DNA of 64,000 nucleotides from an uncultured Anaerobiospirillum sp. (lineage in GTDB: Bacteria; Pseudomonadota; Gammaproteobacteria; Enterobacterales; Succinivibrionaceae), in the NCBI GenBank assembly GCA_944389615.1, contig CALXNA010000011.1, positions 1-64,000 on the forward strand. Direction: 5' to 3'. Shown here in pieces: positions 1 through 64,000 of this stretch; the stretch's first letter is position 1; every line of letters begins with the position of its first letter. The position numbers and the translations under genes are program-made. The notes below the pieces were generated by a model that ran no database searches, was not told where the DNA came from, and was given only the letters and a program-made list of their open reading frames with translations.

Positions 1-22
1 ACAAGCAACAACCCCAATCTTA

Positions 23-757
23 TCAGGTTCTTACTTGGGACGGGCTAAAATTCGATGGCCTGATCCTAAATTTGAGTCTTGTGGTGCAGCCGAGCAGATC
101 GGCATAGTCAGGATGATGGCTGAGGTCTTGGACATCTGCGCTCGGAATCAAGTCATCATCTTGGAAGCGCATGATGCCGGTCAGGAAGAGGAAGCGCGTG
201 TGCTCGAAGTGGCACAACCAAGCGTAAAAGATGCGCAGCACCGCAAGGTGCTGGTTGAAGGTCGCCTCGTCGTTAAGGCACGATGTGAGCGGGTAATCGT
301 AGTCGTCGATCAAGAACACGAGATCTTGATCTGAGGCGAGCCGGTTAAACTGCTGGAGAAAGGCGCTCAAAGGCAGGTCATGCTCTAAGCTCTGGGCTTG
401 CGTGAAGCCTGCGGCGCTGAAAGCAGCAATGAGCGCGGCTTTGAGCGCCTGCTCAAAGTCATCACCGCGGATGGTGACAAAGGACAGGTCGATTACTGGG
501 TAGCAGCGCGGCTCAGTCCAGGTGTGACTAATAAATATGCCTTCAAAGTTCTTGTTCCCGTGGGTAAAGAGCTCCTTGAGGATGGAGCAGAGCAGGGTTT
601 TGCCCATGCGGCTAGGCCGCGTAAATAAGACCTTACGCTGGACGGTGACAAGAGCATCAAGCAGCGAGGTCTTGTCTAAGAAGAAGAGATCTTGCCTGCG
701 GATCGCCTGCCAGCTGGGCAGGCCAATGGGCAGGTTTTTGAGTGGTGGCTCGGTCAT
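23..757 (-). pseudogene. Truncated AAA-ATPase-like / PD-(D/E)XK nuclease family gene (5' fragment)
   Basis: A 244-residue product that matches the N-terminal ATPase half of the intact paralogue at 1102-2829. The start ATG at 757 (protein begins MTEPPLKNLPIG) is chosen because it aligns with the start of the paralogue and has GAGG six bases upstream. Visible motifs are the family's atypical P-loop (TRPSRMGKT) and a Walker B-like strand (LVFLIDDYD). Similarity stops abruptly after DLLGCT (about residue 225, base 82); the last 19 residues are unrelated and the remaining ATPase portion and the C-terminal nuclease are absent. The family (Pfam AAA-ATPase_like plus PD-(D/E)XK nuclease) has no settled function. 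I infer a broken gene whose 3' part was lost by rearrangement or insertion to the left. Its being a short functional ATPase fragment cannot be excluded. Confidence 0.75.
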
Positions 758-776
758 ATGACACCTCAACTCAGGC

Positions 777-805
777 GGCCTGAGCTCAGATGGCTTGAGC
801 TCAGA
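777..805. repeat. 15-bp tandem repeat with GAGCTC palindrome
   Basis: GGCCTGAGCTCAGA and GGCTTGAGCTCAGA lie 15 bases apart, with a third degenerate copy just left (766-776). The repeat sits directly upstream of the ATG at 757, so it lies in the untranslated leader of that fragment. Confidence 0.6.
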
Positions 806-1014
806 GGGCCGACCTGCGCTGTGGGGCTGCATGCAGGCATGATCCCATAAACCTGCTTGCAGCGCAAGGGACAAAGCTGGGCTCAGCCCAGTGGTCTGGA
901 TCTCCTTGAGCCGCTAACGCCGCGCGCTTGGTGCCTACACTTCCTGCGTCAGAGTTGGCGCAGGTCGCTTGGATTGCAGGTAAGCAAGCGGCACACTTCT
1001 CTAAGCGCTTATAG

Positions 1015-1041
1015 CAAAGAGCCCTTGTCACCAAAGGCTCT
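1015..1041 (-). terminator. Possible terminator of the AAA-ATPase/nuclease gene
   Basis: On the minus strand AGAGCCTTT pairs with AAGGGCTCT (nine pairs, one G-U) around a six-base loop, followed by TTTG. It lies about 60 bases past the stop codon at 1102. The T tract is short. Confidence 0.45.
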
Positions 1042-1101
1042 GCATCTATCAGATCTGTAGCAACTTCGCAGCACCAGCAAGCTGACTGGTGTCTATGACT
1101 G

Positions 1102-2829
1102 CTACTTGGTGCGCACGGTCTGAATGGTAATCAGACCTTGTTTGGTGCCGGTGGACTTGTCAATGGTACGCCAAGCAACAATTTGGCGGTACTTGTCAGA
1201 GATGACAATTGGAAGGCTGGTAACGATGCGCCCGCCTGTAGGAATGTTGTTGAGGTAGCACTTATCAAGGATCTGCTGATCGGCAGTATCGAGCAGTTTG
1301 AGCTTGGCTGCTTCAGTGTCCGTGTCCTTATCTAAGCGCTTGAGTTCAACGACGTAAATGTGATCCGCGGTCGTGAGCAAGAGGTCAATGCGCCCCAAGT
1401 TGTTAGGGACTTCCTCTTGTACGGTGATCGCAGGAGAGCGCAGCCAAAGTGCGAACAAGGAGCGATAGAGCTTTTCTTGGGCGGATGCCATCACGTCATA
1501 CGGAACGAGACATAACATCTCATTGAGCTGAAGGCAGGTAGCCTCAATGTCACCTGACAGCAGAGCCTTCTGCGCGTGATTGATGTAAGGCCTAGCAATG
1601 CGCTCGTTGACACCGAGCATATAGCTCGTTAAGACTGTAGCGTACTTGGCGCCTACATCGTAGTTAGCAAGACGGCAGACAAACATACGCTCGCTGGGAG
1701 GTACGTTTTGGTTGTCAGCAACCACCTCTTTGATGGTGAGCATGCCGCTCTGTAACATAATCTGTTGCTTGGTGATGCGCTTGAAGTCTGAAGGGGTCGT
1801 GAGATCTTCGTACGCCATTGTAATGTCATGGCGGCACAAGTCAATCAGACTCTCCGCGGAGAGCGGATCGCGTTGCAGATAAGAGCGCAATGCCGCAGTC
1901 GCATTGGAGCTATTCATCCAGTAACTTTCAAAGACTGGGATCTGCCCCATTTGGATGGCATAAGGAGAGGTGAGCGTGTCGAAGAATTTGTTGATGGAAT
2001 CTGGGCAATACAGCCTAACCTTCGCATCATAGTCGAAGCAGAAGCCGTCGTAGTGTTTGGTGATCTTGTCAATGAGATCATCGGGCGTAATCTTTAGTGC
2101 CTGCGCAGCACGTTTGATATAAGGGGCGTAGTTGGTGACCAGTTCCTCTTGGGTGTAGCCGAGCAAGTCGGCTAAGTCAGGCCGCATGCTGATGTCTTCG
2201 ATGTCTTGTCCCGTAAACAAGGATGTATCGTTGTAGCGCATGATCCCGGTAATTAAGAGGAAGTGTGTGTGTTCAAAGGTGCGCAGCCACGAGTAAAACA
2301 CATGTAGGATCTTAAGGTTGTGATTGAAGACCTTCTCATTGTCAAGATGAGAGGATAAAGGGAAATCCCACTCATCGAGCAAGAACACGAGCTTTTGGTC
2401 GGCCGCAATCTGGTTGAACCGCTTGAGGAAGGCGTTGAAAGGCAGATGAACATGCTCTAAGCGTTCAGCTTGCGTGAGGCCTGCTGCGCTGAAAGCGGCA
2501 ATGAGCGCGCCTTTGAGCGCCTGCTCAAAGTCTGCACCTTGAATGTCGATAAAAGACAGGTGAATTACCGGGTAGGTCTGCTGCTCGGGCCAGTGGCCGT
2601 AAATGGCGGTACCCTCAAAGTCTCGGTCACCGTTGGTAAAGAGCTTCTTGAGGATGGAGCAGAGGAGGGTCTTGCCCATGCGGCGCGGTCGCGAGATGAA
2701 AACTTTATTTCGAGATGAGACCAGAAAGTCAAGCTTGGCAGTTTTATCTACGCAAAACAGATTTCGGCTGCGGATATCGTCCCAGCTGCCTATGCCAATG
2801 GGAAGGTATTTGAGTGGTTGCTCTGCCAA
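1102..2829 (-). CDS. AAA-ATPase-like protein with C-terminal PD-(D/E)XK nuclease domain
   Basis: A 575-residue member of the AAA-ATPase_like / PD-(D/E)XK (DUF1703-type) family, common and often multicopy in gut bacteria; function unproven, with toxin, defence or mobile-element roles proposed. The start is a TTG at 2829 with AGAGGT upstream; this gives LAEQPLKYLPIG, matching the paralogue's MTEPPLKNLPIG, whereas upstream in-frame sequence has no family similarity. The P-loop is the family variant SRPRRMGKT (residues 46-54), Walker B is LVFLLDEWD (147-155), and the nuclease signature is seen as GRID (Asp482) followed by VVELK (Glu495, Lys497). All catalytic-type residues are therefore present and the gene looks intact. 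It stands alone apart from the truncated copy to its left. The family assignment is firm; biological role is unknown. Confidence 0.85.
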   Translation of the reverse strand: MAEQPLKYLPIGIGSWDDIRSRNLFCVDKTAKLDFLVSSRNKVFISRPRRMGKTLLCSILKKLFTNGDRDFEGTAIYGHWPEQQTYPVIHLSFIDIQGADFEQALKGALIAAFSAAGLTQAERLEHVHLPFNAFLKRFNQIAADQKLVFLLDEWDFPLSSHLDNEKVFNHNLKILHVFYSWLRTFEHTHFLLITGIMRYNDTSLFTGQDIEDISMRPDLADLLGYTQEELVTNYAPYIKRAAQALKITPDDLIDKITKHYDGFCFDYDAKVRLYCPDSINKFFDTLTSPYAIQMGQIPVFESYWMNSSNATAALRSYLQRDPLSAESLIDLCRHDITMAYEDLTTPSDFKRITKQQIMLQSGMLTIKEVVADNQNVPPSERMFVCRLANYDVGAKYATVLTSYMLGVNERIARPYINHAQKALLSGDIEATCLQLNEMLCLVPYDVMASAQEKLYRSLFALWLRSPAITVQEEVPNNLGRIDLLLTTADHIYVVELKRLDKDTDTEAAKLKLLDTADQQILDKCYLNNIPTGGRIVTSLPIVISDKYRQIVAWRTIDKSTGTKQGLITIQTVRTK

Positions 2830-2960
2830 AGCGGTACCTCTATGAAGTAAGCATTTGGGGACATTATACCGAAAAATTGGGACAGTATGCAGCCCTCGGC
2901 CTGCCGGGGCGGTTGGGGCGTTTCGTGCGGCCTGTAGCGCAAGCCGACATAGTCCATAAA

Positions 2961-2989
2961 GCAAAAGGGGAGCGGCGCGCCGCTCCCCC
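2961..2989 (-). terminator. Rho-independent terminator of pntAB
   Basis: A perfect 22-base palindrome (2967-2988, arms GGGGAGCGGC/GCCGCTCCCC) is followed on the minus strand by TTTTGCTTT. It lies 32 bases beyond the pntB stop codon. Confidence 0.85.
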
Positions 2990-3020
2990 TTGAGGCTGGG
3001 CCTAAGCCCATAGCCTGTGA

Positions 3021-4523
3021 TTAGATGTTGGCAACGATCTCTTCGACGGTCTTCTTGGCGTCGCCAAAGCACATGAACGAATTGTCCTTAAAGAACAATG
3101 GGTTCTGGACACCGGCATAGCCGACGTTCATCGAACGCTTGAAGATGACGACGTTGTGAGCCTTCCAAACCTCGAGCACTGGCATGCCCGCAATTGGGCT
3201 GTTTGGATTCTCTAAGGCGGCCGGGTTGACCGTGTCGTTAGCGCCGATAACCAGAACGGTATCGGTGTTCTCAAAGTCGTCGTTGATCTCGTCCATCTCG
3301 AAGACGATGTCGTACGGTACCTTGGCCTCGGCTAAGAGCACATTCATGTGGCCTGGCAGACGACCGGCAACTGGGTGGATGGCGAAGCGTACCTCGATGC
3401 CACGCTCCTTTAACTTCTCAGTTAACTGAGCCACAGCATTCTGGGCTTGCGAAACGGCCATACCATAGCCTGGGGCGATGATGACCGAAGAGGAGTTCTT
3501 TAACAGATCAGCAACTTCGTTGGCCTTTAACTCATGGTACTCGCCCATCTCTTCATCGGCGGCAGCCGTGCCGCCTTCGGTGCCGAAGCCACCGGCGATG
3601 ACCGAGATAAAGGAGCGATTCATGGCCTTACACATGATGTAAGACAGAATAGCACCAGAGGAGCCGACTAAGGCGCCGGTGACGATTAACAGGTCGTTAG
3701 AGAGCATGAAGCCCGATGCTGCGGCCGCCCAACCAGAGTAGGAGTTCAGCATCGAGATAACGACTGGCATATCGGCACCACCGATGGCAGCAACTAAGTG
3801 CACACCAAAGGCGAAGGCGATTAAGGTCATCAGGACTAATGGCACAACCGAAGGAGAGGCCATGAACCAGATGAGTAACAGTACCGAAACGACTAAGGCC
3901 GCTAAGTTGAGCCAGTGACCGCCTGGCAGCATCAAAGGAGCGCTCTTGAAGACGCGCAGCTTGTAGGTGCCATTGAGCTTGCCGTAGGCAATGATGGAGC
4001 CGGTGAAGGTGACCGCACCAATGAAGATGCCTAAGAAGATCTCAACTAAGTGCGTGTTGAACTCACCTGGAGTCATCGCAGCAGCATGCTCGGTGACCGC
4101 TTCGGCGGCTTGCTTGGCGGCATCCATCATCGCCACGATAGTGGCCTGCGAGGCATCAAGCGGTACTGTGATGGTGTCTGGGACGATCGCACCTAACTCT
4201 AAGAACGAGTTATAGCCGACTAAGACCGCAGCTAAGCCCACGAAGGAGTGCAAGCATGCGATCATCTCCGGCATCTGCGTCATGGCGACACGACGGGCCA
4301 CGAAGATACCGATACCGGCGCCAATGCACATGGCAACGACGATGAGCAAGAAGCCGGTGGCGCTGCCCACTTGGGCGAAGGTTGCGAGGAGCGCAATGGT
4401 CATACCGACCATGCCCGACAAGCAACCGTACTTAGCAGTCTCCTGCTTGGACAGGCCTGCTAGAGCAATGATGAAGAGCAGTGCGGCCAAAATATAGGCC
4501 ATGTGTATAGGACCTGCTACCAT
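3021..4523 (-). CDS. pntB: NAD(P) transhydrogenase subunit beta
   Basis: The beta subunit of the inner-membrane proton-translocating transhydrogenase, which uses the proton gradient to move hydride from NADH to NADP+. The 500-residue protein has the N-terminal membrane domain (helices from residue 8 on) and the C-terminal NADP-binding domain III with [28 protein letters not shown] and the MDEINDDF and [11 protein letters not shown] motifs. AGGAG lies ten bases before the ATG. It is about 38 residues longer than the E. coli protein: most of the excess is an Ala-rich stretch at about 112-158 (contains [17 protein letters not shown]) in a loop that is short in E. coli. The gene follows pntA by 20 bases, so the two are co-transcribed and end at the hairpin 2967-2988. 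Assignment is certain. Confidence 0.97.
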
Positions 4524-4543
4524 TTTCTAAATTCTCCTGATCC

Positions 4544-6079
4544 TTACTGCTGTTTCTTGAACATGGCCAGCATACGGCGCGTTACCGCGAAGCCACCAAA
4601 GATATTGATCGAGGCAATCAGGACGCCCACGAAGGAGAAGGCGGCAATCACAGGGCTTGCCGAGCTAATCTGCAGGAGCGCACCGACCACGATAATACCC
4701 GAGATCGCGTTGGTAACGGACATCAAAGGAGTATGCAAGGAGTGGGTAACATTCCAAACCACGTAGTAACCGACCACGCAGGCTAAGACGAAGACGGTGA
4801 AGTGCGGCAGGAACTTCTCTGGAGCATAGAGGCCAATCAAGGCAAAGGCCACGATCAAGATGCCCACCAAGGTGGCCTTGAAGCGTGGGGATACCTGACG
4901 CTGCTCAACCTTCTTTGGCGCCTCCGCCTTGGTTGGGGCCGGGGCGGCTGAAACCGAGATCTTAGGAGGTGGGAAGGTGACCTCACCATCACGGGTGACG
5001 CACATGTTGCGTAAGATGACATCTTCAAAGTCGATGTCGATCTGACCATCCTTGTTCTTGCACAAGAGCTTGGTCAGGTTGACCAAGTTGGTCGAGTACA
5101 GCTGCGAGGATTGAGCTGGCAGACGACAAGCTAAGTCTGAGTAGCCGATGATCTTGACGCCGTTTTCGGTCGTGGTGATCTTGCCCTCAACCGTCAGCTC
5201 GCAGTTACCACCGGTGGCGGCAGCCAAGTCAACGATGACCGAGCCGGCCTTCATGCTGGCGACCATCTCCTTGGAGATGAGGCGTGGGGCAGGCTTGCCT
5301 GGAATAGCAGCCGTGGTGATGATGATGTCGACATCCTTAGCTTGAGCGGCGAAGAGCTCCATCTCAGCTTTGATAAACTCATCGGACATGACCTTGGCGT
5401 AGCCGTCGGATGAGCCGCCTTCCTCGTTCTTAAAGTCGAGCTTTAAGAACTCACCGCCCATCGACTTGATCTGGTCGGCAACCTCAAGACGGGTATCGAA
5501 AGCGCGGACGATCGCACCTAAGGAGTGAGCCGCACCAATGGCAGCAAGACCTGCGACACCGGCGCCAATGACTAAGACCTTGGCTGGTGGTACCTTGCCG
5601 GCGGCGGTAACTTGACCGGTAAAGAAGCGGCCGAAGGTGTGGGCAGCTTCAATGACAGCGCGGTAGCCGGAGATGTTGGCGGTCGAGGAGAGCGCGTCTA
5701 AGGCTTGGGCACGGGAGATACGAGGTACCATGTCCATGGCTAGGACATTGACCTTCTTTTCCTTTAACTTCTCGACTAAGTCAGGATTTTGCGCCGGACG
5801 GATGAAGCTGACCAGAGTCTGGCCTTCTTTTAACAGCTTGATCTCGTCGTCGCTTGGCGCATTCACCTTGTAGATGATGTCGCTCGACCAAACCTCACGG
5901 CCCCGTAAGATCTTGGCACCAGCAGCGGTATAGGCGGCGTCATCGAAGCTCGCGTCGGCACCGGCGTTGGTCTGAACAGCAACCTCAAAGCCCAACTTGA
6001 TGAGCTTGGTTACGGTATCAGGAGTGGCAGCCACTCTTGTCTCGCCTTTCAAGCTTTCTTTTGGAATACCTATCAGCAT
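4544..6079 (-). CDS. pntA: NAD(P) transhydrogenase subunit alpha
   Basis: The alpha subunit, carrying the NAD(H)-binding domain I and part of the membrane domain II. The start ATG at 6079 ([20 protein letters not shown]) gives 511 residues, matching the E. coli length of 510; an in-frame TTG 24 bases upstream is less likely. The NAD-binding Rossmann segment is seen as [17 protein letters not shown] and the RQD-loop region as [13 protein letters not shown]. Four hydrophobic helices occupy the last 120 residues, as in the fused-alpha enterobacterial type rather than the split alpha1/alpha2 type. It is first in a two-gene operon with pntB. The 845-bp region upstream is long for a promoter region and shows no obvious regulator gene. 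Confidence 0.97.
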
Positions 6080-6924
6080 GGCTATTTCCCGTAAAATTCC
6101 CAAAAACTAATCCTTGCTCCGCACCACGGGACTGCCTTTGACACTCCTTATGGTTGCGGCAAGGCCTGCTTGCCTCAAGCGAGCACCGAGCTCGGCGGCA
6201 TGCGCACAGCTGCGCAGGCATGTGCCTAGCTTGGCAGGACTGCGCTCAGCTTGGCAAGCACTGCAAGGCGGGCTAAAGCGCCGCTTTGCGGGCCTGATGG
6301 CGCGTCGGGCCGCCCGCAGGCGAGCCCTGAGGCCGAGGATCATAAAACCGTCTGGCCTGCTGCTTGGCCCCATCGACCGCAGGAGAGCTTAAGGCCAAGT
6401 GCAGAAACTTTCCGGCCCAGCGACTATTTTTGTCACCAGCCGGTGGCCGGTGACTGCGTAGGTGCTGGGCGGTGTGTGGGCTTTGCCTTGGTGGGTGAGC
6501 TCCAACCTCCGGTAGCAAGTTGATCCATCGCCCATCATGCAAAATAGCGTTGCAACTAGCAACATTAGCCGCGTCACTTTTAGAGCAAGCCCACAAAATA
6601 TCACGCCGGGCGCGCCGTGCGGGCGCTCTCGGCCCATCTTGTAGGGGCTAGGCCCCGGCCTCACTTGCATACTAGTTGCCAAGGCGCTGCGCGCCAGCGT
6701 AGGTTCGTGCCGTGCTAAAATAAGCCGTTTTGGGCCAGAACTGAGGCTGCCTGCCGTCGGCAGCCGCGGCCTGACTTGGGCCGTCAGCTTCTGAGCGCGG
6801 GACGCCCGCCCTGCTGCCGCTTGTGCGGCGGCGGAGCGGGCGCAGGCCTTATGGCCTGAGCTCGGCGCTCGGGAGCTGGGGCCTGAGGGCTCACTTGAGA
6901 TTTTGCTTTGACGAGGACGCGTAC
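6080..6924. other. Divergent intergenic region between pntA and queA
   Basis: 845 bp between two divergently read genes. It is GC-rich with no convincing frame on either strand; the open frames present are low-complexity and lack ribosome sites. The only candidate signal I can point to is an extended -10 (TGCTAAAAT, 6713-6721) for queA. Confidence 0.5.
6713..6721 (+). promoter_or_regulatory. Possible extended -10 promoter upstream of queA
   Basis: TGCTAAAAT fits an extended -10 (TG, one base, then TAAAAT). No good -35 is visible. The same nine bases occur at 60890-60898 in the region upstream of nqrA. Confidence 0.35.
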
Positions 6925-8085
6925 GTGTTACGTAGTGACTTTAACTTTGATTTGCCGCACGAGCTGATCGCCAACTTCCCGAGCGCGCAGCGCACGGGCT
7001 GCCGGATGTTGTGCTTAGATGGCAATAGCGGGGCGCTGCAAGACCAGACCTTCATCGACTTGAAGGCTTGGCTCAAGCCCGGTGATCTCTTGGTCTTCAA
7101 TGACACCAAGGTGATCCCTGCCCGTATCTACGGTCATAAGGACACGGGCGGCAAGTGCGAGTTCTTAATCGAGCGCGTCCTCAACACCCGTGAGGCCTTA
7201 AGCCATATCAAGGCCTCCAAGGCCCCCAAGGCCGGCAGCGTCTTATATGTCGGTACGCCTGAGGAGCCTGCTAAGTACAGCTTTGAGGTCTTAGGCCGGG
7301 TCGGGGATCTCTTCCATATCAAGTGCGCCGAGCCGCACGAGGTCTTGGCTATCTTAGATGACATCGGTCATATCCCGCTGCCGCCTTACATCCAGCGCCC
7401 GGACGAAAACGCCGACAAGGAGCGCTATCAGACCGTGTACTCGCGCGAGCCGGGCGCGGTCGCGGCTCCGACCGCGGGCCTGCATTTTGATGAGGCGCAG
7501 CTTGCCGACCTCAAGGCCTACGGGGTGGACTTTGCCTTTGTTACCTTGCACGTCGGAGCCGGTACCTTCCAGCCGGTGCGCGAAGACGACATCCTCAAGC
7601 ATCATATGCACAGTGAGTTTGTGCAGCTCTCAGACGAAGTCGCCCAAAAGGTGATCGCGACCCATCAGCGCGGCAATCGCGTGGTTGCAGTCGGCACCAC
7701 CGCTGTGCGTTCCTTAGAGAGTGCCGCCACCTATGCCAAGGCCCAAGGCCTGAGCCAAGAGATCTGCGCCTTCCACGACGACACCTCGATCTTTATCTAT
7801 CCGGGCTATCACTACCAAGTCGTCGATGCCCTCATCACCAACTTCCACTTGCCGGAGTCGACCCTGATCATGCTGGTGTGCGCCTTCGCCGGCTTTAACA
7901 ACACCATGGCCGCCTATCGCCATGCGGTGGCCGAGCGCTATAAGTTCTTTAGCTATGGTGACTGCATGTTCATCACCAAGCGCACCCTGCCGATCGACCT
8001 GCCGCCTTCTTGCACTCAGGAGGAGGCGGAAGCGGCGCAGGCCGCGGCGGACGCCACGCACTTTGGCACCGGCCCGAAGGTTTAG
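6925..8085 (+). CDS. queA: S-adenosylmethionine:tRNA ribosyltransferase-isomerase
   Basis: Transfers and isomerises the ribosyl part of SAM onto 7-aminomethyl-7-deazaguanine in tRNA to give epoxyqueuosine, the step after Tgt. The start is a GTG at 6925 preceded by GAGG; it yields [16 protein letters not shown], which aligns with the E. coli N-terminus. Typical family blocks include [43 protein letters not shown] and [14 protein letters not shown]. The protein is 386 residues, about 30 longer than in E. coli, because of an Ala-rich C-terminal tail after the conserved [11 protein letters not shown]. It lies 69 bases before tgt and is probably co-transcribed with it. Assignment is certain; only the start has mild doubt. 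Confidence 0.96.
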
Positions 8086-9276
<1,191 letters not shown>

Positions 9277-9599
9277 CGCTGCCGCAGCGCGTGACCGCGC
9301 TGCGCGCAATCTGCGCCCTGCGCGGGGCGCAGCCGCGCGCAGATCCGCACCGCCCCCGCCGGAGGTGACGTGGGGCAATATCACGAAGCGGGCGCGCAAA
9401 ACTTGACTTTGGTTGGGTTTTGCTCAAAAAATAGTAACTTTTGCAACGTGCCGGATATGGCGGTGCCGCCCTTCCTAAGTCTGAACTATGGGACTTTGGG
9501 TATGGTGCTAGGTGGCACAGAGGCTCAGTTTGACTGGGGTGCCCTGTCGGGTGTGGTTGTGCTGTTTTGGTTGTTTGGCAAACTTCTAAAGGTATTTAA
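9277..9599. other. Intergenic region between tgt and yajC
   Basis: 323 bp. The first 85 bases are very GC-rich with repeated GCGC blocks. An AT-richer part follows with a TTGACT (9403-9408) and an A/T run near 9426-9437 that could form a promoter for yajC, but the spacing is not ideal. No RNA gene was recognised. Confidence 0.4.
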
Positions 9600-9932
9600 A
9601 TGGACATTATCTCTGTAGCTCACGCTGAAGGTGCGGCCCCAGCTGCAGGCGGCGACATGAGCATGCTGATCATCCTCGTCGTGTGCATGGTCGCGGTCTA
9701 CTTCTTCGTCATGCGCCCTAACAACAAGAAGCGCAAGGAGATGCAGAATCTCTTAAACAGCTTAGCTGTGGGTGACGAGGTGCTCACCAATGGCGGTATC
9801 GCCGGTAAGGTGGTCAAGCTCCCTGACAACAAGGAGTACGTCATGATCAACGTGGGCAACGAAGTAGTGTTACAGATGAAGCGCAACTACATCGTCGCTG
9901 TCCTGCCTAAGGGCACCATTGAGTCCATGTAA
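9600..9932 (+). CDS. yajC: Sec translocon accessory subunit YajC
   Basis: Small inner-membrane partner of SecD and SecF in protein export. The 110-residue protein has a single membrane segment (MLIILVVCMVAVYFFVMRP, about residues 21-39) followed by the conserved NNKKRKEMQNLL and the NGGIAGKVV block of the family. AAAGG lies a few bases before the ATG. Unlike the usual arrangement it is separated from secD by 259 bp holding a strong terminator, so much of its transcript probably ends before secD. Assignment is certain. Confidence 0.96.
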   Translation: MDIISVAHAEGAAPAAGGDMSMLIILVVCMVAVYFFVMRPNNKKRKEMQNLLNSLAVGDEVLTNGGIAGKVVKLPDNKEYVMINVGNEVVLQMKRNYIVAVLPKGTIESM

Positions 9933-9967
9933 TCAAGACTTGAGTGGGGCATCAGGCCCCGCTCCCT

Positions 9968-10016
9968 AAATGGCACAGACAAGGTACGCCTTGCTCTTTG
10001 TGCCATTTTGCGTTTT
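9968..10016 (+). terminator. Terminator between yajC and secD
   Basis: AAATGGCACA pairs perfectly with TGTGCCATTT (9968-9977 with 9999-10008), with an inner CAAGG/CCTTG stem, followed by TGCGTTTT. A second weaker GC hairpin lies just upstream (about 9942-9964). Confidence 0.8.
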
Positions 10017-10191
10017 GAGGTCTAACGTCAGGCCGAAGGCCCCTTTGGGGTTTGTATCGGCGGCCGCTCAAGCGGCCTTAGCCTAGCTGGCTTCGCCCAG
10101 CAGGCTTCGCACGCCGCTGCTAAGCGCGCTTGCGCAGCGCGCCGCGGGCCTGCGCGTTTGGCTCTCCTCTGAGCTTTTCTTGGATTAGATT

Positions 10192-12072
10192 GTGTTAAAC
10201 AAATTCCCCCTGTGGAAAAATCTGATGGTGTTTGCCATCATCTTGATCGGATTTTTCTACGCTGTCCCCAATCTCTACGGTGAAGATCCCGCGCTGCAGG
10301 TGTCCGGCACCAACGGCAATCCGGTGACCGCCGAAGTAGCAGGCGAGGTTGAGAACCTGCTCAAGAGCAAGAACATCAACGGTGTACCCGAACTTGATGA
10401 TCAAGGCCAGCTCTTGATTCGCTTCACCAATACCGATGACCAGATCATGGCAAAGGATCTGGTACAAGATTACTTAGGCGAGCGCTACATCACGGCCTTA
10501 AACTTAGCGCCTGCCACCCCAGCCTTTATGCGCGCCTTAGGCATGCATCCTTTGAAGCTGGGTCTTGACCTGCGCGGTGGCGTGCACTTCTTGATGGAAG
10601 TCGATATGGACGAGGCCATGAAGAAGATGCGCGAGCAGTTGGTCTCGGATCTGCGCAATGAGCTGCGCGAGAACAATCTGCGTTTAGCCGGTGCTCGGGC
10701 CGATGGTGATGACGTCCTTATCACCTTCCGTGATGCCCAGACCCGCGATGATGCGCTGGCGCTCTTAAAGAAGACGCACCGTGACTTCATCTTCACCGAC
10801 TCTGAGCAGGGCGATCGCTACTTCATCCGCGCCGCTTTAACCCAAGCGCGCTTATCGCAGATTCGCACCAGCGCGGTCGATCAGAACATCAACATTCTGC
10901 GTAACCGTGTCAACGAGTTAGGCGTCGCCGAGCCGTTAATCCAGCGCCAAGGCGCCGAGCGTGTCGTAGTTGAGTTGCCGGGTGTGCAAGATACCGCCCG
11001 TGCCAAGGAGATCTTAGGTGCAACCGCAACCTTAGAGTTCCGTCTGGTCGACTCCAACGCTGACATCAATGCTGCCTTAAATGGTCGCGTCCCGCCAAAT
11101 GATGAGCTGCACTACGACAAGAATGGCTATCCGGTCATCTTAGAGAAGCGCATCATCTTGACCGGTGATCACATCGTGGATGCTTCCTCTTCGACCGATG
11201 AGAACGGCCGTCCGCAGGTTAACATCTCGCTTGATTCCCGGGGCGGTTCCATCATGTCCCAGTTCACTAAGGACAATGTGGGTAAGGCCATGGCCACCAA
11301 CTTCATTGAGTTCAAGGTCGAAGAAAACGACGACCCGAATGCTCCGAAGATCGGTCAGCCGGGCTATAAGCCCAAGTTCAAGAAGGTCGAGCAGGTCATC
11401 AACGTGGCGACCATCCAGTCGCGCCTAGGCTCAAACTTCCGCATCACGGGTATCGACTCCTCGCGTGAGGCCCATAACTTAGCGCTGCTGTTGCGTGCCG
11501 GTGCCTTAATCGCGCCAATTCAGATCGTCGAAGAGCGCACCATTGGCCCATCCTTAGGTCAAGAGAACATCGATAACAGCTTGAAGGCAATGCTCTACGG
11601 CTTCACCGCCTTAGGCCTCTTCATGATCATCTACTACAAGGCCTTCGGCTTCATCGCCAACCTCGCCTTGTTCTTTGATCTGGTGCTGGTAGTCGGTGTC
11701 ATGTCGATGATCCCGGGTGCGACCATGACCTTGCCAGGCATGGCTGGTATCGTGCTCACCATCGGTATGGCGGTGGACGCTAACGTGCTAGTGTACGAGC
11801 GTATCCGCGAAGAGCTCCGAATGGGAAGGCCGGTGCAGCTTGCCATCCATGAAGGCTATGCGCGCGCCTTCGCGACCATTGCCGACTCCAATATCACGTC
11901 CTTTATCACCGCCTTCATCTTGTTCATGGTGGGTACCGGTGCGGTCAAGGGCTTTGCTTTGGTCTTGATGATTGGTCTGGCGACCTCGATGTTTACCACG
12001 GTTACGGCCTGCCGTGCGGTGGTTAACATCATCTGGGGTGGACGACAGAATCTCAAGACGCTGAGCATTTAG
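10192..12072 (+). CDS. secD: Protein translocase subunit SecD
   Basis: Membrane component that uses the proton-motive force to help complete SecYEG-mediated export. The GTG start at 10192 yields [13 protein letters not shown], which aligns directly with E. coli SecD (MLNRYPLWK); the ribosome site is poor. The 626-residue protein has TM1 at the N-terminus, the large periplasmic P1 region with [18 protein letters not shown], and five C-terminal helices including [17 protein letters not shown]. secF follows after 11 bases, so the two form one transcript. Length and motifs are normal. Assignment is certain. Confidence 0.97.
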
Positions 12073-12083
12073 GAGGGGCCAGC

Positions 12084-13031
12084 ATGTTACAGATTATCAA
12101 GGACACCACCGTCATCCCTTTCATGAAGTTTAAGGAAGTGGTGGAAATCCTGTGCTTGGGCCTAGTGATTGCCTCGATTGTGTCGATGTGCGTCAAGGGC
12201 TTGAACTGGGGCCTCGACTTTACCGGCGGTATCATCGTGGAGACGCACTACAGCTCCGCGGTGAATTTAGACGAGGTGCGCGCCGCTTACGCGAGCGAAG
12301 GCATCGAGGGCGTAGTCCAAAACTTCGGTTCCACCCGTGATGTCATGATCCGCGTGGCACCAAAAGAGGACTTAAACCAGCAGATCGTCACCCACAAGAT
12401 CGAGCAGGCTTCGGCCAAGATCGACCCTAACTACTCGATCACGCGCTCGGAGTACGTGGGCCCAGCCGTTGGTGAGGAGCTGGTCGAGAGCGGTATCGTC
12501 GCCGTGGTCGTATCGCTGATTGCGATCTTGATCTACGTGGCCTTCCGCTTTGAGTGGCGTATGGCCACTGGTGCGGTCATCTCGCTTGCTTACGACGTGA
12601 TCGTGGTGATGGGATGCTTCTCGTTTTGGCAGCTTGAGTACGATCTTACGGTGCTCGCCGCCGTGCTCACGGTCTTGGGTTACTCCCTAAACGATAAGAT
12701 CGTGGTGTTCGACCGTATCCGTGAAAACGCCAGCCGTCTGCCGCGGGACATGTCCATGCAGCATCTGTTTGACGTCTCGCTCACGCAGACGCTGTCGCGT
12801 ACCATCATAACCTCGGGCACGACCTTGCTCACTGTCTTCGCTTTGCTCTTCTTTGGCGGCGACATGATCTTCGGCTTCTCCTTAGCCTTGGTCATCGGTA
12901 TCATCTTCGGTACCTTCTCGTCGGTCTACGTCGCCTCGACGTGGGCGCTCTTCTTGAAGATCCAGCGCAAGAACTTGATCCCTAAGAAGATCGAGAAGAA
13001 GGAGATTGAGATGGAGTCGATGGACGACTAA
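12084..13031 (+). CDS. secF: Protein translocase subunit SecF
   Basis: Partner of SecD in the SecDF complex. The 315-residue protein shows the N-terminal helix, the periplasmic LNWGLDFTGGIIVE block and the five-helix C-terminal half with GYSLNDKIVVFDRIREN, the hallmark of the family. A strong ribosome site (GGAGG) precedes the ATG. It is second in the secD-secF pair and ends at the bidirectional terminator shared with smpB. The C-terminus is Lys/Glu-rich. Assignment is certain. Confidence 0.97.
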   Translation: MLQIIKDTTVIPFMKFKEVVEILCLGLVIASIVSMCVKGLNWGLDFTGGIIVETHYSSAVNLDEVRAAYASEGIEGVVQNFGSTRDVMIRVAPKEDLNQQIVTHKIEQASAKIDPNYSITRSEYVGPAVGEELVESGIVAVVVSLIAILIYVAFRFEWRMATGAVISLAYDVIVVMGCFSFWQLEYDLTVLAAVLTVLGYSLNDKIVVFDRIRENASRLPRDMSMQHLFDVSLTQTLSRTIITSGTTLLTVFALLFFGGDMIFGFSLALVIGIIFGTFSSVYVASTWALFLKIQRKNLIPKKIEKKEIEMESMDD

Positions 13032-13047
13032 GTCGGCCCGACCTACC

Positions 13048-13092
13048 AAAAATAAGCCCCCAAGAGCTTGCGCCCTCGGGGGTTTATTTTTA
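13048..13092. terminator. Bidirectional terminator between secF and smpB
   Basis: AAAAATAAGCCCCC and GGGGGTTTATTTTT form an A/T-flanked hairpin around a 15-17 base loop. It serves convergent genes on both strands. Confidence 0.85.
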
Positions 13093-13109
13093 AGCGCCGC
13101 AGGCAGCCG

Positions 13110-13592
13110 TTAGGCCGACTTCTTCATCACGCGGGCCTTCTCGCGCTGCCATTGGCGCTCGCGAATGGTGTCGCGCTTATCGTGCTCTTGCTTACCGCGT
13201 GCAAGGGCGATCTCCAGCTTGGCCCACGAGCCCTTCCAATAGAGGCGCAGTGGCATCAGGGTATAGCCCTGGCGCTGGACTTGGCCCATGAGCTTGTTGA
13301 TCTCACGGCGGTTCATCAAAAGCGTGCGGGTGCGCGTCGGGTCGCAGACCACAAACGCACACGAGGTCTTAAGTGGGTTGATGGTGGCGCCCAAGAGCAG
13401 CATCTGTCCATCTTTGACCGTGACATAAGCCTCAGAAATATTGGCCTTACCGGCACGTAAGGCTTTGACTTCCCAGCCTTGTAAGGACAAGCCCGCTTCG
13501 TAGCGCTCCTCGATGAAGTAATCGTGGCGTGCCCGACGGTTTTCGGCGATCAGGCTGCCGGAGTTACCATTATTCTTCTTTTTACCAGCCAT
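13110..13592 (-). CDS. smpB: SsrA-binding protein SmpB
   Basis: Binds tmRNA and delivers it to stalled ribosomes in trans-translation. The 160-residue protein contains the conserved N-terminal ENRRARHDYFIEE and GLSLQGWEVKALRAGKAN, and the basic C-terminal tail (KRDTIRERQWQREKARVMKK) that mimics the codon-anticodon region. Length is the family norm. The tmRNA gene (ssrA), which often lies close by in related genomes, was not found in the adjacent non-coding DNA. The gene is monocistronic and converges with secF. Assignment is certain. Confidence 0.97.
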   Translation of the reverse strand: MAGKKKNNGNSGSLIAENRRARHDYFIEERYEAGLSLQGWEVKALRAGKANISEAYVTVKDGQMLLLGATINPLKTSCAFVVCDPTRTRTLLMNRREINKLMGQVQRQGYTLMPLRLYWKGSWAKLEIALARGKQEHDKRDTIRERQWQREKARVMKKSA

Positions 13593-14036
13593 AGTGGCGT
13601 ACTCTCACCAAACTAATGTTAGGCAGCATATCAGGGCCATAAGCTGCCCTTGCCTCAAGCCATGTATCTCTTCGCTGCGCGGTGACTGGGGATGCCGTCA
13701 CAGCCAAGCCTTGGCATCTTAGCACAATCGCCTCAGGCTGCGCCGCAAATTGTGGTCATGGCATATTTTTCGCTCCAGTAGGGCGATTTGGGCGCAGCCC
13801 ACAGCCGCGCTTGAGGTCACAGTCGCCACGGCCTGACGTGTGCGCGCGCAGCAAAGTGGTAAGATATGGCCTAAAATTGGCTCCCCAGCCATAGGCTCGC
13901 CGTCTGCGCAGTGCGGGGGTGGAGCTAGTGTTAAAGCTCTGACTTTGACGGCGTAGGCAGCGGAGTACGGTCAGTGAGCTGATGCCATGCGCCTTGGCGC
14001 AACCAGCGAGGGCGCAACCAGCGAGCAGGGATGATT
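13593..14036. other. Divergent intergenic region between smpB and the chemoreceptor gene
   Basis: 444 bp with no RNA gene recognised. It contains TAAAGCTC (13932-13939) followed at 11 bases by GCGTAGGC, a weak resemblance to a flagellar sigma-28 promoter, and a 15-bp tandem duplication just before the chemoreceptor start. Confidence 0.45.
13996..14025. repeat. 15-bp perfect tandem duplication
   Basis: GGCGCAACCAGCGAG occurs twice in immediate succession, ending six bases before the first ATG of the chemoreceptor gene. It forms part of the leader. Confidence 0.9.
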
Positions 14037-15890
14037 ATGTCTGAGAACAATTCGGCGGTTAACTTCACTAAGACGGCAGCCGAGGCCGCGTCTTATGACG
14101 ATGCTCTTACCTCGAGCGCTTCTGCTGCAGGCAGCAAGGATCAAGGTAGCAGCTCGCTTGATACCTTAGAGGCGGCACGCCATGGCGCGAGCGAAGTAGT
14201 CGCGCGGCCGCACTTGCCGTTTTTGTCCTCGCTCTTTACCCTGCGCTTCTCGGGCATGTCGATTGTCCATCGCCTCTATTTGTGCGTGGGCATCACCTTC
14301 CTCATGTTCTTAGTGGCCACGGTGGTCGTGTGCATCATGTCCCAAGGCCAAAAGAATGAGGCGGCGGGCACTTCGGGCCTGGCGCAAGTGCAGCGCTACA
14401 GCAACTCCATTAGTGCTGACATCCTCACCTTAGAAAACGCTATTCATGCCTTGGTCGTAGGCCAGCGCGAGGGCAACCTCGCCGAGGCCCGTGTCACGGC
14501 GGCCTTGCAATCTTTGCAGCAAAACTACGGCAGCTTGTGCCGGGCTGCGGCCACGGTTACAGAGCCAGTGGCCAAGGAAGCCATTGAGCGCACGATCGCC
14601 TCAGAGCTCGCGCCACACATGGACAATATAGCCACGACCGCCCAGCAGATCTTAGCTACCTACAACTCCAACCGCGAGATGGCCGCGCGCTATGCCTATG
14701 AGCAATCCTCCGGCGAGTTGATGCCTGCCTTATCGATTGTGCGCCGCCTCATCACCACGGTGACGAGCCAAACGCTCGAGCGCCAGCAGACGGCCAACGA
14801 GGTCATGGTCTGGATCCAAGCTTCGCTCTTTTTAGGCCTTGGTATCTCCTTATGCGTCATCATCCTCACCAACATCACGATCCGTCGCTCGCTGCGCCGT
14901 GACACCAACATCCTCTTAAACCGCCTGATGGGCATGGCCCAAGGCGATATGCGCTCGAAGACCGAGATCAAGGCGCGCGACGAAATCGGCTCGATTGGTC
15001 GTTTGGTCGACTATGTGGTCGACAATACCAATGGCACCTTGTCCTTGATGAAGAGCGACGTCGACAAGCTGTACGACATGGTCAAGACCAACTTGGCCTC
15101 GATCGATGCCGCCAACGACGCCATCTCGGTACAGCGCAACACTGCCCAGAGCGTAGCCAGCTCCACTGCCGAGATGGAAAGCTCGGTTGAGAAGGTCACG
15201 GACTTTGCCAAGTCGACCTTAAACGAGGTCAAGAACGCCGAAGAGGCCTCCGATACCTGTCGGCGTACCATGCAAGACAACATCACGACCACCCACAGTC
15301 TGTCCGATCGCCTGCGCGCTTCCTCTGAGGCTATCAACAAGATCCACATGATGAGCTCGCAGATCGAAGCCATCGTTAAGACCATTGCTGACATCGCCGA
15401 TCAGACCAACCTCTTGGCCTTAAACGCCACGATTGAGTCGGCCCGCGCCGGTGAATCAGGCCGCGGCTTTGCCATCGTTGCCGACGAGATTCGCGAGCTG
15501 GCGATCAAGACAGCCAAGTCGACCAAGGAAGTCAGCGAGACCATCAACCTCCTTGAGCAGGCGGTCACCAACTCGGTCAACGTCATGGCCTCGTGCGAAG
15601 GCGAGATGGACAATTCGCTCCAGCAAAGCTCGCGTGCGAACTCCTCCATTGAGGAGATTATGGGCATCATCGCGACCATCTCGGACATGTCCGAGCAGAT
15701 CGTAATGTCCTGTCAGCAACAGACGAACTCAGCCTCTGAGATCAATCAAAGCATTGCGCACATCTCCAAGTTGGCCGAAGACAGCTACGACCAGATGAGT
15801 GAGCTGCAGACCAATATGCACGAGCTCAACGACCTTGCCACTAACCAAGCTAGGGTCTTAGGCAAGTTCAAGCTCGCCACCTCGGCCTAA
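14037..15890 (+). CDS. Methyl-accepting chemotaxis protein
   Basis: A transmembrane chemoreceptor that signals through CheA/CheW. The second of two ATGs (14037) is preferred because AGGG lies six bases upstream of it; 617 residues result. A long Ser/Ala-rich cytoplasmic N-terminus precedes TM1 (about 80-102). A periplasmic four-helix-type sensor region follows (about 103-253), then TM2 (about 254-280), a HAMP linker with RRSLRRD, and a signalling domain whose hairpin tip [18 protein letters not shown] (about 453-470) is canonical. No pentapeptide NWETF-type tail is present. The ligand cannot be read from sequence. No other chemotaxis gene lies in the window, so it is an orphan receptor. Assignment to the MCP family is firm. 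Confidence 0.93.
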
Positions 15891-15905
15891 CGCCGCCCAA
15901 CTATA

Positions 15906-15925
15906 GGCGAGCCCTAAGGCTCGCC
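15906..15925 (+). terminator. Hairpin after the chemoreceptor gene
   Basis: GGCGAGCC, loop CTAA, GGCTCGCC: a perfect eight-base stem 15 bases past the stop codon. No T tract follows, so termination is only possible. Confidence 0.4.
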
Positions 15926-15977
15926 CTGCAGGCACCCCCGCAGGCGAGTCCTCATGTTTGCCCGCAGGCTCCGCCGC

Positions 15978-17696
15978 CTACTTATGGTGGCGTCGGGCCT
16001 GCTTGCGTTGCTTGCGCTGCAGCTTACGCTGCTGTTGCCGCTCTTGGTGGGCGCGGGCGCTTTCAGGCTTGCTCGGGTGCAGTTCGGTGCGGATGAATTG
16101 GCGGGAAGCGCAGCGGCGTACGGCGCGGCCTAGCGGCGCCCCCTCATCGACCGTATCTGCCCCATCCGGGATGAGGCCTTCGGCTTCCGTCAACTCTGCC
16201 ACTAAGCCGTAGCGGGCAGGCTCAGCCATGGCCTTATCTACCGCCAGCGCAAAGCTGCTGACCGTAAAGGCGCTCTTCGCCTCATCCGAACTGCCCATCA
16301 CTTCTGCCGGGTAAACCGCAGTTGCGCCGCTCGAAGCCTCGCTCTCGCCGCGCACAGCCTCAGAAGTGGCGAGCACTTCGACCTCATCCGCTGCACTCTC
16401 AAAGTTGTCACGCTCGATTATGGCTGGAGCCTCAGCGAACTCTAAGCGCTCCGGCTCAGAAGCGGTTGGGGCAGCGTCAAAGTCGGCCTTAGCGAACTCT
16501 AAGCGCTCCGGCTCGAAAGCGGTTGGGACTGCATCAATGCTGGTCTCAGTGGCCTCTAAGCGCTCCAGCTCGGAAGCGGTTGGGGCAGCGGTCTCTATGG
16601 CGTTAGGAGTGGCTGCGACCTTGGAGCGGCTCTTCTTGGAGGTGGCCTTGCGGGCACGCTTGGTCTTGAGCTGAATCTTGTTGGCAGCCAAGAACGTGTG
16701 CAGGTTCGCGCCGGACTGAGTCCATGCCTCAGGCTGGAGCAGGGCGGCTAAGGCGCAGCCCTTAGGTAAGCTCTGGCCCAAGGTCAAGAGTGCCTCGTAC
16801 AAGCCCTGCGAGCTTAATTGCAGCAAGTGTTGCAAGGTCACGAGGTAGTCATGCTGCTTGGAAGGCAGACACTCGAGGGCGACCTTGATGAGGTCGGCAA
16901 GGAGCGGCCGCAGGTTCTCAGGCCAGCGCGCAGCGCGCTCGCTTAAGGCCTGGATGTAAGGCTTAACCGCGGCGGCATTGGGCTTGGCTGGTACCTCGCC
17001 TTCGCAGCACAGCAGGTTGGCCGCATGGGGATCATCCCATGTGGTGGCAATCTCTTGAGCGGCAGCCTGATAGACCGGCAGGTCATGGTCTTGGGCCCAT
17101 GCCATGAGGCGGGTTGGACCGGTGCTGGCGATGAGCATGCGCACCATTTGGTGGTCTTCAGGGCGTAAGCCTGCCGGGGAGATGGAGAGGTGGTGGAGCC
17201 ACTCGCACAATGGGGCGCGGACGCTGGCCTTCAGCAGCTCGGTGAGGAACGATAAGGTCAGGGCCTCATCGCGCGTGGAGGGCTTCATCTTGAGCGTCAG
17301 ATGGGTGCCCTCAGGCGTGATGACCTCGTAATCCATCTCGGTGCGCAGGTACTTGCGCAAGGAGGTGACTTGGCGCGCCTGCAGCGGGTACTGGCTGCAA
17401 GCCTTCGCGCGGACGGCCTGCGGGGCGACCGGCAGGGCTTCACGGCCTGAGCCGACCTCATAGAAGAGAGAAGAGGAACCATCAGTGGCATGGCCGCAGC
17501 GGCGCTGCTGCAGGGCCTTGCGCTCGGCCGCGCGTGCAGCCTGAGCTGCGGCCGCGGCGTCGGTAGTCTCGTGGAGCGCTGGGGTAGTGGTCTTGAGGGA
17601 TGCTGGGGCAGTGGCCTCATGGGTGGCTGCGGCCGTGTCGGTGGTGAGGGCCAACGGCGCGGAGTCAAGGGGGACTTGATCGGTTACTTGTGCCAT
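15978..17696 (-). CDS. Unrecognised 572-residue protein with 19-residue tandem repeats
   Basis: I do not recognise this protein. The start is well supported by AAGGAG six bases before ATG 17696. It has no signal peptide or membrane segment. Residues 1-65 are Ala/Thr-rich and low-complexity. Residues about 100-370 look globular and helical, with Trp- and Leu-rich segments such as APLCEWLHHLSISPAG and LATLQ-like helices. A basic patch (KTKRARKATSKKSRSK) leads into three tandem 19-residue repeats of the type A-x-PTA-x-E-x-ERLE. The C-terminus is strongly basic (RKLQRKQRKQARRHHK). Basic segments flanking an acidic region suggest nucleic-acid or protein binding, but this is inference only. It converges with the chemoreceptor and has no obvious partner. 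Confidence 0.8.
   Translation of the reverse strand: MAQVTDQVPLDSAPLALTTDTAAATHEATAPASLKTTTPALHETTDAAAAAQAARAAERKALQQRRCGHATDGSSSLFYEVGSGREALPVAPQAVRAKACSQYPLQARQVTSLRKYLRTEMDYEVITPEGTHLTLKMKPSTRDEALTLSFLTELLKASVRAPLCEWLHHLSISPAGLRPEDHQMVRMLIASTGPTRLMAWAQDHDLPVYQAAAQEIATTWDDPHAANLLCCEGEVPAKPNAAAVKPYIQALSERAARWPENLRPLLADLIKVALECLPSKQHDYLVTLQHLLQLSSQGLYEALLTLGQSLPKGCALAALLQPEAWTQSGANLHTFLAANKIQLKTKRARKATSKKSRSKVAATPNAIETAAPTASELERLEATETSIDAVPTAFEPERLEFAKADFDAAPTASEPERLEFAEAPAIIERDNFESAADEVEVLATSEAVRGESEASSGATAVYPAEVMGSSDEAKSAFTVSSFALAVDKAMAEPARYGLVAELTEAEGLIPDGADTVDEGAPLGRAVRRCASRQFIRTELHPSKPESARAHQERQQQRKLQRKQRKQARRHHK
16441..16611. repeat. Three 57-bp tandem repeats inside the unrecognised gene
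   Basis: Units begin at 16441, 16498 and 16555, each starting TCTAAGCGCTCC, an exact 57-base period. They encode three 19-residue acidic repeats and keep the frame. Confidence 0.85.
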
Positions 17697-18810
17697 AACG
17701 GGCTCCTTGGTTTGTGCTGGGGGGACGGGAACTGAACTTAGTTCCAGTGTAAGCCCACTTTTAACGAAGGTGGGCCAAAAGGCCGCTCAACGCATGGGCG
17801 GTCTGCGCCGTCGTAGGTTGCACTGCCTCTAACACCATTAGAACGCATTGGTAAGGGGGGTGGCGCAAAAAAGGCTGTAAAAAGTTTGGCCCGGCAAAGC
17901 GGCCCAACGGCGGAAAGCCTGATGCCATCAGGCCTGACGGTACTTTGGGCCGGGCAAAAATTTGATGAGCGGCTTGTTTTGTGTCGCGAAGAAGGTTGCT
18001 CATGACTACTTTTTCATCATGGGCTTGCGTGGCGGAGGCGGCCGAGGCCTGCGTGCCGTGGCGGCTATCCGGCTGAGGACACGGGCTGTGGGCAGGGAAC
18101 CGAGGGGAGCTGCGCCGGAGCGGGCGCTGTTGGGGCTTGGGCACGCACACATTGTGACTTAGGGCAAGTGGCTGCACTGTTTTGGCCACGGATTTGGAAT
18201 TTGCAAAGCGCACTAACATCCCAGTTGGGGCGAGGTCAGCTTAGGGCAGCTGGGGCGCTTGGGGCTTCTCTACTAGTAGCCTAGCCTTGATTTTAGGCCA
18301 AAAACAGCGCTGCGTGCGGGCGCACTAGCTCAAACAAGATAGGGCGCGCGCCCCCAGAAACGTGATTTTGATTGCATTTTAAGAAATTAATAGCGTTTTC
18401 ACTTTTGGTGCACGATGAATTTCGGCTACAGTGTGCCGCGGGTCAGCCGCAGAGTTGGCTTTGCTACCATATCCTGATGGCCTGCGCGGCGGCATGTGGG
18501 AATGCGCGCCGGGGCTATGGTTCCTTTGTTGGTGGAACCAGATGTGGTGATGTGTTGGAACCGTTGAGACAGGCCTGAGTGCCTGCGCCAGTGGTGTGGC
18601 GTATTCTCAGTGGGTTCTTGAGGTCGATGTGATACCTAAATTCCGGGCGGAGCGCTGTGGTGAGCGCTGCGCGCCTCGGTCGCGCGCTTGCGCGCACACT
18701 GCGTCTTGCTGCACGCTTGCGCGCACACTGCGTCTTGCTGCGCGCTTGAGCGCAGGTGGCGCGGGCATACGCGGCGCGGCTACCTCCGGATTTAGGCTCA
18801 GGAGAGTTGT
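17697..18810. other. Long non-coding region before the vSGLT-like gene
   Basis: 1.1 kb between divergent genes. The open frames here have unnatural composition and no ribosome sites. It contains a 12-base palindrome GGGCGCGCGCCC (about 18342), an AT-rich patch at 18361-18425 that may hold a promoter, and a 29-bp tandem repeat at 18685. No RNA gene was recognised. Confidence 0.5.
18685..18750. repeat. 29-bp tandem repeat, two copies plus a partial third
   Basis: CGCTTGCGCGCACACTGCG starts at 18685 and again at 18714; a partial copy (CGCTTG) follows at 18743. It lies about 60 bases before the vSGLT-like gene. Confidence 0.8.
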
Positions 18811-20433
18811 ATGGAATCTGCAAGCACAGGATTGGCGTTGGTTGACTACGCCATCTTTGGCGTGTACGTGGCAGTCATCATTTGCGTGGGTCTGCTCGTG
18901 TCACGTCGTAACCGCCAGAGCACAGAAGGCTACTTCTTGGCAGGTAAGTCCCTGCCATGGTGGGCCGTCGGTGCCTCCTTAATTGCCGCCAACATTTCGG
19001 CCGAGCAGTTCATCGGTATGTCCGGTTCGGGCTTCTCGATTGGTCTGGGTATCGCCTCCTACGAGTGGGCCAGTGCCTTGACCTTGCTCTTGGTGGGCAA
19101 ATTCTTCTTGCCAATCTTCATCAAGCAAGAGATCTACACCATCCCGCAGTTCGTTGAGATGCGCTACAACACCACCTTAAAGACCATTCTGGCGGTGTTC
19201 TGGATCTGCTTGTACATCTTCGTCAATCTGACCTCGGTACTGTACTTAGGCGGCCTTGCGCTGCAGACCATCTTAGGCGTACCAATGATGTACTCGATCT
19301 TTGGTCTTGCCCTCTTTGCGGTGGTGTACTCGGTCTATGGCGGTCTATCTGCGGTCGTCTGGACGGACGTAATCCAAGTTGCTGTCTTGGTCTTCGGTGG
19401 CCTTGCCACGACCTTCATGGCCGTCTCCTTCATCGGTGGTGACGGTGGCTTGTTCTCGGGCTTTGGTGCCATGTACGATGCTGCCCCGGGCCACTTTGAG
19501 ATGATCTTGTCCAAGGACAATCCGCAATTCATGAATCTGCCGGGCATTGCGGTGCTGATTGGCGGTATGTGGATTGCCAACACCTACTACTGGGGCTTCA
19601 ACCAGTACATCATCCAAAGAACCTTTGCCTCGAAGTCGGTCGATGAGGCACAGAAGGGCCTGATCTTCGCCGCCTTCTTAAAGCTCATCATCCCATTCAT
19701 CGTAGTAATCCCGGGCATTGCTGCCTTCGTGATCATCAATGACCCAGAGCTGATGGCCAAGCTCGGCTCTCTTGCCACCTCCAACATGCCATCGGATGCC
19801 CACGCTGACTTCGCCTACCCATGGTTGACCCAGTTCTTACCTGCCGGTATTAAGGGTGTGGTCTTTGCCGCGTTAGCTGCCGCTATCGTCTCGTCCTTGG
19901 CTTCGATGCTCAACTCCACGGCGACCATCTTCACCTTGGATATCTATCAGCAATACATCGACAAGAAGGCCTCGGACGCGAAGTTAGTCAATGTTGGTCG
20001 TGTCACCAGCTTGGTCGCCATCGTCATCGCCTGCTTTGTCGCCCCGCTCTTAGGCTCGATTGGTCAAGCCTTCATGTACATCCAAGAGTACACCGGCCTC
20101 GTATCCCCAGGCATCTTAGCGGTCTTCATGCTCGGTCTGTTCTGGAAAAAGACCACGGCCAAGGGCGCGATTGTGGGCGTCTTAGCCTCGATCCCGATCG
20201 CTCTGCTCCTCAAGTTCTTGCCACTTGAGATGCCGTTCTTAGATCAGATGTTCTACACCTTCATCTTGACCTGCGCCACCATCATCTTCGTAACCTTATC
20301 CACCTCGGAGCATGATGACGATCCAAATGGCATTCCACTGACCAAGGACGTCTTTGCCACCAGCAGCGCCTTCAATATCGGTGCCTATGCCATCCTGATC
20401 ATCTTGGCTGTCTTGTACTCCGTCTTCTGGTAA
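18811..20433 (+). CDS. Sodium/sugar symporter, vSGLT (SglT)-like
   Basis: A 540-residue member of the solute:sodium symporter family. Long conserved segments (WWAVGASLIAANISAEQFIG, NLTSVLYLGGLALQTILG, GIKGVVFAALAAAIVSSLAS, EYTGLVSPGILAVFMLGLFW) closely resemble the Vibrio parahaemolyticus Na+/galactose transporter as I know it. About 14 membrane helices are expected, with Na+ and sugar bound in the broken helices of the LeuT-like core. AGGAGAG lies just before the ATG. The gene stands alone, flanked by long non-coding DNA, and is followed by two GC hairpins. Galactose or glucose is the likely substrate by homology; this is not shown by the sequence itself. It would use a sodium gradient such as that made by Na+-NQR. 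Confidence 0.9.
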   Translation: MESASTGLALVDYAIFGVYVAVIICVGLLVSRRNRQSTEGYFLAGKSLPWWAVGASLIAANISAEQFIGMSGSGFSIGLGIASYEWASALTLLLVGKFFLPIFIKQEIYTIPQFVEMRYNTTLKTILAVFWICLYIFVNLTSVLYLGGLALQTILGVPMMYSIFGLALFAVVYSVYGGLSAVVWTDVIQVAVLVFGGLATTFMAVSFIGGDGGLFSGFGAMYDAAPGHFEMILSKDNPQFMNLPGIAVLIGGMWIANTYYWGFNQYIIQRTFASKSVDEAQKGLIFAAFLKLIIPFIVVIPGIAAFVIINDPELMAKLGSLATSNMPSDAHADFAYPWLTQFLPAGIKGVVFAALAAAIVSSLASMLNSTATIFTLDIYQQYIDKKASDAKLVNVGRVTSLVAIVIACFVAPLLGSIGQAFMYIQEYTGLVSPGILAVFMLGLFWKKTTAKGAIVGVLASIPIALLLKFLPLEMPFLDQMFYTFILTCATIIFVTLSTSEHDDDPNGIPLTKDVFATSSAFNIGAYAILIILAVLYSVFW

Positions 20434-20459
20434 GCAAGAACCGATTAGTCAGTCTGTTG

Positions 20460-20514
20460 CTAAGCTGGGGCAGTCGCCCCGAGCTTAGCACCCCAAGCCC
20501 GCAGTCGCGGGCTT
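20460..20514 (+). terminator. Two consecutive hairpins after the vSGLT-like gene
   Basis: CTAAGCT...AGCTTAG (20460-20488) with an inner GGGGC/GCCCC stem, then AAGCCCGC, loop AGTC, GCGGGCTT (20495-20514). The following sequence is not T-rich, so these may stabilise the 3' end rather than terminate. Confidence 0.5.
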
Positions 20515-20585
20515 GCTCGTCTGCGCGGCCCGCGCCGCGCAGGCCTGCGCCGCAGAGCGCCGCCTGCGCTGATGCCGCATTTTCC

Positions 20586-20613
20586 TTGTGTTTTCGGGGA
20601 GCTGTGGTACAAT
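20586..20613 (+). promoter_or_regulatory. Promoter of rpsO
   Basis: TTGTGT (20586-20591) and TACAAT (20608-20613) with a 16-base spacer, 70 bases before the rpsO start codon. Confidence 0.65.
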
Positions 20614-20635
20614 GCGCGCTGCTACCCTTCCTGAG

Positions 20636-20673
20636 TTTGTGATCGGAAAGGGCGTATCGTTATCACAAAGGAG
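20636..20673 (+). promoter_or_regulatory. rpsO leader hairpin overlapping the ribosome site
   Basis: TTTGTGAT (20636-20643) pairs perfectly with ATCACAAA (20662-20669), which runs into the Shine-Dalgarno AAAGGAG (20667-20673). S15 is known to repress its own translation through a leader fold in E. coli; a similar role here is inferred. Confidence 0.6.
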
Positions 20674-20683
20674 CAAATGCACA

Positions 20684-20953
20684 ATGGCATTATCTGTCGA
20701 GCAGAAGGCAAAGATCGTTTCTGAGTTTGGTCGTGGCGCTAATGACACTGGTTCGCCAGAGGTTCAGATCGCTTTACTGACCTATCGCATCGCTGACCTT
20801 CAGCCACACTTCCAAGCCAACAAGAAGGATCACCACTCCCGTCGTGGTCTTCTGCGCATGGTAGCTCAGCGTCGTCGCTTATTAGACTACTTAAAGTCCA
20901 GCGACCACGGCCGCTACTTAGCCATCGTTGATAAGTTAAAGCTCCGTCGCTAG
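20684..20953 (+). CDS. rpsO: 30S ribosomal protein S15
   Basis: Primary 16S rRNA-binding protein of the small-subunit platform. The ATG at 20684 gives 89 residues, the exact family length, with the conserved [36 protein letters not shown] segments. AAAGGAG precedes the start by ten bases. Seven of its twelve Leu codons are TTA, unexpected for a highly expressed gene in GC-rich DNA. A terminator follows, so pnp has its own promoter, although the rpsO-pnp order is the standard gammaproteobacterial one. Assignment is certain. Confidence 0.98.
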
Positions 20954-20991
20954 TTCGACCTACAGCTTGAGGTACTCCTGCCTTCTCAGGA

Positions 20992-21021
20992 GAAAAAGGG
21001 CGACGTCAGGTCGCCTTTTTT
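20992..21021 (+). terminator. Rho-independent terminator of rpsO
   Basis: AAAAAGGGCGAC pairs with GTCGCCTTTTTT around a five-base loop, ending in six T's. Confidence 0.9.
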
Positions 21022-21197
21022 ATGCGCGCACGGCCCCGATCCCGGGCCTGCGGGCGCACTCACGGTGCCAGGAGGGCGCTGCGGCGCAGACGGCCGGCAT
21101 AAGCGGCGCAGCAGCCTGCCGCGGCAGAGACGGCGTGAAAACGTCGTTTAAGCAACAATCTTGCGCAAAGTGAGATGCCTTTAGCGGTGCTTTCACC

Positions 21198-21203
21198 TAT
21201 AAT
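21198..21203 (+). promoter_or_regulatory. -10 element for pnp
   Basis: A perfect TATAAT lies about 355 bases before the pnp start codon. The -35 is poor (TGCCTT-like). It would give a long leader, as known for pnp in E. coli. Confidence 0.5.
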
Positions 21204-21426
21204 GACGAGTCAACTTGTTTTTAGGGCTTGGCTCAAGCGCCCCCGTAGCTGACGCCATGTAGGCACGGGCTGCGGCAGCTGCGCTATGCCGGAAGTAAGA
21301 TTTACCGCTTTTAGTTTGCCTATCCCCCGAGGCGTATGTGCTTAGGGCTTGGCCGCTGTGTTCGGCCGAGCTGTGGTCGGGGATGGAGCGCTGTGACCTC
21401 ACGTGGTGAGCCGAATTTTGTGGCGA

Positions 21427-21518
21427 GACGTCGCCGCCTGTCTTCGTGGTTGGTTTGTGGCATCGGGCTGATGCCTGCCTTGTGAGTTAATCAAGGCGAC
21501 AGGAAGGTAGGTGACGTC
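21427..21518 (+). promoter_or_regulatory. Branched pnp leader structure
   Basis: GACGTCGCC (21427-21435) pairs with GGTGACGTC (21510-21518), then CCTGTC (21437-21442) with GACAGG (21498-21503). Two inner hairpins follow: GGCATC/GATGCC (21459-21475) and GCCTTG/CAAGGC (21477-21497). In E. coli the pnp leader folds into an RNase III site used in autoregulation by PNPase; the similar position, 40 bases before the start, suggests the same here. Confidence 0.6.
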
Positions 21519-21558
21519 GGAGCCTGCGCGGAATTGCACAAGGGATCGGAGAAGATTA

Positions 21559-23694
21559 ATGAATTTACAGCCTATCACCCGCACCTTTAAGTATGGTCGC
21601 CATACTGTTACTTTAGAGACAGGTGCTATTGGTCGTCAGGCCGACTCTGCAGTGATCGCCTCGATGGATGATACCGTCGTTTTAGCGACCGTAGTCTGCA
21701 AGCGTAAGGATGCGGTTGAGGGCCGCGACTTTTTCCCTCTAACCGTGAACTACCAAGAGCGTGCTTATGCCGCCGGTCGCATTCCGGTCAGCTTTTTCCG
21801 GCGCGAAGGTCGCCCAAGCGAGAGCGAGACCTTAATTGCACGTCTCATCGATCGTCCACTGCGCCCATTATTCCCAGACGGCTTCGTCAATGAGGTGCAG
21901 GTTGTCGTCACGGTGATGTCCGCCAACCCGGAAGTCCCAACTGACATCATCTCCATCATCGCCGCTTCGGCCGCCTTAGCGACCTCCGGTCTGCCATGGA
22001 ATGGCCCATTAGGCGGTGCCCGCGTCGGCTTCATCGACGGTCAGTACGTTTTAAACCCAATCACCTCGGAGATGGCTAAGTCCGATCTGGACTTAGTGGT
22101 CGCTGGTACCAAGCAAGCAGTGGTCATGGTTGAGTCTGAGGCTAACATCCTTCCTGAGGATGTCATGTTAGGCGCCGTGATGTACGGTCACGAGCAGCAG
22201 CAGGTCGTGATCGACGAGATCGAGGCCTTTAAGGCGCAGGTCAACCGTCCGGTTTGGGATTGGGTCAAACCACAAGAAGACGAAGAGTTGGTTAAGACGG
22301 TACAGGACTTAGCCCGCGAGGACGTCGGTGCTGCCTTCTACATCGTCGATAAGCTCGAGCGTCAAGGCCGCCTTGAGACCATCAAGGAAGAGGTTACCGC
22401 TAAGGTCACCGCCATGAAGGAGGAGTGGGCTGAGATGGGCGATAAGATCGCCACCATCCTCTTTGAGCTTGAGCGTTCGATCGTCCGTGAGCGTATCTTA
22501 TCAGGCGAGAAGCGTATCGATGGCCGTACCTTACGTATGATCCGCCCAATCACGGTCGCTACTGGCATCCTGCCACGTGCCCACGGCTCGGCCCTGTTCA
22601 CCCGTGGTGAGACTCAGGCCATTGCCACCTGCACCTTAGGCTCTGAGCGCGATGCCCAGACCATTGAGGATATGACCGGCACCCGTACCGATCGCTTCAT
22701 CCTGCACTACAACTTCCCACCATACTGCGTGGGCGAGACCGGCTTAATCGGCTCGCCGAAGCGTCGTGAGATTGGCCACGGCCGCTTAGCTAAGCGCGCC
22801 TTACGTGCCGTCTTACCTGATGCCGAGAAGTTCCCATACACGATCCGTGTGGTCTCGGAGATCACCGAGTCCAACGGTTCCTCGTCGATGGCTTCGGTCT
22901 GCGGTGGCTCGCTGGCCTTATTTGCCGCTGGTGTACCATGCAAGGCGGCCGTCGCTGGTATCGCCATGGGCTTAGTTAAGGAAGGCGAGCGCGTCGCCAT
23001 CTTAACTGACATCATGGGCGATGAAGACCACTTAGGCGATATGGACTTCAAGGTCGCCGGTACCACCGAAGGTGTCACTGCCTTACAGATGGACATCAAG
23101 ACCGACGGTATCACCCGTGAGATCATGCAGCAGGCTTTAACTGACGCTCACGCCGCGCGTATCCACCTGCTGAAGATCATGGGCAGCGCTCTGCCTGAGC
23201 CCGAGTCGGAGCTGTCGCCATTTGCCCCACGCATGGTCTTAATCAATGTCCCAGCAGACAAGATTAAGGACATCATCGGTAAGGGCGGTGCCACGATTCG
23301 CGCGCTGCAGGCTGACACCAACACCCAGATCGACTTGAGCGATGATGGCGTCGTCCGTATCGCTGCCTGCTCGGAGGCCGATGCTAAGGCTGCGATTGCT
23401 CGCATCCACGAGTTAACCGCCGAAGTTGAGATCGGTAAGGACTACAACGGCAAGGTCGTACGCATCACCGAGTTTGGTGCCTTCGTCAACATCCTGCCGG
23501 GCCGCGACGGCTTAGTCCACGTCTCGCAGATCGCCGACGAGCGTGTCGACAATGTCGCTGATTACCTGCGCGTTGGCGACACGGTACGCGTCCGCGTCTT
23601 AGGCGTCGACGAGTCCAATGGCCGCATCCGCCTCTCGATCCGTGCTTGCTTGCAAGATCAAGCCAACGAGGCGGCCGCCGAGGACGTCGAATAA
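21559..23694 (+). CDS. pnp: Polyribonucleotide nucleotidyltransferase (PNPase)
   Basis: Phosphorolytic 3'-5' exoribonuclease of RNA turnover and degradosome partner. The ATG at 21559 ([13 protein letters not shown]) has GGAG seven bases upstream and aligns with the E. coli N-terminus; 711 residues result. Two RNase PH-like domains are seen, the second with [11 protein letters not shown]-type and FHYNFPP-like blocks ([13 protein letters not shown]) and the phosphate/metal site motif [16 protein letters not shown] and [18 protein letters not shown] ([13 protein letters not shown]) and S1 ([19 protein letters not shown]) domains follow at the C-terminus. All are complete. Hairpins after the stop codon suggest termination. 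Assignment is certain. Confidence 0.98.
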
Positions 23695-23709
23695 GACCGA
23701 ATTGGTTCA

Positions 23710-23766
23710 GGGCGACCGTTAGGTCGCCATGACAGAAGCTCTGGCCTGCGGGCTGGGGCTTTTTTG
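23710..23766 (+). terminator. Terminator region of pnp
   Basis: GGCGACC, loop GTTA, GGTCGCC (23711-23728), then AGCTCTGGCC paired with GGGCTGGGGCT (with G-U pairs) and TTTTTT ending at 23765. A further perfect GGCGCC-rich hairpin lies at about 23779-23801. Confidence 0.7.
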
Positions 23767-24362
23767 TTGGTCGCGCCCAGCCCGGCGCCGTTAAGGCGCC
23801 GGGCCCGCTGCAGGCGGGCACCGCCGTGCGCGGCTGCGGCGGTGGGCCATGGTGGGGCGCGCTGCGCTAACGTGGGGCTGAGTGATCGTTTTTGGAGCGC
23901 GTTTGACCCCATTTGCCCTTTGGTCTTAAATAGGCAAATTTACTTGCGGCGGACTGAAGTTACGCCAAAGCGTGTGCTGGTGCGCCTAGACGGGCGCTGG
24001 CCGGGGATGCGGCGCTAAGGCCTGTGCTGAGTGCGCTGCGGCCCCTTAGGGGCGAATAATGGGACTGTGACCAAAAGCAGCTGCAATAAGTTCAAAATTA
24101 GTGCAAACTAGGACGACTTAGTATAGGTTGGGCTTGGGGTAGGGCTGATCCGCGGGGCATTCCGGGCAGCGCTTGCGCCAGATAAGTCACGTGCTAAGTT
24201 CCGTGTTGCTTACTCCTTGATGCTTGCCTCAAGGCAAGCCCGTACGCGCAGGCATGCTTGGCCCCGAGGGGGCTGCCACCTAGTGACCCCGAGGGGGCTG
24301 CCACCTGGTCGGGCGCGCGGCGGTGAGGAGAGGCTTGTTGGTTTTGTTTGGGATCCTCTTTT
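23767..24362. other. Non-coding region between pnp and the first NSS gene
   Basis: About 600 bp. It has GC hairpins near 23780-23820, an AT-richer stretch 23890-24130, and a 25-bp tandem repeat at 24262. No promoter or RNA gene is clear. Confidence 0.45.
24262..24306. repeat. 25-bp period tandem repeat
   Basis: CCCCGAGGGGGCTGCCACCT occurs at 24262-24281 and 24287-24306. Each copy contains the small hairpin CCCCGAGGGG. Confidence 0.85.
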
Positions 24363-25742
24363 ATGGCAACCCGTGAACACTTCTCCACACGCCTCGGCTT
24401 CTTGTTGATTGCCGCAGGCTGTGCTATTGGTCTTGGTAACGTTTGGCGCTTCCCGTATATCGTAGGTCAATACGGCGGTGCGATCTTCGTTTTAATCTAC
24501 GTCTTCTTCTTGGTCGCGTTCGGCCTGCCGCTTCTGATGATGGAGCTGGCTATCGGCCGTGCCTCGCGCCGCTCCCTTGCTGGTTCCTTTGAGCTGCTGC
24601 AAGCCAATCCTCAAGCTAAGTGGCACTACAACAAGTTTTGGATGATCGCCGGTAACTACGTCTTGATGTCGTTTTACAGCGTCATCACGGGCTGGCTCTT
24701 GTACTACTGCATCAAGGGCTTTACCGGTGAGTTCGGCGTCAATGTCGATGCTGCGCAGTCGGGAGCTGAGTTTGCCCAGATGCTGGCCTCGCCTTCTGAT
24801 ATGCTCATGAATATGATCGCAGTGGTGGCCGTCTCCTTCGGTATCTGCGCCTGCGGTCTGCGCAAGGGCGTCGAGCGCATCACCAAGCCGATGATGCTCC
24901 TGCTCTTTGCGCTGCTCATCTTCTTAGCCATCCGTTCGTGCTTGCTCCCGGGCGTGTCGGCTGGTCTTGAGTACTATCTGATGCCAGATTACTCCAAGAT
25001 CGAAGGCCGCGTCATTGAGGTGCTGTCGGCAGCCATGGCTCAGGCCTTCTTCACCTTGTCCATCGGTATCGGCGCCATGCAGATCTTCGGTACCTATATG
25101 GACTCGCGCCACACCTTAGCCTCCGAGGGCTTGTCGATCTTAGCCTTAGATACGACCGTTGCCTTTTTATCGGGCTTAGTCATCTTCCCATCGTGCTTTA
25201 CCTATGCGGTAGAGCCGGGCCAAGGCCCAAGCCTCATCTTCGTCACCTTGGTATCGGTCTTTAGCCATATGGACAATGGTGCCTTCTGGGGCGGCTTCTT
25301 CTTCATGTTCATGCTCTTTGCGGCCATGTCGACCCTGATTGCCGTCTTTGAGAACATCATTGCCATCACCATGGAGCTCTTTACCACCTCGCGCCGTCGT
25401 GCCGTGATGGTCAACTTCGTGGTGATCTTGATCATCTCGCTGCCTTGCATCTTCGGCTTCAACTACCTCTCCGACTTCCACCCATTAGGCGGCAGCTCCT
25501 CGGTGTTAGATCTTGAGGACTTCCTCATCTCCTACAACATCCTGCCATTTGGTGCGCTGCTCATCTGCGTCTTCATCACCGCCAAGAGTGGCTGGGGCTG
25601 GAATAAGTTCTTAACCGAGTGCAACACCGGCGAAGGCGTCAAGATGCCATCGTGGGGCTTACAGTACTATCGCTTCGTCGTCCCTGTCGTCATCTTCTTA
25701 CTCATCGCCAACTGCTATTACACCGTCTTCTTTGCCGGTTAA
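24363..25742 (+). CDS. NSS-family sodium-dependent transporter (copy 1 of 3)
   Basis: A 459-residue neurotransmitter:sodium symporter family carrier, the LeuT/MhsT group that couples Na+ to amino-acid uptake. ATG 24363 (MATREHFSTRLGF) is chosen because the family's conserved start follows at once; the ribosome site is weak. TM1 carries the signature GCAIGLGNVWRFPYIVGQYG, with the unwound Na+/substrate site. The length fits the 11-helix MhsT-like branch. Conserved ATFAAMSTLIAVFENI-like sequence (FAAMSTLIAVFENIIAIT) marks TM8 with Na+ ligands. It is first of three paralogues in tandem. Substrate cannot be read off; amino acids are most likely. The family is certain, the substrate unknown. Confidence 0.92.
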   Translation: MATREHFSTRLGFLLIAAGCAIGLGNVWRFPYIVGQYGGAIFVLIYVFFLVAFGLPLLMMELAIGRASRRSLAGSFELLQANPQAKWHYNKFWMIAGNYVLMSFYSVITGWLLYYCIKGFTGEFGVNVDAAQSGAEFAQMLASPSDMLMNMIAVVAVSFGICACGLRKGVERITKPMMLLLFALLIFLAIRSCLLPGVSAGLEYYLMPDYSKIEGRVIEVLSAAMAQAFFTLSIGIGAMQIFGTYMDSRHTLASEGLSILALDTTVAFLSGLVIFPSCFTYAVEPGQGPSLIFVTLVSVFSHMDNGAFWGGFFFMFMLFAAMSTLIAVFENIIAITMELFTTSRRRAVMVNFVVILIISLPCIFGFNYLSDFHPLGGSSSVLDLEDFLISYNILPFGALLICVFITAKSGWGWNKFLTECNTGEGVKMPSWGLQYYRFVVPVVIFLLIANCYYTVFFAG

Positions 25743-25758
25743 GACCGGTGACGGTGCG

Positions 25759-25775
25759 CCCCGAGCTGCTCGGGG
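25759..25775 (+). terminator. Hairpin between NSS copies 1 and 2
   Basis: CCCCGAG, loop CTG, CTCGGGG is a perfect seven-base stem 16 bases after the stop codon. There is no T tract, so it may be a processing or stability element in an operon mRNA. Confidence 0.4.
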
Positions 25776-25897
25776 CAGTGCTGCTTGCAGGGGCAGCGCA
25801 GCGTGAGCTGCTCCGCTGCCCGCAGGCGGCCGCTGGACGCGAGCAGTCACTGCCTGCGCCCGGCCGCTACCATTTGTTCTTAAGGACTTTGTGCGTT

Positions 25898-27265
25898 ATG
25901 GCTCGAGAACAGTTCTCATCGCGTTTAGGCTTCCTCTTGATCTCCGCCGGCTGTGCCATCGGATTGGGTAATGTCTGGCGCTTTCCTTATGTTGCTGGCC
26001 AATATGGCGGAGCCATCTTCGTTATCATCTATCTCGTCATGATGTTCGCCATCGGCGTACCCCTCATGACCATGGAGCTTTCGATCGGCCGGGCCTCGCG
26101 CCAGAGCCTTGGCAAGTCCTTTGAGACCTTAAAGCCTCAGAGCAAGTGGTACTTAAACAAGTTCTGGATGATCCCCGGCAATTACGTCCTGATGGGCTTT
26201 TACTCCTTGGTCACGGGCTGGATGTTCTACTACACCATCCTCGTGGGCTCAGGGAGCGTGGCCACGGGCATTGAGCAAGAGCAGGCCGGTGCGATCTTCA
26301 ATGCGCTGCTGGGCAGCCCTAACACCATGCTTATCTGTATGCTGGTGGTCGTGATCGGCTCCTTTGCCGTCTGCGCCTTTGGTTTAGAGAAGGGCGTGGA
26401 GCGCATCAACAAGCCGATGATGCTCTTGCTCTTTGCGCTGCTCATCTTCTTATCGCTGCGCTCGATTTGGCTGCCGGGCTTTGCCGAGGGCGTGGCCTAC
26501 TACCTCATGCCTAACTTTGAGCAGGTGCAAGAGCATGGCATCTTAAACGTGCTCTCAGCGGCCTTAGGCCAATGCTTCTTTGCCTTGGGCTTGGGCGTGG
26601 GCTCGATTCAGATTTTCGGCTCGTACATGAAGCGCAACAACACGCTTACCAACGAAGCCTTCACCATTACCTTCTTAGATGCCTTGGTCGCGGTGCTCGC
26701 TGGCTTTGTCGTATTCCCGGCCTGCTTTAGCTATGGCGTGGAGCCGGGCTCGGGACCTGGCCTTGTGTTTGTGACCTTAGTGACCGTGTTCTCGAACATG
26801 GCCTATGGCAGCATCTGGGGTGGTATCTTCTTCTTGTTCATGCTCTTTGCGGCGGTTTCGACCTTGATCGCGGTGTTTGAGAACATCATCGCCATCTCGA
26901 TGGAGGTCTTCAACATCTCGCGCCTCAAGTCCGTCATCTGCAACTTCATTGCGGTGGTCGCCTTGTGCCTGCCGTGCCTCTATGGCTACAACTACCTCTC
27001 GGACATCCATCCGTTAGGCGGGCAGAGCACCATCTTAGACACCTACGACTTTGTGCTGAGCAACAACATTCTGCCGCTGGGCACCACCTGCTACGTGCTC
27101 TTTGTGACCTTAAAGCGCGGCTGGGGCTTTGACAACTACCTCAAGGAGACCAACTTCGGTGAGGGCGTCAAGATCCCCCATGCTGCCTACAACTACTACC
27201 GCATCTTCTTGCCGGTCGTGATCTTGGCACTCTTCATCCAAGGCTATGTCGGTATCTTCGGTTAA
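25898..27265 (+). CDS. NSS-family sodium-dependent transporter (copy 2 of 3)
   Basis: A 455-residue paralogue. The start ATG 25898 (MAREQFSSRLGF) aligns with both neighbours; AAGGA lies 11 bases upstream. TM1 has GCAIGLGNVWRFPYVAGQYG; the TM8 region reads FAAVSTLIAVFENIIAIS. Compared with copies 1 and 3 the loop after TM3 is different (GSGSVATGIEQEQAGAIFN) and the mid-protein signature is ERINKPMMLLLFALL. It lies 155 bases after copy 1, a gap that would allow co-transcription. Divergence among the three copies suggests distinct substrates rather than a recent triplication. Family certain, substrate unknown. Confidence 0.92.
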   Translation: MAREQFSSRLGFLLISAGCAIGLGNVWRFPYVAGQYGGAIFVIIYLVMMFAIGVPLMTMELSIGRASRQSLGKSFETLKPQSKWYLNKFWMIPGNYVLMGFYSLVTGWMFYYTILVGSGSVATGIEQEQAGAIFNALLGSPNTMLICMLVVVIGSFAVCAFGLEKGVERINKPMMLLLFALLIFLSLRSIWLPGFAEGVAYYLMPNFEQVQEHGILNVLSAALGQCFFALGLGVGSIQIFGSYMKRNNTLTNEAFTITFLDALVAVLAGFVVFPACFSYGVEPGSGPGLVFVTLVTVFSNMAYGSIWGGIFFLFMLFAAVSTLIAVFENIIAISMEVFNISRLKSVICNFIAVVALCLPCLYGYNYLSDIHPLGGQSTILDTYDFVLSNNILPLGTTCYVLFVTLKRGWGFDNYLKETNFGEGVKIPHAAYNYYRIFLPVVILALFIQGYVGIFG

Positions 27266-27404
27266 CGCAGGGTGTAGCCCTGATTCTTGTCCTCAAAAGG
27301 AAGCTTGAGAGCTCAGCGCCAGCACGCAGCCGCCGCGCTCACGCGCTTGTCCGCAGCCGCGCCGTCGCGCCGCTGTGTTGCCCTGAGCCCTTAAAGGAGT
27401 TGTT

Positions 27405-28781
27405 ATGTCTCAACGCGAACAATTTTCGTCGCGCCTAGGCTTCCTGCTCATTGCAGCAGGATGTGCGATCGGTCTTGGTAACGTGTGGCGCTTCCCGTAT
27501 ATCACGGGCCAATATGGCGGCGCTATCTTCGTTATCATGTACCTCGTGTTCTTGCTGCTCATCGGTGTGCCGCTCTTGACCATCGAGCTCTCGATTGGCC
27601 GCGCTTCGCGCCGTTCGATCGCACGCTGCTATGAGGTGCTCGAGAAGCCCGGCAGCAAGTGGCACTTAAACAAGTTCTGGCAGATCCCGGGTAGCTACAT
27701 CCTGACCTCGTTCTATGGCGTGATCACGGGCTGGCTCCTGTTCTACTGCGTGGCCTTTGCCATCGGTTTCTTTGGCACCGGCATCACCCAAGAGGTGGCC
27801 GTGGAGAAGTTCAATGGGCTCCTTGCTAACCCATACCTCATGTACACCTGCATGATCACAGTGGTCGCAGTGTCCTTTGGTATCGTGGCTTTGGGCGTAG
27901 TCAAGGGCGTGGAGCGCATCACCAAGCCGATGATGATCTTGCTCTTTGCGCTGCTCTTTTTCATGGCTGCACGCTCCTTTACGCTGCCGGGCTTTGCCGA
28001 GGGTATCTCCTATTACTTGAACCCATCGTGGGATCATATGAAGGCCGATGGCTTCTTAGCTGCGGTCTGGGCCGCCATGGGTCAGGTCTTCTTTACCCTC
28101 TCCATTGGCCAAGGCTCCATCGAGATCTTCGGCACCTATATGAGCAAGGATCACTCCTTACCAAAGGAGTCGGTCTTAATCTGCGTGCTTGACACCACGG
28201 TGGCGCTGCTTGCCGGCTTTGTCATCTTCCCGGCCTGCTTTAGCTACGATATTGAGCCCGGCCAAGGCCCAAGCTTGCTCTTTATCACCCTGACCACGGT
28301 CTTCTCCAATATGGAAGGCGGTTGGTTCTGGGGCAGCATCTTCTTCTTGTTCATGCTCTTTGCCGCGCTCTCGACCTTGATTGCGGTGTTTGAGAGTATC
28401 GTCTCGATCAGCATGGATTTGTTCGGCGTCTCGCGCGTCAAGTCGGTCGTCTACAACTTCATCATCCTCGCGCTGCTCTCCACGCCGTGCATCTTGGGCT
28501 TCAACTACTGGTCGGACGTCCACCCATTAGGCGGCGGCTCCACCATCATGGACTTGCAGGACTTCTTGGTCTCCAACAACATCCTGCCGATTGGCTCCTT
28601 AGTCTTCGTGCTATTTATTGTAGGCAAGACTGGTATGGGCTTTAAGCGCTACCAAGATGAGTGCAACACCGGCGATGGCCCGAAGATGCCTGCTTGGATG
28701 TCGTGGTACTTAAAGCTGGTGCTGCCACCAGTCGTCACCATCATCCTCTTAGTGGGCTACTACAACATCTTCTTGGCCTAA
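27405..28781 (+). CDS. NSS-family sodium-dependent transporter (copy 3 of 3)
   Basis: A 458-residue paralogue with the best ribosome site of the three (AAAGGAG five bases before the ATG). It starts MSQREQFSSRLGFLLIAAG and shares GLGNVWRFPYITGQYGG. TM8 reads FAALSTLIAVFESIVSIS, a Glu-Ser in place of the Glu-Asn of the other two, which lies near the sodium/substrate region and may alter specificity (inference). It follows copy 2 by 139 bases and ends at a strong hairpin, so it is probably the last gene of the cluster. Family certain, substrate unknown. Confidence 0.92.
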   Translation: MSQREQFSSRLGFLLIAAGCAIGLGNVWRFPYITGQYGGAIFVIMYLVFLLLIGVPLLTIELSIGRASRRSIARCYEVLEKPGSKWHLNKFWQIPGSYILTSFYGVITGWLLFYCVAFAIGFFGTGITQEVAVEKFNGLLANPYLMYTCMITVVAVSFGIVALGVVKGVERITKPMMILLFALLFFMAARSFTLPGFAEGISYYLNPSWDHMKADGFLAAVWAAMGQVFFTLSIGQGSIEIFGTYMSKDHSLPKESVLICVLDTTVALLAGFVIFPACFSYDIEPGQGPSLLFITLTTVFSNMEGGWFWGSIFFLFMLFAALSTLIAVFESIVSISMDLFGVSRVKSVVYNFIILALLSTPCILGFNYWSDVHPLGGGSTIMDLQDFLVSNNILPIGSLVFVLFIVGKTGMGFKRYQDECNTGDGPKMPAWMSWYLKLVLPPVVTIILLVGYYNIFLA

Positions 28782-29165
28782 GCCCCGCCGCGGCTCACGC
28801 CGCGCTGCGCCCAGTGCGCTGCGCGCTTGGCCCACGCTGACAAGCCCCAGCCCCGTGCTGGGGCTTGCCGTATCTGGGGCTTTTGTGTGGGGCGTAAAGG
28901 GCCCGTGCGTCAAGATTTTTGCGCACAAAGCACAGCTAGGTGAACTTGCGCGTAGGGGCCGGGTCAAAGCTTAGAGCCGCGCCCTGCGGCCGTGCATCAG
29001 GCCAGCGCCTATGCGGTTTTATGCGCTAGGGCGGGCGGGCGCTAGATATGGCTTTTGGGCCAAAACTTGCTAGGAAGGCAGGTAATACTGGTGCTGCGGG
29101 CTGCGGCCCGTGACTGATAGGAAGTTAGTCAGGGCACATTTTGGTGAGGGCACAAGGGGATCATT
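28782..29165. other. Intergenic region between the NSS cluster and slt
   Basis: 384 bp holding the hairpin at 28841-28867; the rest shows no recognisable gene or clear promoter. Confidence 0.45.
28841..28867 (+). terminator. Hairpin ending the NSS cluster
   Basis: CAAGCCCCAGC pairs perfectly with GCTGGGGCTTG around CCCGT, an 11-base stem 60 bases after the stop. A second GGGGCTTTTG follows at 28877. Confidence 0.6.
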
Positions 29166-31391
29166 ATGAGCGCAAAGAACCTAAGAGAGATTCAACAGGA
29201 CGCAACTGATCCACAGTGCGCAGGGGAGTGTGCCCTGAAGGGCACCATCTGGTCGAAGCTGAGCTCAACTCCGGTGCTTTGGGGCTCGTCCTTGGTGCTG
29301 CTGCTTGCGATGGTAGCGGTGGTCAGCCTCGGGCTCTTTAAGTGCGACGATGCCTTTGCCTCCGCGAGTGTTGGCAACGGCATCCACCCTGATGGCACGG
29401 TTGACCCAAGCTTTGCTCTGTCGCTCAATGCGAGCATGCAAGAGAAGCTCGAGCACATCACCTTAGACTCCTTTAACGCGCTGCCCAAGTCACGCATCAC
29501 CAAGATGCGCGAGGCCTATATCCAAGCGGTCAATGCCATCAAGCGCGGCGACGAGGCGCAGGGCCTTCAGATCCAGCACGAGCAGCTGCAGGGCTATCCG
29601 CTCAACCTCTGGCTTAACTATTACTATCTGGCCTACAACGTACGCGCCGACAAGGTACCGGCAGTGCTGCAATTCATCCAAAGTGGGCAGCAGCACGAAT
29701 TGGCCGCGCTCTTAAAGGAGCGCTATGCTGAGTTCTTATCGAACGAGCACGACTACCAGAACTTGGCGACCTTGGTGGGGCCGAAGACCATCGATGAGAC
29801 GCAAATCAGCAGCTTGAGCTTCAATCAAAAGAAGGAGCTGTGCCGCTTCTATGAGGCCAATTGGGCCTTAGATCGCGTCAACGAAGATGCCGTCAGCTTC
29901 GCCTCGCGCGTCTACCTTGATTTGGGCGCGCGCCCCAAGGCCTGCGGGCCACTCATGGCCTTATTTGATGCCAAGGGCTACCTCACTGACAAGTTGGTGC
30001 TCAAGCGCTTTGAGCGCGCCTACGTCGAGCGCTCCTACCAAGACACCACCAAGAGCTTAGCGCAGACCTTAAAGCACACCGAGTTTAAAGACCGGGTCGA
30101 TACCTTGCTCAAGCTCTACTCGGAGCCGAGCAAGCTCTTTGACCAAGTGCTGAACAATCAAGCCACCGACCACCGCGTGGCGGTGCTGGCCTTCAAGCGC
30201 TACGCCAATATCGCCCCACGCTCGGCCCGCGCTGACTTAGACCGATTTATCACCACTTATCAGCCCTCTTCGATCGAGCTCATCGGTATCTACCAGATGT
30301 TCGCGCAGAACTTCTTAGGCCGCTCCTATGAGCGCTCGGACGTCGAGTGGGTCGATCAAAACCTCCCGGCCTTGGCGTGGAACGATGAGTTAAAGGAGAT
30401 GCGCCTGCGCCGCGCCATTTACTTTGCTCAGTGGGACAAGGTCTACGTCTTAATCGACCACTTGGCCCCGGATGTGCGCGCAGCCATCAACTGGCGCTAT
30501 TGGAAGGGACGTTCGGCCCAAGAGCTGGGCAAGACGGAGGAGGCTCAGGAGCTTTTGACCGCAGTGGCGCAAGATCGCAGTTTCTTTGGCTTCTATGCGG
30601 CGCAGACCTTAGGGCTTGATTACGCCTTCAACTACGTCAAGCTCAAGCCGGACTTTGCCTTCCCGATGGATATCGCCAACAACAAGGCGGCGCTGCGCTT
30701 CTTTGAGCTCTTTGCCTTAGATGACGACAACGCCATCTATGAGTGGCGCGAGATCTCCAAGTACTCCCCGGAGTTTGAGGCCATGGTCATGGCCCAGTGG
30801 GCGCTGCAAACGGGCAATATCAGCTATGCCATCGACTATGTGGTCAGCTCCGGTAAGTGGGACGCGCTCGACTATCGCTTCCCGATTGCCTACCGCAACT
30901 TCTACGAGAAGTACGCGCGCCAAAACGAGGTCGACCTCTCCTTCCTCTATGGCATTTCGCGCCAAGAGAGCATGCTCAACCATAAGATCCGCTCGTGGGC
31001 CGGAGCGGTGGGCCTCATGCAGGTGATGCCGGGCACCGCCCGTGATATTGCCCGCCGCGAGAAGTGGCGCTTTGGCGGCGCGGGCAGCCTGACCGATCCT
31101 GAGACCAACATCCGCTACGGCAGCACCTACATCCGCTGGATGTTAGATAAGTTCGACCACAACCGCGTCCTCGCCGCGGCCGCGTATAACGCTGGCCCGG
31201 GCCGCATCCCGCAGTGGGCCTCCGATGATGCCCAAAAGCGCGATGTCGCGATGTATGTCGAGACCATCCCGTTTGCTGAGACGCGCAAGTACGTGCAGAA
31301 CGTCATCCTCTACGACGCCATCTACAGCTTCTTGCTCACGGGCAAGCCGGGCGACCTCATCAAGCCGAACGAGCTGAGCTACGCCTACTAA
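29166..31391 (+). CDS. slt: Soluble-type lytic murein transglycosylase (Slt70 family)
   Basis: Cleaves the MurNAc-GlcNAc bond of peptidoglycan, releasing 1,6-anhydromuropeptides. The 741-residue protein has an N-terminal cytoplasmic segment and a hydrophobic helix (about 36-58) that looks more like a membrane anchor or long signal than a short signal peptide. A helical superhelix domain (about 90-570) precedes the C-terminal catalytic domain with SRQESMLN (catalytic Glu601), GAVGLMQVMPGTARDIA, NIRYGSTYI and AAAAYNAGPGRIPQW. It is about 100 residues longer than E. coli Slt70, mainly at the N-terminus. AAGGGG precedes the ATG. With ampG in the same window it marks a working peptidoglycan recycling route. 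Assignment is firm. Confidence 0.93.
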   Translation: MSAKNLREIQQDATDPQCAGECALKGTIWSKLSSTPVLWGSSLVLLLAMVAVVSLGLFKCDDAFASASVGNGIHPDGTVDPSFALSLNASMQEKLEHITLDSFNALPKSRITKMREAYIQAVNAIKRGDEAQGLQIQHEQLQGYPLNLWLNYYYLAYNVRADKVPAVLQFIQSGQQHELAALLKERYAEFLSNEHDYQNLATLVGPKTIDETQISSLSFNQKKELCRFYEANWALDRVNEDAVSFASRVYLDLGARPKACGPLMALFDAKGYLTDKLVLKRFERAYVERSYQDTTKSLAQTLKHTEFKDRVDTLLKLYSEPSKLFDQVLNNQATDHRVAVLAFKRYANIAPRSARADLDRFITTYQPSSIELIGIYQMFAQNFLGRSYERSDVEWVDQNLPALAWNDELKEMRLRRAIYFAQWDKVYVLIDHLAPDVRAAINWRYWKGRSAQELGKTEEAQELLTAVAQDRSFFGFYAAQTLGLDYAFNYVKLKPDFAFPMDIANNKAALRFFELFALDDDNAIYEWREISKYSPEFEAMVMAQWALQTGNISYAIDYVVSSGKWDALDYRFPIAYRNFYEKYARQNEVDLSFLYGISRQESMLNHKIRSWAGAVGLMQVMPGTARDIARREKWRFGGAGSLTDPETNIRYGSTYIRWMLDKFDHNRVLAAAAYNAGPGRIPQWASDDAQKRDVAMYVETIPFAETRKYVQNVILYDAIYSFLLTGKPGDLIKPNELSYAY

Positions 31392-31497
31392 CCAGCCGCC
31401 TAAGGCGCAGACCGACGTTTAAGGCCGACAGCGCAGGCTGACAGCGCAAACCGCCGTGAGCGACGCTCGTGAGCGGCGGCCCAGTAGCGACAGCCCA

Positions 31498-32139
31498 TCA
31501 ACGGCGGCGGCGCGCGTGGAGCTCGCGGTTGTGGAGCGACTCCTTGGAGCTCTTCTTGACGATGATCATGAGGGCGCCGGTGCCGCCCTTCCATTCGGGC
31601 GCCGAGTGGTAGGCGATGACCTCAGGCATTTGCTTGAGCCAGTGGGCGACGTAGCTTTTGATGGTGGCCTTTTTCTTTAAGTGGTCGCGCTCGCCCTTAC
31701 CATGGATGATCAAGACGCAGCGAAAGCCCTCATTATGGGCATGCATGATGAAGCGGCGCGTCAGCTCGTAGGCCTGCTCTACCGTCTTGCCGTGTAGGTC
31801 GATGAAGTCGGCCTCGCGATACTCGCCGCGCTTGAGCTTAGTCACCATATAGGGCTGGGCACCGGGGCTGCGATAGGAGAGCACTTCGTTGGGCTGCACC
31901 TGTGGCACAAAGGACGAGGAGACATGGTCAACCGTTTCCTCCTTGGTGTCACGCGTGGCCGCGTCTTGGCGGATCTTGGCGATTTCTTGATCTATACTCG
32001 GGGAATGGCGCTCGACCTTGTCTTGGGCCAGCTTGGTGATTTTGTTGATCTTCGGGACGAGGTCGATGTTATCGACTTCTTGAATCAGCTCTTGCTCGAG
32101 CAGATCTTCAAACGAAAAGTCTGGGGTGGCCTTGGTCAT
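31498..32139 (-). CDS. smrB: Smr-domain protein, SmrB-like ribosome-rescue endonuclease
   Basis: A 213-residue protein with a C-terminal Smr domain. In E. coli SmrB cleaves mRNA at collided ribosomes. ATG 32139 is chosen because GGGAGGAG lies five bases upstream. The N-terminal half is acidic, helical and Gln/Asp-rich; the Smr domain has FIDLHGKT (DLHG at 114-117), HGKG (146-149) and the closing GGTGALMIIVK block. The C-terminus is Arg-rich. The domain identity is clear; the SmrB (YfcN) rather than SmrA assignment rests on size and the PEVIAYHSAPEWKGGTGA segment. Confidence 0.85.
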   Translation of the reverse strand: MTKATPDFSFEDLLEQELIQEVDNIDLVPKINKITKLAQDKVERHSPSIDQEIAKIRQDAATRDTKEETVDHVSSSFVPQVQPNEVLSYRSPGAQPYMVTKLKRGEYREADFIDLHGKTVEQAYELTRRFIMHAHNEGFRCVLIIHGKGERDHLKKKATIKSYVAHWLKQMPEVIAYHSAPEWKGGTGALMIIVKKSSKESLHNRELHARRRR

Positions 32140-32317
32140 GAAATCTCCTCCCAAAATCTAAACAGCCCGTGACAAAGTAGCTGCGCTGGGCGCAGTCGCG
32201 CGCCCGGCCGCAGCCGCCGCGCAAGGCGCGGCCGCGCCGCGTTAACCGCGCCGCCGTGCCGTGCTAAACCGTACCGCCAGCGCCGCCTGCTGAGCGCTGC
32301 TGCGCGGCGGCGTGGCG

Positions 32318-33514
32318 CTAGAAGTTAAGGTCGATGATGATCGCCGCGACGAGCAAGATCAGACCGCACATTCTAATCTTACGCATGGCATAGAGGATCG
32401 ACTCGCGGCTGGGATTGTTGTTACCTCCGACCTTGGGCAGGCGCACCAAGTTGCCTTGGTAGTAGCGCGGGCCGCCTAAGGTGATGTTCAGGGCGCCGCC
32501 CACCGCCCCTAAGACAAAGCCTGAGACCGCCGCCGGGTAGAGGCTAAAGCCTTCCTTGCCGCAGGCGAGGGCGCGCAACGGATTGCGCGAAAAGAACAGG
32601 CACGGGACCAGCACTAAGGCCGGAAGGGCCAGCATGATCTGCTGGACGCGGAAGATGTACTTGCCAAAGAGCGCATTGCCGCGCAGCTTGTAGTTGTACT
32701 CGCGCGCGAGGATCGTGACCGTCTGCATCACCACTGCACCTTCAAGGCCCGCGATGAGGAACCAGACGATCACCGCAAACCAGCCGCTGAAGATGCGCAA
32801 AATGGCGCTTTCGGCGCAGGCCTTGGCAATGCCCAGCTCCGAGAGCATCGAGGTTTCACGCAGCACCATGCCCGAGAGCAACGACTTAGCCTTCTCCTTG
32901 AAGCCCTCGTGTAAGGCGCGCTCCACCTGCACGCTGCCCTCTTGGGCAAAGCGCAGGTCTAAGACCAAGACCAGCACCACCAGCGCGACGATGAGGTCAA
33001 AACCGGCGATGAGATCTAAGGTCAGCACCAAGAACAAGAGCACCGACACGATTAAAGTCGGGAGCATGACTCCGGCAAAGGCTCGCTGCTGGTCGCGAAA
33101 GCTCGGGCGGTTGACCTTACGGGCCAAGGCCGCAAACACTCCGGCAAGGCCGGTGAGCTTGAGCTTGCGCGGCAGCGGAATCAGCATCTCAATCAAGACC
33201 GCCAAGGTCAGTGCCAAGCTCGGCTCTGCCACCAAGAGGCCGACGTCGACCTGATCGAGGTGTAAGCCATCCACGCCCAGCACCGCCGTGGTGTCACCCC
33301 CGGTATGGTCATAAGGCGCGCTATAGGGCATCGGGGCATCACCCCGCGGCGCGGATGGTGCCGCCGGAGTCGCTGGCGCAGACGGCGCGGCCGGGGCGGC
33401 ACTAGGGCTGTCGCCGTGATTGAAGTGGCGGTAGGCCTGATCGAAGATCGAGTCGGCCGCACTCAGCCCCTGCGGCAGCACCATGCTGCCGCCATCAGAC
33501 AAAGACAAACTCAT
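32318..33514 (-). CDS. CobD/CbiB-family membrane protein (probably not a cobalamin enzyme)
   Basis: A 398-residue multi-pass protein. ATG 33514 has AGGAG five bases upstream. The first 80 residues are low-complexity and Ala/Pro-rich (PSAAPAAPSAPATPAAP). Membrane helices follow, with MVLRETSMLSELGIAKACAE, resembling the RDTSxLxExxxxxAxxES block of CbiB (adenosylcobinamide-phosphate synthase) and the related AmpE group. The next CbiB block (ENxxDGxxAPLFW) is replaced here by SAILRIFSGWFAVIVWF, so the synthase reaction is doubtful. No other cobalamin gene is in the window. Placement next to mtnN resembles the arrangement I recall in Vibrio, where a CobD-related protein lies beside the nucleosidase. 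Family moderately sure; function unknown. Confidence 0.7.
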   Translation of the reverse strand: MSLSLSDGGSMVLPQGLSAADSIFDQAYRHFNHGDSPSAAPAAPSAPATPAAPSAPRGDAPMPYSAPYDHTGGDTTAVLGVDGLHLDQVDVGLLVAEPSLALTLAVLIEMLIPLPRKLKLTGLAGVFAALARKVNRPSFRDQQRAFAGVMLPTLIVSVLLFLVLTLDLIAGFDLIVALVVLVLVLDLRFAQEGSVQVERALHEGFKEKAKSLLSGMVLRETSMLSELGIAKACAESAILRIFSGWFAVIVWFLIAGLEGAVVMQTVTILAREYNYKLRGNALFGKYIFRVQQIMLALPALVLVPCLFFSRNPLRALACGKEGFSLYPAAVSGFVLGAVGGALNITLGGPRYYQGNLVRLPKVGGNNNPSRESILYAMRKIRMCGLILLVAAIIIDLNF

Positions 33515-33625
33515 AACATCTCCTCTCAGGTCATGGTGGTGACTGGGCTTGCGTAAGCAAGCACAGCATGCGTGCCCAGCACGCGCGAGCACCGCGCAGT
33601 GCTCGCGCAGAGCGCGTAAGGCGCG

Positions 33626-34351
33626 CTACAGGGCGTCGATTAAGGCCAACAGCAGGGTGGCGCTATTGTCAGCGGCGAGCTGGACAAATTCGTTGAAGTC
33701 ATCAGGGTTTTCGCCGCTGGCGGTATCAGAGGCCGAGCGAATCACGAGGAATGGTACCTTAAAGTCGGTGCATACCTGGGCTACGGCCGCGCCTTCCATC
33801 TCGACCATGCACGCCTCAGGGAAGATCTCCTTCATGGCAAGGCTCTTCTCCTTTTGCGAGATGAACTGATCGCCCGTCAGGATGGTGCCGGTGACGACAT
33901 TGATGGCCTTAGTGCCCGGCTGCTTGAACTTGCCTTCGCTCTTGAGCTTGGCGCCGACCACCTCGGCCTTGGCTACTAAGGCGTGATCGGCCTTAAAGTA
34001 CTGCTCATACTCCGGGACTTGGCCGTGCTGATAGCCAAATAAGGTCAGGTCGAAGTCTTGGTAGGCAAGGCGGTCGGACAGTACCAAATCACCGATGTTG
34101 AGCTCCGCCGCAATCGAGCCGGCGCAGCCTGAATTGATGACCGCGTCCACCTTAAAGGTATTGACCAAGACCGCGGCGGCCGTGGCAGCGCAGACCTTGC
34201 CGATACCGGATTTGACTAAGACCACCTCGTGGTCGTGGTAAGTACCAACCTGGTAGGTGCGCCCACCGATGACCTGCTGCTCTTTAAGGGTGAAGGCCGC
34301 CTGTAACAGCGTGACCTCTTCCTCCATCGGGCCAATGATACCGATGCGCAT
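33626..34351 (-). CDS. mtnN: 5'-methylthioadenosine/S-adenosylhomocysteine nucleosidase
   Basis: Hydrolyses MTA, SAH and 5'-deoxyadenosine to adenine and the thioribose, recycling SAM by-products and feeding autoinducer-2 precursor synthesis. The 241-residue protein has the family motifs: MRIGIIGPMEEEV with Glu12, SGIGKVCAATAAA, NSGCAGSIA, MVEMEGAAVAQVC with Glu186, and RSASDTA with the catalytic Asp209. AAAGGAG lies six bases before the ATG. It is probably first in a minus-strand unit with the CobD-like gene 111 bases downstream. A TACAAT on the minus strand at 34547-34542 might be its -10. Assignment is certain. Confidence 0.96.
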   Translation of the reverse strand: MRIGIIGPMEEEVTLLQAAFTLKEQQVIGGRTYQVGTYHDHEVVLVKSGIGKVCAATAAAVLVNTFKVDAVINSGCAGSIAAELNIGDLVLSDRLAYQDFDLTLFGYQHGQVPEYEQYFKADHALVAKAEVVGAKLKSEGKFKQPGTKAINVVTGTILTGDQFISQKEKSLAMKEIFPEACMVEMEGAAVAQVCTDFKVPFLVIRSASDTASGENPDDFNEFVQLAADNSATLLLALIDAL

Positions 34352-35322
34352 GGCTATCTCCTTTTACAATCGAAATTGAGCACCTTCTTTGACCGGTGCG
34401 CGCGCGTGCAAGTTCCAGCGCCACCGGCACCGCCCGGCGCCTTGCGGCTGTGCCGCGCTCAACGCCGTGCCTTTGGCCGCGGCCGCAGCCGCGATCTGCG
34501 CCGCAGGGGGCGCCGAGCGCCCAGCGCAAGCATGTAGCTCTATTGTAGGCGATGCACGCGCTGTTCTTGGCAAAAACCACGCTCAGCCCCCGCGCCGTCC
34601 CGCTGTGCGTCCCGTCAGCAGTCCTGTTATGTGTCCTGCGGTGAGCACCGCTGGCGTAGGCCTGAGGCTATGGTGCCACAGCACGGTGCCATACCTTGGC
34701 ACCGAAGCGGTGCGGGGCGTTGTGCCGGACGCGGAGCATGCGGTGGGGCGGGCGCGGGGCAGGAGAGCGCTTTGATGGGCAAGTTGGTACACGGGTGGGA
34801 TTATTATGTAACCGTTTACAAAGGCACGGACAGGCCTAGATGTCAGGACGAGGGTGCAAGATACCAAGTTGTCCTGAGCTGTGATCACGGTGGCATTTGC
34901 GGCCGGGCCTTGTGCCACGGCCGTTTGCGCGGTAGTTAACAACTTTTGATTTGGGCTTGCTCTTAAGTTTGAGTCGACTCACAAAAGACGGTTTTGCTCA
35001 TAGTCAAATGGGGCGTGCTGTTGCACAATCCACATCAGATAGTTTGTGACATCGCCTGAGGAGGCACGGTGCCGCGCCCGCACGGGCAGACGCTCTAAGC
35101 TCCGGCAGATGCCCCCATCGAGACGGCAGAGCCGTGATTGAGCTGCACTTGTAGAGAAGGATTCTGCAAGTGCTTTTGTTGTCACTGAAGACAACGCTGC
35201 GCCCGTGCGCAAGCATGCGCACGCAGCGGGCGCGCCCGTGCTCTGAGGGACAGCTGCTTTCAGTTGGTTACTTGCGATGTCGGCAAATTTCGGTTTTCTT
35301 GTTTGAGAAGGTAATAGGTTCT
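34352..35322. other. Divergent non-coding region between mtnN and glgC
   Basis: 971 bp. The left half is GC-rich; AT-rich sequence at 34930-35030 may hold a glgC promoter. It contains a perfect 12-base palindrome (34970-34981) and GTGATCAC (about 34879). No convincing gene or RNA was seen, and the leader of glgC may be long. Confidence 0.5.
34970..34981. promoter_or_regulatory. 12-base palindrome, possible operator
   Basis: TGAGTCGACTCA is a perfect palindrome in the AT-rich part of the mtnN-glgC region. A regulator-binding role is only a guess. Confidence 0.3.
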
Positions 35323-36642
35323 ATGGAAAATGCACGTGATGTGGCCAAGCAAACGTTAGCTTTGGTGCTCGCTGGTGGCCGTGGCAGCAGACTGCACATG
35401 TTAACCGATCGCCGTGCAAAGCCAGCTGTCTTCTTCGGTGGCAAGTTCAGAATCATCGACTTCGCCCTGTCCAACTGCGTCAACTCCGGCATCACCCGTA
35501 TTGGCGTCGTCACCCAGTACAAGTCCCACTCCTTACTGCGTCACATCCAGTCGGGCTGGTCGTTTTTACGTAACCAGTTCAACGAGTTCATCGACTTACT
35601 GCCAGCTCAGCAGCGCGTCGATGAAGAGCACTGGTACCAAGGTACCGCTGATGCCGTTTACCAGAACATCGACATCATCCGTAACCACCACCCTAAGTAC
35701 ATCGTGATCTTAGCCGGTGACCATATCTACAAGATGGACTACACCGCGATGGTGATGGATCACATCAACAGCGGCTGCCCAGTTACCGTAGCTTGCATTG
35801 CCATCCCACGCTGCGACGCTTCGGCCTACGGTGTCATGCAGGTTGACAACAACCACATGATCACTGACTTCTTAGAGAAGCCAAAGGATCCACCTGCCAT
35901 GCCAGGCGACGATACCAAGAGCTTGGCCTCAATGGGTATCTACGTCTTCAACGCTGACTTCCTCTACGACGTCTTGCAAAAGGACGCCTCGACTGAGGGC
36001 TCGCGCCGTGACTTCGGCTTTGACATCATCCCAGCCTTAGTCCGTGAGCATAAGGCTCACGCCCACGACTTTGCCTTATCGTGCATCCGCAACCCAGGCG
36101 CTCCAGAGCTGTGCTACTGGCGTGACGTCGGTACCATTGACGCCTACTGGGAAGCCAATATGGATATCGCTGCCGTTCAGCCACAACTGGACGTTTACGA
36201 TACCACATGGCCAATTTGGACCCACCAATTTCAGCTGCCACCTGCTAAGTATGTCCAAGACATCAATGGCGCCTCTTCGGTGGTCATGAACTCGGTCTGC
36301 TCGGCCGGTTGCATCATCTCGGGTTCGTCGATCAGCCACTCGGTTCTGTTCTCGAACTCGCGCGTCCACTCCAACTGCTCGCTCAACGAGGCCGTAGTTC
36401 TGCCTTCGTGCGTCATCCACCGCGGCTGCCGCTTAACCAAGGTCGTCTTAGACCGTGGCTGCGAGTTACCACGTAACTTAGTCATCGGTGAGAATGCTGA
36501 GCTCGACGCTAAGCGCTTCTACCGCTCCGAAGGCGGCGTAGTCTTAGTCACCCGCGAGATGTTAGCCAAGTTACGCGAGAACGAGCCAAACTTATTTGAT
36601 GGCTTTGACTCCTACCGCGGCCATGCTTCGCCGATCTACTAA
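35323..36642 (+). CDS. glgC: Glucose-1-phosphate adenylyltransferase (ADP-glucose pyrophosphorylase)
   Basis: Makes ADP-glucose from glucose-1-phosphate and ATP, the committed step of bacterial glycogen synthesis. ATG 35323 ([19 protein letters not shown]) gives 439 residues, close to the E. coli 431. The nucleotidyltransferase domain has [11 protein letters not shown] and [19 protein letters not shown]; the substrate site shows [13 protein letters not shown] and a glucose-1-P Lys in FLEKPKDP. A left-handed beta-helix domain occupies the C-terminal third. AAGG lies upstream of the start. No other glycogen gene is in the window; the gene is monocistronic, ending at a strong terminator. Assignment is certain. 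Confidence 0.96.
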
Positions 36643-36670
36643 TAGCGCCTTGTAACCAACAAGGTGTGCA

Positions 36671-36715
36671 AAGCCTCCCAGACCGCACAGTTGGCCTCGG
36701 GAGGCTTCGTTTTTT
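36671..36715 (+). terminator. Rho-independent terminator of glgC
   Basis: AAGCCTCCC (36671-36679) pairs perfectly with GGGAGGCTT (36699-36707), followed by CGTTTTTT. Confidence 0.85.
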
Positions 36716-37210
36716 GGGGCTTAAGGCTCGCGCGGGCGCTCCGCGTGTAAGCCCCATCGGCGCCGAAGGCGCGTCAGGGTACTGCCTCACGGCGCGTGAG
36801 CGCGCATAGGGCGCGGCGCGCTTGCTGTTGCGCGGCCTTACTTTGTGGCAGCTTTGCTGTGCGTGGCCGTGCTGGCGCAGCGCCTTGCTCTGCGGCGGCC
36901 TTACTTTGTGGCAGCTTTGCTGTGCACGGCTGTGCTGGCGCGGCGCGCTTGCTGTTGCGTGGCCTTACTTTGTGGCAGCTTTGCTGTGCACGGCCGTGCT
37001 GGCGCAGCGCGCTTGCTGTTGCGCGGCCTTACTTTGTGGCGGCTTTGTTGTGCGCGGCCGTGCTGGCGCAGCGCCTTGCTCTGCGGCGGCCGTGCTTTTC
37101 GCTTTTAGCCCCGATAATGGTAAAATTGAAAAGATTTTGGTCGTAATTTGGTCGATGAGCGCCCGGTGGTACACCGGGGCCCGTGTTGGGTATGGTCGAG
37201 GTATTTTTTG
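36716..37210. other. Intergenic region between glgC and the acyltransferase gene
   Basis: 495 bp, over half of it the 63/64-bp tandem repeat (36811-37090). Just after the repeat an AT-rich stretch (37110-37150, with GATAATGGTAAAATT) could contain the promoter of the next gene. Confidence 0.5.
36811..37090. repeat. 63/64-bp tandem repeat, four copies plus a partial
   Basis: Units begin at 36834, 36897, 36961 and 37025 (GGCCTTACTTTGTGGC), with lengths 63, 64, 64 and 63; a partial unit precedes them. The mixed 63/64 period shifts frame between units, so the long open frames across it are not coding. Copies differ by a few bases, including alternative GCGCGCTTGCTGTTGC / GCGCCTTGCTCTGC segments. 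Confidence 0.9.
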
Positions 37211-38446
37211 ATGAGTGACGCTGTCCTCAAAGACGAAGCCCCAGTGATTTCCAGCGAGGATGCCATCTTTGATGACATTCGCCCGTGTCGTGATGACGAA
37301 GCTCCCCAAGAGCTCCAAAAGATTGCCCAAGATGAGTCCTTAGTCACCGGGATTGTGCGTCTGCGCTATCCTAAGCTCAGCAAGTGGCTGAGCCCGGTGC
37401 TGCGCCTCTTCGTGCGCCGCTACATTCATCAGCAGTTGGCGCAGCTGCACACCATTCAGGACTTCCAGCTGCAAGTGGCCAAGGCCATGGACAGCATGAT
37501 CGCGACCACCACCGATGGTCTGACCTACCGCGGCTTTGACGAGTTAGACCCCACCAAGAGCTATCTCTTCATCTCCAACCACCGCGACATCTCGCTCGAT
37601 CCGGCCTTCATTGACTTCGCGCTGCACACCAAAAACCACCGTACCTTGCGCATCGCCATTGGCGACAACCTGCTCAAGATCCCGGCTGCTACGGCCTTAA
37701 TGCGCCTCAACAAGAGCTTTATCGTCAAGCGCTCGGTGCCCTCGCCGCGCGAGCGCTTAAAGGAAGTCACGCACCTGTCCCAATACATGGGCCTCTCGCT
37801 CAAGGAAGGCCACTGCATCTGGATTGCCCAGCGCGAGGGCCGCGCCAAGGATGGCGATGACCGCACCGAAGAGTCGGTGCTCAAGATGATCTATATGTAC
37901 GGCCGCTCCCAAAAAGAAGACTTCGGCTCGTACATGAGCAAGCTCAACATCGTCCCAGTCTCGATCAACTACGAGTACGACCCTAACGACCTTGAGAAAG
38001 CACGCGAGCTCGATGAGAAGGCCCGTACCGGCGTCTACCACAAGGCCGAGTTTGAGGACATCAAGAGCATCGTCAAGGGCATCAAGGGCTACAAGGGCCA
38101 CATCACGATTGTGGCCGGTCAGCCTATCACTGAGGGCTTTAGCACCCCAGAGGAGCTCGCGCAGCTCATCGATGACTTCATCTACCAGCACTATGAGCTG
38201 TTCCCAACCGTGCTGATTGCCGCACACGAATTGGGCCTCGCCCCTGACGACGTGGTCGCCGACGTCACGGCCGAGGAAAAGCAGAAGTTCTTAGAGCGCA
38301 TCCATTCCTACCCGCAGCAGCTGCAAGAGCGCGTGCTCAAGATGTACGCCTTCCCGTATCTAAACCAGCAAGCTTCGCTGAACGGCACCAAGCGCCACTT
38401 AGAACCGCAGGCGGCTGAGCAACCAGCCGAACAGCCTGAAACCTAA
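37211..38446 (+). CDS. PlsC-superfamily lysophospholipid acyltransferase
   Basis: A 411-residue protein with an acyltransferase domain, probably acylating a lysophospholipid or glycerol-phosphate at the inner membrane face. ATG 37211 has GAGGT eight bases upstream. The active-site motif is seen as SNHRDISLD: His124 followed by Asp130, five residues between rather than the four of classical HX4D. The substrate-binding motif is represented by AQREGRAKDGDD (Glu209-Gly-Arg). There is no clear membrane helix. A Gln/Pro/Glu-rich tail ends the protein. It is not the principal plsC by length and sequence; related proteins of about this size occur in marine and gut gammaproteobacteria. Substrate unknown. 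Confidence 0.82.
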   Translation: MSDAVLKDEAPVISSEDAIFDDIRPCRDDEAPQELQKIAQDESLVTGIVRLRYPKLSKWLSPVLRLFVRRYIHQQLAQLHTIQDFQLQVAKAMDSMIATTTDGLTYRGFDELDPTKSYLFISNHRDISLDPAFIDFALHTKNHRTLRIAIGDNLLKIPAATALMRLNKSFIVKRSVPSPRERLKEVTHLSQYMGLSLKEGHCIWIAQREGRAKDGDDRTEESVLKMIYMYGRSQKEDFGSYMSKLNIVPVSINYEYDPNDLEKARELDEKARTGVYHKAEFEDIKSIVKGIKGYKGHITIVAGQPITEGFSTPEELAQLIDDFIYQHYELFPTVLIAAHELGLAPDDVVADVTAEEKQKFLERIHSYPQQLQERVLKMYAFPYLNQQASLNGTKRHLEPQAAEQPAEQPET

Positions 38447-38503
38447 CAGCCTGAGGCCGCGCAGGCGGAGTAACCAGCCTACGGAGCAGGCTGACGCCTC
38501 GGC

Positions 38504-39400
38504 CTAAGCCGGGCGGCCCGCGCTGTCCAAAGCGTGCGCGCCTTGGGCGATGAGCGCATTGTTGGCGCAAGCCTCGCCTCGATCAGCGCGGCGCACGTAG
38601 ATCGTGCGCCCTTCACTGAGCCCATACTGCGCGCCTGACCACGTGCCACCATGGTCGTTGCTTTGAGCGATGTAGATAGTCTCGGCCAAGCCGTAGATGA
38701 TCTTATTGCGGTTTAAGGCTCGCCATGTGGCCCATGGCGCTTCGGGCTCATAGCTACTAAAGACCAAGAGCTGCCCTGCGGCGATCGCGTCCTCATAGGG
38801 ACGGAGCTTGGCCCGGGCGCTGGTGATGCCTTGCGGCAGGACAATGATGCTGCGCCCACCGCAGGCGAGCGTGGCGTTAAGCGCGCGCTGATCGATGCCA
38901 TGGGCAAAGCCGCTGACTATCACTTCACCGCACTGCACCGCTTGGTGCGCGACCTGATCGGTAAAGCTCAGGGAGATCTCGCTTGCCTCGCGTGTGCCCA
39001 CGATGGCGCGCATCGGCTGCTGCAGCAGGGCGACCTCGCCCCACGTAAACAAGAGCGTTGGGCTACGCCGCTTCATGTGGCGCTTGAGCGCCGGAGGATA
39101 GCGCGGATCGTGCAAGGGGATGAGGCTATAGCCTTGCTCAAGCCATGCAGTGCATTGTGCTTGATAGTGCGCGAGGTTAGCGGCGGCGGCGCGCAGGGCC
39201 GCGCCTTCAGCGGCGGTGCAGCCGAGCTCTGCCCAGAGCTCCGGCTGTGTAAAGAGCTCACCAATGGAGAAGCGGGGTTTGTGTTGATAGGCGGCGATGT
39301 AGAGGGAGTTCTTGCGTGCCGTGGTCAGGGAGCGCTCGCGCGGTCCAGAGCTGTTGTTGATGGCCGTAAGGGCCAGCCAATATGGTAGGGTGTCGATCAT
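38504..39400 (-). CDS. DprA/Smf-like Rossmann-fold protein
   Basis: A 298-residue DNA-processing (DprA/Smf) relative. ATG 39400 has AGG six bases upstream. The first 110 residues resemble the DprA N-terminal helical part (IPLHDPRYPPALK). The Rossmann core has AIVGTREAS (132-140), VIVSGFAHGIDQRAL (160-174), GGRSIIVLPQGI and RNKIIYGLAETIYIAQSND with GGTWSGA. It lacks the C-terminal winged-helix domain of many DprA proteins and is about 75 residues shorter than E. coli Smf. DprA loads RecA on incoming single strands; short DprA-like proteins also occur in defence contexts. It is not next to topA/def/fmt as the housekeeping dprA usually is, so it may be a second, divergent copy. Confidence 0.75.
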   Translation of the reverse strand: MIDTLPYWLALTAINNSSGPRERSLTTARKNSLYIAAYQHKPRFSIGELFTQPELWAELGCTAAEGAALRAAAANLAHYQAQCTAWLEQGYSLIPLHDPRYPPALKRHMKRRSPTLLFTWGEVALLQQPMRAIVGTREASEISLSFTDQVAHQAVQCGEVIVSGFAHGIDQRALNATLACGGRSIIVLPQGITSARAKLRPYEDAIAAGQLLVFSSYEPEAPWATWRALNRNKIIYGLAETIYIAQSNDHGGTWSGAQYGLSEGRTIYVRRADRGEACANNALIAQGAHALDSAGRPA

Positions 39401-39917
39401 AGAGGGCCTGCGGTGTCTAAGGAGCGTCACTGCTGTTAGTATAGCAAGTTTACGCGTGCCGGAGCGCCACGAGCTGCTTACCTTGGTGCGTTAGGAGCGC
39501 GCTGATATCTAGGCTCAGCTTGCGGGCCCGTAACTTTAAGGCAGAGAGGCGCTCCCGGCACCGGAGCATCAGGGCTGTGCGCTGAACCCTAGTTTGCGCA
39601 GAGCAGCTGCGCTGTAGCTAGCAAATTTCTGTCTTAGTATCTAGGTTTGCTTGTTACAATACCGTTCAATGGGGTAGTGTTTGGGCTCGATTCGGCCTTG
39701 GATCGCTCTATGCTTGTCCCCATCTTAGAAGTGCTTTCTTATAGCAGTTTCAGCCGCGTGCACGGCTGGTACTGCCGCACTTGCCCACCCCAAGCGCGGG
39801 GCGCTTATAGCGTGGGAGCCGACGCAGATGTCTGCGGAGCCGACGCTTGGCCTACAAGGACTGTAGGGTAATGGTGGTGCGTAGGATGCGTCTGGTGTCT
39901 TGTGAGGAAAGATCGCT
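39401..39917. other. Divergent intergenic region before the pilin-like gene
   Basis: 517 bp. TACAAT at 39655-39660, in an AT-rich context (TTGCTTGTTACAAT), is the best promoter candidate for the rightward gene, giving a leader of about 250 bases. Nothing else is recognised. Confidence 0.45.
39655..39660 (+). promoter_or_regulatory. Possible -10 element for the pilin-like gene
   Basis: TACAAT in an AT-rich stretch. The -35 region is weak. Confidence 0.35.
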
Positions 39918-40796
39918 GTGGTTGGCCCCAAGTTTTTGGCGCGTTTTAAGTTTGCGCCGCTGTATTACAACGATGGTGCGCCGTGCTATTTTCGCGCGGC
40001 CTGCCTCGCCGTGTTTGCGCTCTGCCTGATCGCGCAAGGCCTAGTGCAGAGCACCACAGAGAGTGAGCCGGAGCCGGTCGTGCTGGCCCAAGACCACGCC
40101 TTAGGCGCTGCGATGAACCAAGGCGACCTGAACCAAGGCAACCTGATGCAAGGCGCCACCGGTACGCTGCAGCCGTCCTTAGTGGCAAGTGCCGTCGGCC
40201 CGCTGGGCAGCGATGCCCACCCTTCCTCGCACTTGGTCTTAGCCGCCAATGGCGCTACCGCTACGAGCTTAAGCGCCACCGGCCTGAGCAGCACCTTGAG
40301 CTCCAGCGCCAAGGTCACGCGCTCGGAGCTTGATGTCTCGTTGCAGCCGTCGAGCTCCTTTTGGTCGCTCTTAGGCCTCTCCTCCGATGAGGACAAGCTC
40401 AAGGCCCAGCTCTTAAAGAACCGCCGCGCTGCCTTGGTTGAGCTCTTAGATAGTGTCGCCTACTTCAACTCCTGCGGTATCATCAACTCGAGCTACAGCA
40501 GCTGCAATTACCGCTTCTCTAAGAAAATCAAGGCGCTCTACGACGTGGCCGTGGAGACCGCCGCTGAGGGCTATCTCATCTCCCTCACCGCCAAGGGTGA
40601 GCAAGCCCAAGACCCATGCGCCTCCTTTGCGGTCAACTCGCAGGGCGAGTACTTTGCCTATGACCAAAACGGCTACCAAAACCTCAAATGTTTTGAAAAC
40701 ACTGAGGTCTCAAAGCAGGTCATGGCCATCAGCCAAGCGCTCGAGCATCTGAGCTCCGAGAGCGCTGAGGGCTCAGCCTTAGCTGCCCGGCCATAG
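39918..40796 (+). CDS. Membrane-anchored protein with type IV pilin-like C-terminal domain
   Basis: A 292-residue protein of uncertain function. The GTG at 39918 follows GAGGAAAG. A basic N-terminus and hydrophobic helix (about 25-43, AACLAVFALCLIAQGLV) suggest an N-in anchor. A low-complexity Ser/Ala/Gln linker (50-150) follows. Residues 155-262 resemble the soluble part of PilE-type pilins: a helix (RRAALVELLDSVAYFNS), a strand region (EGYLISLTAKGEQAQDPC) and a terminal Cys loop (LKCF). Four cysteines (186, 196, 234, 258) could form two disulphides. The prepilin cleavage motif (G-F-T-L-I-E) is absent, so it would not be assembled as a normal pilin. No pilus gene is near. The pilin likeness is from pattern only. 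Confidence 0.6.
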   Translation: MVGPKFLARFKFAPLYYNDGAPCYFRAACLAVFALCLIAQGLVQSTTESEPEPVVLAQDHALGAAMNQGDLNQGNLMQGATGTLQPSLVASAVGPLGSDAHPSSHLVLAANGATATSLSATGLSSTLSSSAKVTRSELDVSLQPSSSFWSLLGLSSDEDKLKAQLLKNRRAALVELLDSVAYFNSCGIINSSYSSCNYRFSKKIKALYDVAVETAAEGYLISLTAKGEQAQDPCASFAVNSQGEYFAYDQNGYQNLKCFENTEVSKQVMAISQALEHLSSESAEGSALAARP

Positions 40797-40824
40797 GTCA
40801 GCGCCTGAGCTGTTGTTACCTGCG

Positions 40825-40842
40825 GGCCCACTTACGTGGGCC
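40825..40842 (+). terminator. Hairpin after the pilin-like gene
   Basis: GGCCCAC, loop TTAC, GTGGGCC, followed by TTGCTGTCTTG. The T tract is weak. Confidence 0.5.
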
Positions 40843-40905
40843 TTGCTGTCTTGAGAAGAGTTTGCGCGTGGGGCCTGCCCCAGAGTGCGCCTGAGGCCTA
40901 TCGTG

Positions 40906-40911
40906 TATAAT
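40906..40911 (+). promoter_or_regulatory. -10 element for slyD
   Basis: A perfect TATAAT 143 bases before the slyD start. No good -35 is visible at 16-18 bases. Confidence 0.45.
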
Positions 40912-41053
40912 TCGGGGCGGGCCGTAGTGCTCTTTGTCCTTTCAGCCCAGCTGAGGTAGCTCGGCTGAGGCCGCCCAGCTTTGGTCTGGGGCGAACAGGA
41001 ATGATACGGTACCCGTGCGGTGCGTGCGGGTGCGTTTTGGATGGTGAGAACTT

Positions 41054-41911
41054 ATGCAAGTTGCAAATAACACGGTAGTTACGGTTTCCTACGTCGTAAC
41101 GGACGAAGAGGGACAGGTCGTCGGTCGTACTGATCCTAAGCGCCCAGTCGTGGCTTTAGTCGGCCACGGTTATTTGGTGCCAGGCCTTGAGGCCGCCTTA
41201 CAGGGCAAGGAAGCCGGGGTGGAGTTTGCGCTGCGCCTTGAGCCTAAGGACGCCTTCGGCGAGTTCAATCCGGGCTTAGTTCAGACCATTGACCGCGCCT
41301 TATTCGGCGACTTCCCAGTGGAGGTCGGCAATGCCTTTGAGGCAGATACCTCCGCAGGCCCACGTTTAGTCGTAGTCAAGGAGATCTCCGAGAGCACCGT
41401 CACCGTAGACGGCAACCACCCACTGGCGGGCAAGACCTTAAACTTCATGGGCACGATCGAAGACGTCCGTGAGGCCACGGAAGAGGAAATTGCCCATGGC
41501 CATGCCCATCGCGATGGCGTCTGCCCATCGGAAGAGGGCGAGCATCACTGCTGCTGCGGTCACCACCATCACCACGACGATGAGGACGGCGAGCATCATT
41601 GCTGCGGTCACCACCATCACCACGACGATGAGGACGGCGAGCGCCACTGCTGCGGTCATCACCACCATCAAGATGAAGATGGCGAGCATCATTGCTGCGG
41701 TCATCACCACCATCAAGATGAAGATGGCGAGCATCATTGCTGCGGCAAGCACCACCATCATGATGAGGATGGCGAGCACCACTGCTGCGGTCATCACCAC
41801 CATCAAGATGAAGATGGCGAGCATCATTGCTGCGGTCATCACCACCATCATGATGAGGATGGCGAGCATCATTGCTGCGGCAAGCACCACCACCATCATC
41901 ACGACGAATAG
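41054..41911 (+). CDS. slyD: FKBP-type peptidyl-prolyl isomerase SlyD with expanded His/Cys metal-binding tail
   Basis: A prolyl isomerase, chaperone and metal-binding protein; in E. coli SlyD supplies nickel for hydrogenase maturation. Residues 1-150 form the FKBP fold with the IF chaperone insert (VVTVSYVV, HGYLVPGLEAALQG, DAFGEFNPGLVQ, VDGNHPLAGKTLNF, EATEEEIAHGHAH). The remaining tail, residues 162-285, consists of eight tandem units of GEHHCCGHHHHxDED type (15-17 residues) and holds 52 His and 17 Cys. The E. coli tail is about 50 residues, so this one is more than twice as long. At DNA level the units are nearly identical, indicating recent expansion. The gene is monocistronic with its own promoter and terminator. 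No hydrogenase or urease gene is in the window. Confidence 0.95.
   Translation: MQVANNTVVTVSYVVTDEEGQVVGRTDPKRPVVALVGHGYLVPGLEAALQGKEAGVEFALRLEPKDAFGEFNPGLVQTIDRALFGDFPVEVGNAFEADTSAGPRLVVVKEISESTVTVDGNHPLAGKTLNFMGTIEDVREATEEEIAHGHAHRDGVCPSEEGEHHCCCGHHHHHDDEDGEHHCCGHHHHHDDEDGERHCCGHHHHQDEDGEHHCCGHHHHQDEDGEHHCCGKHHHHDEDGEHHCCGHHHHQDEDGEHHCCGHHHHHDEDGEHHCCGKHHHHHHDE
41537..41908. repeat. Eight 45-51 bp tandem repeats in slyD
   Basis: Units start at each GEHHCC codon block (41537, 41588, 41636, then every 45 bases). Several units are identical or differ by one or two bases, mostly GGTCATCACCACCATCA versus GGCAAGCACCACCATCA. Confidence 0.9.
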
Positions 41912-41945
41912 TCCCTGCGGCCGTTAGGCTCAGGTGAGTGCAACG

Positions 41946-41975
41946 AGAAGACGCAACGCAGGTTGCGTCTTTTCG
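41946..41975 (+). terminator. Rho-independent terminator of slyD
   Basis: AAGACGCAAC, loop GCAG, GTTGCGTCTT, followed by TTCGC: a perfect ten-base stem. Confidence 0.8.
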
Positions 41976-42034
41976 CATGTAATGGCCATTTAGTGTAAGA
42001 TAGCCGCGCATTTGTAGTTTACGTTTGGTGTCTT

Positions 42035-43498
42035 ATGAAATTCATCCTCCGCCTCTTCCCTGAAATCTCGATCAAAAGTCGCCCCGTGCGCAATCGCCTG
42101 ATCAAGGTGCTGATGCAAAACCTCTTTAATGTGGCGCAGCACCATGGCTTTGACCTGAAGGTGCAGGCGCAGTGGGACAAGCTCATCGTCAAGGTGGCCG
42201 GAGATGATGAGTCCGAGCAGACGCAAACGCTGGCGGTGCGCGAGTTAAGCCGCGTGCCGGGCATCCACTCCTTTTTAGAGGTCAAGGAGTTTGACTTCAC
42301 GACCTTCGAGGACATCTTCGCGGTCGCAGGCCCGATCTATGGCCCGAGCTTAGAGGGCAAGACCTTCGCTGTGCGCGTGCGCCGTCGCGGCAACCACAGC
42401 TTCACCTCCCAAGAGGTCGAGCGCATGGTGGGCGGCATGTTCAAGGCCCATTACCCTAACAACGGCGTGTCCTTAAACCATCCGGACGTGCAGATCGACA
42501 TCGAGATCGATCAGAACAAGGCCTTCGTCATCACCCATAAGTACCAAGGCATGGGCGGCTATCCGGTCGGCTCGCAAGGGGCGGCCTTGTCCTTGATCTC
42601 TGGCGGCTTTGACAGCGGCGTCTCGACCTACAAGGCCATTCACCGCGGCATGAAGGTCAACTACCTCTTCTTTAACATGGGTGGCACCGCCCATGAGCTG
42701 GGCGTCAAGCAAGAGGCTTACTTCATCTGGGATCGCTACGCCGCTTCCCACAAGGTCAAGTTCATCACCATCCCGTTTGAGCGCATTGTGGGCCAGATCT
42801 TAGAGCGCACCCACCACGGCGTGCGCGGCGTGATCTTAAAGCGCATGATGATGCGCGTCGGCTCGGCCATCGCTCAGCGTATTAAGGCTGAGGCCTTGAT
42901 CACGGGCGAGAGTGTGGGGCAGGTGTCCTCGCAGACTGTCACCAACTTAGGCCACATCGATGCCGCCGCCGCCGTGGTGGTATTGCGCCCGCTGGTGATG
43001 GAGGATAAGCAGGACATCATCGATCAGGCCAAGGCCATCGGCACCGCAGGTTTTGCCGAGACCATGCCTGAGTACTGTGGCGTGATCTCCGATCACCCGA
43101 ACGTCTGCCCGACCCGCTCCTTTGTTGAGGAAGAGGAGGCCAAGATGGATCCGGACTTAGTCGAGGATGCCGTCGCCAAGGCCGCCTTCCTTGAGATCAA
43201 GGAGATCCCAGAGAATACCTCCAAGCTCGAGGTTGAGGTCGAGACCGTGTCCACCTTGGGCTTAAACGACGTCGTGATCGACGTGCGCTCCCCGGACGAT
43301 GCAGCCAAGGCCCCGCTTGTGGTGGCAGGCCACGAGGTCATCGCTGTGCCGTTCTACAAGATCGCCTCTGAGTTTGAGCAGCTTGATGACCTCAAGACCT
43401 ACGCGCTCTACTGCGACCAAGGTGTGATGAGCACCATGCAGGCGCGTGAGCTCAAGGAGCGCGGCCACCACAACGTCAAGATCTACCGCCCAGCTTAG
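42035..43498 (+). CDS. thiI: tRNA 4-thiouridine synthetase / thiamine sulfur carrier ThiI
   Basis: Makes 4-thiouridine at position 8 of tRNAs and passes sulfur to ThiS for thiazole synthesis. The 487-residue protein has, in order, the N-terminal ferredoxin-like and THUMP domains (VRVRRRGNHSFTSQEVER), the PP-loop ATPase (SGGFDS, 189-194), the MPEYCGVIS segment with the Cys that forms the catalytic disulphide, and a C-terminal rhodanese domain with the persulphide Cys460 in YCDQGVMS. This is the long enterobacterial-type ThiI. The gene starts 60 bases after the slyD terminator and ends before its own hairpin. Assignment is certain. Confidence 0.97.
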   Translation: MKFILRLFPEISIKSRPVRNRLIKVLMQNLFNVAQHHGFDLKVQAQWDKLIVKVAGDDESEQTQTLAVRELSRVPGIHSFLEVKEFDFTTFEDIFAVAGPIYGPSLEGKTFAVRVRRRGNHSFTSQEVERMVGGMFKAHYPNNGVSLNHPDVQIDIEIDQNKAFVITHKYQGMGGYPVGSQGAALSLISGGFDSGVSTYKAIHRGMKVNYLFFNMGGTAHELGVKQEAYFIWDRYAASHKVKFITIPFERIVGQILERTHHGVRGVILKRMMMRVGSAIAQRIKAEALITGESVGQVSSQTVTNLGHIDAAAAVVVLRPLVMEDKQDIIDQAKAIGTAGFAETMPEYCGVISDHPNVCPTRSFVEEEEAKMDPDLVEDAVAKAAFLEIKEIPENTSKLEVEVETVSTLGLNDVVIDVRSPDDAAKAPLVVAGHEVIAVPFYKIASEFEQLDDLKTYALYCDQGVMSTMQARELKERGHHNVKIYRPA

Positions 43499-43538
43499 CA
43501 CTGCGGGCGGTCGTCGCCGCGGTCTGCGCGGCGCGCTG

Positions 43539-43571
43539 CGCCCCAGCCGGGCGGGGGTCGGGGCGTTTTTT
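43539..43571 (+). terminator. Terminator of thiI
   Basis: CGCCCC (43539-43544) pairs with GGGGCG (43560-43565), followed by TTTTTT. Confidence 0.7.
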
Positions 43572-43625
43572 GCGGCCTTACCGGCATTTTGGCGGGATCT
43601 GTGCCATGCCGTCAGAGGCATTCCC

Positions 43626-43631
43626 TATAAT
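43626..43631 (+). promoter_or_regulatory. -10 element for the aldo/keto reductase gene
   Basis: A perfect TATAAT 31 bases before the start codon; the -35 is not evident. Confidence 0.45.
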
Positions 43632-43661
43632 GGGGGGAGGATCAGTCGAAGAGAGGGTGTG

Positions 43662-44510
43662 ATGCAACATTTGGTGTTAAACAACGGGGTGCGTATTCCG
43701 GTGCTGGGCTTTGGCGTATTCCAAATCCCAGATCCCACGGAGTGTGAGCGCGTCGTGCAGCAGGCGTTGGCGGTGGGCTATCGCTTGATCGATACGGCGC
43801 AGGCCTACGACAATGAGGCTGCGGTCGGGCGCGCCATCAAAAACTCGGGCGTGCCGCGCGCGGACATCTTCTTGACCTCGAAGGTCTGGGTGTCTAACTC
43901 AGGTGAGGCCAAGGCCATGGTCTCCATTGATGAGTCGCTGCGCAAGCTCGATACCGACTACCTCGATCTGATGTTGATCCACCAACCCTTCGGCGACTAT
44001 TACGGCACCTATCGGGCCTTAGAGCGTGCTTTAAAAGAGGGCAAGTGCCGCGCCATCGGCGTGTCCAACTTCTTTGCTGACCGCTTGGTCGACCTGTGCA
44101 ACTTCTTTGAGGTCAAGCCCCAAGTCAACCAAATGGAAACGCATGTATTCCAGCAGCAGGCGGCGTTGCGCCCTTATCTTGACCGCTATAAGGTGCAACT
44201 GCAGTCGTGGGGGCCGTTGGCTGAGGGCAAAAACGACTTCTTCAATCAGCCGGTGCTCAAGAAGATCGGCGCCAAGCACCACAAGAACGTGGCGCAAGTG
44301 GCGCTGCGCTTTTTGGTGCAAAGTGGCATCGTGGCGATCCCCAAGTCAAGTTCGCGGCCCCATATGGAGCAGAATATCGATATCTTCGATTTTGAGCTGA
44401 CCAAGGCCGAGCTTGAGCTCATCCGTAACCTCGATACGCGCCGGAGCCTCTTTTGCAATCACCACGATCCGAAGTTTGTCGAGGCCTTGACCGAGCTCAA
44501 GCTCAGTTAA
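43662..44510 (+). CDS. Aldo/keto reductase (2,5-diketo-D-gluconate reductase-like)
   Basis: An NADPH-dependent carbonyl reductase of the AKR5-like bacterial group, cytoplasmic, with a TIM-barrel fold. ATG 43662 has AGAGGG five bases upstream and gives 282 residues, the usual size. The catalytic tetrad is complete: Asp44, Tyr49, Lys74, His107 (DTAQAYDNEAAVG, SKVW, LIHQP). Cofactor-binding IPKSSSRPHMEQNIDIFDF is at the C-terminal end. The physiological substrate is not predictable; methylglyoxal-type aldehydes or keto-sugars are common. The gene is single, between thiI and lolC. Family certain. Confidence 0.92.
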   Translation: MQHLVLNNGVRIPVLGFGVFQIPDPTECERVVQQALAVGYRLIDTAQAYDNEAAVGRAIKNSGVPRADIFLTSKVWVSNSGEAKAMVSIDESLRKLDTDYLDLMLIHQPFGDYYGTYRALERALKEGKCRAIGVSNFFADRLVDLCNFFEVKPQVNQMETHVFQQQAALRPYLDRYKVQLQSWGPLAEGKNDFFNQPVLKKIGAKHHKNVAQVALRFLVQSGIVAIPKSSSRPHMEQNIDIFDFELTKAELELIRNLDTRRSLFCNHHDPKFVEALTELKLS

Positions 44511-44517
44511 GATAGGG

Positions 44518-44607
44518 GCTGCGGGCCGCGCGGGTGCTGCGGACTGCGCGGGTGCTGCGGGCCGTGCGGGGGCTGTGGGCCGTGCGGGTGCTGCGGGCCG
44601 CGCGGGA
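44518..44607. repeat. Five 18-bp tandem repeats
   Basis: GCTGCGGGCCGCGCGGGT-type units run from 44518 to 44607 without gaps, differing by one to three bases. They lie between the reductase gene and lolC. Confidence 0.9.
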
Positions 44608-44652
44608 GCGCAGCTAGGGCGCGGGGGCGCCGTTGGTTAGTGACAAGGCAGT

Positions 44653-45999
44653 TTGAGTGAAACGGCAGGTTGTGAGTTGAGCTGGTTAAATCACGCAGTG
44701 CTCTTTATCGCGCTGCGCTATATCAAGGGCTCGCGCAAGCAGCGCTTTGCGTCCTTGGTGGCCTTGCTGGCGACCTTGGGCATCGCCATTGGCGTGGGCG
44801 CGCTCATCGTAGTGAGCTCGATCATGCAGGGCCTGCAAGAGCGCCTGAAGGCCAATATTCTCACCGACTGCGCCCATGTGGTGGTGCAGGCGCAGGAGCG
44901 CGATCTCCCGTATCTGCTCAGTCTGCCTTACGTCAATGCCTTAGCCCCGTACGTTGAGGGCGAGGCCATGCTCCAGTACGGCGAGGACATCACCATGGTG
45001 ACCTTGCAGGCAACTGACAGCAACAACCTCTATATCAGTCCGAAATACGCCGCAGCCTTCGGCCTGAGCTCGCGTAATGTCGATGCCTTTACCTTAAAGA
45101 CCCAAGAAGGCGAGCGCAGTCTGATGCGCAAGGCCCCAGCGCTGCAGGCCGTGGTTAAGATGCCGACGGTCGACCGCATGGGCTATCAGTACGGCTCCAT
45201 CTTCCCGTTTACCGCCGGTGACTATGAGCTCGCGCTCAACTACGCCACCATCTTGCAGTATCACATCGATGTCACCAGCGGCGATAAGGTGCGTTTGATC
45301 TCGACCCAAAACGCGCGCTATACCCCCTTTGGTCTAACCCCGGTGCAGCGCAACTTCAAGGTCGCAGCGATCATCAACTCAATCGATAAGTCGGCCGCGC
45401 CCACTGTGATCGGCAATTACGAGGACGTACGCCGCTTCCTGCGCCTGACGCCGGAGAGCATGTACTACCGCCTGTACCTGACCGATCCCTTTGTGATCGA
45501 GCAGGTCGTCTCCTTCCTTGAGGGCCGCTACAATTACTCTGACTGGCGCGCACGCTATGGCGACTTCTTTAAGGCGGTGAGCCTTGAGAAGATCACTATG
45601 TCGCTGATGCTCTGCCTCATCGTCTTGGTCGCGGCCTTTAACATCCTGTCGTCACTGACCATGGTGGTCAACTCGCGCGTAAGCGAGATTGCGATCTTAA
45701 AGACGCTGGGCCTGAGCAATCACGAGCTCTTGGCCATCTTCTTGTTGGTGGGCATGAGCGCGAGTATCATCGGCGCGCTTTTAGGCTTGGCCTTGGGCAT
45801 TCCGTTTGCCCTCAATGCGCAGGACATCTTAAGCTTCTTTGGCGTCAGCATTGTGCAAGGAGAGCTGCCGATTGAGCTGGATGTCAGCAATATCTTAATC
45901 ATTGTGGGGTTGTGCCAAGTGGTATCGCTCGCGTGCACCTTCTATCCGGCCTATTATGCCAGCAAGGCCGATCCCGTGACGAACTTGGTGCACAGTTAG
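44653..45999 (+). CDS. lolC: Lipoprotein-releasing system transmembrane protein LolC
   Basis: Subunit of the inner-membrane LolCDE ABC transporter that extracts lipoproteins and hands them to LolA. The 448-residue reading starts at a TTG (44653) with AAGG close upstream; a TTG at 44677 or GTG at 44698 are alternatives, since family similarity begins at ALRYIKGSRKQRFASLV. One N-terminal helix, a large periplasmic domain and three C-terminal helices (with VVNSRVSEIAILKTLGLSNHEL, the coupling helix) match FtsX-type topology. The lolC-lolD-lolE order with separate LolC and LolE is the gammaproteobacterial form. The start codon is the only doubt. Confidence 0.92.
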   Translation: MSETAGCELSWLNHAVLFIALRYIKGSRKQRFASLVALLATLGIAIGVGALIVVSSIMQGLQERLKANILTDCAHVVVQAQERDLPYLLSLPYVNALAPYVEGEAMLQYGEDITMVTLQATDSNNLYISPKYAAAFGLSSRNVDAFTLKTQEGERSLMRKAPALQAVVKMPTVDRMGYQYGSIFPFTAGDYELALNYATILQYHIDVTSGDKVRLISTQNARYTPFGLTPVQRNFKVAAIINSIDKSAAPTVIGNYEDVRRFLRLTPESMYYRLYLTDPFVIEQVVSFLEGRYNYSDWRARYGDFFKAVSLEKITMSLMLCLIVLVAAFNILSSLTMVVNSRVSEIAILKTLGLSNHELLAIFLLVGMSASIIGALLGLALGIPFALNAQDILSFFGVSIVQGELPIELDVSNILIIVGLCQVVSLACTFYPAYYASKADPVTNLVHS

Positions 46000-46018
46000 G
46001 TAGGGTGAGGAGTTGGTG

Positions 46019-46927
46019 ATGCACAAAGTTTTACTGAAAGGACGCGCCATCGAGCACTCGTACCAAGAGGGCAAGATCAAGACGCCGGTGCTCAAGGGCG
46101 TGAACATCGACATCGAAGCTTCGGTCATGACCGCGATTGTGGGGAAGTCGGGCTCCGGTAAGAGCACGTTGTTGCACATCTTGGGCACCTTGGATACGCC
46201 CAACAAAGGCGTGATCTACTTTCAAGACACCAATATCTTGACCTTGAGCGCGCGCGAGAAGGCGCGCTTTCGCAACCGCCACTTAGGCTTCGTCTATCAG
46301 TTCCACCACCTCTTAGGCGACTTTACTGCCCTTGAGAATGTCATGCTGCCCTTGTTGATCGACAAGGTCAAACCGGCCCTTGCCCGCGAGCGCGCCACTT
46401 ACCTGCTAGAGCGGGTGGGGCTTGCGCAGGCGATGCGCCATCTGCCCAGCGAAATGTCCGGCGGCGAGCGTCAGCGCGTGGCTATTGCCCGCGCCTTGGT
46501 CTATTCGCCGGATCTGGTGCTCGCCGACGAGCCCACGGGCAACCTCGATGAGCACAACGCCAACATCGTGTTCAACCTATTTCAAGAGCTGGTGCACGAT
46601 GAAGGCGCTGCCGTGGTCATGGTGACCCACGATCGTTCCTTGGCGCAGAAGTGCGACCACTGCTTTGAGATCGTCAATGGCGTGATCAATCACGGCACCT
46701 TCGACTCCGAGCAGTCCGACGCAGAGCCGGACGCACCGACTCTGCCCGCCGCGCCGGAGCAGCCCACCGCACCGGAGCAGCCCGCCGCACCGGAGAGCGG
46801 CGCGGCGGTTGCGGCAGCGGCGCCGAATGGCGCCGAGGGCGTGATGGCGTCGACGGTGCCGGACTACCGGGAGCCGCCTAAGGAGCAGGCCGAGGCGAGC
46901 AAGGCGGTGATTTTTGAGCAAAAGTAG
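46019..46927 (+). CDS. lolD: Lipoprotein-releasing system ATP-binding protein LolD
   Basis: The ATPase that drives LolCE. ATG 46019 has GAGGAG six bases upstream. Walker A is GKSGSGKST (42-50), the signature MSGGERQRVAIARAL and Walker B LVLADEPTGNLDEHNA are intact. After about residue 232, where family members normally end, there is a 70-residue Pro/Ala/Glu-rich tail with APEQP repeats (PTAPEQPAAPE). This tail has no recognised domain and is likely disordered. The gene sits between lolC (19 bases) and lolE (9 bases), clearly one operon. Confidence 0.94.
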   Translation: MHKVLLKGRAIEHSYQEGKIKTPVLKGVNIDIEASVMTAIVGKSGSGKSTLLHILGTLDTPNKGVIYFQDTNILTLSAREKARFRNRHLGFVYQFHHLLGDFTALENVMLPLLIDKVKPALARERATYLLERVGLAQAMRHLPSEMSGGERQRVAIARALVYSPDLVLADEPTGNLDEHNANIVFNLFQELVHDEGAAVVMVTHDRSLAQKCDHCFEIVNGVINHGTFDSEQSDAEPDAPTLPAAPEQPTAPEQPAAPESGAAVAAAAPNGAEGVMASTVPDYREPPKEQAEASKAVIFEQK

Positions 46928-46936
46928 GGGCCAATC

Positions 46937-48541
46937 ATGTTGAAGCTGAAGTTAGCCCTGCGTTTTGTGCGCTCGCGCCGTAAGGGCGCGCTGACGCGCT
47001 TTATCTCCTTTGCCTCGACCTGTGGCATTGCCATCGGTGTCTTCGCCGCGATCGTCGGCTTCTCGGCCATGAACGGCTTTGAGTACGAGCTCGAGCATCG
47101 CGTGCTCTCGATCATCCCGTCGGCGCAGCTCAACTCGACCGGCCCTTACTTTGAAGATCCCGACGATTTGCAGCACGTGCTCTCCTTGGGGCAGGGCATC
47201 GTCGCCACCGCGCCGGCCATTGACCAGCGCGCTATTGTCTCGGCTAATCGCTCCTTTGCGCCCTTGATGATTTCAGGTATCAAAAGCGAGCAAGAAAAGC
47301 AGGTCATCGCCATTCAGCGCTTTGTCAGCATCGATCTCGACTGCCTCAACAGCGCGCTTTACCCGGCCTTAAGCGAGAAGTGTGCGCTTAGTGCCTCCAA
47401 AGAGCGCTCGGCGCTCCTTAGCACCGAAGTTACGGCCGAGCCTGAGACCGATCAGATCTTGGGCTATGCCACCGAAACCGATCAGGCTAAGGTCTTAGCG
47501 ACGCTGCAGGCCGAAGAGCACGAGTTCAGCGAGGACTTCGGGGGCCTCGGCGGCACGGCGCTTCCGCTCTCTGCCCCAGATTTCTCGGCGGCGACCTTAG
47601 AGGAGATTGCAGCGCGGCGCGCCCAGAGCGCGGGTTCGACGGCCTATAGCGCGGCGGCCAATCCGCTGACGACGGTGGTGACCCACGATAGCAGCACCTT
47701 GCCGCGTATCATCTTGGGGGCGGGCGTGGCCAAGAAGCTGCGCGTCGCGGTGGGCGATGAGATCAACGTTGTGACCCTAGATAGCGCCATGGTTGAAGCC
47801 GAGTCGATGACCGCGCGCAGTGTGACGCGCTCTTTGAAGACGCCGCAGCGCCATAAGGCGGTAGTGATCGGCATCATTCGCATCGGCGGACAGCTGGACT
47901 CGGTCATCTCGCTCATGAACTTTGCTGACCTGCAGGCTATCGCTAAGCTGCAGGGCCCCAACAGCATCCATATCCGCACGGATAATCAGCAGCATACCAA
48001 CCAGATCGTCTATGAGGCAACCAGCGGCAAGATCAAGGAGAATGCCTATCTCATGACGTGGATGAGCTCGCAGGGCAAGCTCTACCACGACATCCAGATG
48101 ATCCGCCAGATAATGTTTATCTCCATGTTCTTAGTCCTTGCGGTCGCATGTTTTAATATCGTATCGAACTTGATGATGCTCGTGGGCGAGAAGCGACGTG
48201 AGATCGCGATTTTGCTGACTATGGGCATGAAACCAAGCCAAGTGATTACCACCTTTTCGCTGATGGCCTTGATCTCCGGCGGTTATGGCGCCGCCATTGG
48301 TCTGATCTTAGGCGTGGTGACTTCGCTCACCTTGACGCCGCTGACCTTGTCCTTTAAGGACTGGTTTGGCTTTGAGCTGCTCAACGAAGAGGTTTACTTC
48401 ATCAACTTCATCCCATGTCGCTTAGAGCTCATGGATGTGGTCTTGGTGTTGGCGATTTCCTTGGTGATGAGTTGGCTTGCCGCGCTCTATCCAGCCTTCC
48501 GGGCGGCGCGCATTGCCCCAGCTAAAGAGTTGAATCTGTAG
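46937..48541 (+). CDS. lolE: Lipoprotein-releasing system transmembrane protein LolE
   Basis: Second membrane subunit of LolCDE. AGGGG lies six bases before the ATG. The 534-residue protein has the N-terminal helix (FASTCGIAIGVFAAIVGFSAMNGFEYE in part), a periplasmic domain, and three C-terminal helices with RQIMFISMFLVLAVACFNIVSN and GEKRREIAILLTMGM. It is about 120 residues longer than E. coli LolE because of an extra Ala/Glu/Ser-rich segment in the periplasmic domain at about residues 135-245. The segment shows no recognised motif. lolC here is of near-normal length, so the expansion is specific to LolE. Assignment is certain from operon and sequence. Confidence 0.93.
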   Translation: MLKLKLALRFVRSRRKGALTRFISFASTCGIAIGVFAAIVGFSAMNGFEYELEHRVLSIIPSAQLNSTGPYFEDPDDLQHVLSLGQGIVATAPAIDQRAIVSANRSFAPLMISGIKSEQEKQVIAIQRFVSIDLDCLNSALYPALSEKCALSASKERSALLSTEVTAEPETDQILGYATETDQAKVLATLQAEEHEFSEDFGGLGGTALPLSAPDFSAATLEEIAARRAQSAGSTAYSAAANPLTTVVTHDSSTLPRIILGAGVAKKLRVAVGDEINVVTLDSAMVEAESMTARSVTRSLKTPQRHKAVVIGIIRIGGQLDSVISLMNFADLQAIAKLQGPNSIHIRTDNQQHTNQIVYEATSGKIKENAYLMTWMSSQGKLYHDIQMIRQIMFISMFLVLAVACFNIVSNLMMLVGEKRREIAILLTMGMKPSQVITTFSLMALISGGYGAAIGLILGVVTSLTLTPLTLSFKDWFGFELLNEEVYFINFIPCRLELMDVVLVLAISLVMSWLAALYPAFRAARIAPAKELNL

Positions 48542-48568
48542 CAGACGCTACCTGATAGGAGAAGAGAC

Positions 48569-49117
48569 ATGCCTAAAGCTTTAGTGGCCTATGCCAATGG
48601 TTCTGAGGATATGGAGGCTACCGCAGTCGCCTCGATCTTATGCCGCGGCGGCGTCGAGGTCACCCGCGCTGCGGTAGTTCGCGAAGGTAAGGAAGTTGTG
48701 CTCTCGCACGGCCAGCGCACTGTGTGCGACGCCAACATCGCCGACTGCAAGGATCAATACGATATCATCGTGATCCCAGGCGGCTTAGAGGGCTCGCAGA
48801 ACTGCGCGAACTGCCCAGTCTTAACTGAGCTCTTAAAGGCCCAACAGGCCGCAGGCCGCTACATCGGCGCCATCTGCGCCGCTCCGGGCTTTGTCTTAGC
48901 CCACCACGGCTTAGTCGGTGAGGCTCAAGCCACCGGCTACCCGGGCTGCTCGGACAATATCAAGAACTACACCGGTGAGGGCACCACCATTGACGCCGGT
49001 GCCAAGTTAGTCACCGGCAAGGGCCCAGCCTTCGCCATCGACTTTGGCTTAGCCTGCCTCTCGGTCTTAGTCCCAGCTGAGACTCTCGAGCAGGTTAAGG
49101 CCGGGATGCTCTACTAA
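48569..49117 (+). CDS. yajL: DJ-1/PfpI-family chaperone/deglycase YajL
   Basis: A small cytoplasmic protein of the DJ-1 group, described as an oxidative-stress chaperone and a glyoxalase/deglycase (activity debated). The 182-residue protein has the N-terminal ANGSEDMEA block with the conserved Glu and the nucleophile elbow GAICAAPG with Cys103. AGGAGAAG precedes the ATG by a few bases. It begins 27 bases after lolE, so it may be read through from the lol operon, and ends at a strong terminator. Assignment is firm. Confidence 0.92.
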   Translation: MPKALVAYANGSEDMEATAVASILCRGGVEVTRAAVVREGKEVVLSHGQRTVCDANIADCKDQYDIIVIPGGLEGSQNCANCPVLTELLKAQQAAGRYIGAICAAPGFVLAHHGLVGEAQATGYPGCSDNIKNYTGEGTTIDAGAKLVTGKGPAFAIDFGLACLSVLVPAETLEQVKAGMLY

Positions 49118-49186
49118 GAGCTGTCCCCGAGCGCCGATCTGCGGCGCTGGGCCAGCGCGCTGGGCACGAAGACCCTTGGCGCGCCG

Positions 49187-49221
49187 AGCGCATCCTTGCG
49201 TCAGCGGGGATGCGCTTTTTT
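49187..49221 (+). terminator. Rho-independent terminator of yajL
   Basis: AGCGCATCC (49187-49195) pairs perfectly with GGATGCGCT (49208-49216), followed by TTTTT. Confidence 0.9.
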
Positions 49222-49248
49222 GCGCTTTGGCTGAGCACGTGCGATAAT
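49220..49248 (+). promoter_or_regulatory. Promoter of pheS
   Basis: TTGCGC (49220-49225), a 17-base spacer and GATAAT (49243-49248), with TGC immediately before the -10 (extended -10 type). It overlaps the end of the yajL terminator. Confidence 0.6.
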
Positions 49249-49319
49249 TGCTTAATTTTGTTGGGCTCAAAAGCGCAGAGTTTAGCCAATTGAGCTGAGA
49301 TCTGGGGCAGGGCGCGTGA

Positions 49320-50339
<1,020 letters not shown>

Positions 50340-50518
50340 CGCGCCTGCGGCGCGCCATGGCGCGTTACCGCGCCCGTCGCCGCGTCCGCGGCAGAGCCGC
50401 CCTACGGGCGGCATGGCCGCCGCCACACCTTTGTTATCGCATCAGTTTTGACTAGCCCCGGCCCGCTTCAAAGGGGGAGGCCCCGCGCGTAAGAGCAGGC
50501 GGCTAGAGGTTTTTAAAG

Positions 50519-52897
50519 ATGAAGTTCAATAAAAGTTGGGTTGATGAGTGGGTTGCTAACAACTTAAGTGCCCAAGAGCTCTCCGATGCCATCACCATGG
50601 CCGGTTTAGAGGTGGACACCTGTGAGCCGGTCTGCGGCAACTTCGACCATGTCGTGGTCGCCTCGGTAGTTGAGTGCTGGGATCACCCAGACTCTGACCA
50701 CTTACATGTCACTAAAGTCGACGCAGGTCAAGGCGAGCTTCTGCAGATCGTCTGCGGCGCGCCAAACTGCCGCGCGGGCCTTAAGGTCGCCTGCGCCTTA
50801 GTGGGCGCCCAAGTGGGCGATCTTAAGATCAAGAAGGCCAAGCTCCGGGGCGTTGAGTCGTGCGGTATGCTCTGCTCGTACCGTGAGCTCGGCATGTCCG
50901 ATGAGCACAATGGCATCATTGAGCTGCCCGAGGATGCCCCGCTGGGCGTCGATCTGCACGAGTACTTGCAGCTTAATGACAGTACCATCGATGTCGACTT
51001 GACCACCAATCGCCCAGACTGCCTGAGCATCCGCGGTATCGCCCGTGAGGTTGCGGTCTTAACCCACGGCACGGTGACCGAGCCTGCGCTTACCGAGATT
51101 GCCCCGACGATTGCGGACACCTTCCAGATCACGGTTGAAGACGGCGCTGCGTGCCCACGCTACTTAGGCCGCGTCATCCGTGGCGTCAACCAAAAGGCCG
51201 CCTCGCCTTTGTGGATGACGGAGAAGCTGCGCCGCTGCGGCATCCGCTCGGTGTCGCCGATCGTTGATGTCACCAACTACGTCATGTTGGAGTTAGGCCA
51301 GCCGCTGCACTCCTTTGACTTAAATCAGCTCCACGATGGCATCGTGGTACGCTTTGCCAAGGAAGGCGAGAGCTTAGTCCTGCTTTCAGGCGAAAAGGTC
51401 GACCTGACCACCAATACCTTAGTCATCGCTGACAGCCACGGCCCATTAGGCCTTGCCGGTATCTTCGGCGGTGAGAGTTCGGGGATCAGCAGCGAGACTC
51501 AAGACGTCTTCTTAGAGTCGGCCTTCTTCTCGCCGCTCGCCATCAAGGGCCGTGCCCGTCACTATGGCTTAAAGACCGATGCTTCGCACCGCTTTGAGCG
51601 TGGTGTCGACCCACAATTGCAGCGCCGCGCTATGGAGCGCGCCACCGAGCTGCTGCTGCAGCTTGCGGGCGGCCAAGCCGGTCCAATCGTGGAAGTTGCC
51701 TGTGAGGCTGAGCTCAAGGCCGAGCACCACATCAACTTACGCCTTGAGCGCTTGAACAAGGTTTTAGGCTGCACCGTGCCAGTTGCGGAAGTTGAGCACA
51801 TCTTAGCCACTTTGGGCTTAAACCCAGTTAAGACCGAGCAAGGCTACAGCACCACGGCCCCATCCTTCCGCTTTGATCTTGAGATCGAAGAGGACTTGAT
51901 CGAGGAAGTAGCCCGCATCTATGGCTACAACCAGATCCCGAACACCTTGCCGCAGGCCACCATGGTCATGAGCGCCGACAAGGAAGAGGTCTTAAGTGCC
52001 CGCGCCTTACGCCACAGCTTAGTCCAGTCGGGCTACCAAGAGGCCATCACTTACTCTTTTACCGATCCTAAGACCTTAAAGGTCTTCAGTGATAAGGAGC
52101 CACTGGTGCTGGCTAATCCAATCTCTGTTGAGATGTCGGCCATGCGCACCAGCATGCTCGCAGGCCTTGCCCTTGCTGCCAAGTACAACGTCAACCGCCA
52201 GCAAAAGCGCGTGCGTTTATTTGAGCTGGGCCTGAGCTATAACCCAGAAGAGGGCGCGGAGTTTGGGGTACGCCAAGAGCCGATGATCGCCGGTATCGCT
52301 ATTGGTGATGCCGAGCCGGAGAGCTGGACGCAGCCGAGCCGCCACGTTGACTTCTTTGACATCAAGGGCGACGTCGAGGCCATGCTGGCTTTAACCGCTC
52401 GTCCTGAGGCTTACAGCTGGCACGTCACCACCTGCCCATTCCTGCACCCGGGCCAAGGCGCTGACCTCTACTTTGAGGGGCGCAAGGTCGGCTGCGTCGG
52501 TATGCTGCACCCAACGGCCCAAAAGGCCTTAGGCTTCAAGCAGCAGGTGGCGGTCTTTGAGATCGAGCGTAGTGCCCTCTCCACCCGCATCATTCCGCAA
52601 AGTCATGAGATCTCGAAGTTCCCAGCTGTCCGCCGTGACTTCGCCTTCGTCTTAGACCAGAAGTATCACGCCTCTGAGCTCGTTGCCGCGATCCAAGACG
52701 CAGGTGGGACGTTGGTGAGCGACGTCACCATCTTCGACGTCTTCACCAACGAGAGCTTGGGCGACAAGCGCTCCATCGCCTTGGGCGTAACCTTGCATGA
52801 CAACAGCCACACCTTAGAGGATGCTGAGGTTGAAGCTGAGGTCGAAAAGATCTTGACAGCAGTCAAGACCAAGTTCGACGCCACCTTACGTCAGTAA
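50519..52897 (+). CDS. pheT: Phenylalanyl-tRNA synthetase beta subunit
   Basis: Editing and structural subunit of PheRS. The 792-residue protein is normal in length (E. coli 795). It has the N-terminal EMAP-like tRNA-binding domain (VVECWDHPDSDHLHVTKVDAG), the B3/B4 editing module, B5 domains and the C-terminal ferredoxin-like anticodon-binding domain (ISKFPAVRRDFAFVLD). AGAGG precedes the ATG at nine bases. The 179-bp gap after pheS is GC-rich and longer than usual. It ends at a cluster of three perfect hairpins. Assignment is certain. Confidence 0.97.
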   Translation: MKFNKSWVDEWVANNLSAQELSDAITMAGLEVDTCEPVCGNFDHVVVASVVECWDHPDSDHLHVTKVDAGQGELLQIVCGAPNCRAGLKVACALVGAQVGDLKIKKAKLRGVESCGMLCSYRELGMSDEHNGIIELPEDAPLGVDLHEYLQLNDSTIDVDLTTNRPDCLSIRGIAREVAVLTHGTVTEPALTEIAPTIADTFQITVEDGAACPRYLGRVIRGVNQKAASPLWMTEKLRRCGIRSVSPIVDVTNYVMLELGQPLHSFDLNQLHDGIVVRFAKEGESLVLLSGEKVDLTTNTLVIADSHGPLGLAGIFGGESSGISSETQDVFLESAFFSPLAIKGRARHYGLKTDASHRFERGVDPQLQRRAMERATELLLQLAGGQAGPIVEVACEAELKAEHHINLRLERLNKVLGCTVPVAEVEHILATLGLNPVKTEQGYSTTAPSFRFDLEIEEDLIEEVARIYGYNQIPNTLPQATMVMSADKEEVLSARALRHSLVQSGYQEAITYSFTDPKTLKVFSDKEPLVLANPISVEMSAMRTSMLAGLALAAKYNVNRQQKRVRLFELGLSYNPEEGAEFGVRQEPMIAGIAIGDAEPESWTQPSRHVDFFDIKGDVEAMLALTARPEAYSWHVTTCPFLHPGQGADLYFEGRKVGCVGMLHPTAQKALGFKQQVAVFEIERSALSTRIIPQSHEISKFPAVRRDFAFVLDQKYHASELVAAIQDAGGTLVSDVTIFDVFTNESLGDKRSIALGVTLHDNSHTLEDAEVEAEVEKILTAVKTKFDATLRQ

Positions 52898-52905
52898 GGC
52901 GGGGC

Positions 52906-53006
52906 GCTGCCATGATGGGGCCTGCCCTAATGGGGCCCCATCATGGCAGCAGGGGCAGCCTTCAGGCTGCCCTGAGAGTGCTGGGAGCAAAAGGCTTTGC
53001 TCCCAG
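52906..53006 (+). terminator. Three consecutive perfect hairpins after pheT
   Basis: First: GCTGCCATGATGGGGCC with its exact complement (52906-52922 with 52934-52950), a 17-base stem. Second: GGGCAGCC/GGCTGCCC (52953-52972). Third: CTGGGAGCAAA/TTTGCTCCCAG (52981-53006). None has a T tract, so they may act as processing or stability elements as well as terminators. Confidence 0.65.
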
Positions 53007-53148
53007 CGCTTTCGCGTCCGCGCGCCCGCATCGCGGGCGGCGCCCGCCGCGCGCTTACGTTGCGCGGGCTTGCGCGCTGCGCGCACCTGCGCCTCATTGG
53101 ATAAAGATCACCAATCGGCATTTCTTTGCATCAATTCGCGGGCACCCT

Positions 53149-53157
53149 TGCGATAAT
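53149..53157 (+). promoter_or_regulatory. Extended -10 promoter of xseB
   Basis: TGCGATAAT, 35 bases before the xseB start. The same nine bases form the -10 of the pheS promoter. Confidence 0.5.
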
Positions 53158-53191
53158 AGCAGGGGATTAACTCCTTAAGTCAGAGGTGGTT

Positions 53192-53581
53192 ATGGCACAA
53201 GAAGGCTTAAAGAACTTAGATCAAAGCTTGCAAGAGCTCGAGTCCTTGGTCAAAGAGCTGGAAAATAGCAATTTGAGCATCGACGAGGCGATCGAAAAGT
53301 ACACCCAAGGCATGAAGCTCGCGGTGGAGTGTAAGCGCAGCCTTTCTGATATGTCGCGTAAGGTCGAATTGGTGCGTGCTAAGGCGCAGCAGGAGATGAA
53401 CGCCTTAGAGGCGGCCGAGGCCTCTCCGGGCGGCACTCCGGGGTCGGCGCAGGGCGCCCTGCCGGGCGCGGCGCAGCCTGCCTTAGCGCAAGGTCAGTGG
53501 CAGGGGGAGCCTGCGGGGATCCCTAATGGGGTACCGGGCACCGGGGTGCCGGGCACCGGGATGCCGGGCGGTTCGTGGTAG
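53192..53581 (+). CDS. xseB: Exodeoxyribonuclease VII small subunit
   Basis: Small subunit of ExoVII, which degrades single-stranded DNA from both ends; XseB copies wrap the long XseA subunit. ATG 53192 (MAQEGLKNLDQS) has AGAGGTGG upstream. Residues 1-75 are the typical helical hairpin (LEELVKELE-like LESLVKELENSNLSIDEAIEKYTQGM). The protein is 129 residues against about 80 normally, owing to a Gly/Pro/Ala-rich tail ending in VPGTGVPGTGMPGG repeats. It heads the conserved xseB-ispA-dxs cluster, 35 bases before ispA. Confidence 0.93.
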   Translation: MAQEGLKNLDQSLQELESLVKELENSNLSIDEAIEKYTQGMKLAVECKRSLSDMSRKVELVRAKAQQEMNALEAAEASPGGTPGSAQGALPGAAQPALAQGQWQGEPAGIPNGVPGTGVPGTGMPGGSW

Positions 53582-53616
53582 GCCCTTAGTTTCTGTGTGT
53601 GGGTAAGGAGGGGACG

Positions 53617-54570
53617 ATGGCTAGTGCTGATAATTTGGTGTCCTTGGGCCAGCGCGTTAATGATTTTCTCAAGCGCAAGCTCGAGAGCTTGCCCGATGAG
53701 CCTAAAGAGCTCAAGCAGGCCATGGCCTATGCGCTGTTGCAAGGGGGCAAGCGGGTACGTCCGTACTTGGTCTATACCGTAGGGCGCATCTTCAATGCCT
53801 CGATCCATCAGCTTGACTTCCCGGCCGCCGCCATCGAGTGCATCCATGCCTACTCCTTGATTCATGACGATATGCCGGAGATGGACAATGATCTGCTGCG
53901 CCGCGGCCAGCCGACGGTGCACGCCAAATTTGGCGCAGCCACGGCCCTGCTTGCCGGTGACACGCTGCAGACGCTTGCCTTTGAGATCTTGACTGATGAT
54001 AAGTGCACCATCGCAGGCGAGGTGAAGGCCCGCATGTGCGCCTGCCTTGCCAGCGCCGCAGGCTTTGCGGGCATGTGCGGCGGTCAGGCCTTAGATCTCA
54101 AGGCCGAGCACCATAAGCTCACTCAAGAGCAGCTTGAGCAGATGCATGCGCTCAAGACTGGGGCCTTGATCTTGGCTGCGGTCAAGCTCGGCTACATGAC
54201 CGCGCGCTACCAAGAGGCCTATGACAATGCCTTAGGCGATCGCATGAGCCAAGCCTTCGGCTTTGTCGAGCAGCCGCAGCTCAAGCGCGAGCAAGAGCTC
54301 CTCACCACCTTTGGCGCCAAGCTTGGCCTAGCCTTCCAAGTCTGGGACGATGTCTTAGATGTGGCCGGTGATACCGCCACCCTCGGCAAGACGGTGGGAT
54401 CGGATGCGGCCAATGATAAGAGCACCTTTGTGACCTTATTGGGCCTTGACGGGGCCAAGGCCTACGCTAAGACGCTGGCGGCTGAGGCCAAGGCGGCCTT
54501 AGCGCAGCTGCCGGTGCCAACGCGTGAGCTCTCTGAGTTTGTGGACTTTGTGGTCAGCCGTGACCATTAA
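53617..54570 (+). CDS. ispA: Farnesyl diphosphate synthase (geranyltranstransferase)
   Basis: Condenses isopentenyl diphosphate with dimethylallyl and geranyl diphosphate to give farnesyl diphosphate, precursor of quinone side chains and undecaprenyl carriers. ATG 53617 has AAGGAGG five bases upstream; 317 residues result. The first Asp-rich motif is DDMPEMD (84-90) and the second is DDVLD (244-248), both with the expected spacing for the bacterial short-chain type. GGKRVRPYL holds the diphosphate-binding Arg/Lys. It lies between xseB and dxs as in E. coli. Assignment is certain. Confidence 0.96.
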   Translation: MASADNLVSLGQRVNDFLKRKLESLPDEPKELKQAMAYALLQGGKRVRPYLVYTVGRIFNASIHQLDFPAAAIECIHAYSLIHDDMPEMDNDLLRRGQPTVHAKFGAATALLAGDTLQTLAFEILTDDKCTIAGEVKARMCACLASAAGFAGMCGGQALDLKAEHHKLTQEQLEQMHALKTGALILAAVKLGYMTARYQEAYDNALGDRMSQAFGFVEQPQLKREQELLTTFGAKLGLAFQVWDDVLDVAGDTATLGKTVGSDAANDKSTFVTLLGLDGAKAYAKTLAAEAKAALAQLPVPTRELSEFVDFVVSRDH

Positions 54571-54774
54571 GCGTACATTACGCCCAGAATAAGTGGCGCG
54601 CACCTGAAGCGCCGCTAAGTGCTGCGCCCAGCGGTGCGCCCTTTAAGTGCCGCGCCCAGCGGCGCGCCCGTGCGGGCAGCGGCGGTATATCTGTGCCCTG
54701 CGGGGTGATCTGTCGGTGAGGAGAATGGGGCCACACGGCGCAGGCCGGTGGTTGAGGCCCTAAAGGCTGTAGTA

Positions 54775-56979
54775 GTGGAATCAGTTACATACCAATTGCT
54801 GGATCGCATCGATGGTGCGGCCGATGTCCGCGCGCTGCCGCGCGAGGTTTTACCTGAGCTGTGTCACGAAGTACGCTCGTGCTTGATTGAAACTGTCAGC
54901 AAAACCGCAGGCCACTTGGCTTCGGGCCTTGGGGTGGTGGAGCTGACGGTGGCTTTGCACTATGTCTATAACACCCCTCAGGACATCTTGGTGTGGGACG
55001 TCGGTCACCAAGCCTATCCTCATAAGATCCTCACGGGCCACCGTAAGGAATTTGCCACGATCCGCCAGCATGGCGGCTTGCACGCCTTCATCTGGCGCGG
55101 TGAGACCCCTTATGACGTGCTCTGCACCGGGCATGCTTCGACCTCGATTGGCTCGGCGCTCGGCCTTGCCGTGGCTGAGCGCAATAAGCCCGAAGCGCAG
55201 CGACGCAAGGTCGTGGCCATCATCGGCGATGGTGCGCTCTCCGGCGGCTGCGCCTTTGAGGCGCTCAACCATGCCGGTTCCTTTCAAGATCGCGATGTCG
55301 ACCTCACCGTCATCTTAAATGACAATGAGATGAGCATCTCCGAGAACGTTGGTGGTCTTGCCCAAGGCCTTGCGCACATTATGGCAAGCCCCCACTACGT
55401 CAAGCTGGTGGAAGGAGGCAAGCGCATCTTAAGTGCGCTGCCGACGGTGCGTGAGCTCGCCCTGCGCGCTCAGGAGCATGCCAAGGGCATGATTATGCCT
55501 GGCACCTTGTTTGAGGAGTTTGGCTTTAACTACATCGGCCCGATCGATGGCCATGATATCGACCGCTTGGTCACCATTCTGCAGAATGTACGCAAGATGA
55601 AGGGCCTGACCTTCTTGCATGTGGTCACGACCAAGGGCAAGGGCTATGCGCCTGCCGAGCAAGATCCGATCTGCTATCACGGCGTACCGACCTTCAATCC
55701 GCACGAAGGCATTGCCCCGCATGAGGCCAAGGAAGATCTCTCCTTCTCAGGGGCCTTTGGGCGATGGATGTGTGATAAGGCGGTCACCGACCGCAAGCTG
55801 ATGGCGGTAACTCCGGCTATGCGTGTGGGCTCCGGCCTGAGCGAATTTGCTGCGACCTATCCGCATCAGTTCTTTGATGTCGCCATTGCCGAGCAGCATG
55901 CCATGGTCTTTGCCTCAGGTCTTGCCGCCGGGGGCATGCGGCCGGTGGTCAACATCTACAGCTCCTTTATGCAGCGCGCCTACGACGGCTTGATCCACGA
56001 TATGGCGATCCAGAACCTGCCGATCGTGCTCTGCCTCGACCGCGGCGGCTTGGTCGGCCCCGATGGCCCGACCCATAACGGCAGCTTCGACATTGCCTAT
56101 ACCCGCACCGTGCCCAATCTCGTGATCATGGCTCCAGCCTCACGCCACGAGCTTTACACCATGCTCAACACCGCCTACGCCTTAGAGCGGCCGGTGGTAG
56201 TGCGCTATCCGCGCACCAACGGCGAGAGCATGCAAGGCCCCGACCCAAGCAAAAGCACCAGCCTCTTAGGGCGCGCTGCGCGCGTAGGCCCTCAGGTCGG
56301 CCGCTTGAGCGAGCTACAGGATGCCCTTCAGGCTGCGAAGAGTGCCACTGCAAGTGCCGGGTCGCGTGCGCCGCTTGCCTCCTTAATGGTGTCGCCGCAG
56401 CTATCTGAGGCGAGCGCCATCAAGGTCAGCCTTGAGACTAAGCTGGAGCTCGGGCAGGTTGAGACGTTGCATCTTAACTGGGCGCACTTCATTGAGCTCA
56501 TGCAAGCGCATGATGAGGCGACCTTAGGCCGGTTAGGCCTGCCGTGCGATGATACGCTGCTTACGCCATATCTGCCGCACGACCTCACGCCGGTCGCAGC
56601 CGCCTTACAGACTAAGGCGCCGCGCGTCGCAGTGCTGGCCTTCGGCCCAATGGCTCATGAGCTCTATGAAGCTTGTGCCGCGCAGGACTATACCTTGATC
56701 AACATGCGCTTTATCAAGCCGCTCAATGAGGAGCTGATTGCGGCGCTGGCGGGCAGCTACGACCTCATTGTCACGGTTGAGGAAGGTGCGCGCTTAGGCG
56801 GCATTGGCGAGCACATCAGTGCACTGGTGGCGCAGACGCCTGCGGCTCAGCGCGCCCGCGTGCTCAATATCGGCCTGCATGATGCCTTTATCATGGAAGG
56901 CACGCGTGCTGAGCTGCTTGCCGAGCAGGGACTGACCGTGCCGGACATTATGGCGGCGATTGCCGCAGAGCGAGCTTGA
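54775..56979 (+). CDS. dxs: 1-deoxy-D-xylulose-5-phosphate synthase with a large insert
   Basis: Thiamine-diphosphate enzyme joining pyruvate and glyceraldehyde-3-phosphate; its product feeds isoprenoids, thiamine and pyridoxal. GTG 54775 with AAAGG eight bases upstream is preferred (MESVTYQLLDRIDG); a GTG at 54748 is an alternative. Motifs: WDVGHQAYPHKILTG, the cofactor motif GDGALSGGCAFEALNHAG (from 151), NDNEMSISENVGG, the catalytic-Glu region AIAEQHAMVFASGLA and GPTHNGSFD. The protein is 734 residues against about 620, because roughly 100 extra residues lie between RYPRTNGES (478-486) and the C-terminal domain start RVAVLAFGPM (about 616). The insert is Ala/Ser/Leu-rich with a helical look. 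The join keeps the transketolase C domain intact. Confidence 0.94.
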   Translation: MESVTYQLLDRIDGAADVRALPREVLPELCHEVRSCLIETVSKTAGHLASGLGVVELTVALHYVYNTPQDILVWDVGHQAYPHKILTGHRKEFATIRQHGGLHAFIWRGETPYDVLCTGHASTSIGSALGLAVAERNKPEAQRRKVVAIIGDGALSGGCAFEALNHAGSFQDRDVDLTVILNDNEMSISENVGGLAQGLAHIMASPHYVKLVEGGKRILSALPTVRELALRAQEHAKGMIMPGTLFEEFGFNYIGPIDGHDIDRLVTILQNVRKMKGLTFLHVVTTKGKGYAPAEQDPICYHGVPTFNPHEGIAPHEAKEDLSFSGAFGRWMCDKAVTDRKLMAVTPAMRVGSGLSEFAATYPHQFFDVAIAEQHAMVFASGLAAGGMRPVVNIYSSFMQRAYDGLIHDMAIQNLPIVLCLDRGGLVGPDGPTHNGSFDIAYTRTVPNLVIMAPASRHELYTMLNTAYALERPVVVRYPRTNGESMQGPDPSKSTSLLGRAARVGPQVGRLSELQDALQAAKSATASAGSRAPLASLMVSPQLSEASAIKVSLETKLELGQVETLHLNWAHFIELMQAHDEATLGRLGLPCDDTLLTPYLPHDLTPVAAALQTKAPRVAVLAFGPMAHELYEACAAQDYTLINMRFIKPLNEELIAALAGSYDLIVTVEEGARLGGIGEHISALVAQTPAAQRARVLNIGLHDAFIMEGTRAELLAEQGLTVPDIMAAIAAERA

Positions 56980-57074
56980 GCGGCGAAGCGGGCTTAAGCG
57001 GCTGTGCCACCGCGCTTAAGCGGCCGCGCTGGCGCGGGCGGGCGCAAGATTTCACATCAAGTTAGGGAGGCATC

Positions 57075-57569
57075 ATGCCATCTTTTGACATCGTATCTGA
57101 GCTGAAAAAAGACGAGTTACAAAACGCGGTGGACAATGCCAACCGCGAGCTGCAAAGCCGCTATGACTTCCGCGGCGTCGAGGCGAGTTATACCTTGGTC
57201 AAGGCCGAGAACTTGGTCAAGCTTGAGGCCGACGAGGAGTTCCAGATCCAGCAGATGGACGATATCTTGATGCAGAAGCTGATCAAGCGCGGCATCGAGG
57301 TCACCTGCGCCGAGTTTAAGGAGATCACGCGCTCGGGCAAGAAGTCGCTGCAGCAAGTCGTCTTCAAGGAAGGCATCGACAAGGACTTGGGCAAGAAGAT
57401 CGTCAAGCTCATCAAGGACGAGAAGCTCAAGGTCGACGCCAAGATGAACGATGACACGGTACGCGTCACCGGCAAGAAGCGCGATGACCTGCAGGCGGCC
57501 ATTGCTGCGGTGCGCGCCAAGCAAGGCGACTTAGGCCAGCCGCTGCAATTCACCAACTTCCGCGACTAA
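57075..57569 (+). CDS. yajQ: YajQ-family nucleotide-binding protein
   Basis: A 164-residue protein of the YajQ family, reported to bind cyclic di-GMP in Xanthomonas and to bind tRNA/GTP in E. coli. It starts MPSFDIVSELKKDELQNAV and ends QPLQFTNFRD, both family hallmarks; two ferredoxin-like folds are expected. AGGGAGG lies four bases before the ATG. Length is exactly typical. It stands alone between dxs and ampG, followed by a hairpin. Assignment is certain, exact role is not. Confidence 0.95.
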   Translation: MPSFDIVSELKKDELQNAVDNANRELQSRYDFRGVEASYTLVKAENLVKLEADEEFQIQQMDDILMQKLIKRGIEVTCAEFKEITRSGKKSLQQVVFKEGIDKDLGKKIVKLIKDEKLKVDAKMNDDTVRVTGKKRDDLQAAIAAVRAKQGDLGQPLQFTNFRD

Positions 57570-57633
57570 GCGCGTAGAGCGCTGCGCACCGACGCGCTGC
57601 GCGCTCGCGCATGCTGCGCCGCAGTGCGGCCCT

Positions 57634-57674
57634 AAGCCCTAAAACCCGTGGCGGGCGCTGCGGTTTTGGGGCTT
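57634..57674 (+). terminator. Hairpin after yajQ
   Basis: AAGCCCTAAAACC pairs with GGTTTTGGGGCTT (one G-U) around a 15-base loop; only a short T-rich tail follows. Confidence 0.55.
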
Positions 57675-57734
57675 TGTGCCCTATGATGGTCTCAGGGGCA
57701 TGAGGCCCCGGATTTTGAGCAGGTAGGATGTCCC

Positions 57735-59117
57735 ATGGCTGACAATGATGCAACGACGCCGCGTGTGGCGGAGGAGTGCGCTGCGCGCGCGCAGAGCGCG
57801 GCTAGCGCGGCAAGCGCAGAGTGCGCGGAGCGGGCGTCTGAGCAGAGCGCTCAGACCACGACGCGCTCGGTGTGGCGCGAGATTTGGTCGAAGCGCATGG
57901 GCATTTGTGTGGTCACGGGCTTTGCCTCGGGTATGCCGCTTTTCGTGCTGATCAACCTGCTTGCGGCCTATTTGCGCAAGGAAGGCCTTGACCTCAAGGT
58001 CATCGGCGTCTTCTCCTTGATGACCATGCCCTATACGTGGAAGTTTGTCTGGGCGCCCTTGGTCGACCGCTATCAGATTTTCCACCTCGGGCGGCGTAAA
58101 GATTGGATCTTGCTCTCGCAGCTCGTGCTCATCATATCCATTGCGGCGCTGGGCTGGTACTCGCCGCAGGAGCATATCGGTATCATTGCGACTTTGGCGC
58201 TGGTGGTGGCCTTTGCCTCCGCGACCCAAGACATTGTCCTTGATGCCTATCGGCGTGAGTTTTTGCCCACCTATGAGCTCGGCCTTGGTAACGCCATCTT
58301 CGTCAACGCCTATCGCGTGGCGGGCTTAGTGCCGGGCGGCATCTCGCTCATATTGGCTGACTTCGTCTCTTGGAGCGTCGTCTTTACCTTTACCGCAGCT
58401 TGCTTGGTGCCATGCCTTGTGCTCACCATCTTCCTGCGCGAAGAGGAGGTGAGCCATGCCCCACGTTCGCTCAAAGCGGCGGTGGTCGAGCCCTTTGCCG
58501 AGTTTATCGGGCGCCGCGGCGTCAAGGCGGCGCTCTTTACCGTGTGCTTTGTCTTCTTGTACAAGATTGGCGATAGCATGGCCTTGGCCTTGGCCACGCC
58601 GTTTTACCTCGACTTGGGCTATGACCTGACCACGATCGGCATTGTTGCTAAGAACGTGGGCCTGTGGTCGACTGTCGTGGGCGGGCTGCTCGGCGGCGTC
58701 TTTATGCTCAAGCTCGGCATCAACCGCGCGCTTTGGATCTTCGGTCTCATTCAGCTCGTCACTATCTTAGGCTTCTATCTCTTAGCCCACCTCGGGCAGA
58801 GCGGGACGCCCTCGGTCTGGATTTTGGCCTTCGTGTTGATCGGCGAGTACGGCGGTGGCGGTTTGGGCACGGCGGCCTTTGTCGCCTTCCTTGCCAAGGA
58901 AACCAATCCGGCCTATACCGCGACGCAGTTGGCGCTGCTCACCAGCTTCTCGGCCATCCCGCGCACCTTCTGCAATGCCACCACCGGCTACTTGGTCGAA
59001 GGCCTCGGCTGGGAAAATTTCTTCTTGTTCTGCACCGCTTTAGCGCTGCCGGGTATGCTCTTGCTCTTTAAAGTGGCACCATGGTCCAGCGCAGAGCAAG
59101 CGCCTGCGCGCTCTTAA
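57735..59117 (+). CDS. ampG: Muropeptide permease AmpG
   Basis: Inner-membrane MFS transporter importing anhydromuropeptides for cell-wall recycling. The 460-residue protein has a 45-residue Ala/Ser/Glu-rich cytoplasmic lead, then GFASGMPLFVLINLLAAYLR, the family-typical first helix, YTWKFVWAPLVDRY, ATQDIVLDAYRRE and about 12 membrane helices. The ATG at 57735 has TAGGAT upstream. It works with lytic transglycosylases such as the slt product at 29.2-31.4 kb. Through recycling intermediates it often influences beta-lactamase induction, but no ampC/ampR is present here. Assignment is firm. Confidence 0.93.
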   Translation: MADNDATTPRVAEECAARAQSAASAASAECAERASEQSAQTTTRSVWREIWSKRMGICVVTGFASGMPLFVLINLLAAYLRKEGLDLKVIGVFSLMTMPYTWKFVWAPLVDRYQIFHLGRRKDWILLSQLVLIISIAALGWYSPQEHIGIIATLALVVAFASATQDIVLDAYRREFLPTYELGLGNAIFVNAYRVAGLVPGGISLILADFVSWSVVFTFTAACLVPCLVLTIFLREEEVSHAPRSLKAAVVEPFAEFIGRRGVKAALFTVCFVFLYKIGDSMALALATPFYLDLGYDLTTIGIVAKNVGLWSTVVGGLLGGVFMLKLGINRALWIFGLIQLVTILGFYLLAHLGQSGTPSVWILAFVLIGEYGGGGLGTAAFVAFLAKETNPAYTATQLALLTSFSAIPRTFCNATTGYLVEGLGWENFFLFCTALALPGMLLLFKVAPWSSAEQAPARS

Positions 59118-59270
59118 TCCTGCCGTTCTGGTTAAAAAGACAAGTTAGGCCTTTTTGTCTGTAACTTGGGGCGGGCGCCGCCTATGATGGGCACAGAACC
59201 GAGCGCTGCCCTGTGCGGCAGGCAGGCATCGCCCCACGAGAGCACCGGGCGGCGCACGTAAGGAGCCAGT

Positions 59271-60533
59271 ATGCATACCATGTCGTGGAAGGCCAAGCTT
59301 TGGACCTATACGGTCTGCATCTTTTTTACCTCCGGCAGCTACACCATGTGCATCCCGTTTTTGCCGGTGTACTTGCTCGAATTGGGGGCGCCCGAAGAGA
59401 GCATTGAGGTGTGGTCGGCCTTAGTCTTCTCCTCGTGCTTTTTGATCGCGGGGATCATGGCGCCGGTCTGGGGCAAGATCTCCGATACCCGCGGCAAAAA
59501 GAGCATGGCGCTGCGCGCGGCGGTGCTTTTGGCGTTGTGCTACACCTTAGGCGGTTTGGTCACGGCGCCGATTCAGCTCCTCGGCGTACGCATCCTGCAG
59601 GGATTTGCCAATGGCTATCTACCGGTCATCATGTCGATTGTCTCGGAGGATAGCCCCAAGGAGAAGCTCGGCACCTCGATGAGCTTTATCCAGTCAGCGC
59701 AGCTGGTGGGCACGGTCAGCGGCCCGCTCTTAGGCGGCTCTTTAGCCCACATCTTTGGCTATCGCGCTTCGTTTATCATCGCCGGGTGCTGTCTGACCTT
59801 GGTGGTCTTTATCACCTACTTAGTGCCGGGTACCAAGAAGGCGGTGGCCGCTGTGACTAAGGCTGCGCCTCAGACCAGCATCATCGCTGACCTCAAGTAC
59901 TGCTTTACCAATCCTATTGTGCGCGAGCTTTTGATCGCCGGTGCCATCTTCTCGATGGTGATGCTCGCCATTCAGCCACTCTTATCGCTCTATGTGGCGC
60001 AGCTCATCGGCGGCTATGCTGACGTGGCCTTCTACGCCGGTCTTGCCTGCTCGCTGCCGCCGCTCATCGGCGCCTTTACCTCGCCCATGTGGGGCTATTT
60101 AGGGCAGCGCCGCGGCTATTACCGGGTGATTGCGGTCACCACTATGGGCGCCGGTATCTTCCTTGCGGTGCAGTCGCTCGCGCCGAGCTATTGGATCTTG
60201 ATGATCATGTCGGCCTTGATGGGCCTGTTCATCGTCGGCTTTAACCCGGCGCTGTGCGCCTCCATCACCTTGGCCACGCCCGATGACTTCAAGGGCCGCG
60301 CCTTCGGCGCTCTGACTATGGCCGGACAATTGGGCTGCATGGTCGGACCGTTCCTTGGGGCATTGGTCTCAAGCAGCCTTGAGATGCGCTACCAATTCAC
60401 GGTCTCAGGTTCCGTCTTGATCCTGCTCAGCCTCTACTTTGGCTATCGCTTTGTCGCGCTGCGGCGCGCCAAGCGCCGTGGCACCCTGCGCGCCTTAACC
60501 GAAGACAGTGCCGAGGGCCTTGATGACAAGTAG
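59271..60533 (+). CDS. MFS drug:H+ antiporter family transporter (MdtG-like)
   Basis: A 420-residue, 12-helix major-facilitator protein of the DHA1 type. AAGGAG lies five bases before the ATG. Motif A between TM2 and TM3 is seen as GKISDTRGKKS, and the TM5 antiporter-type motif C as QLVGTVSGPLLGGSLA. Overall it resembles the MdtG/Bmr-like multidrug exporters of gammaproteobacteria. Substrate cannot be inferred from sequence. It follows ampG by 153 bases with a small A/T hairpin in between, so independent expression is likely. Family certain. Confidence 0.87.
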   Translation: MHTMSWKAKLWTYTVCIFFTSGSYTMCIPFLPVYLLELGAPEESIEVWSALVFSSCFLIAGIMAPVWGKISDTRGKKSMALRAAVLLALCYTLGGLVTAPIQLLGVRILQGFANGYLPVIMSIVSEDSPKEKLGTSMSFIQSAQLVGTVSGPLLGGSLAHIFGYRASFIIAGCCLTLVVFITYLVPGTKKAVAAVTKAAPQTSIIADLKYCFTNPIVRELLIAGAIFSMVMLAIQPLLSLYVAQLIGGYADVAFYAGLACSLPPLIGAFTSPMWGYLGQRRGYYRVIAVTTMGAGIFLAVQSLAPSYWILMIMSALMGLFIVGFNPALCASITLATPDDFKGRAFGALTMAGQLGCMVGPFLGALVSSSLEMRYQFTVSGSVLILLSLYFGYRFVALRRAKRRGTLRALTEDSAEGLDDK

Positions 60534-60559
60534 GCGTAGGCCTTAGGCGGGGCGCCGCT

Positions 60560-60644
60560 GGGCTTGAGCGCTGCCGGGGTAGTGACCAAGGTGGAGCGCC
60601 GCCGGGCTTGAGCGCTGCCGGGGTAGTGACCAAGGCGGAGCGCC
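60560..60644. repeat. 44-bp tandem repeat, two copies
   Basis: GGGCTTGAGCGCTGCCGGGG begins at 60560 and again at 60604; the copies differ at one base over 41 positions. Confidence 0.9.
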
Positions 60645-60745
60645 TAGGGTGAAGCGCCAAGAGCGCAGCGCCCCATTTGAGGGCAGGTGCTGCAGCGCAG
60701 GGTGCGCGGAGCTAACAGGGGCCTGCGCGTCGCCGCCGTGGGCAT

Positions 60746-60828
60746 AAAAAAGGGATGGATGAGAGCGCGTGGCGAGGGTGGGCGCAGGGGCGCGCAGACG
60801 CCGTCGCAAGCTGCCTTTACCCTTTTTT
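60746..60828 (+). terminator. Possible terminator after the MFS gene
   Basis: AAAAAAGGG (60746-60754) is complementary to CCCTTTTTT (60820-60828), with a 65-base GC-rich loop. The distance from the stop codon (over 210 bases) makes the link to the MFS gene uncertain. Confidence 0.35.
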
Positions 60829-60889
60829 CTAGTTAGCTCACAATCGCGTGAAGCGGGCGCGCGCGGACATATGGGGCCTAGGTGTTTTG

Positions 60890-60898
60890 TGCTAAAAT
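60890..60898 (+). promoter_or_regulatory. Possible extended -10 promoter upstream of nqrA
   Basis: TGCTAAAAT, identical to the element before queA. If used, it would transcribe the hairpin region at 61011-61082 and give an 870-base leader for nqrA or a separate small RNA. Confidence 0.4.
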
Positions 60899-61010
60899 CC
60901 CCCAATTGATGCCTACCTGAAAAGGGGTGGTGGGTACCTTTTGCACTCTTTTCACCACGCGCAGTTGAGCCAAGACCGAGCTAGGTTGCGGGTCACTGCC
61001 CTGCGTCTTA

Positions 61011-61082
61011 GACAACCTGGGCTAGGTTGTCGTGCTAAGTTTTTTGTTGAGCGTTGCTCAGCCAAGAACTTAGCAAGACAAC
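61011..61082 (+). other. Mutually exclusive hairpins upstream of nqrA
   Basis: GACAACCT (61011-61018) can pair with AGGTTGTC (61024-61031). Alternatively GTTGTCGTGCTAAGTT (61026-61041) pairs with AACTTAGCAAGACAAC (61067-61082), 15 of 16 positions, enclosing TGAGC/GCTCA (61048-61060). The two folds share GTTGTC and cannot form together. Confidence 0.55.
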
Positions 61083-61723
61083 GGTAGCTACTGGTGGCTC
61101 TTAATGTCAGATTATCAGTCACCGCTGCTCTGCCCTGTGGCGCAAAAGCCGCTCTCACTTCTCTCCTCGTTGCATCTCCCTTTGTGACTTATGTACGGTA
61201 ATCCCTTTAGGAGGATGGACTTGGCCTGCTCCTACCGTGGCAGCAGTCTCATGGGCGGTGGCGTCAGAGGTGAGCGGTCACGGAGTGCAGGGTGTAGCGG
61301 TACTCATGTTTTTTTTTGAGTTTTGTGGCCAGCCACACAGCACCTGAGCTGCAGCTATGCTGTCATAACGGCAGCTAGTGCTCAGGGGCGCCGAAGGCAG
61401 CTTCGGCCGGTGGGGCGGGCTGAGCTACCGAGCTCAGCTCGACTTGCCTGCGGTGGGCCATGGAGTGAAAGCAAAAGGTATGCGGTGCGCTTCCTTAAGC
61501 TTTAGGACGTAAGAGTGAGGCACGGCGTACTGGCCGTGCGCCAGTAAACGTTTACGGCGGTAGCGGCCAAAGCGGTTGGTGACAGCCGCCTCGGCTCGTA
61601 ACGGCGGGCTCGTACCGCAGGTGGTGGCAAAGACCACAGCCTAAGGTAACGGCCGCAGCGCGTGCGTAACGCTTGCGTCTTGACTTGAGGCTTCTGCAGC
61701 ATCCCTGATCCAGGTTAGCAGAA

Positions 61724-61746
61724 CACATATGTGGAGCCGTGGCTCC
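61724..61746. promoter_or_regulatory. Adjacent palindromes before nqrA
   Basis: CACATATGTG (61724-61733) is a perfect ten-base palindrome and runs into GGAGCC, GT, GGCTCC (61733-61746). They lie 24-46 bases before the nqrA start and could be an operator or leader hairpin. Confidence 0.35.
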
Positions 61747-61769
61747 GTATAAGTTTATTGGAACCGCCT

Positions 61770-63122
61770 ATGATTAACATCAAAAAAGGATTGGATCTGC
61801 CTATCAGCGGCCAACCTGTACAGACCATAGGCACAGGTCCAGAGGTAAAGCATGTTGCCTTGTTAGGCAGCGATTACCCTGGCTTGCGCCCTTCGATGTC
61901 TGTAGAGGTGGGTGATGCCGTTAAGAAAGGCCAGGTACTGTTCGAGGACAAAAAGAACCCAGGTCCACGCTTTACCGCTCCGGCCTCGGGTACTGTGGTT
62001 GCCATCAACCGCGGTGCACGTCGTGCTTTCCAATCGATTGTCATCGAAGTTGATCCTGCCCAGGCTGGTGTGGCCTTCACCAAGACCCCAGCTGATAAGT
62101 TAGGCGAGTTGAGCGCCGAGGCCGTTAAGGCTGAGCTCAATGAGTCGGGCATGTTCACCGCTTTCCGTACCCGTCCTTTTGACAAGGTACCACACCTTGA
62201 GAGCATGCCACATTCGATCTTCGTCACCGCTATGGATACCAATCCTTTAGCTGTCGACCCGAAGATCGTGATTGCTAAAGAGCGCGATGCTTTCGTTAAT
62301 GGCTTGATGGTTTTAAGCCGCTTAGGCGTTACCGTCTACGTCTGCCACGATGACAAGTCCATTCCACTGTGCTCTGCTCCTAATGTCCAAGAAGAGATGT
62401 TCACCGGCCCACACCCAGCAGGTCTGCCGGGCACCCACATCCACTTATTAGACCCAGTCTCCGAGAACAAGACCGTTTGGCACATCGGCTACCAAGACGT
62501 GATCGCCATTGGTCACCTCTTCGTTGAGGGCGAGTACTACAACAAGCGCTACATCGCCATCGGCGGTCCAAACGCCAAGGAGCCACGCGTAGTTGAGACG
62601 CTGCAAGGCGCTTCGGTCGCTGAGCTGACGCAAGATGAGATCATCCCATCGGAGTATGGCGTACGTGTTATCGCAGGTTCGGTGCTGTGGGGCAATAATG
62701 CGGTCGGCCCTTGGGCTTACTTAGGCCGTCACCACCTGCAGATCTCCTTGCTTGAAGAAGGCAAGATGCACGACTTCGTGCTCAAGAGCTGGCTGGGCCT
62801 TGGCCTCAAGCGCCACTCGGCTTCGGCGGCCTTTGCCTCGCACTTCATCAAGCCTGCTGAGTACACCTTCAACACTGCTTTAAACGGCGGTGCCCGCCCA
62901 ATGGTTCCAATTGGCTTGTACGAGAAGGTAGTTCCACTTGATATGGAGCCAACCATGCTCCTGCGCGCCATTGAAATCAATGACGTCGATCAAGCTAAGC
63001 TCTTAGGCTGTTTAGAGCTGTCTGAGGAAGATGTCGCGTTATGCACCTACGTCTGCCCAGGCAAGACTGATTACGGTCAGCTCTTACGTCGCAGCTTAAC
63101 TAAGATTGAGCTGGAGGGTTAA
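61770..63122 (+). CDS. nqrA: Na+-translocating NADH:quinone reductase subunit A
   Basis: Peripheral subunit of Na+-NQR, the respiratory enzyme that oxidises NADH, reduces quinone and pumps sodium outward. ATG 61770 (MINIKKGLDLPISGQP) matches the family start and gives 450 residues, near the usual 447. Conserved blocks include PVQTIGTGPEVKHVALLGSD in part, EDKKNPGPRFTAPASGTVV, and CPGKTDYGQLLRRSLTKIE at the C-terminus. It heads the nqr operon, with nqrB three bases downstream. The upstream region is long and structured. The enzyme would provide the sodium gradient for the symporters in this window. Assignment is certain. Confidence 0.97.
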   Translation: MINIKKGLDLPISGQPVQTIGTGPEVKHVALLGSDYPGLRPSMSVEVGDAVKKGQVLFEDKKNPGPRFTAPASGTVVAINRGARRAFQSIVIEVDPAQAGVAFTKTPADKLGELSAEAVKAELNESGMFTAFRTRPFDKVPHLESMPHSIFVTAMDTNPLAVDPKIVIAKERDAFVNGLMVLSRLGVTVYVCHDDKSIPLCSAPNVQEEMFTGPHPAGLPGTHIHLLDPVSENKTVWHIGYQDVIAIGHLFVEGEYYNKRYIAIGGPNAKEPRVVETLQGASVAELTQDEIIPSEYGVRVIAGSVLWGNNAVGPWAYLGRHHLQISLLEEGKMHDFVLKSWLGLGLKRHSASAAFASHFIKPAEYTFNTALNGGARPMVPIGLYEKVVPLDMEPTMLLRAIEINDVDQAKLLGCLELSEEDVALCTYVCPGKTDYGQLLRRSLTKIELEG

Positions 63123-63125
63123 ACC

Positions 63126-64000
63126 GTGCTGTTAGAACTCTTTAAAAAGTTAGAGCCGATGTTCGAGAAGGATGGCCTCTTAGCGAAGCTCTATCCGCTC
63201 TACGAAGGTGCTTTCACTTTATTCTTCTCCTCGGGCAAGGTTACCACCGGCAATACTCACGTGCGCGATTACATCGACTTAAAGCGCATCATGATTATTG
63301 TCTACTTTGCCGTATTCCCAACCATGATTTGGGGTTGGTACAACGTCGGTGCCCAGACCGTCGCCGCGATCGCCAGCATGGCTAACGGTGCGGAGATTGC
63401 CTCCTTTGACTATGCCTTGTTCAGCATGGACTACCACTTCGCGTTAGTTCAGCTCTTAGGCGGTTCCTTGGGGACTGATGCAGGCCTCTACAGCAAGCTC
63501 TTGATTGGCCTTGTGCACTTCCTGCCGATCTACATCGTCGTCTTCGTCGTCGGTGCTTTCTGGGAAGTCCTGTTCTGCATCGTCCGCAAGCACGAGATCA
63601 ATGAGGGTTTCTTTGTTACCTCCATCCTCTTTGCCCTGATCGTTCCACCATCGATCCCACTGTGGCAGGCTGCCTTAGGCATCTCCTTCGGTGTTGTGAT
63701 CGCCAAGGAGCTGTTCGGCGGTACTGGTCGTAACTTCATGAACCCAGCCTTAGCAGGCCGTGCCTTCTTGTTCTTTGCCTACCCGGCCTCGATCTCCGGT
63801 ACCGATTGCTGGGTACCAGTTGATGGCTTCTCGGGCGCTACTCCATTAGCTCAATGGATGGAAGGCGGCGAGGCTGCTTTAGTCAACGCCTTAGGTGAGA
63901 AGATCACTTGGTTTGATGCCTTCTTAGGCAACATCCCAGGCTGCATCGGTGAAGGCTCCACCCTGATGATCTTAGTTGGTGCTGCCATCATCTTAGTCAT
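63126..64000 (+). CDS. nqrB: Na+-translocating NADH:quinone reductase subunit B (5' part, cut by the window end)
   Basis: Membrane subunit of Na+-NQR carrying a covalently bound FMN. The GTG start at 63126 has GAGGG seven bases upstream, inside the nqrA end; the reading is [17 protein letters not shown]. The frame stays open to the window edge (291 codons seen; the full protein is about 410). Membrane helices begin at about residue 55 after [18 protein letters not shown]. The flavinylation site motif SGAT is present in [12 protein letters not shown], with Thr239 as the expected FMN-carrying residue. [20 protein letters not shown] is a family block. The remaining nqr genes should lie to the right. 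Confidence 0.95.

Follow-up and report, generated by a model that had tools for sequence, protein, structure and literature searches.

An eight-unit histidine/cysteine repeat on SlyD of an uncultured Anaerobiospirillum species, a candidate metal buffer in a family without detected hydrogenase

The stretch of DNA analysed here (the window, 64,000 nucleotides from an uncultured Anaerobiospirillum species of the Succinivibrionaceae) carries a slyD gene whose product consists of a two-domain core, a conserved metal site, and a long C-terminal tail that is rich in histidine, cysteine, and acidic residues (Table 1). The gene is followed by a hairpin that lies in a region with a folding z of −2.6 and is not listed by a simple terminator scan, and then by thiI. 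The adjacency of slyD and thiI (window 41054-43498) is found in most Succinivibrionaceae loci with enough flanking sequence, and was not seen in genera g12 and g13. Upstream of slyD, the open reading frame at 39918-40796 matches the ComP minor pilin family below threshold; it evolves fast (54-66% identity to the nearest species) and is conserved in position. Further upstream, positions 36810-37080 hold a tandem array of about 64 bp, with 4.3 copies and a 90% match.

Table 1. Features of the slyD locus in the window and of the nickel-related gene cluster elsewhere in the same genome.
Feature	Position	Strand	Description and basis
slyD	41054..41911	+	285 aa plus stop, ATG start; ORF call, FKBP_C Pfam match
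FKBP domain with inserted-flap (IF) chaperone domain	41054..41494	+	Residues 1-147; alignment, AF2, Foldseek
HGHAH, conserved first SlyD metal site	41495..41509	+	Residues 148-152; alignment
Eight-unit His/Cys/acidic repeat	41537..41908	+	Translation; Tandem Repeats Finder
Likely terminator between slyD and thiI	41944..41975	+	14-bp stem, 4-base loop, T-rich 3' arm; fold
thiI, tRNA 4-thiouridine synthase with rhodanese domain	42035..43498	+	TIGR00342 and TIGR04271 over cut-off
DUF362, ArsP_1 permease, Nik-like ABC, larB-larC-larE cluster	L161:2260-10440 and L164:459-3728 (contig C1, own genome)		

The core aligns with E. coli SlyD with 64 of 153 residues identical (42%) and a single one-residue gap, and E. 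coli SlyD structures are the top relatives of the window protein in the PDB (phmmer E 2e-31). An AF2 model of the core, made from a 24-sequence alignment, reaches a pLDDT of 93.9, and Foldseek ranks E. coli and Thermus SlyD first among its structural matches (TM 0.80-0.92). The best-scoring NCBIfam family is likewise the SlyD model PRK10737, with 129.9 bits; its cut-off of 174 bits is not reached, but this is a limit set by the database and does not define the family biologically, and membership was decided by fold and full-length homology. The HGHAH motif aligns with His149/151/153 of E. coli, and within the 24-sequence SlyD alignment H148, G149, and H150 are invariant and H152 almost so. The PPIase active-site residues of H. 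pylori SlyD are I47, Y73, and F137 (PMC7840056), which were equated with I42, Y68, and F132 of E. coli. The corresponding positions in the alignment with E. coli SlyD are V42, F68, and F131, two conservative changes of three, and isomerase activity is likely on this basis. Homology, predicted fold, and the HGHAH site together identify the window protein as an authentic SlyD, as the original prediction had it, with a normal FKBP/IF core carrying an enlarged tail.

Translated in frame, 41537-41908 yields the C-terminal 124 residues of SlyD, with 52 histidines and 17 cysteines in eight units, exactly the figures first claimed from the sequence. The units start at 41537, 41588, 41636, 41681, 41726, 41771, 41816, and 41861 and measure 17, 16, 15, 15, 15, 15, 15, and 16 residues; independently, Tandem Repeats Finder reports 41537-41892 with a period of 45, 7.7 copies, and 88% matches. 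The claim of nearly identical 45-bp units is true of five of the eight, which are mutually 82-98% identical, and fails for the first (51 bp) and for the second and last (48 bp each). The joining of a CC pair to a block of four to six histidines does hold in all eight units (CCC in the first), bearing out the view of the tail as a repeated array of metal ligands; every unit, about 15 residues long, offers a cysteine pair and 5-8 histidines, with acidic spacers. Pairwise comparison of the five 15-residue units reveals 19 synonymous and 14 amino-acid changing codon differences, the latter confined to positions occupied by H, K, Q, or R, while the cysteine pair is constant. A composition of 42% histidine is beyond chance. 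Counted from HGHAH, the tail comprises 138 residues with 55 His and 18 Cys in a protein of 285 residues, and is indeed more than twice as long as that of E. coli, where the entire chain has 196. A Pfam match of the tail to the Galaxin-like repeat PF24748 (33.5 bits) was set aside as reflecting the composition that Cys-rich repeats have in common.

The genome is a draft, and the contigs of three relatives (L002, L010, L027) stop inside the SlyD tail, as might be expected if the number of units had been inflated during assembly. The longest exact repeat within the array is 72 bp, however, so that reads of ordinary length are able to span it, and the units can be told apart. Collapse errors, moreover, make arrays shorter, and long tails recur across many assemblies made independently, among them that of a one-contig relative (G031) with a repeated tail. 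That an assembly artefact lies behind the eight-unit array is very unlikely. The three interrupted contigs suggest that short-read assemblies tend to break at the repeat.

Among named genomes, those of Anaerobiospirillum are the nearest, with SlyD cores 93-95% identical to that of the window. Variation in length among near relatives, which had been anticipated, is present: counted from beyond the conserved VREAT motif, the tail has 121 residues in a sister species (G005) and 143 in the window, the remainder of the protein being 93% identical. SlyD was detected in 52 of 57 Succinivibrionaceae genomes, and all 48 complete tails are expanded, to 40-138 residues from HGHxH (median 84), with 16-55 His (median 30) and 5-18 Cys (median 12). 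The window protein is the extreme of these 48 in length, His, and Cys, the last being tied. Elsewhere in the GTDB order Enterobacterales, a sample of 60 genomes reaches at most 78 residues and 26 His, and the literature gives 2-50 residues for SlyD C-terminal extensions (PMC7840056, PMC10653786). Unit motifs vary by genus (GEHHCCGHHHHDED, ECCGGHGHHHDDEH, and others) while their composition of H, C, D/E, and G is kept, as expected under selection on ligand content rather than on sequence. Mean unit identity is 0.70 within genomes against 0.52 between them, which fits a rapid turnover or homogenisation of units. Because every complete family tail is long and units are alike within genomes, the tail is old in the family and its present units young. 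The recent expansion originally proposed thus applies to the units, which turn over quickly, but not to the long tail, which is family-wide.

Both the greater likeness of units within genomes than between them and the differing unit numbers of sister species could also arise if the expansion were largely neutral, the product of simple-repeat slippage at a tolerated C-terminus. Such slippage does not readily account for cysteine pairs that are invariant within the array, nor for 48 of 48 complete tails that have kept their frame, their great length, and their abundance of His and Cys despite the drift of the repeat sequence. The in-frame, ligand-rich state of every complete tail indicates that neutral slippage alone is insufficient, and we consider a largely neutral origin very unlikely.

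SlyD tails are customarily explained via hydrogenase. In E. coli, the SlyD tail is required, together with HypB, for hydrogenase maturation (PMC7055735). E. coli SlyD resembles the window protein in its FKBP and IF domains, its HGHxH site, and its His/Cys/acidic tail, and it binds up to 7 Ni as well as other divalent cations (PMC7840056, PMC7055735). Its tail, however, has only 13 His and 6 Cys (PMC7840056) and is without the eight regular repeats, and it serves HypB and hydrogenase, neither of which was found in the genome of the window. H. pylori SlyD shares the domain plan and binds Ni and Zn, but has a tail with just 5 His and 5 Cys (PMC7840056) in an organism with both urease and hydrogenase. 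Functional likeness extends to the His-rich cytoplasmic nickel stores of H. pylori, Hpn, Hpn-2, and the also Cys-rich HspA, although the first two are free small proteins, HspA is a GroES with a tail, and all are unrelated to SlyD. It extends also to the His-rich N-terminus of HypB in other bacteria, a proposed nickel store for up to 9 Ni (PMC7055735), although HypB is a hydrogenase-maturation GTPase that is not homologous to SlyD.

The original prediction had pointed to hydrogenase and urease genes, and neither enzyme was found in the own genome of the window, a draft that is 95.7% complete, so that gene absences there are not absolute. Family-wide, the [NiFe]-hydrogenase large subunit (PF00374) was found in 0 of 57 genomes, with hydrogenase scored as present at E < 1e-50 only; weaker PF00374 matches among genomes of the order, with E of about 1e-12 to 1e-14 and often just 68 residues long, were taken as probable complex I NuoD-type proteins. 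HypB over cut-off was likewise found in 0 of 57. Several of the strongest sub-cut-off HypB matches lie near urease genes and are probably UreG, and the weak remainder resemble other P-loop proteins. Urease is clearly present in 12 of the 57 family genomes, and tail length does not differ between family genomes with and without it (p = 0.81). Outside the family, long tails do accompany hydrogenase, as a nickel reserve for hydrogenase or urease would lead one to expect: of the 23 genomes that bear hydrogenase, 20 have tails of at least 40 residues, as against 17 of the 37 that do not (Fisher p = 0.002, in a sample of 60 chosen partly for long reading frames and by a test that ignores phylogeny). 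Yet within the family hydrogenase was found nowhere and urease is unlinked to tail size, so that such a reserve is largely refuted for the own genome and scarcely credible as an explanation of the tail. Succinivibrionaceae keep or enlarge the tail without a detectable textbook client, hydrogenase, and the combination of a family-wide tail and no hydrogenase found makes it probable that the tail is retained for a different task involving metal. The window SlyD is an extreme example of a known tail type, and its interest lies mainly in the family-wide spread of the tail and its separation from hydrogenase; with the largest SlyD tails compared and hydrogenase undetected, the family provides a natural test of the tail's own role.

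Elsewhere in the same genome, contig C1 carries, all in one orientation, genes for an ArsP_1 permease, for NikB-, C-, A-, D-, and E-like components of an ABC transporter, and larB, larC, and larE. LarB, LarC, and LarE all score above NCBIfam cut-offs. The best matches of the Nik genes are for the most part nickel-type, yet these genes stay below the curated NCBIfam cut-offs, and the NikD-like ATPase scores slightly higher to staphylopine-type ATPases. Five relatives also have larB, larC, and the Nik-like transporter, and four of them larE; the fifth is G002, whose contig ends within larC, before larE could be seen. With larB/larC/larE and a Nik-like importer in the own genome, nickel is still in play, and to judge from these gene assignments it is probably imported and put into nickel-pincer nucleotide. 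LarC (L161:3122-4552, minus strand) has a long His/Asp-rich insert (HIHGPHDHDPEHGPHDHEHLHDHGHDHEHRHGHCH). NikA matches on contigs C70 and C17 score higher to DppA and were not counted as nickel importers. CbiM was found in 0 of 57 family genomes, and glyoxalase I (TIGR00068) neither in the own genome nor above cut-off family-wide.

It is conceivable that the tail is a nickel store that loads LarC, the nickel-pincer pathway standing in for the HypB and hydrogenase of E. coli. The recurrence of lar and Nik-like genes in the own genome and its relatives, the His-rich insert of LarC itself, and the presence of lar/Nik-like clusters in the very genus with the longest tails are consistent with this idea, but tails are long in genus g11 too, where no NikA-like protein was found, LarA (PF09861) is above cut-off in 0 of 57 family genomes, and no paper linking SlyD with lactate racemase was found in the literature searched. 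A dedicated LarC store is unlikely, whereas supplying nickel to LarC is plausible as a special case of a buffer.

The reading we prefer, to which we assign a probability of roughly 0.55, is that the tail is a high-capacity buffer for Ni and Zn, carried by a normal SlyD and uncoupled from hydrogenase. The SlyD tail would have been amplified into a high-capacity metal-binding polymer attached to an ordinary cytoplasmic SlyD, with acidic spacers that are expected to keep it soluble and aid metal binding. It would act as an intracellular Ni(II)/Zn(II) reservoir and buffer that loads and unloads metal, leaving conventional SlyD work to the fixed HGHAH site and the FKBP/IF domains. In Succinivibrionaceae this buffering role would be separated from [NiFe]-hydrogenase, and a plausible nickel client in the own genome would be nickel-pincer nucleotide synthesis (LarC). 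By analogy with established chemistry and the E. coli SlyD data, metal binding by the tail is very likely, though it is inferred, as are the identity of the metal, the buffering role, and delivery to LarC. In H. pylori, nickel accumulation did not need the SlyD tail (PMC7840056), showing that such tails can be dispensable. In three well-assembled long-tailed relatives (G032, G034, G035), the family-wide searches, which covered hydrogenase, urease, LarA, and glyoxalase I, turned up no known nickel enzyme, so that nickel is not proven as the metal.

Cysteine pairs favour Zn(II) and Cu(I). They are in keeping with a tail that serves chiefly to buffer or detoxify zinc or copper, or to protect thiols, with nickel being incidental, as are the retention of the tail in genomes without a detected nickel enzyme and the binding of Zn by H. 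pylori SlyD about equally to Ni (PMC7055735). The closest studied tails nevertheless act in nickel metabolism, and a role mainly in zinc, copper, or thiol protection appears improbable beside the Ni/Zn buffer preferred here.

The lar cluster without LarA is adjoined in six of six genomes by a DUF362 protein (PF04015), and this DUF362-lar cluster is the most novel by-product of the SlyD analysis. DUF362 and the LarA domain have the Pfam clan CL0471 in common, and DUF362 has served as outgroup to the LarA superfamily in published work (PMC11770544). The predicted DUF362 model, made from 9 sequences, has a pLDDT of 77, and its 16 best matches in the PDB are all of the LarA family (best E 1.2e-6, TM about 0.43). 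K184 and H200 are invariant in the alignment, and a weak profile match (E 0.48) places them on the counted Lys195 and His211 of a LarA-like enzyme, of which the first binds the cofactor covalently and the second ligates nickel (PMC12611868). Fold and alignment are thus suggestive of a candidate LarA-like client of the nickel-pincer nucleotide; none of the papers searched describes DUF362 as a nickel enzyme, and the protein beside the cluster offers a concrete candidate for a new nickel-enzyme branch. The wider proposal, that the SlyD of Succinivibrionaceae gave up hydrogenase maturation to become a general metal reservoir, which in this genus feeds a nickel-pincer pathway with a DUF362 client of LarA-like fold instead of LarA, is tentative and rather doubtful. 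The DUF362 copy nearest the cluster (L164:1408-2415, minus strand) has a signal-peptide-like start (MKLKTLAQALLLACTLGGASVQA), odd for an enzyme with a cytoplasmic cofactor, and three of the six genomes have a second DUF362 copy without a signal-like start.
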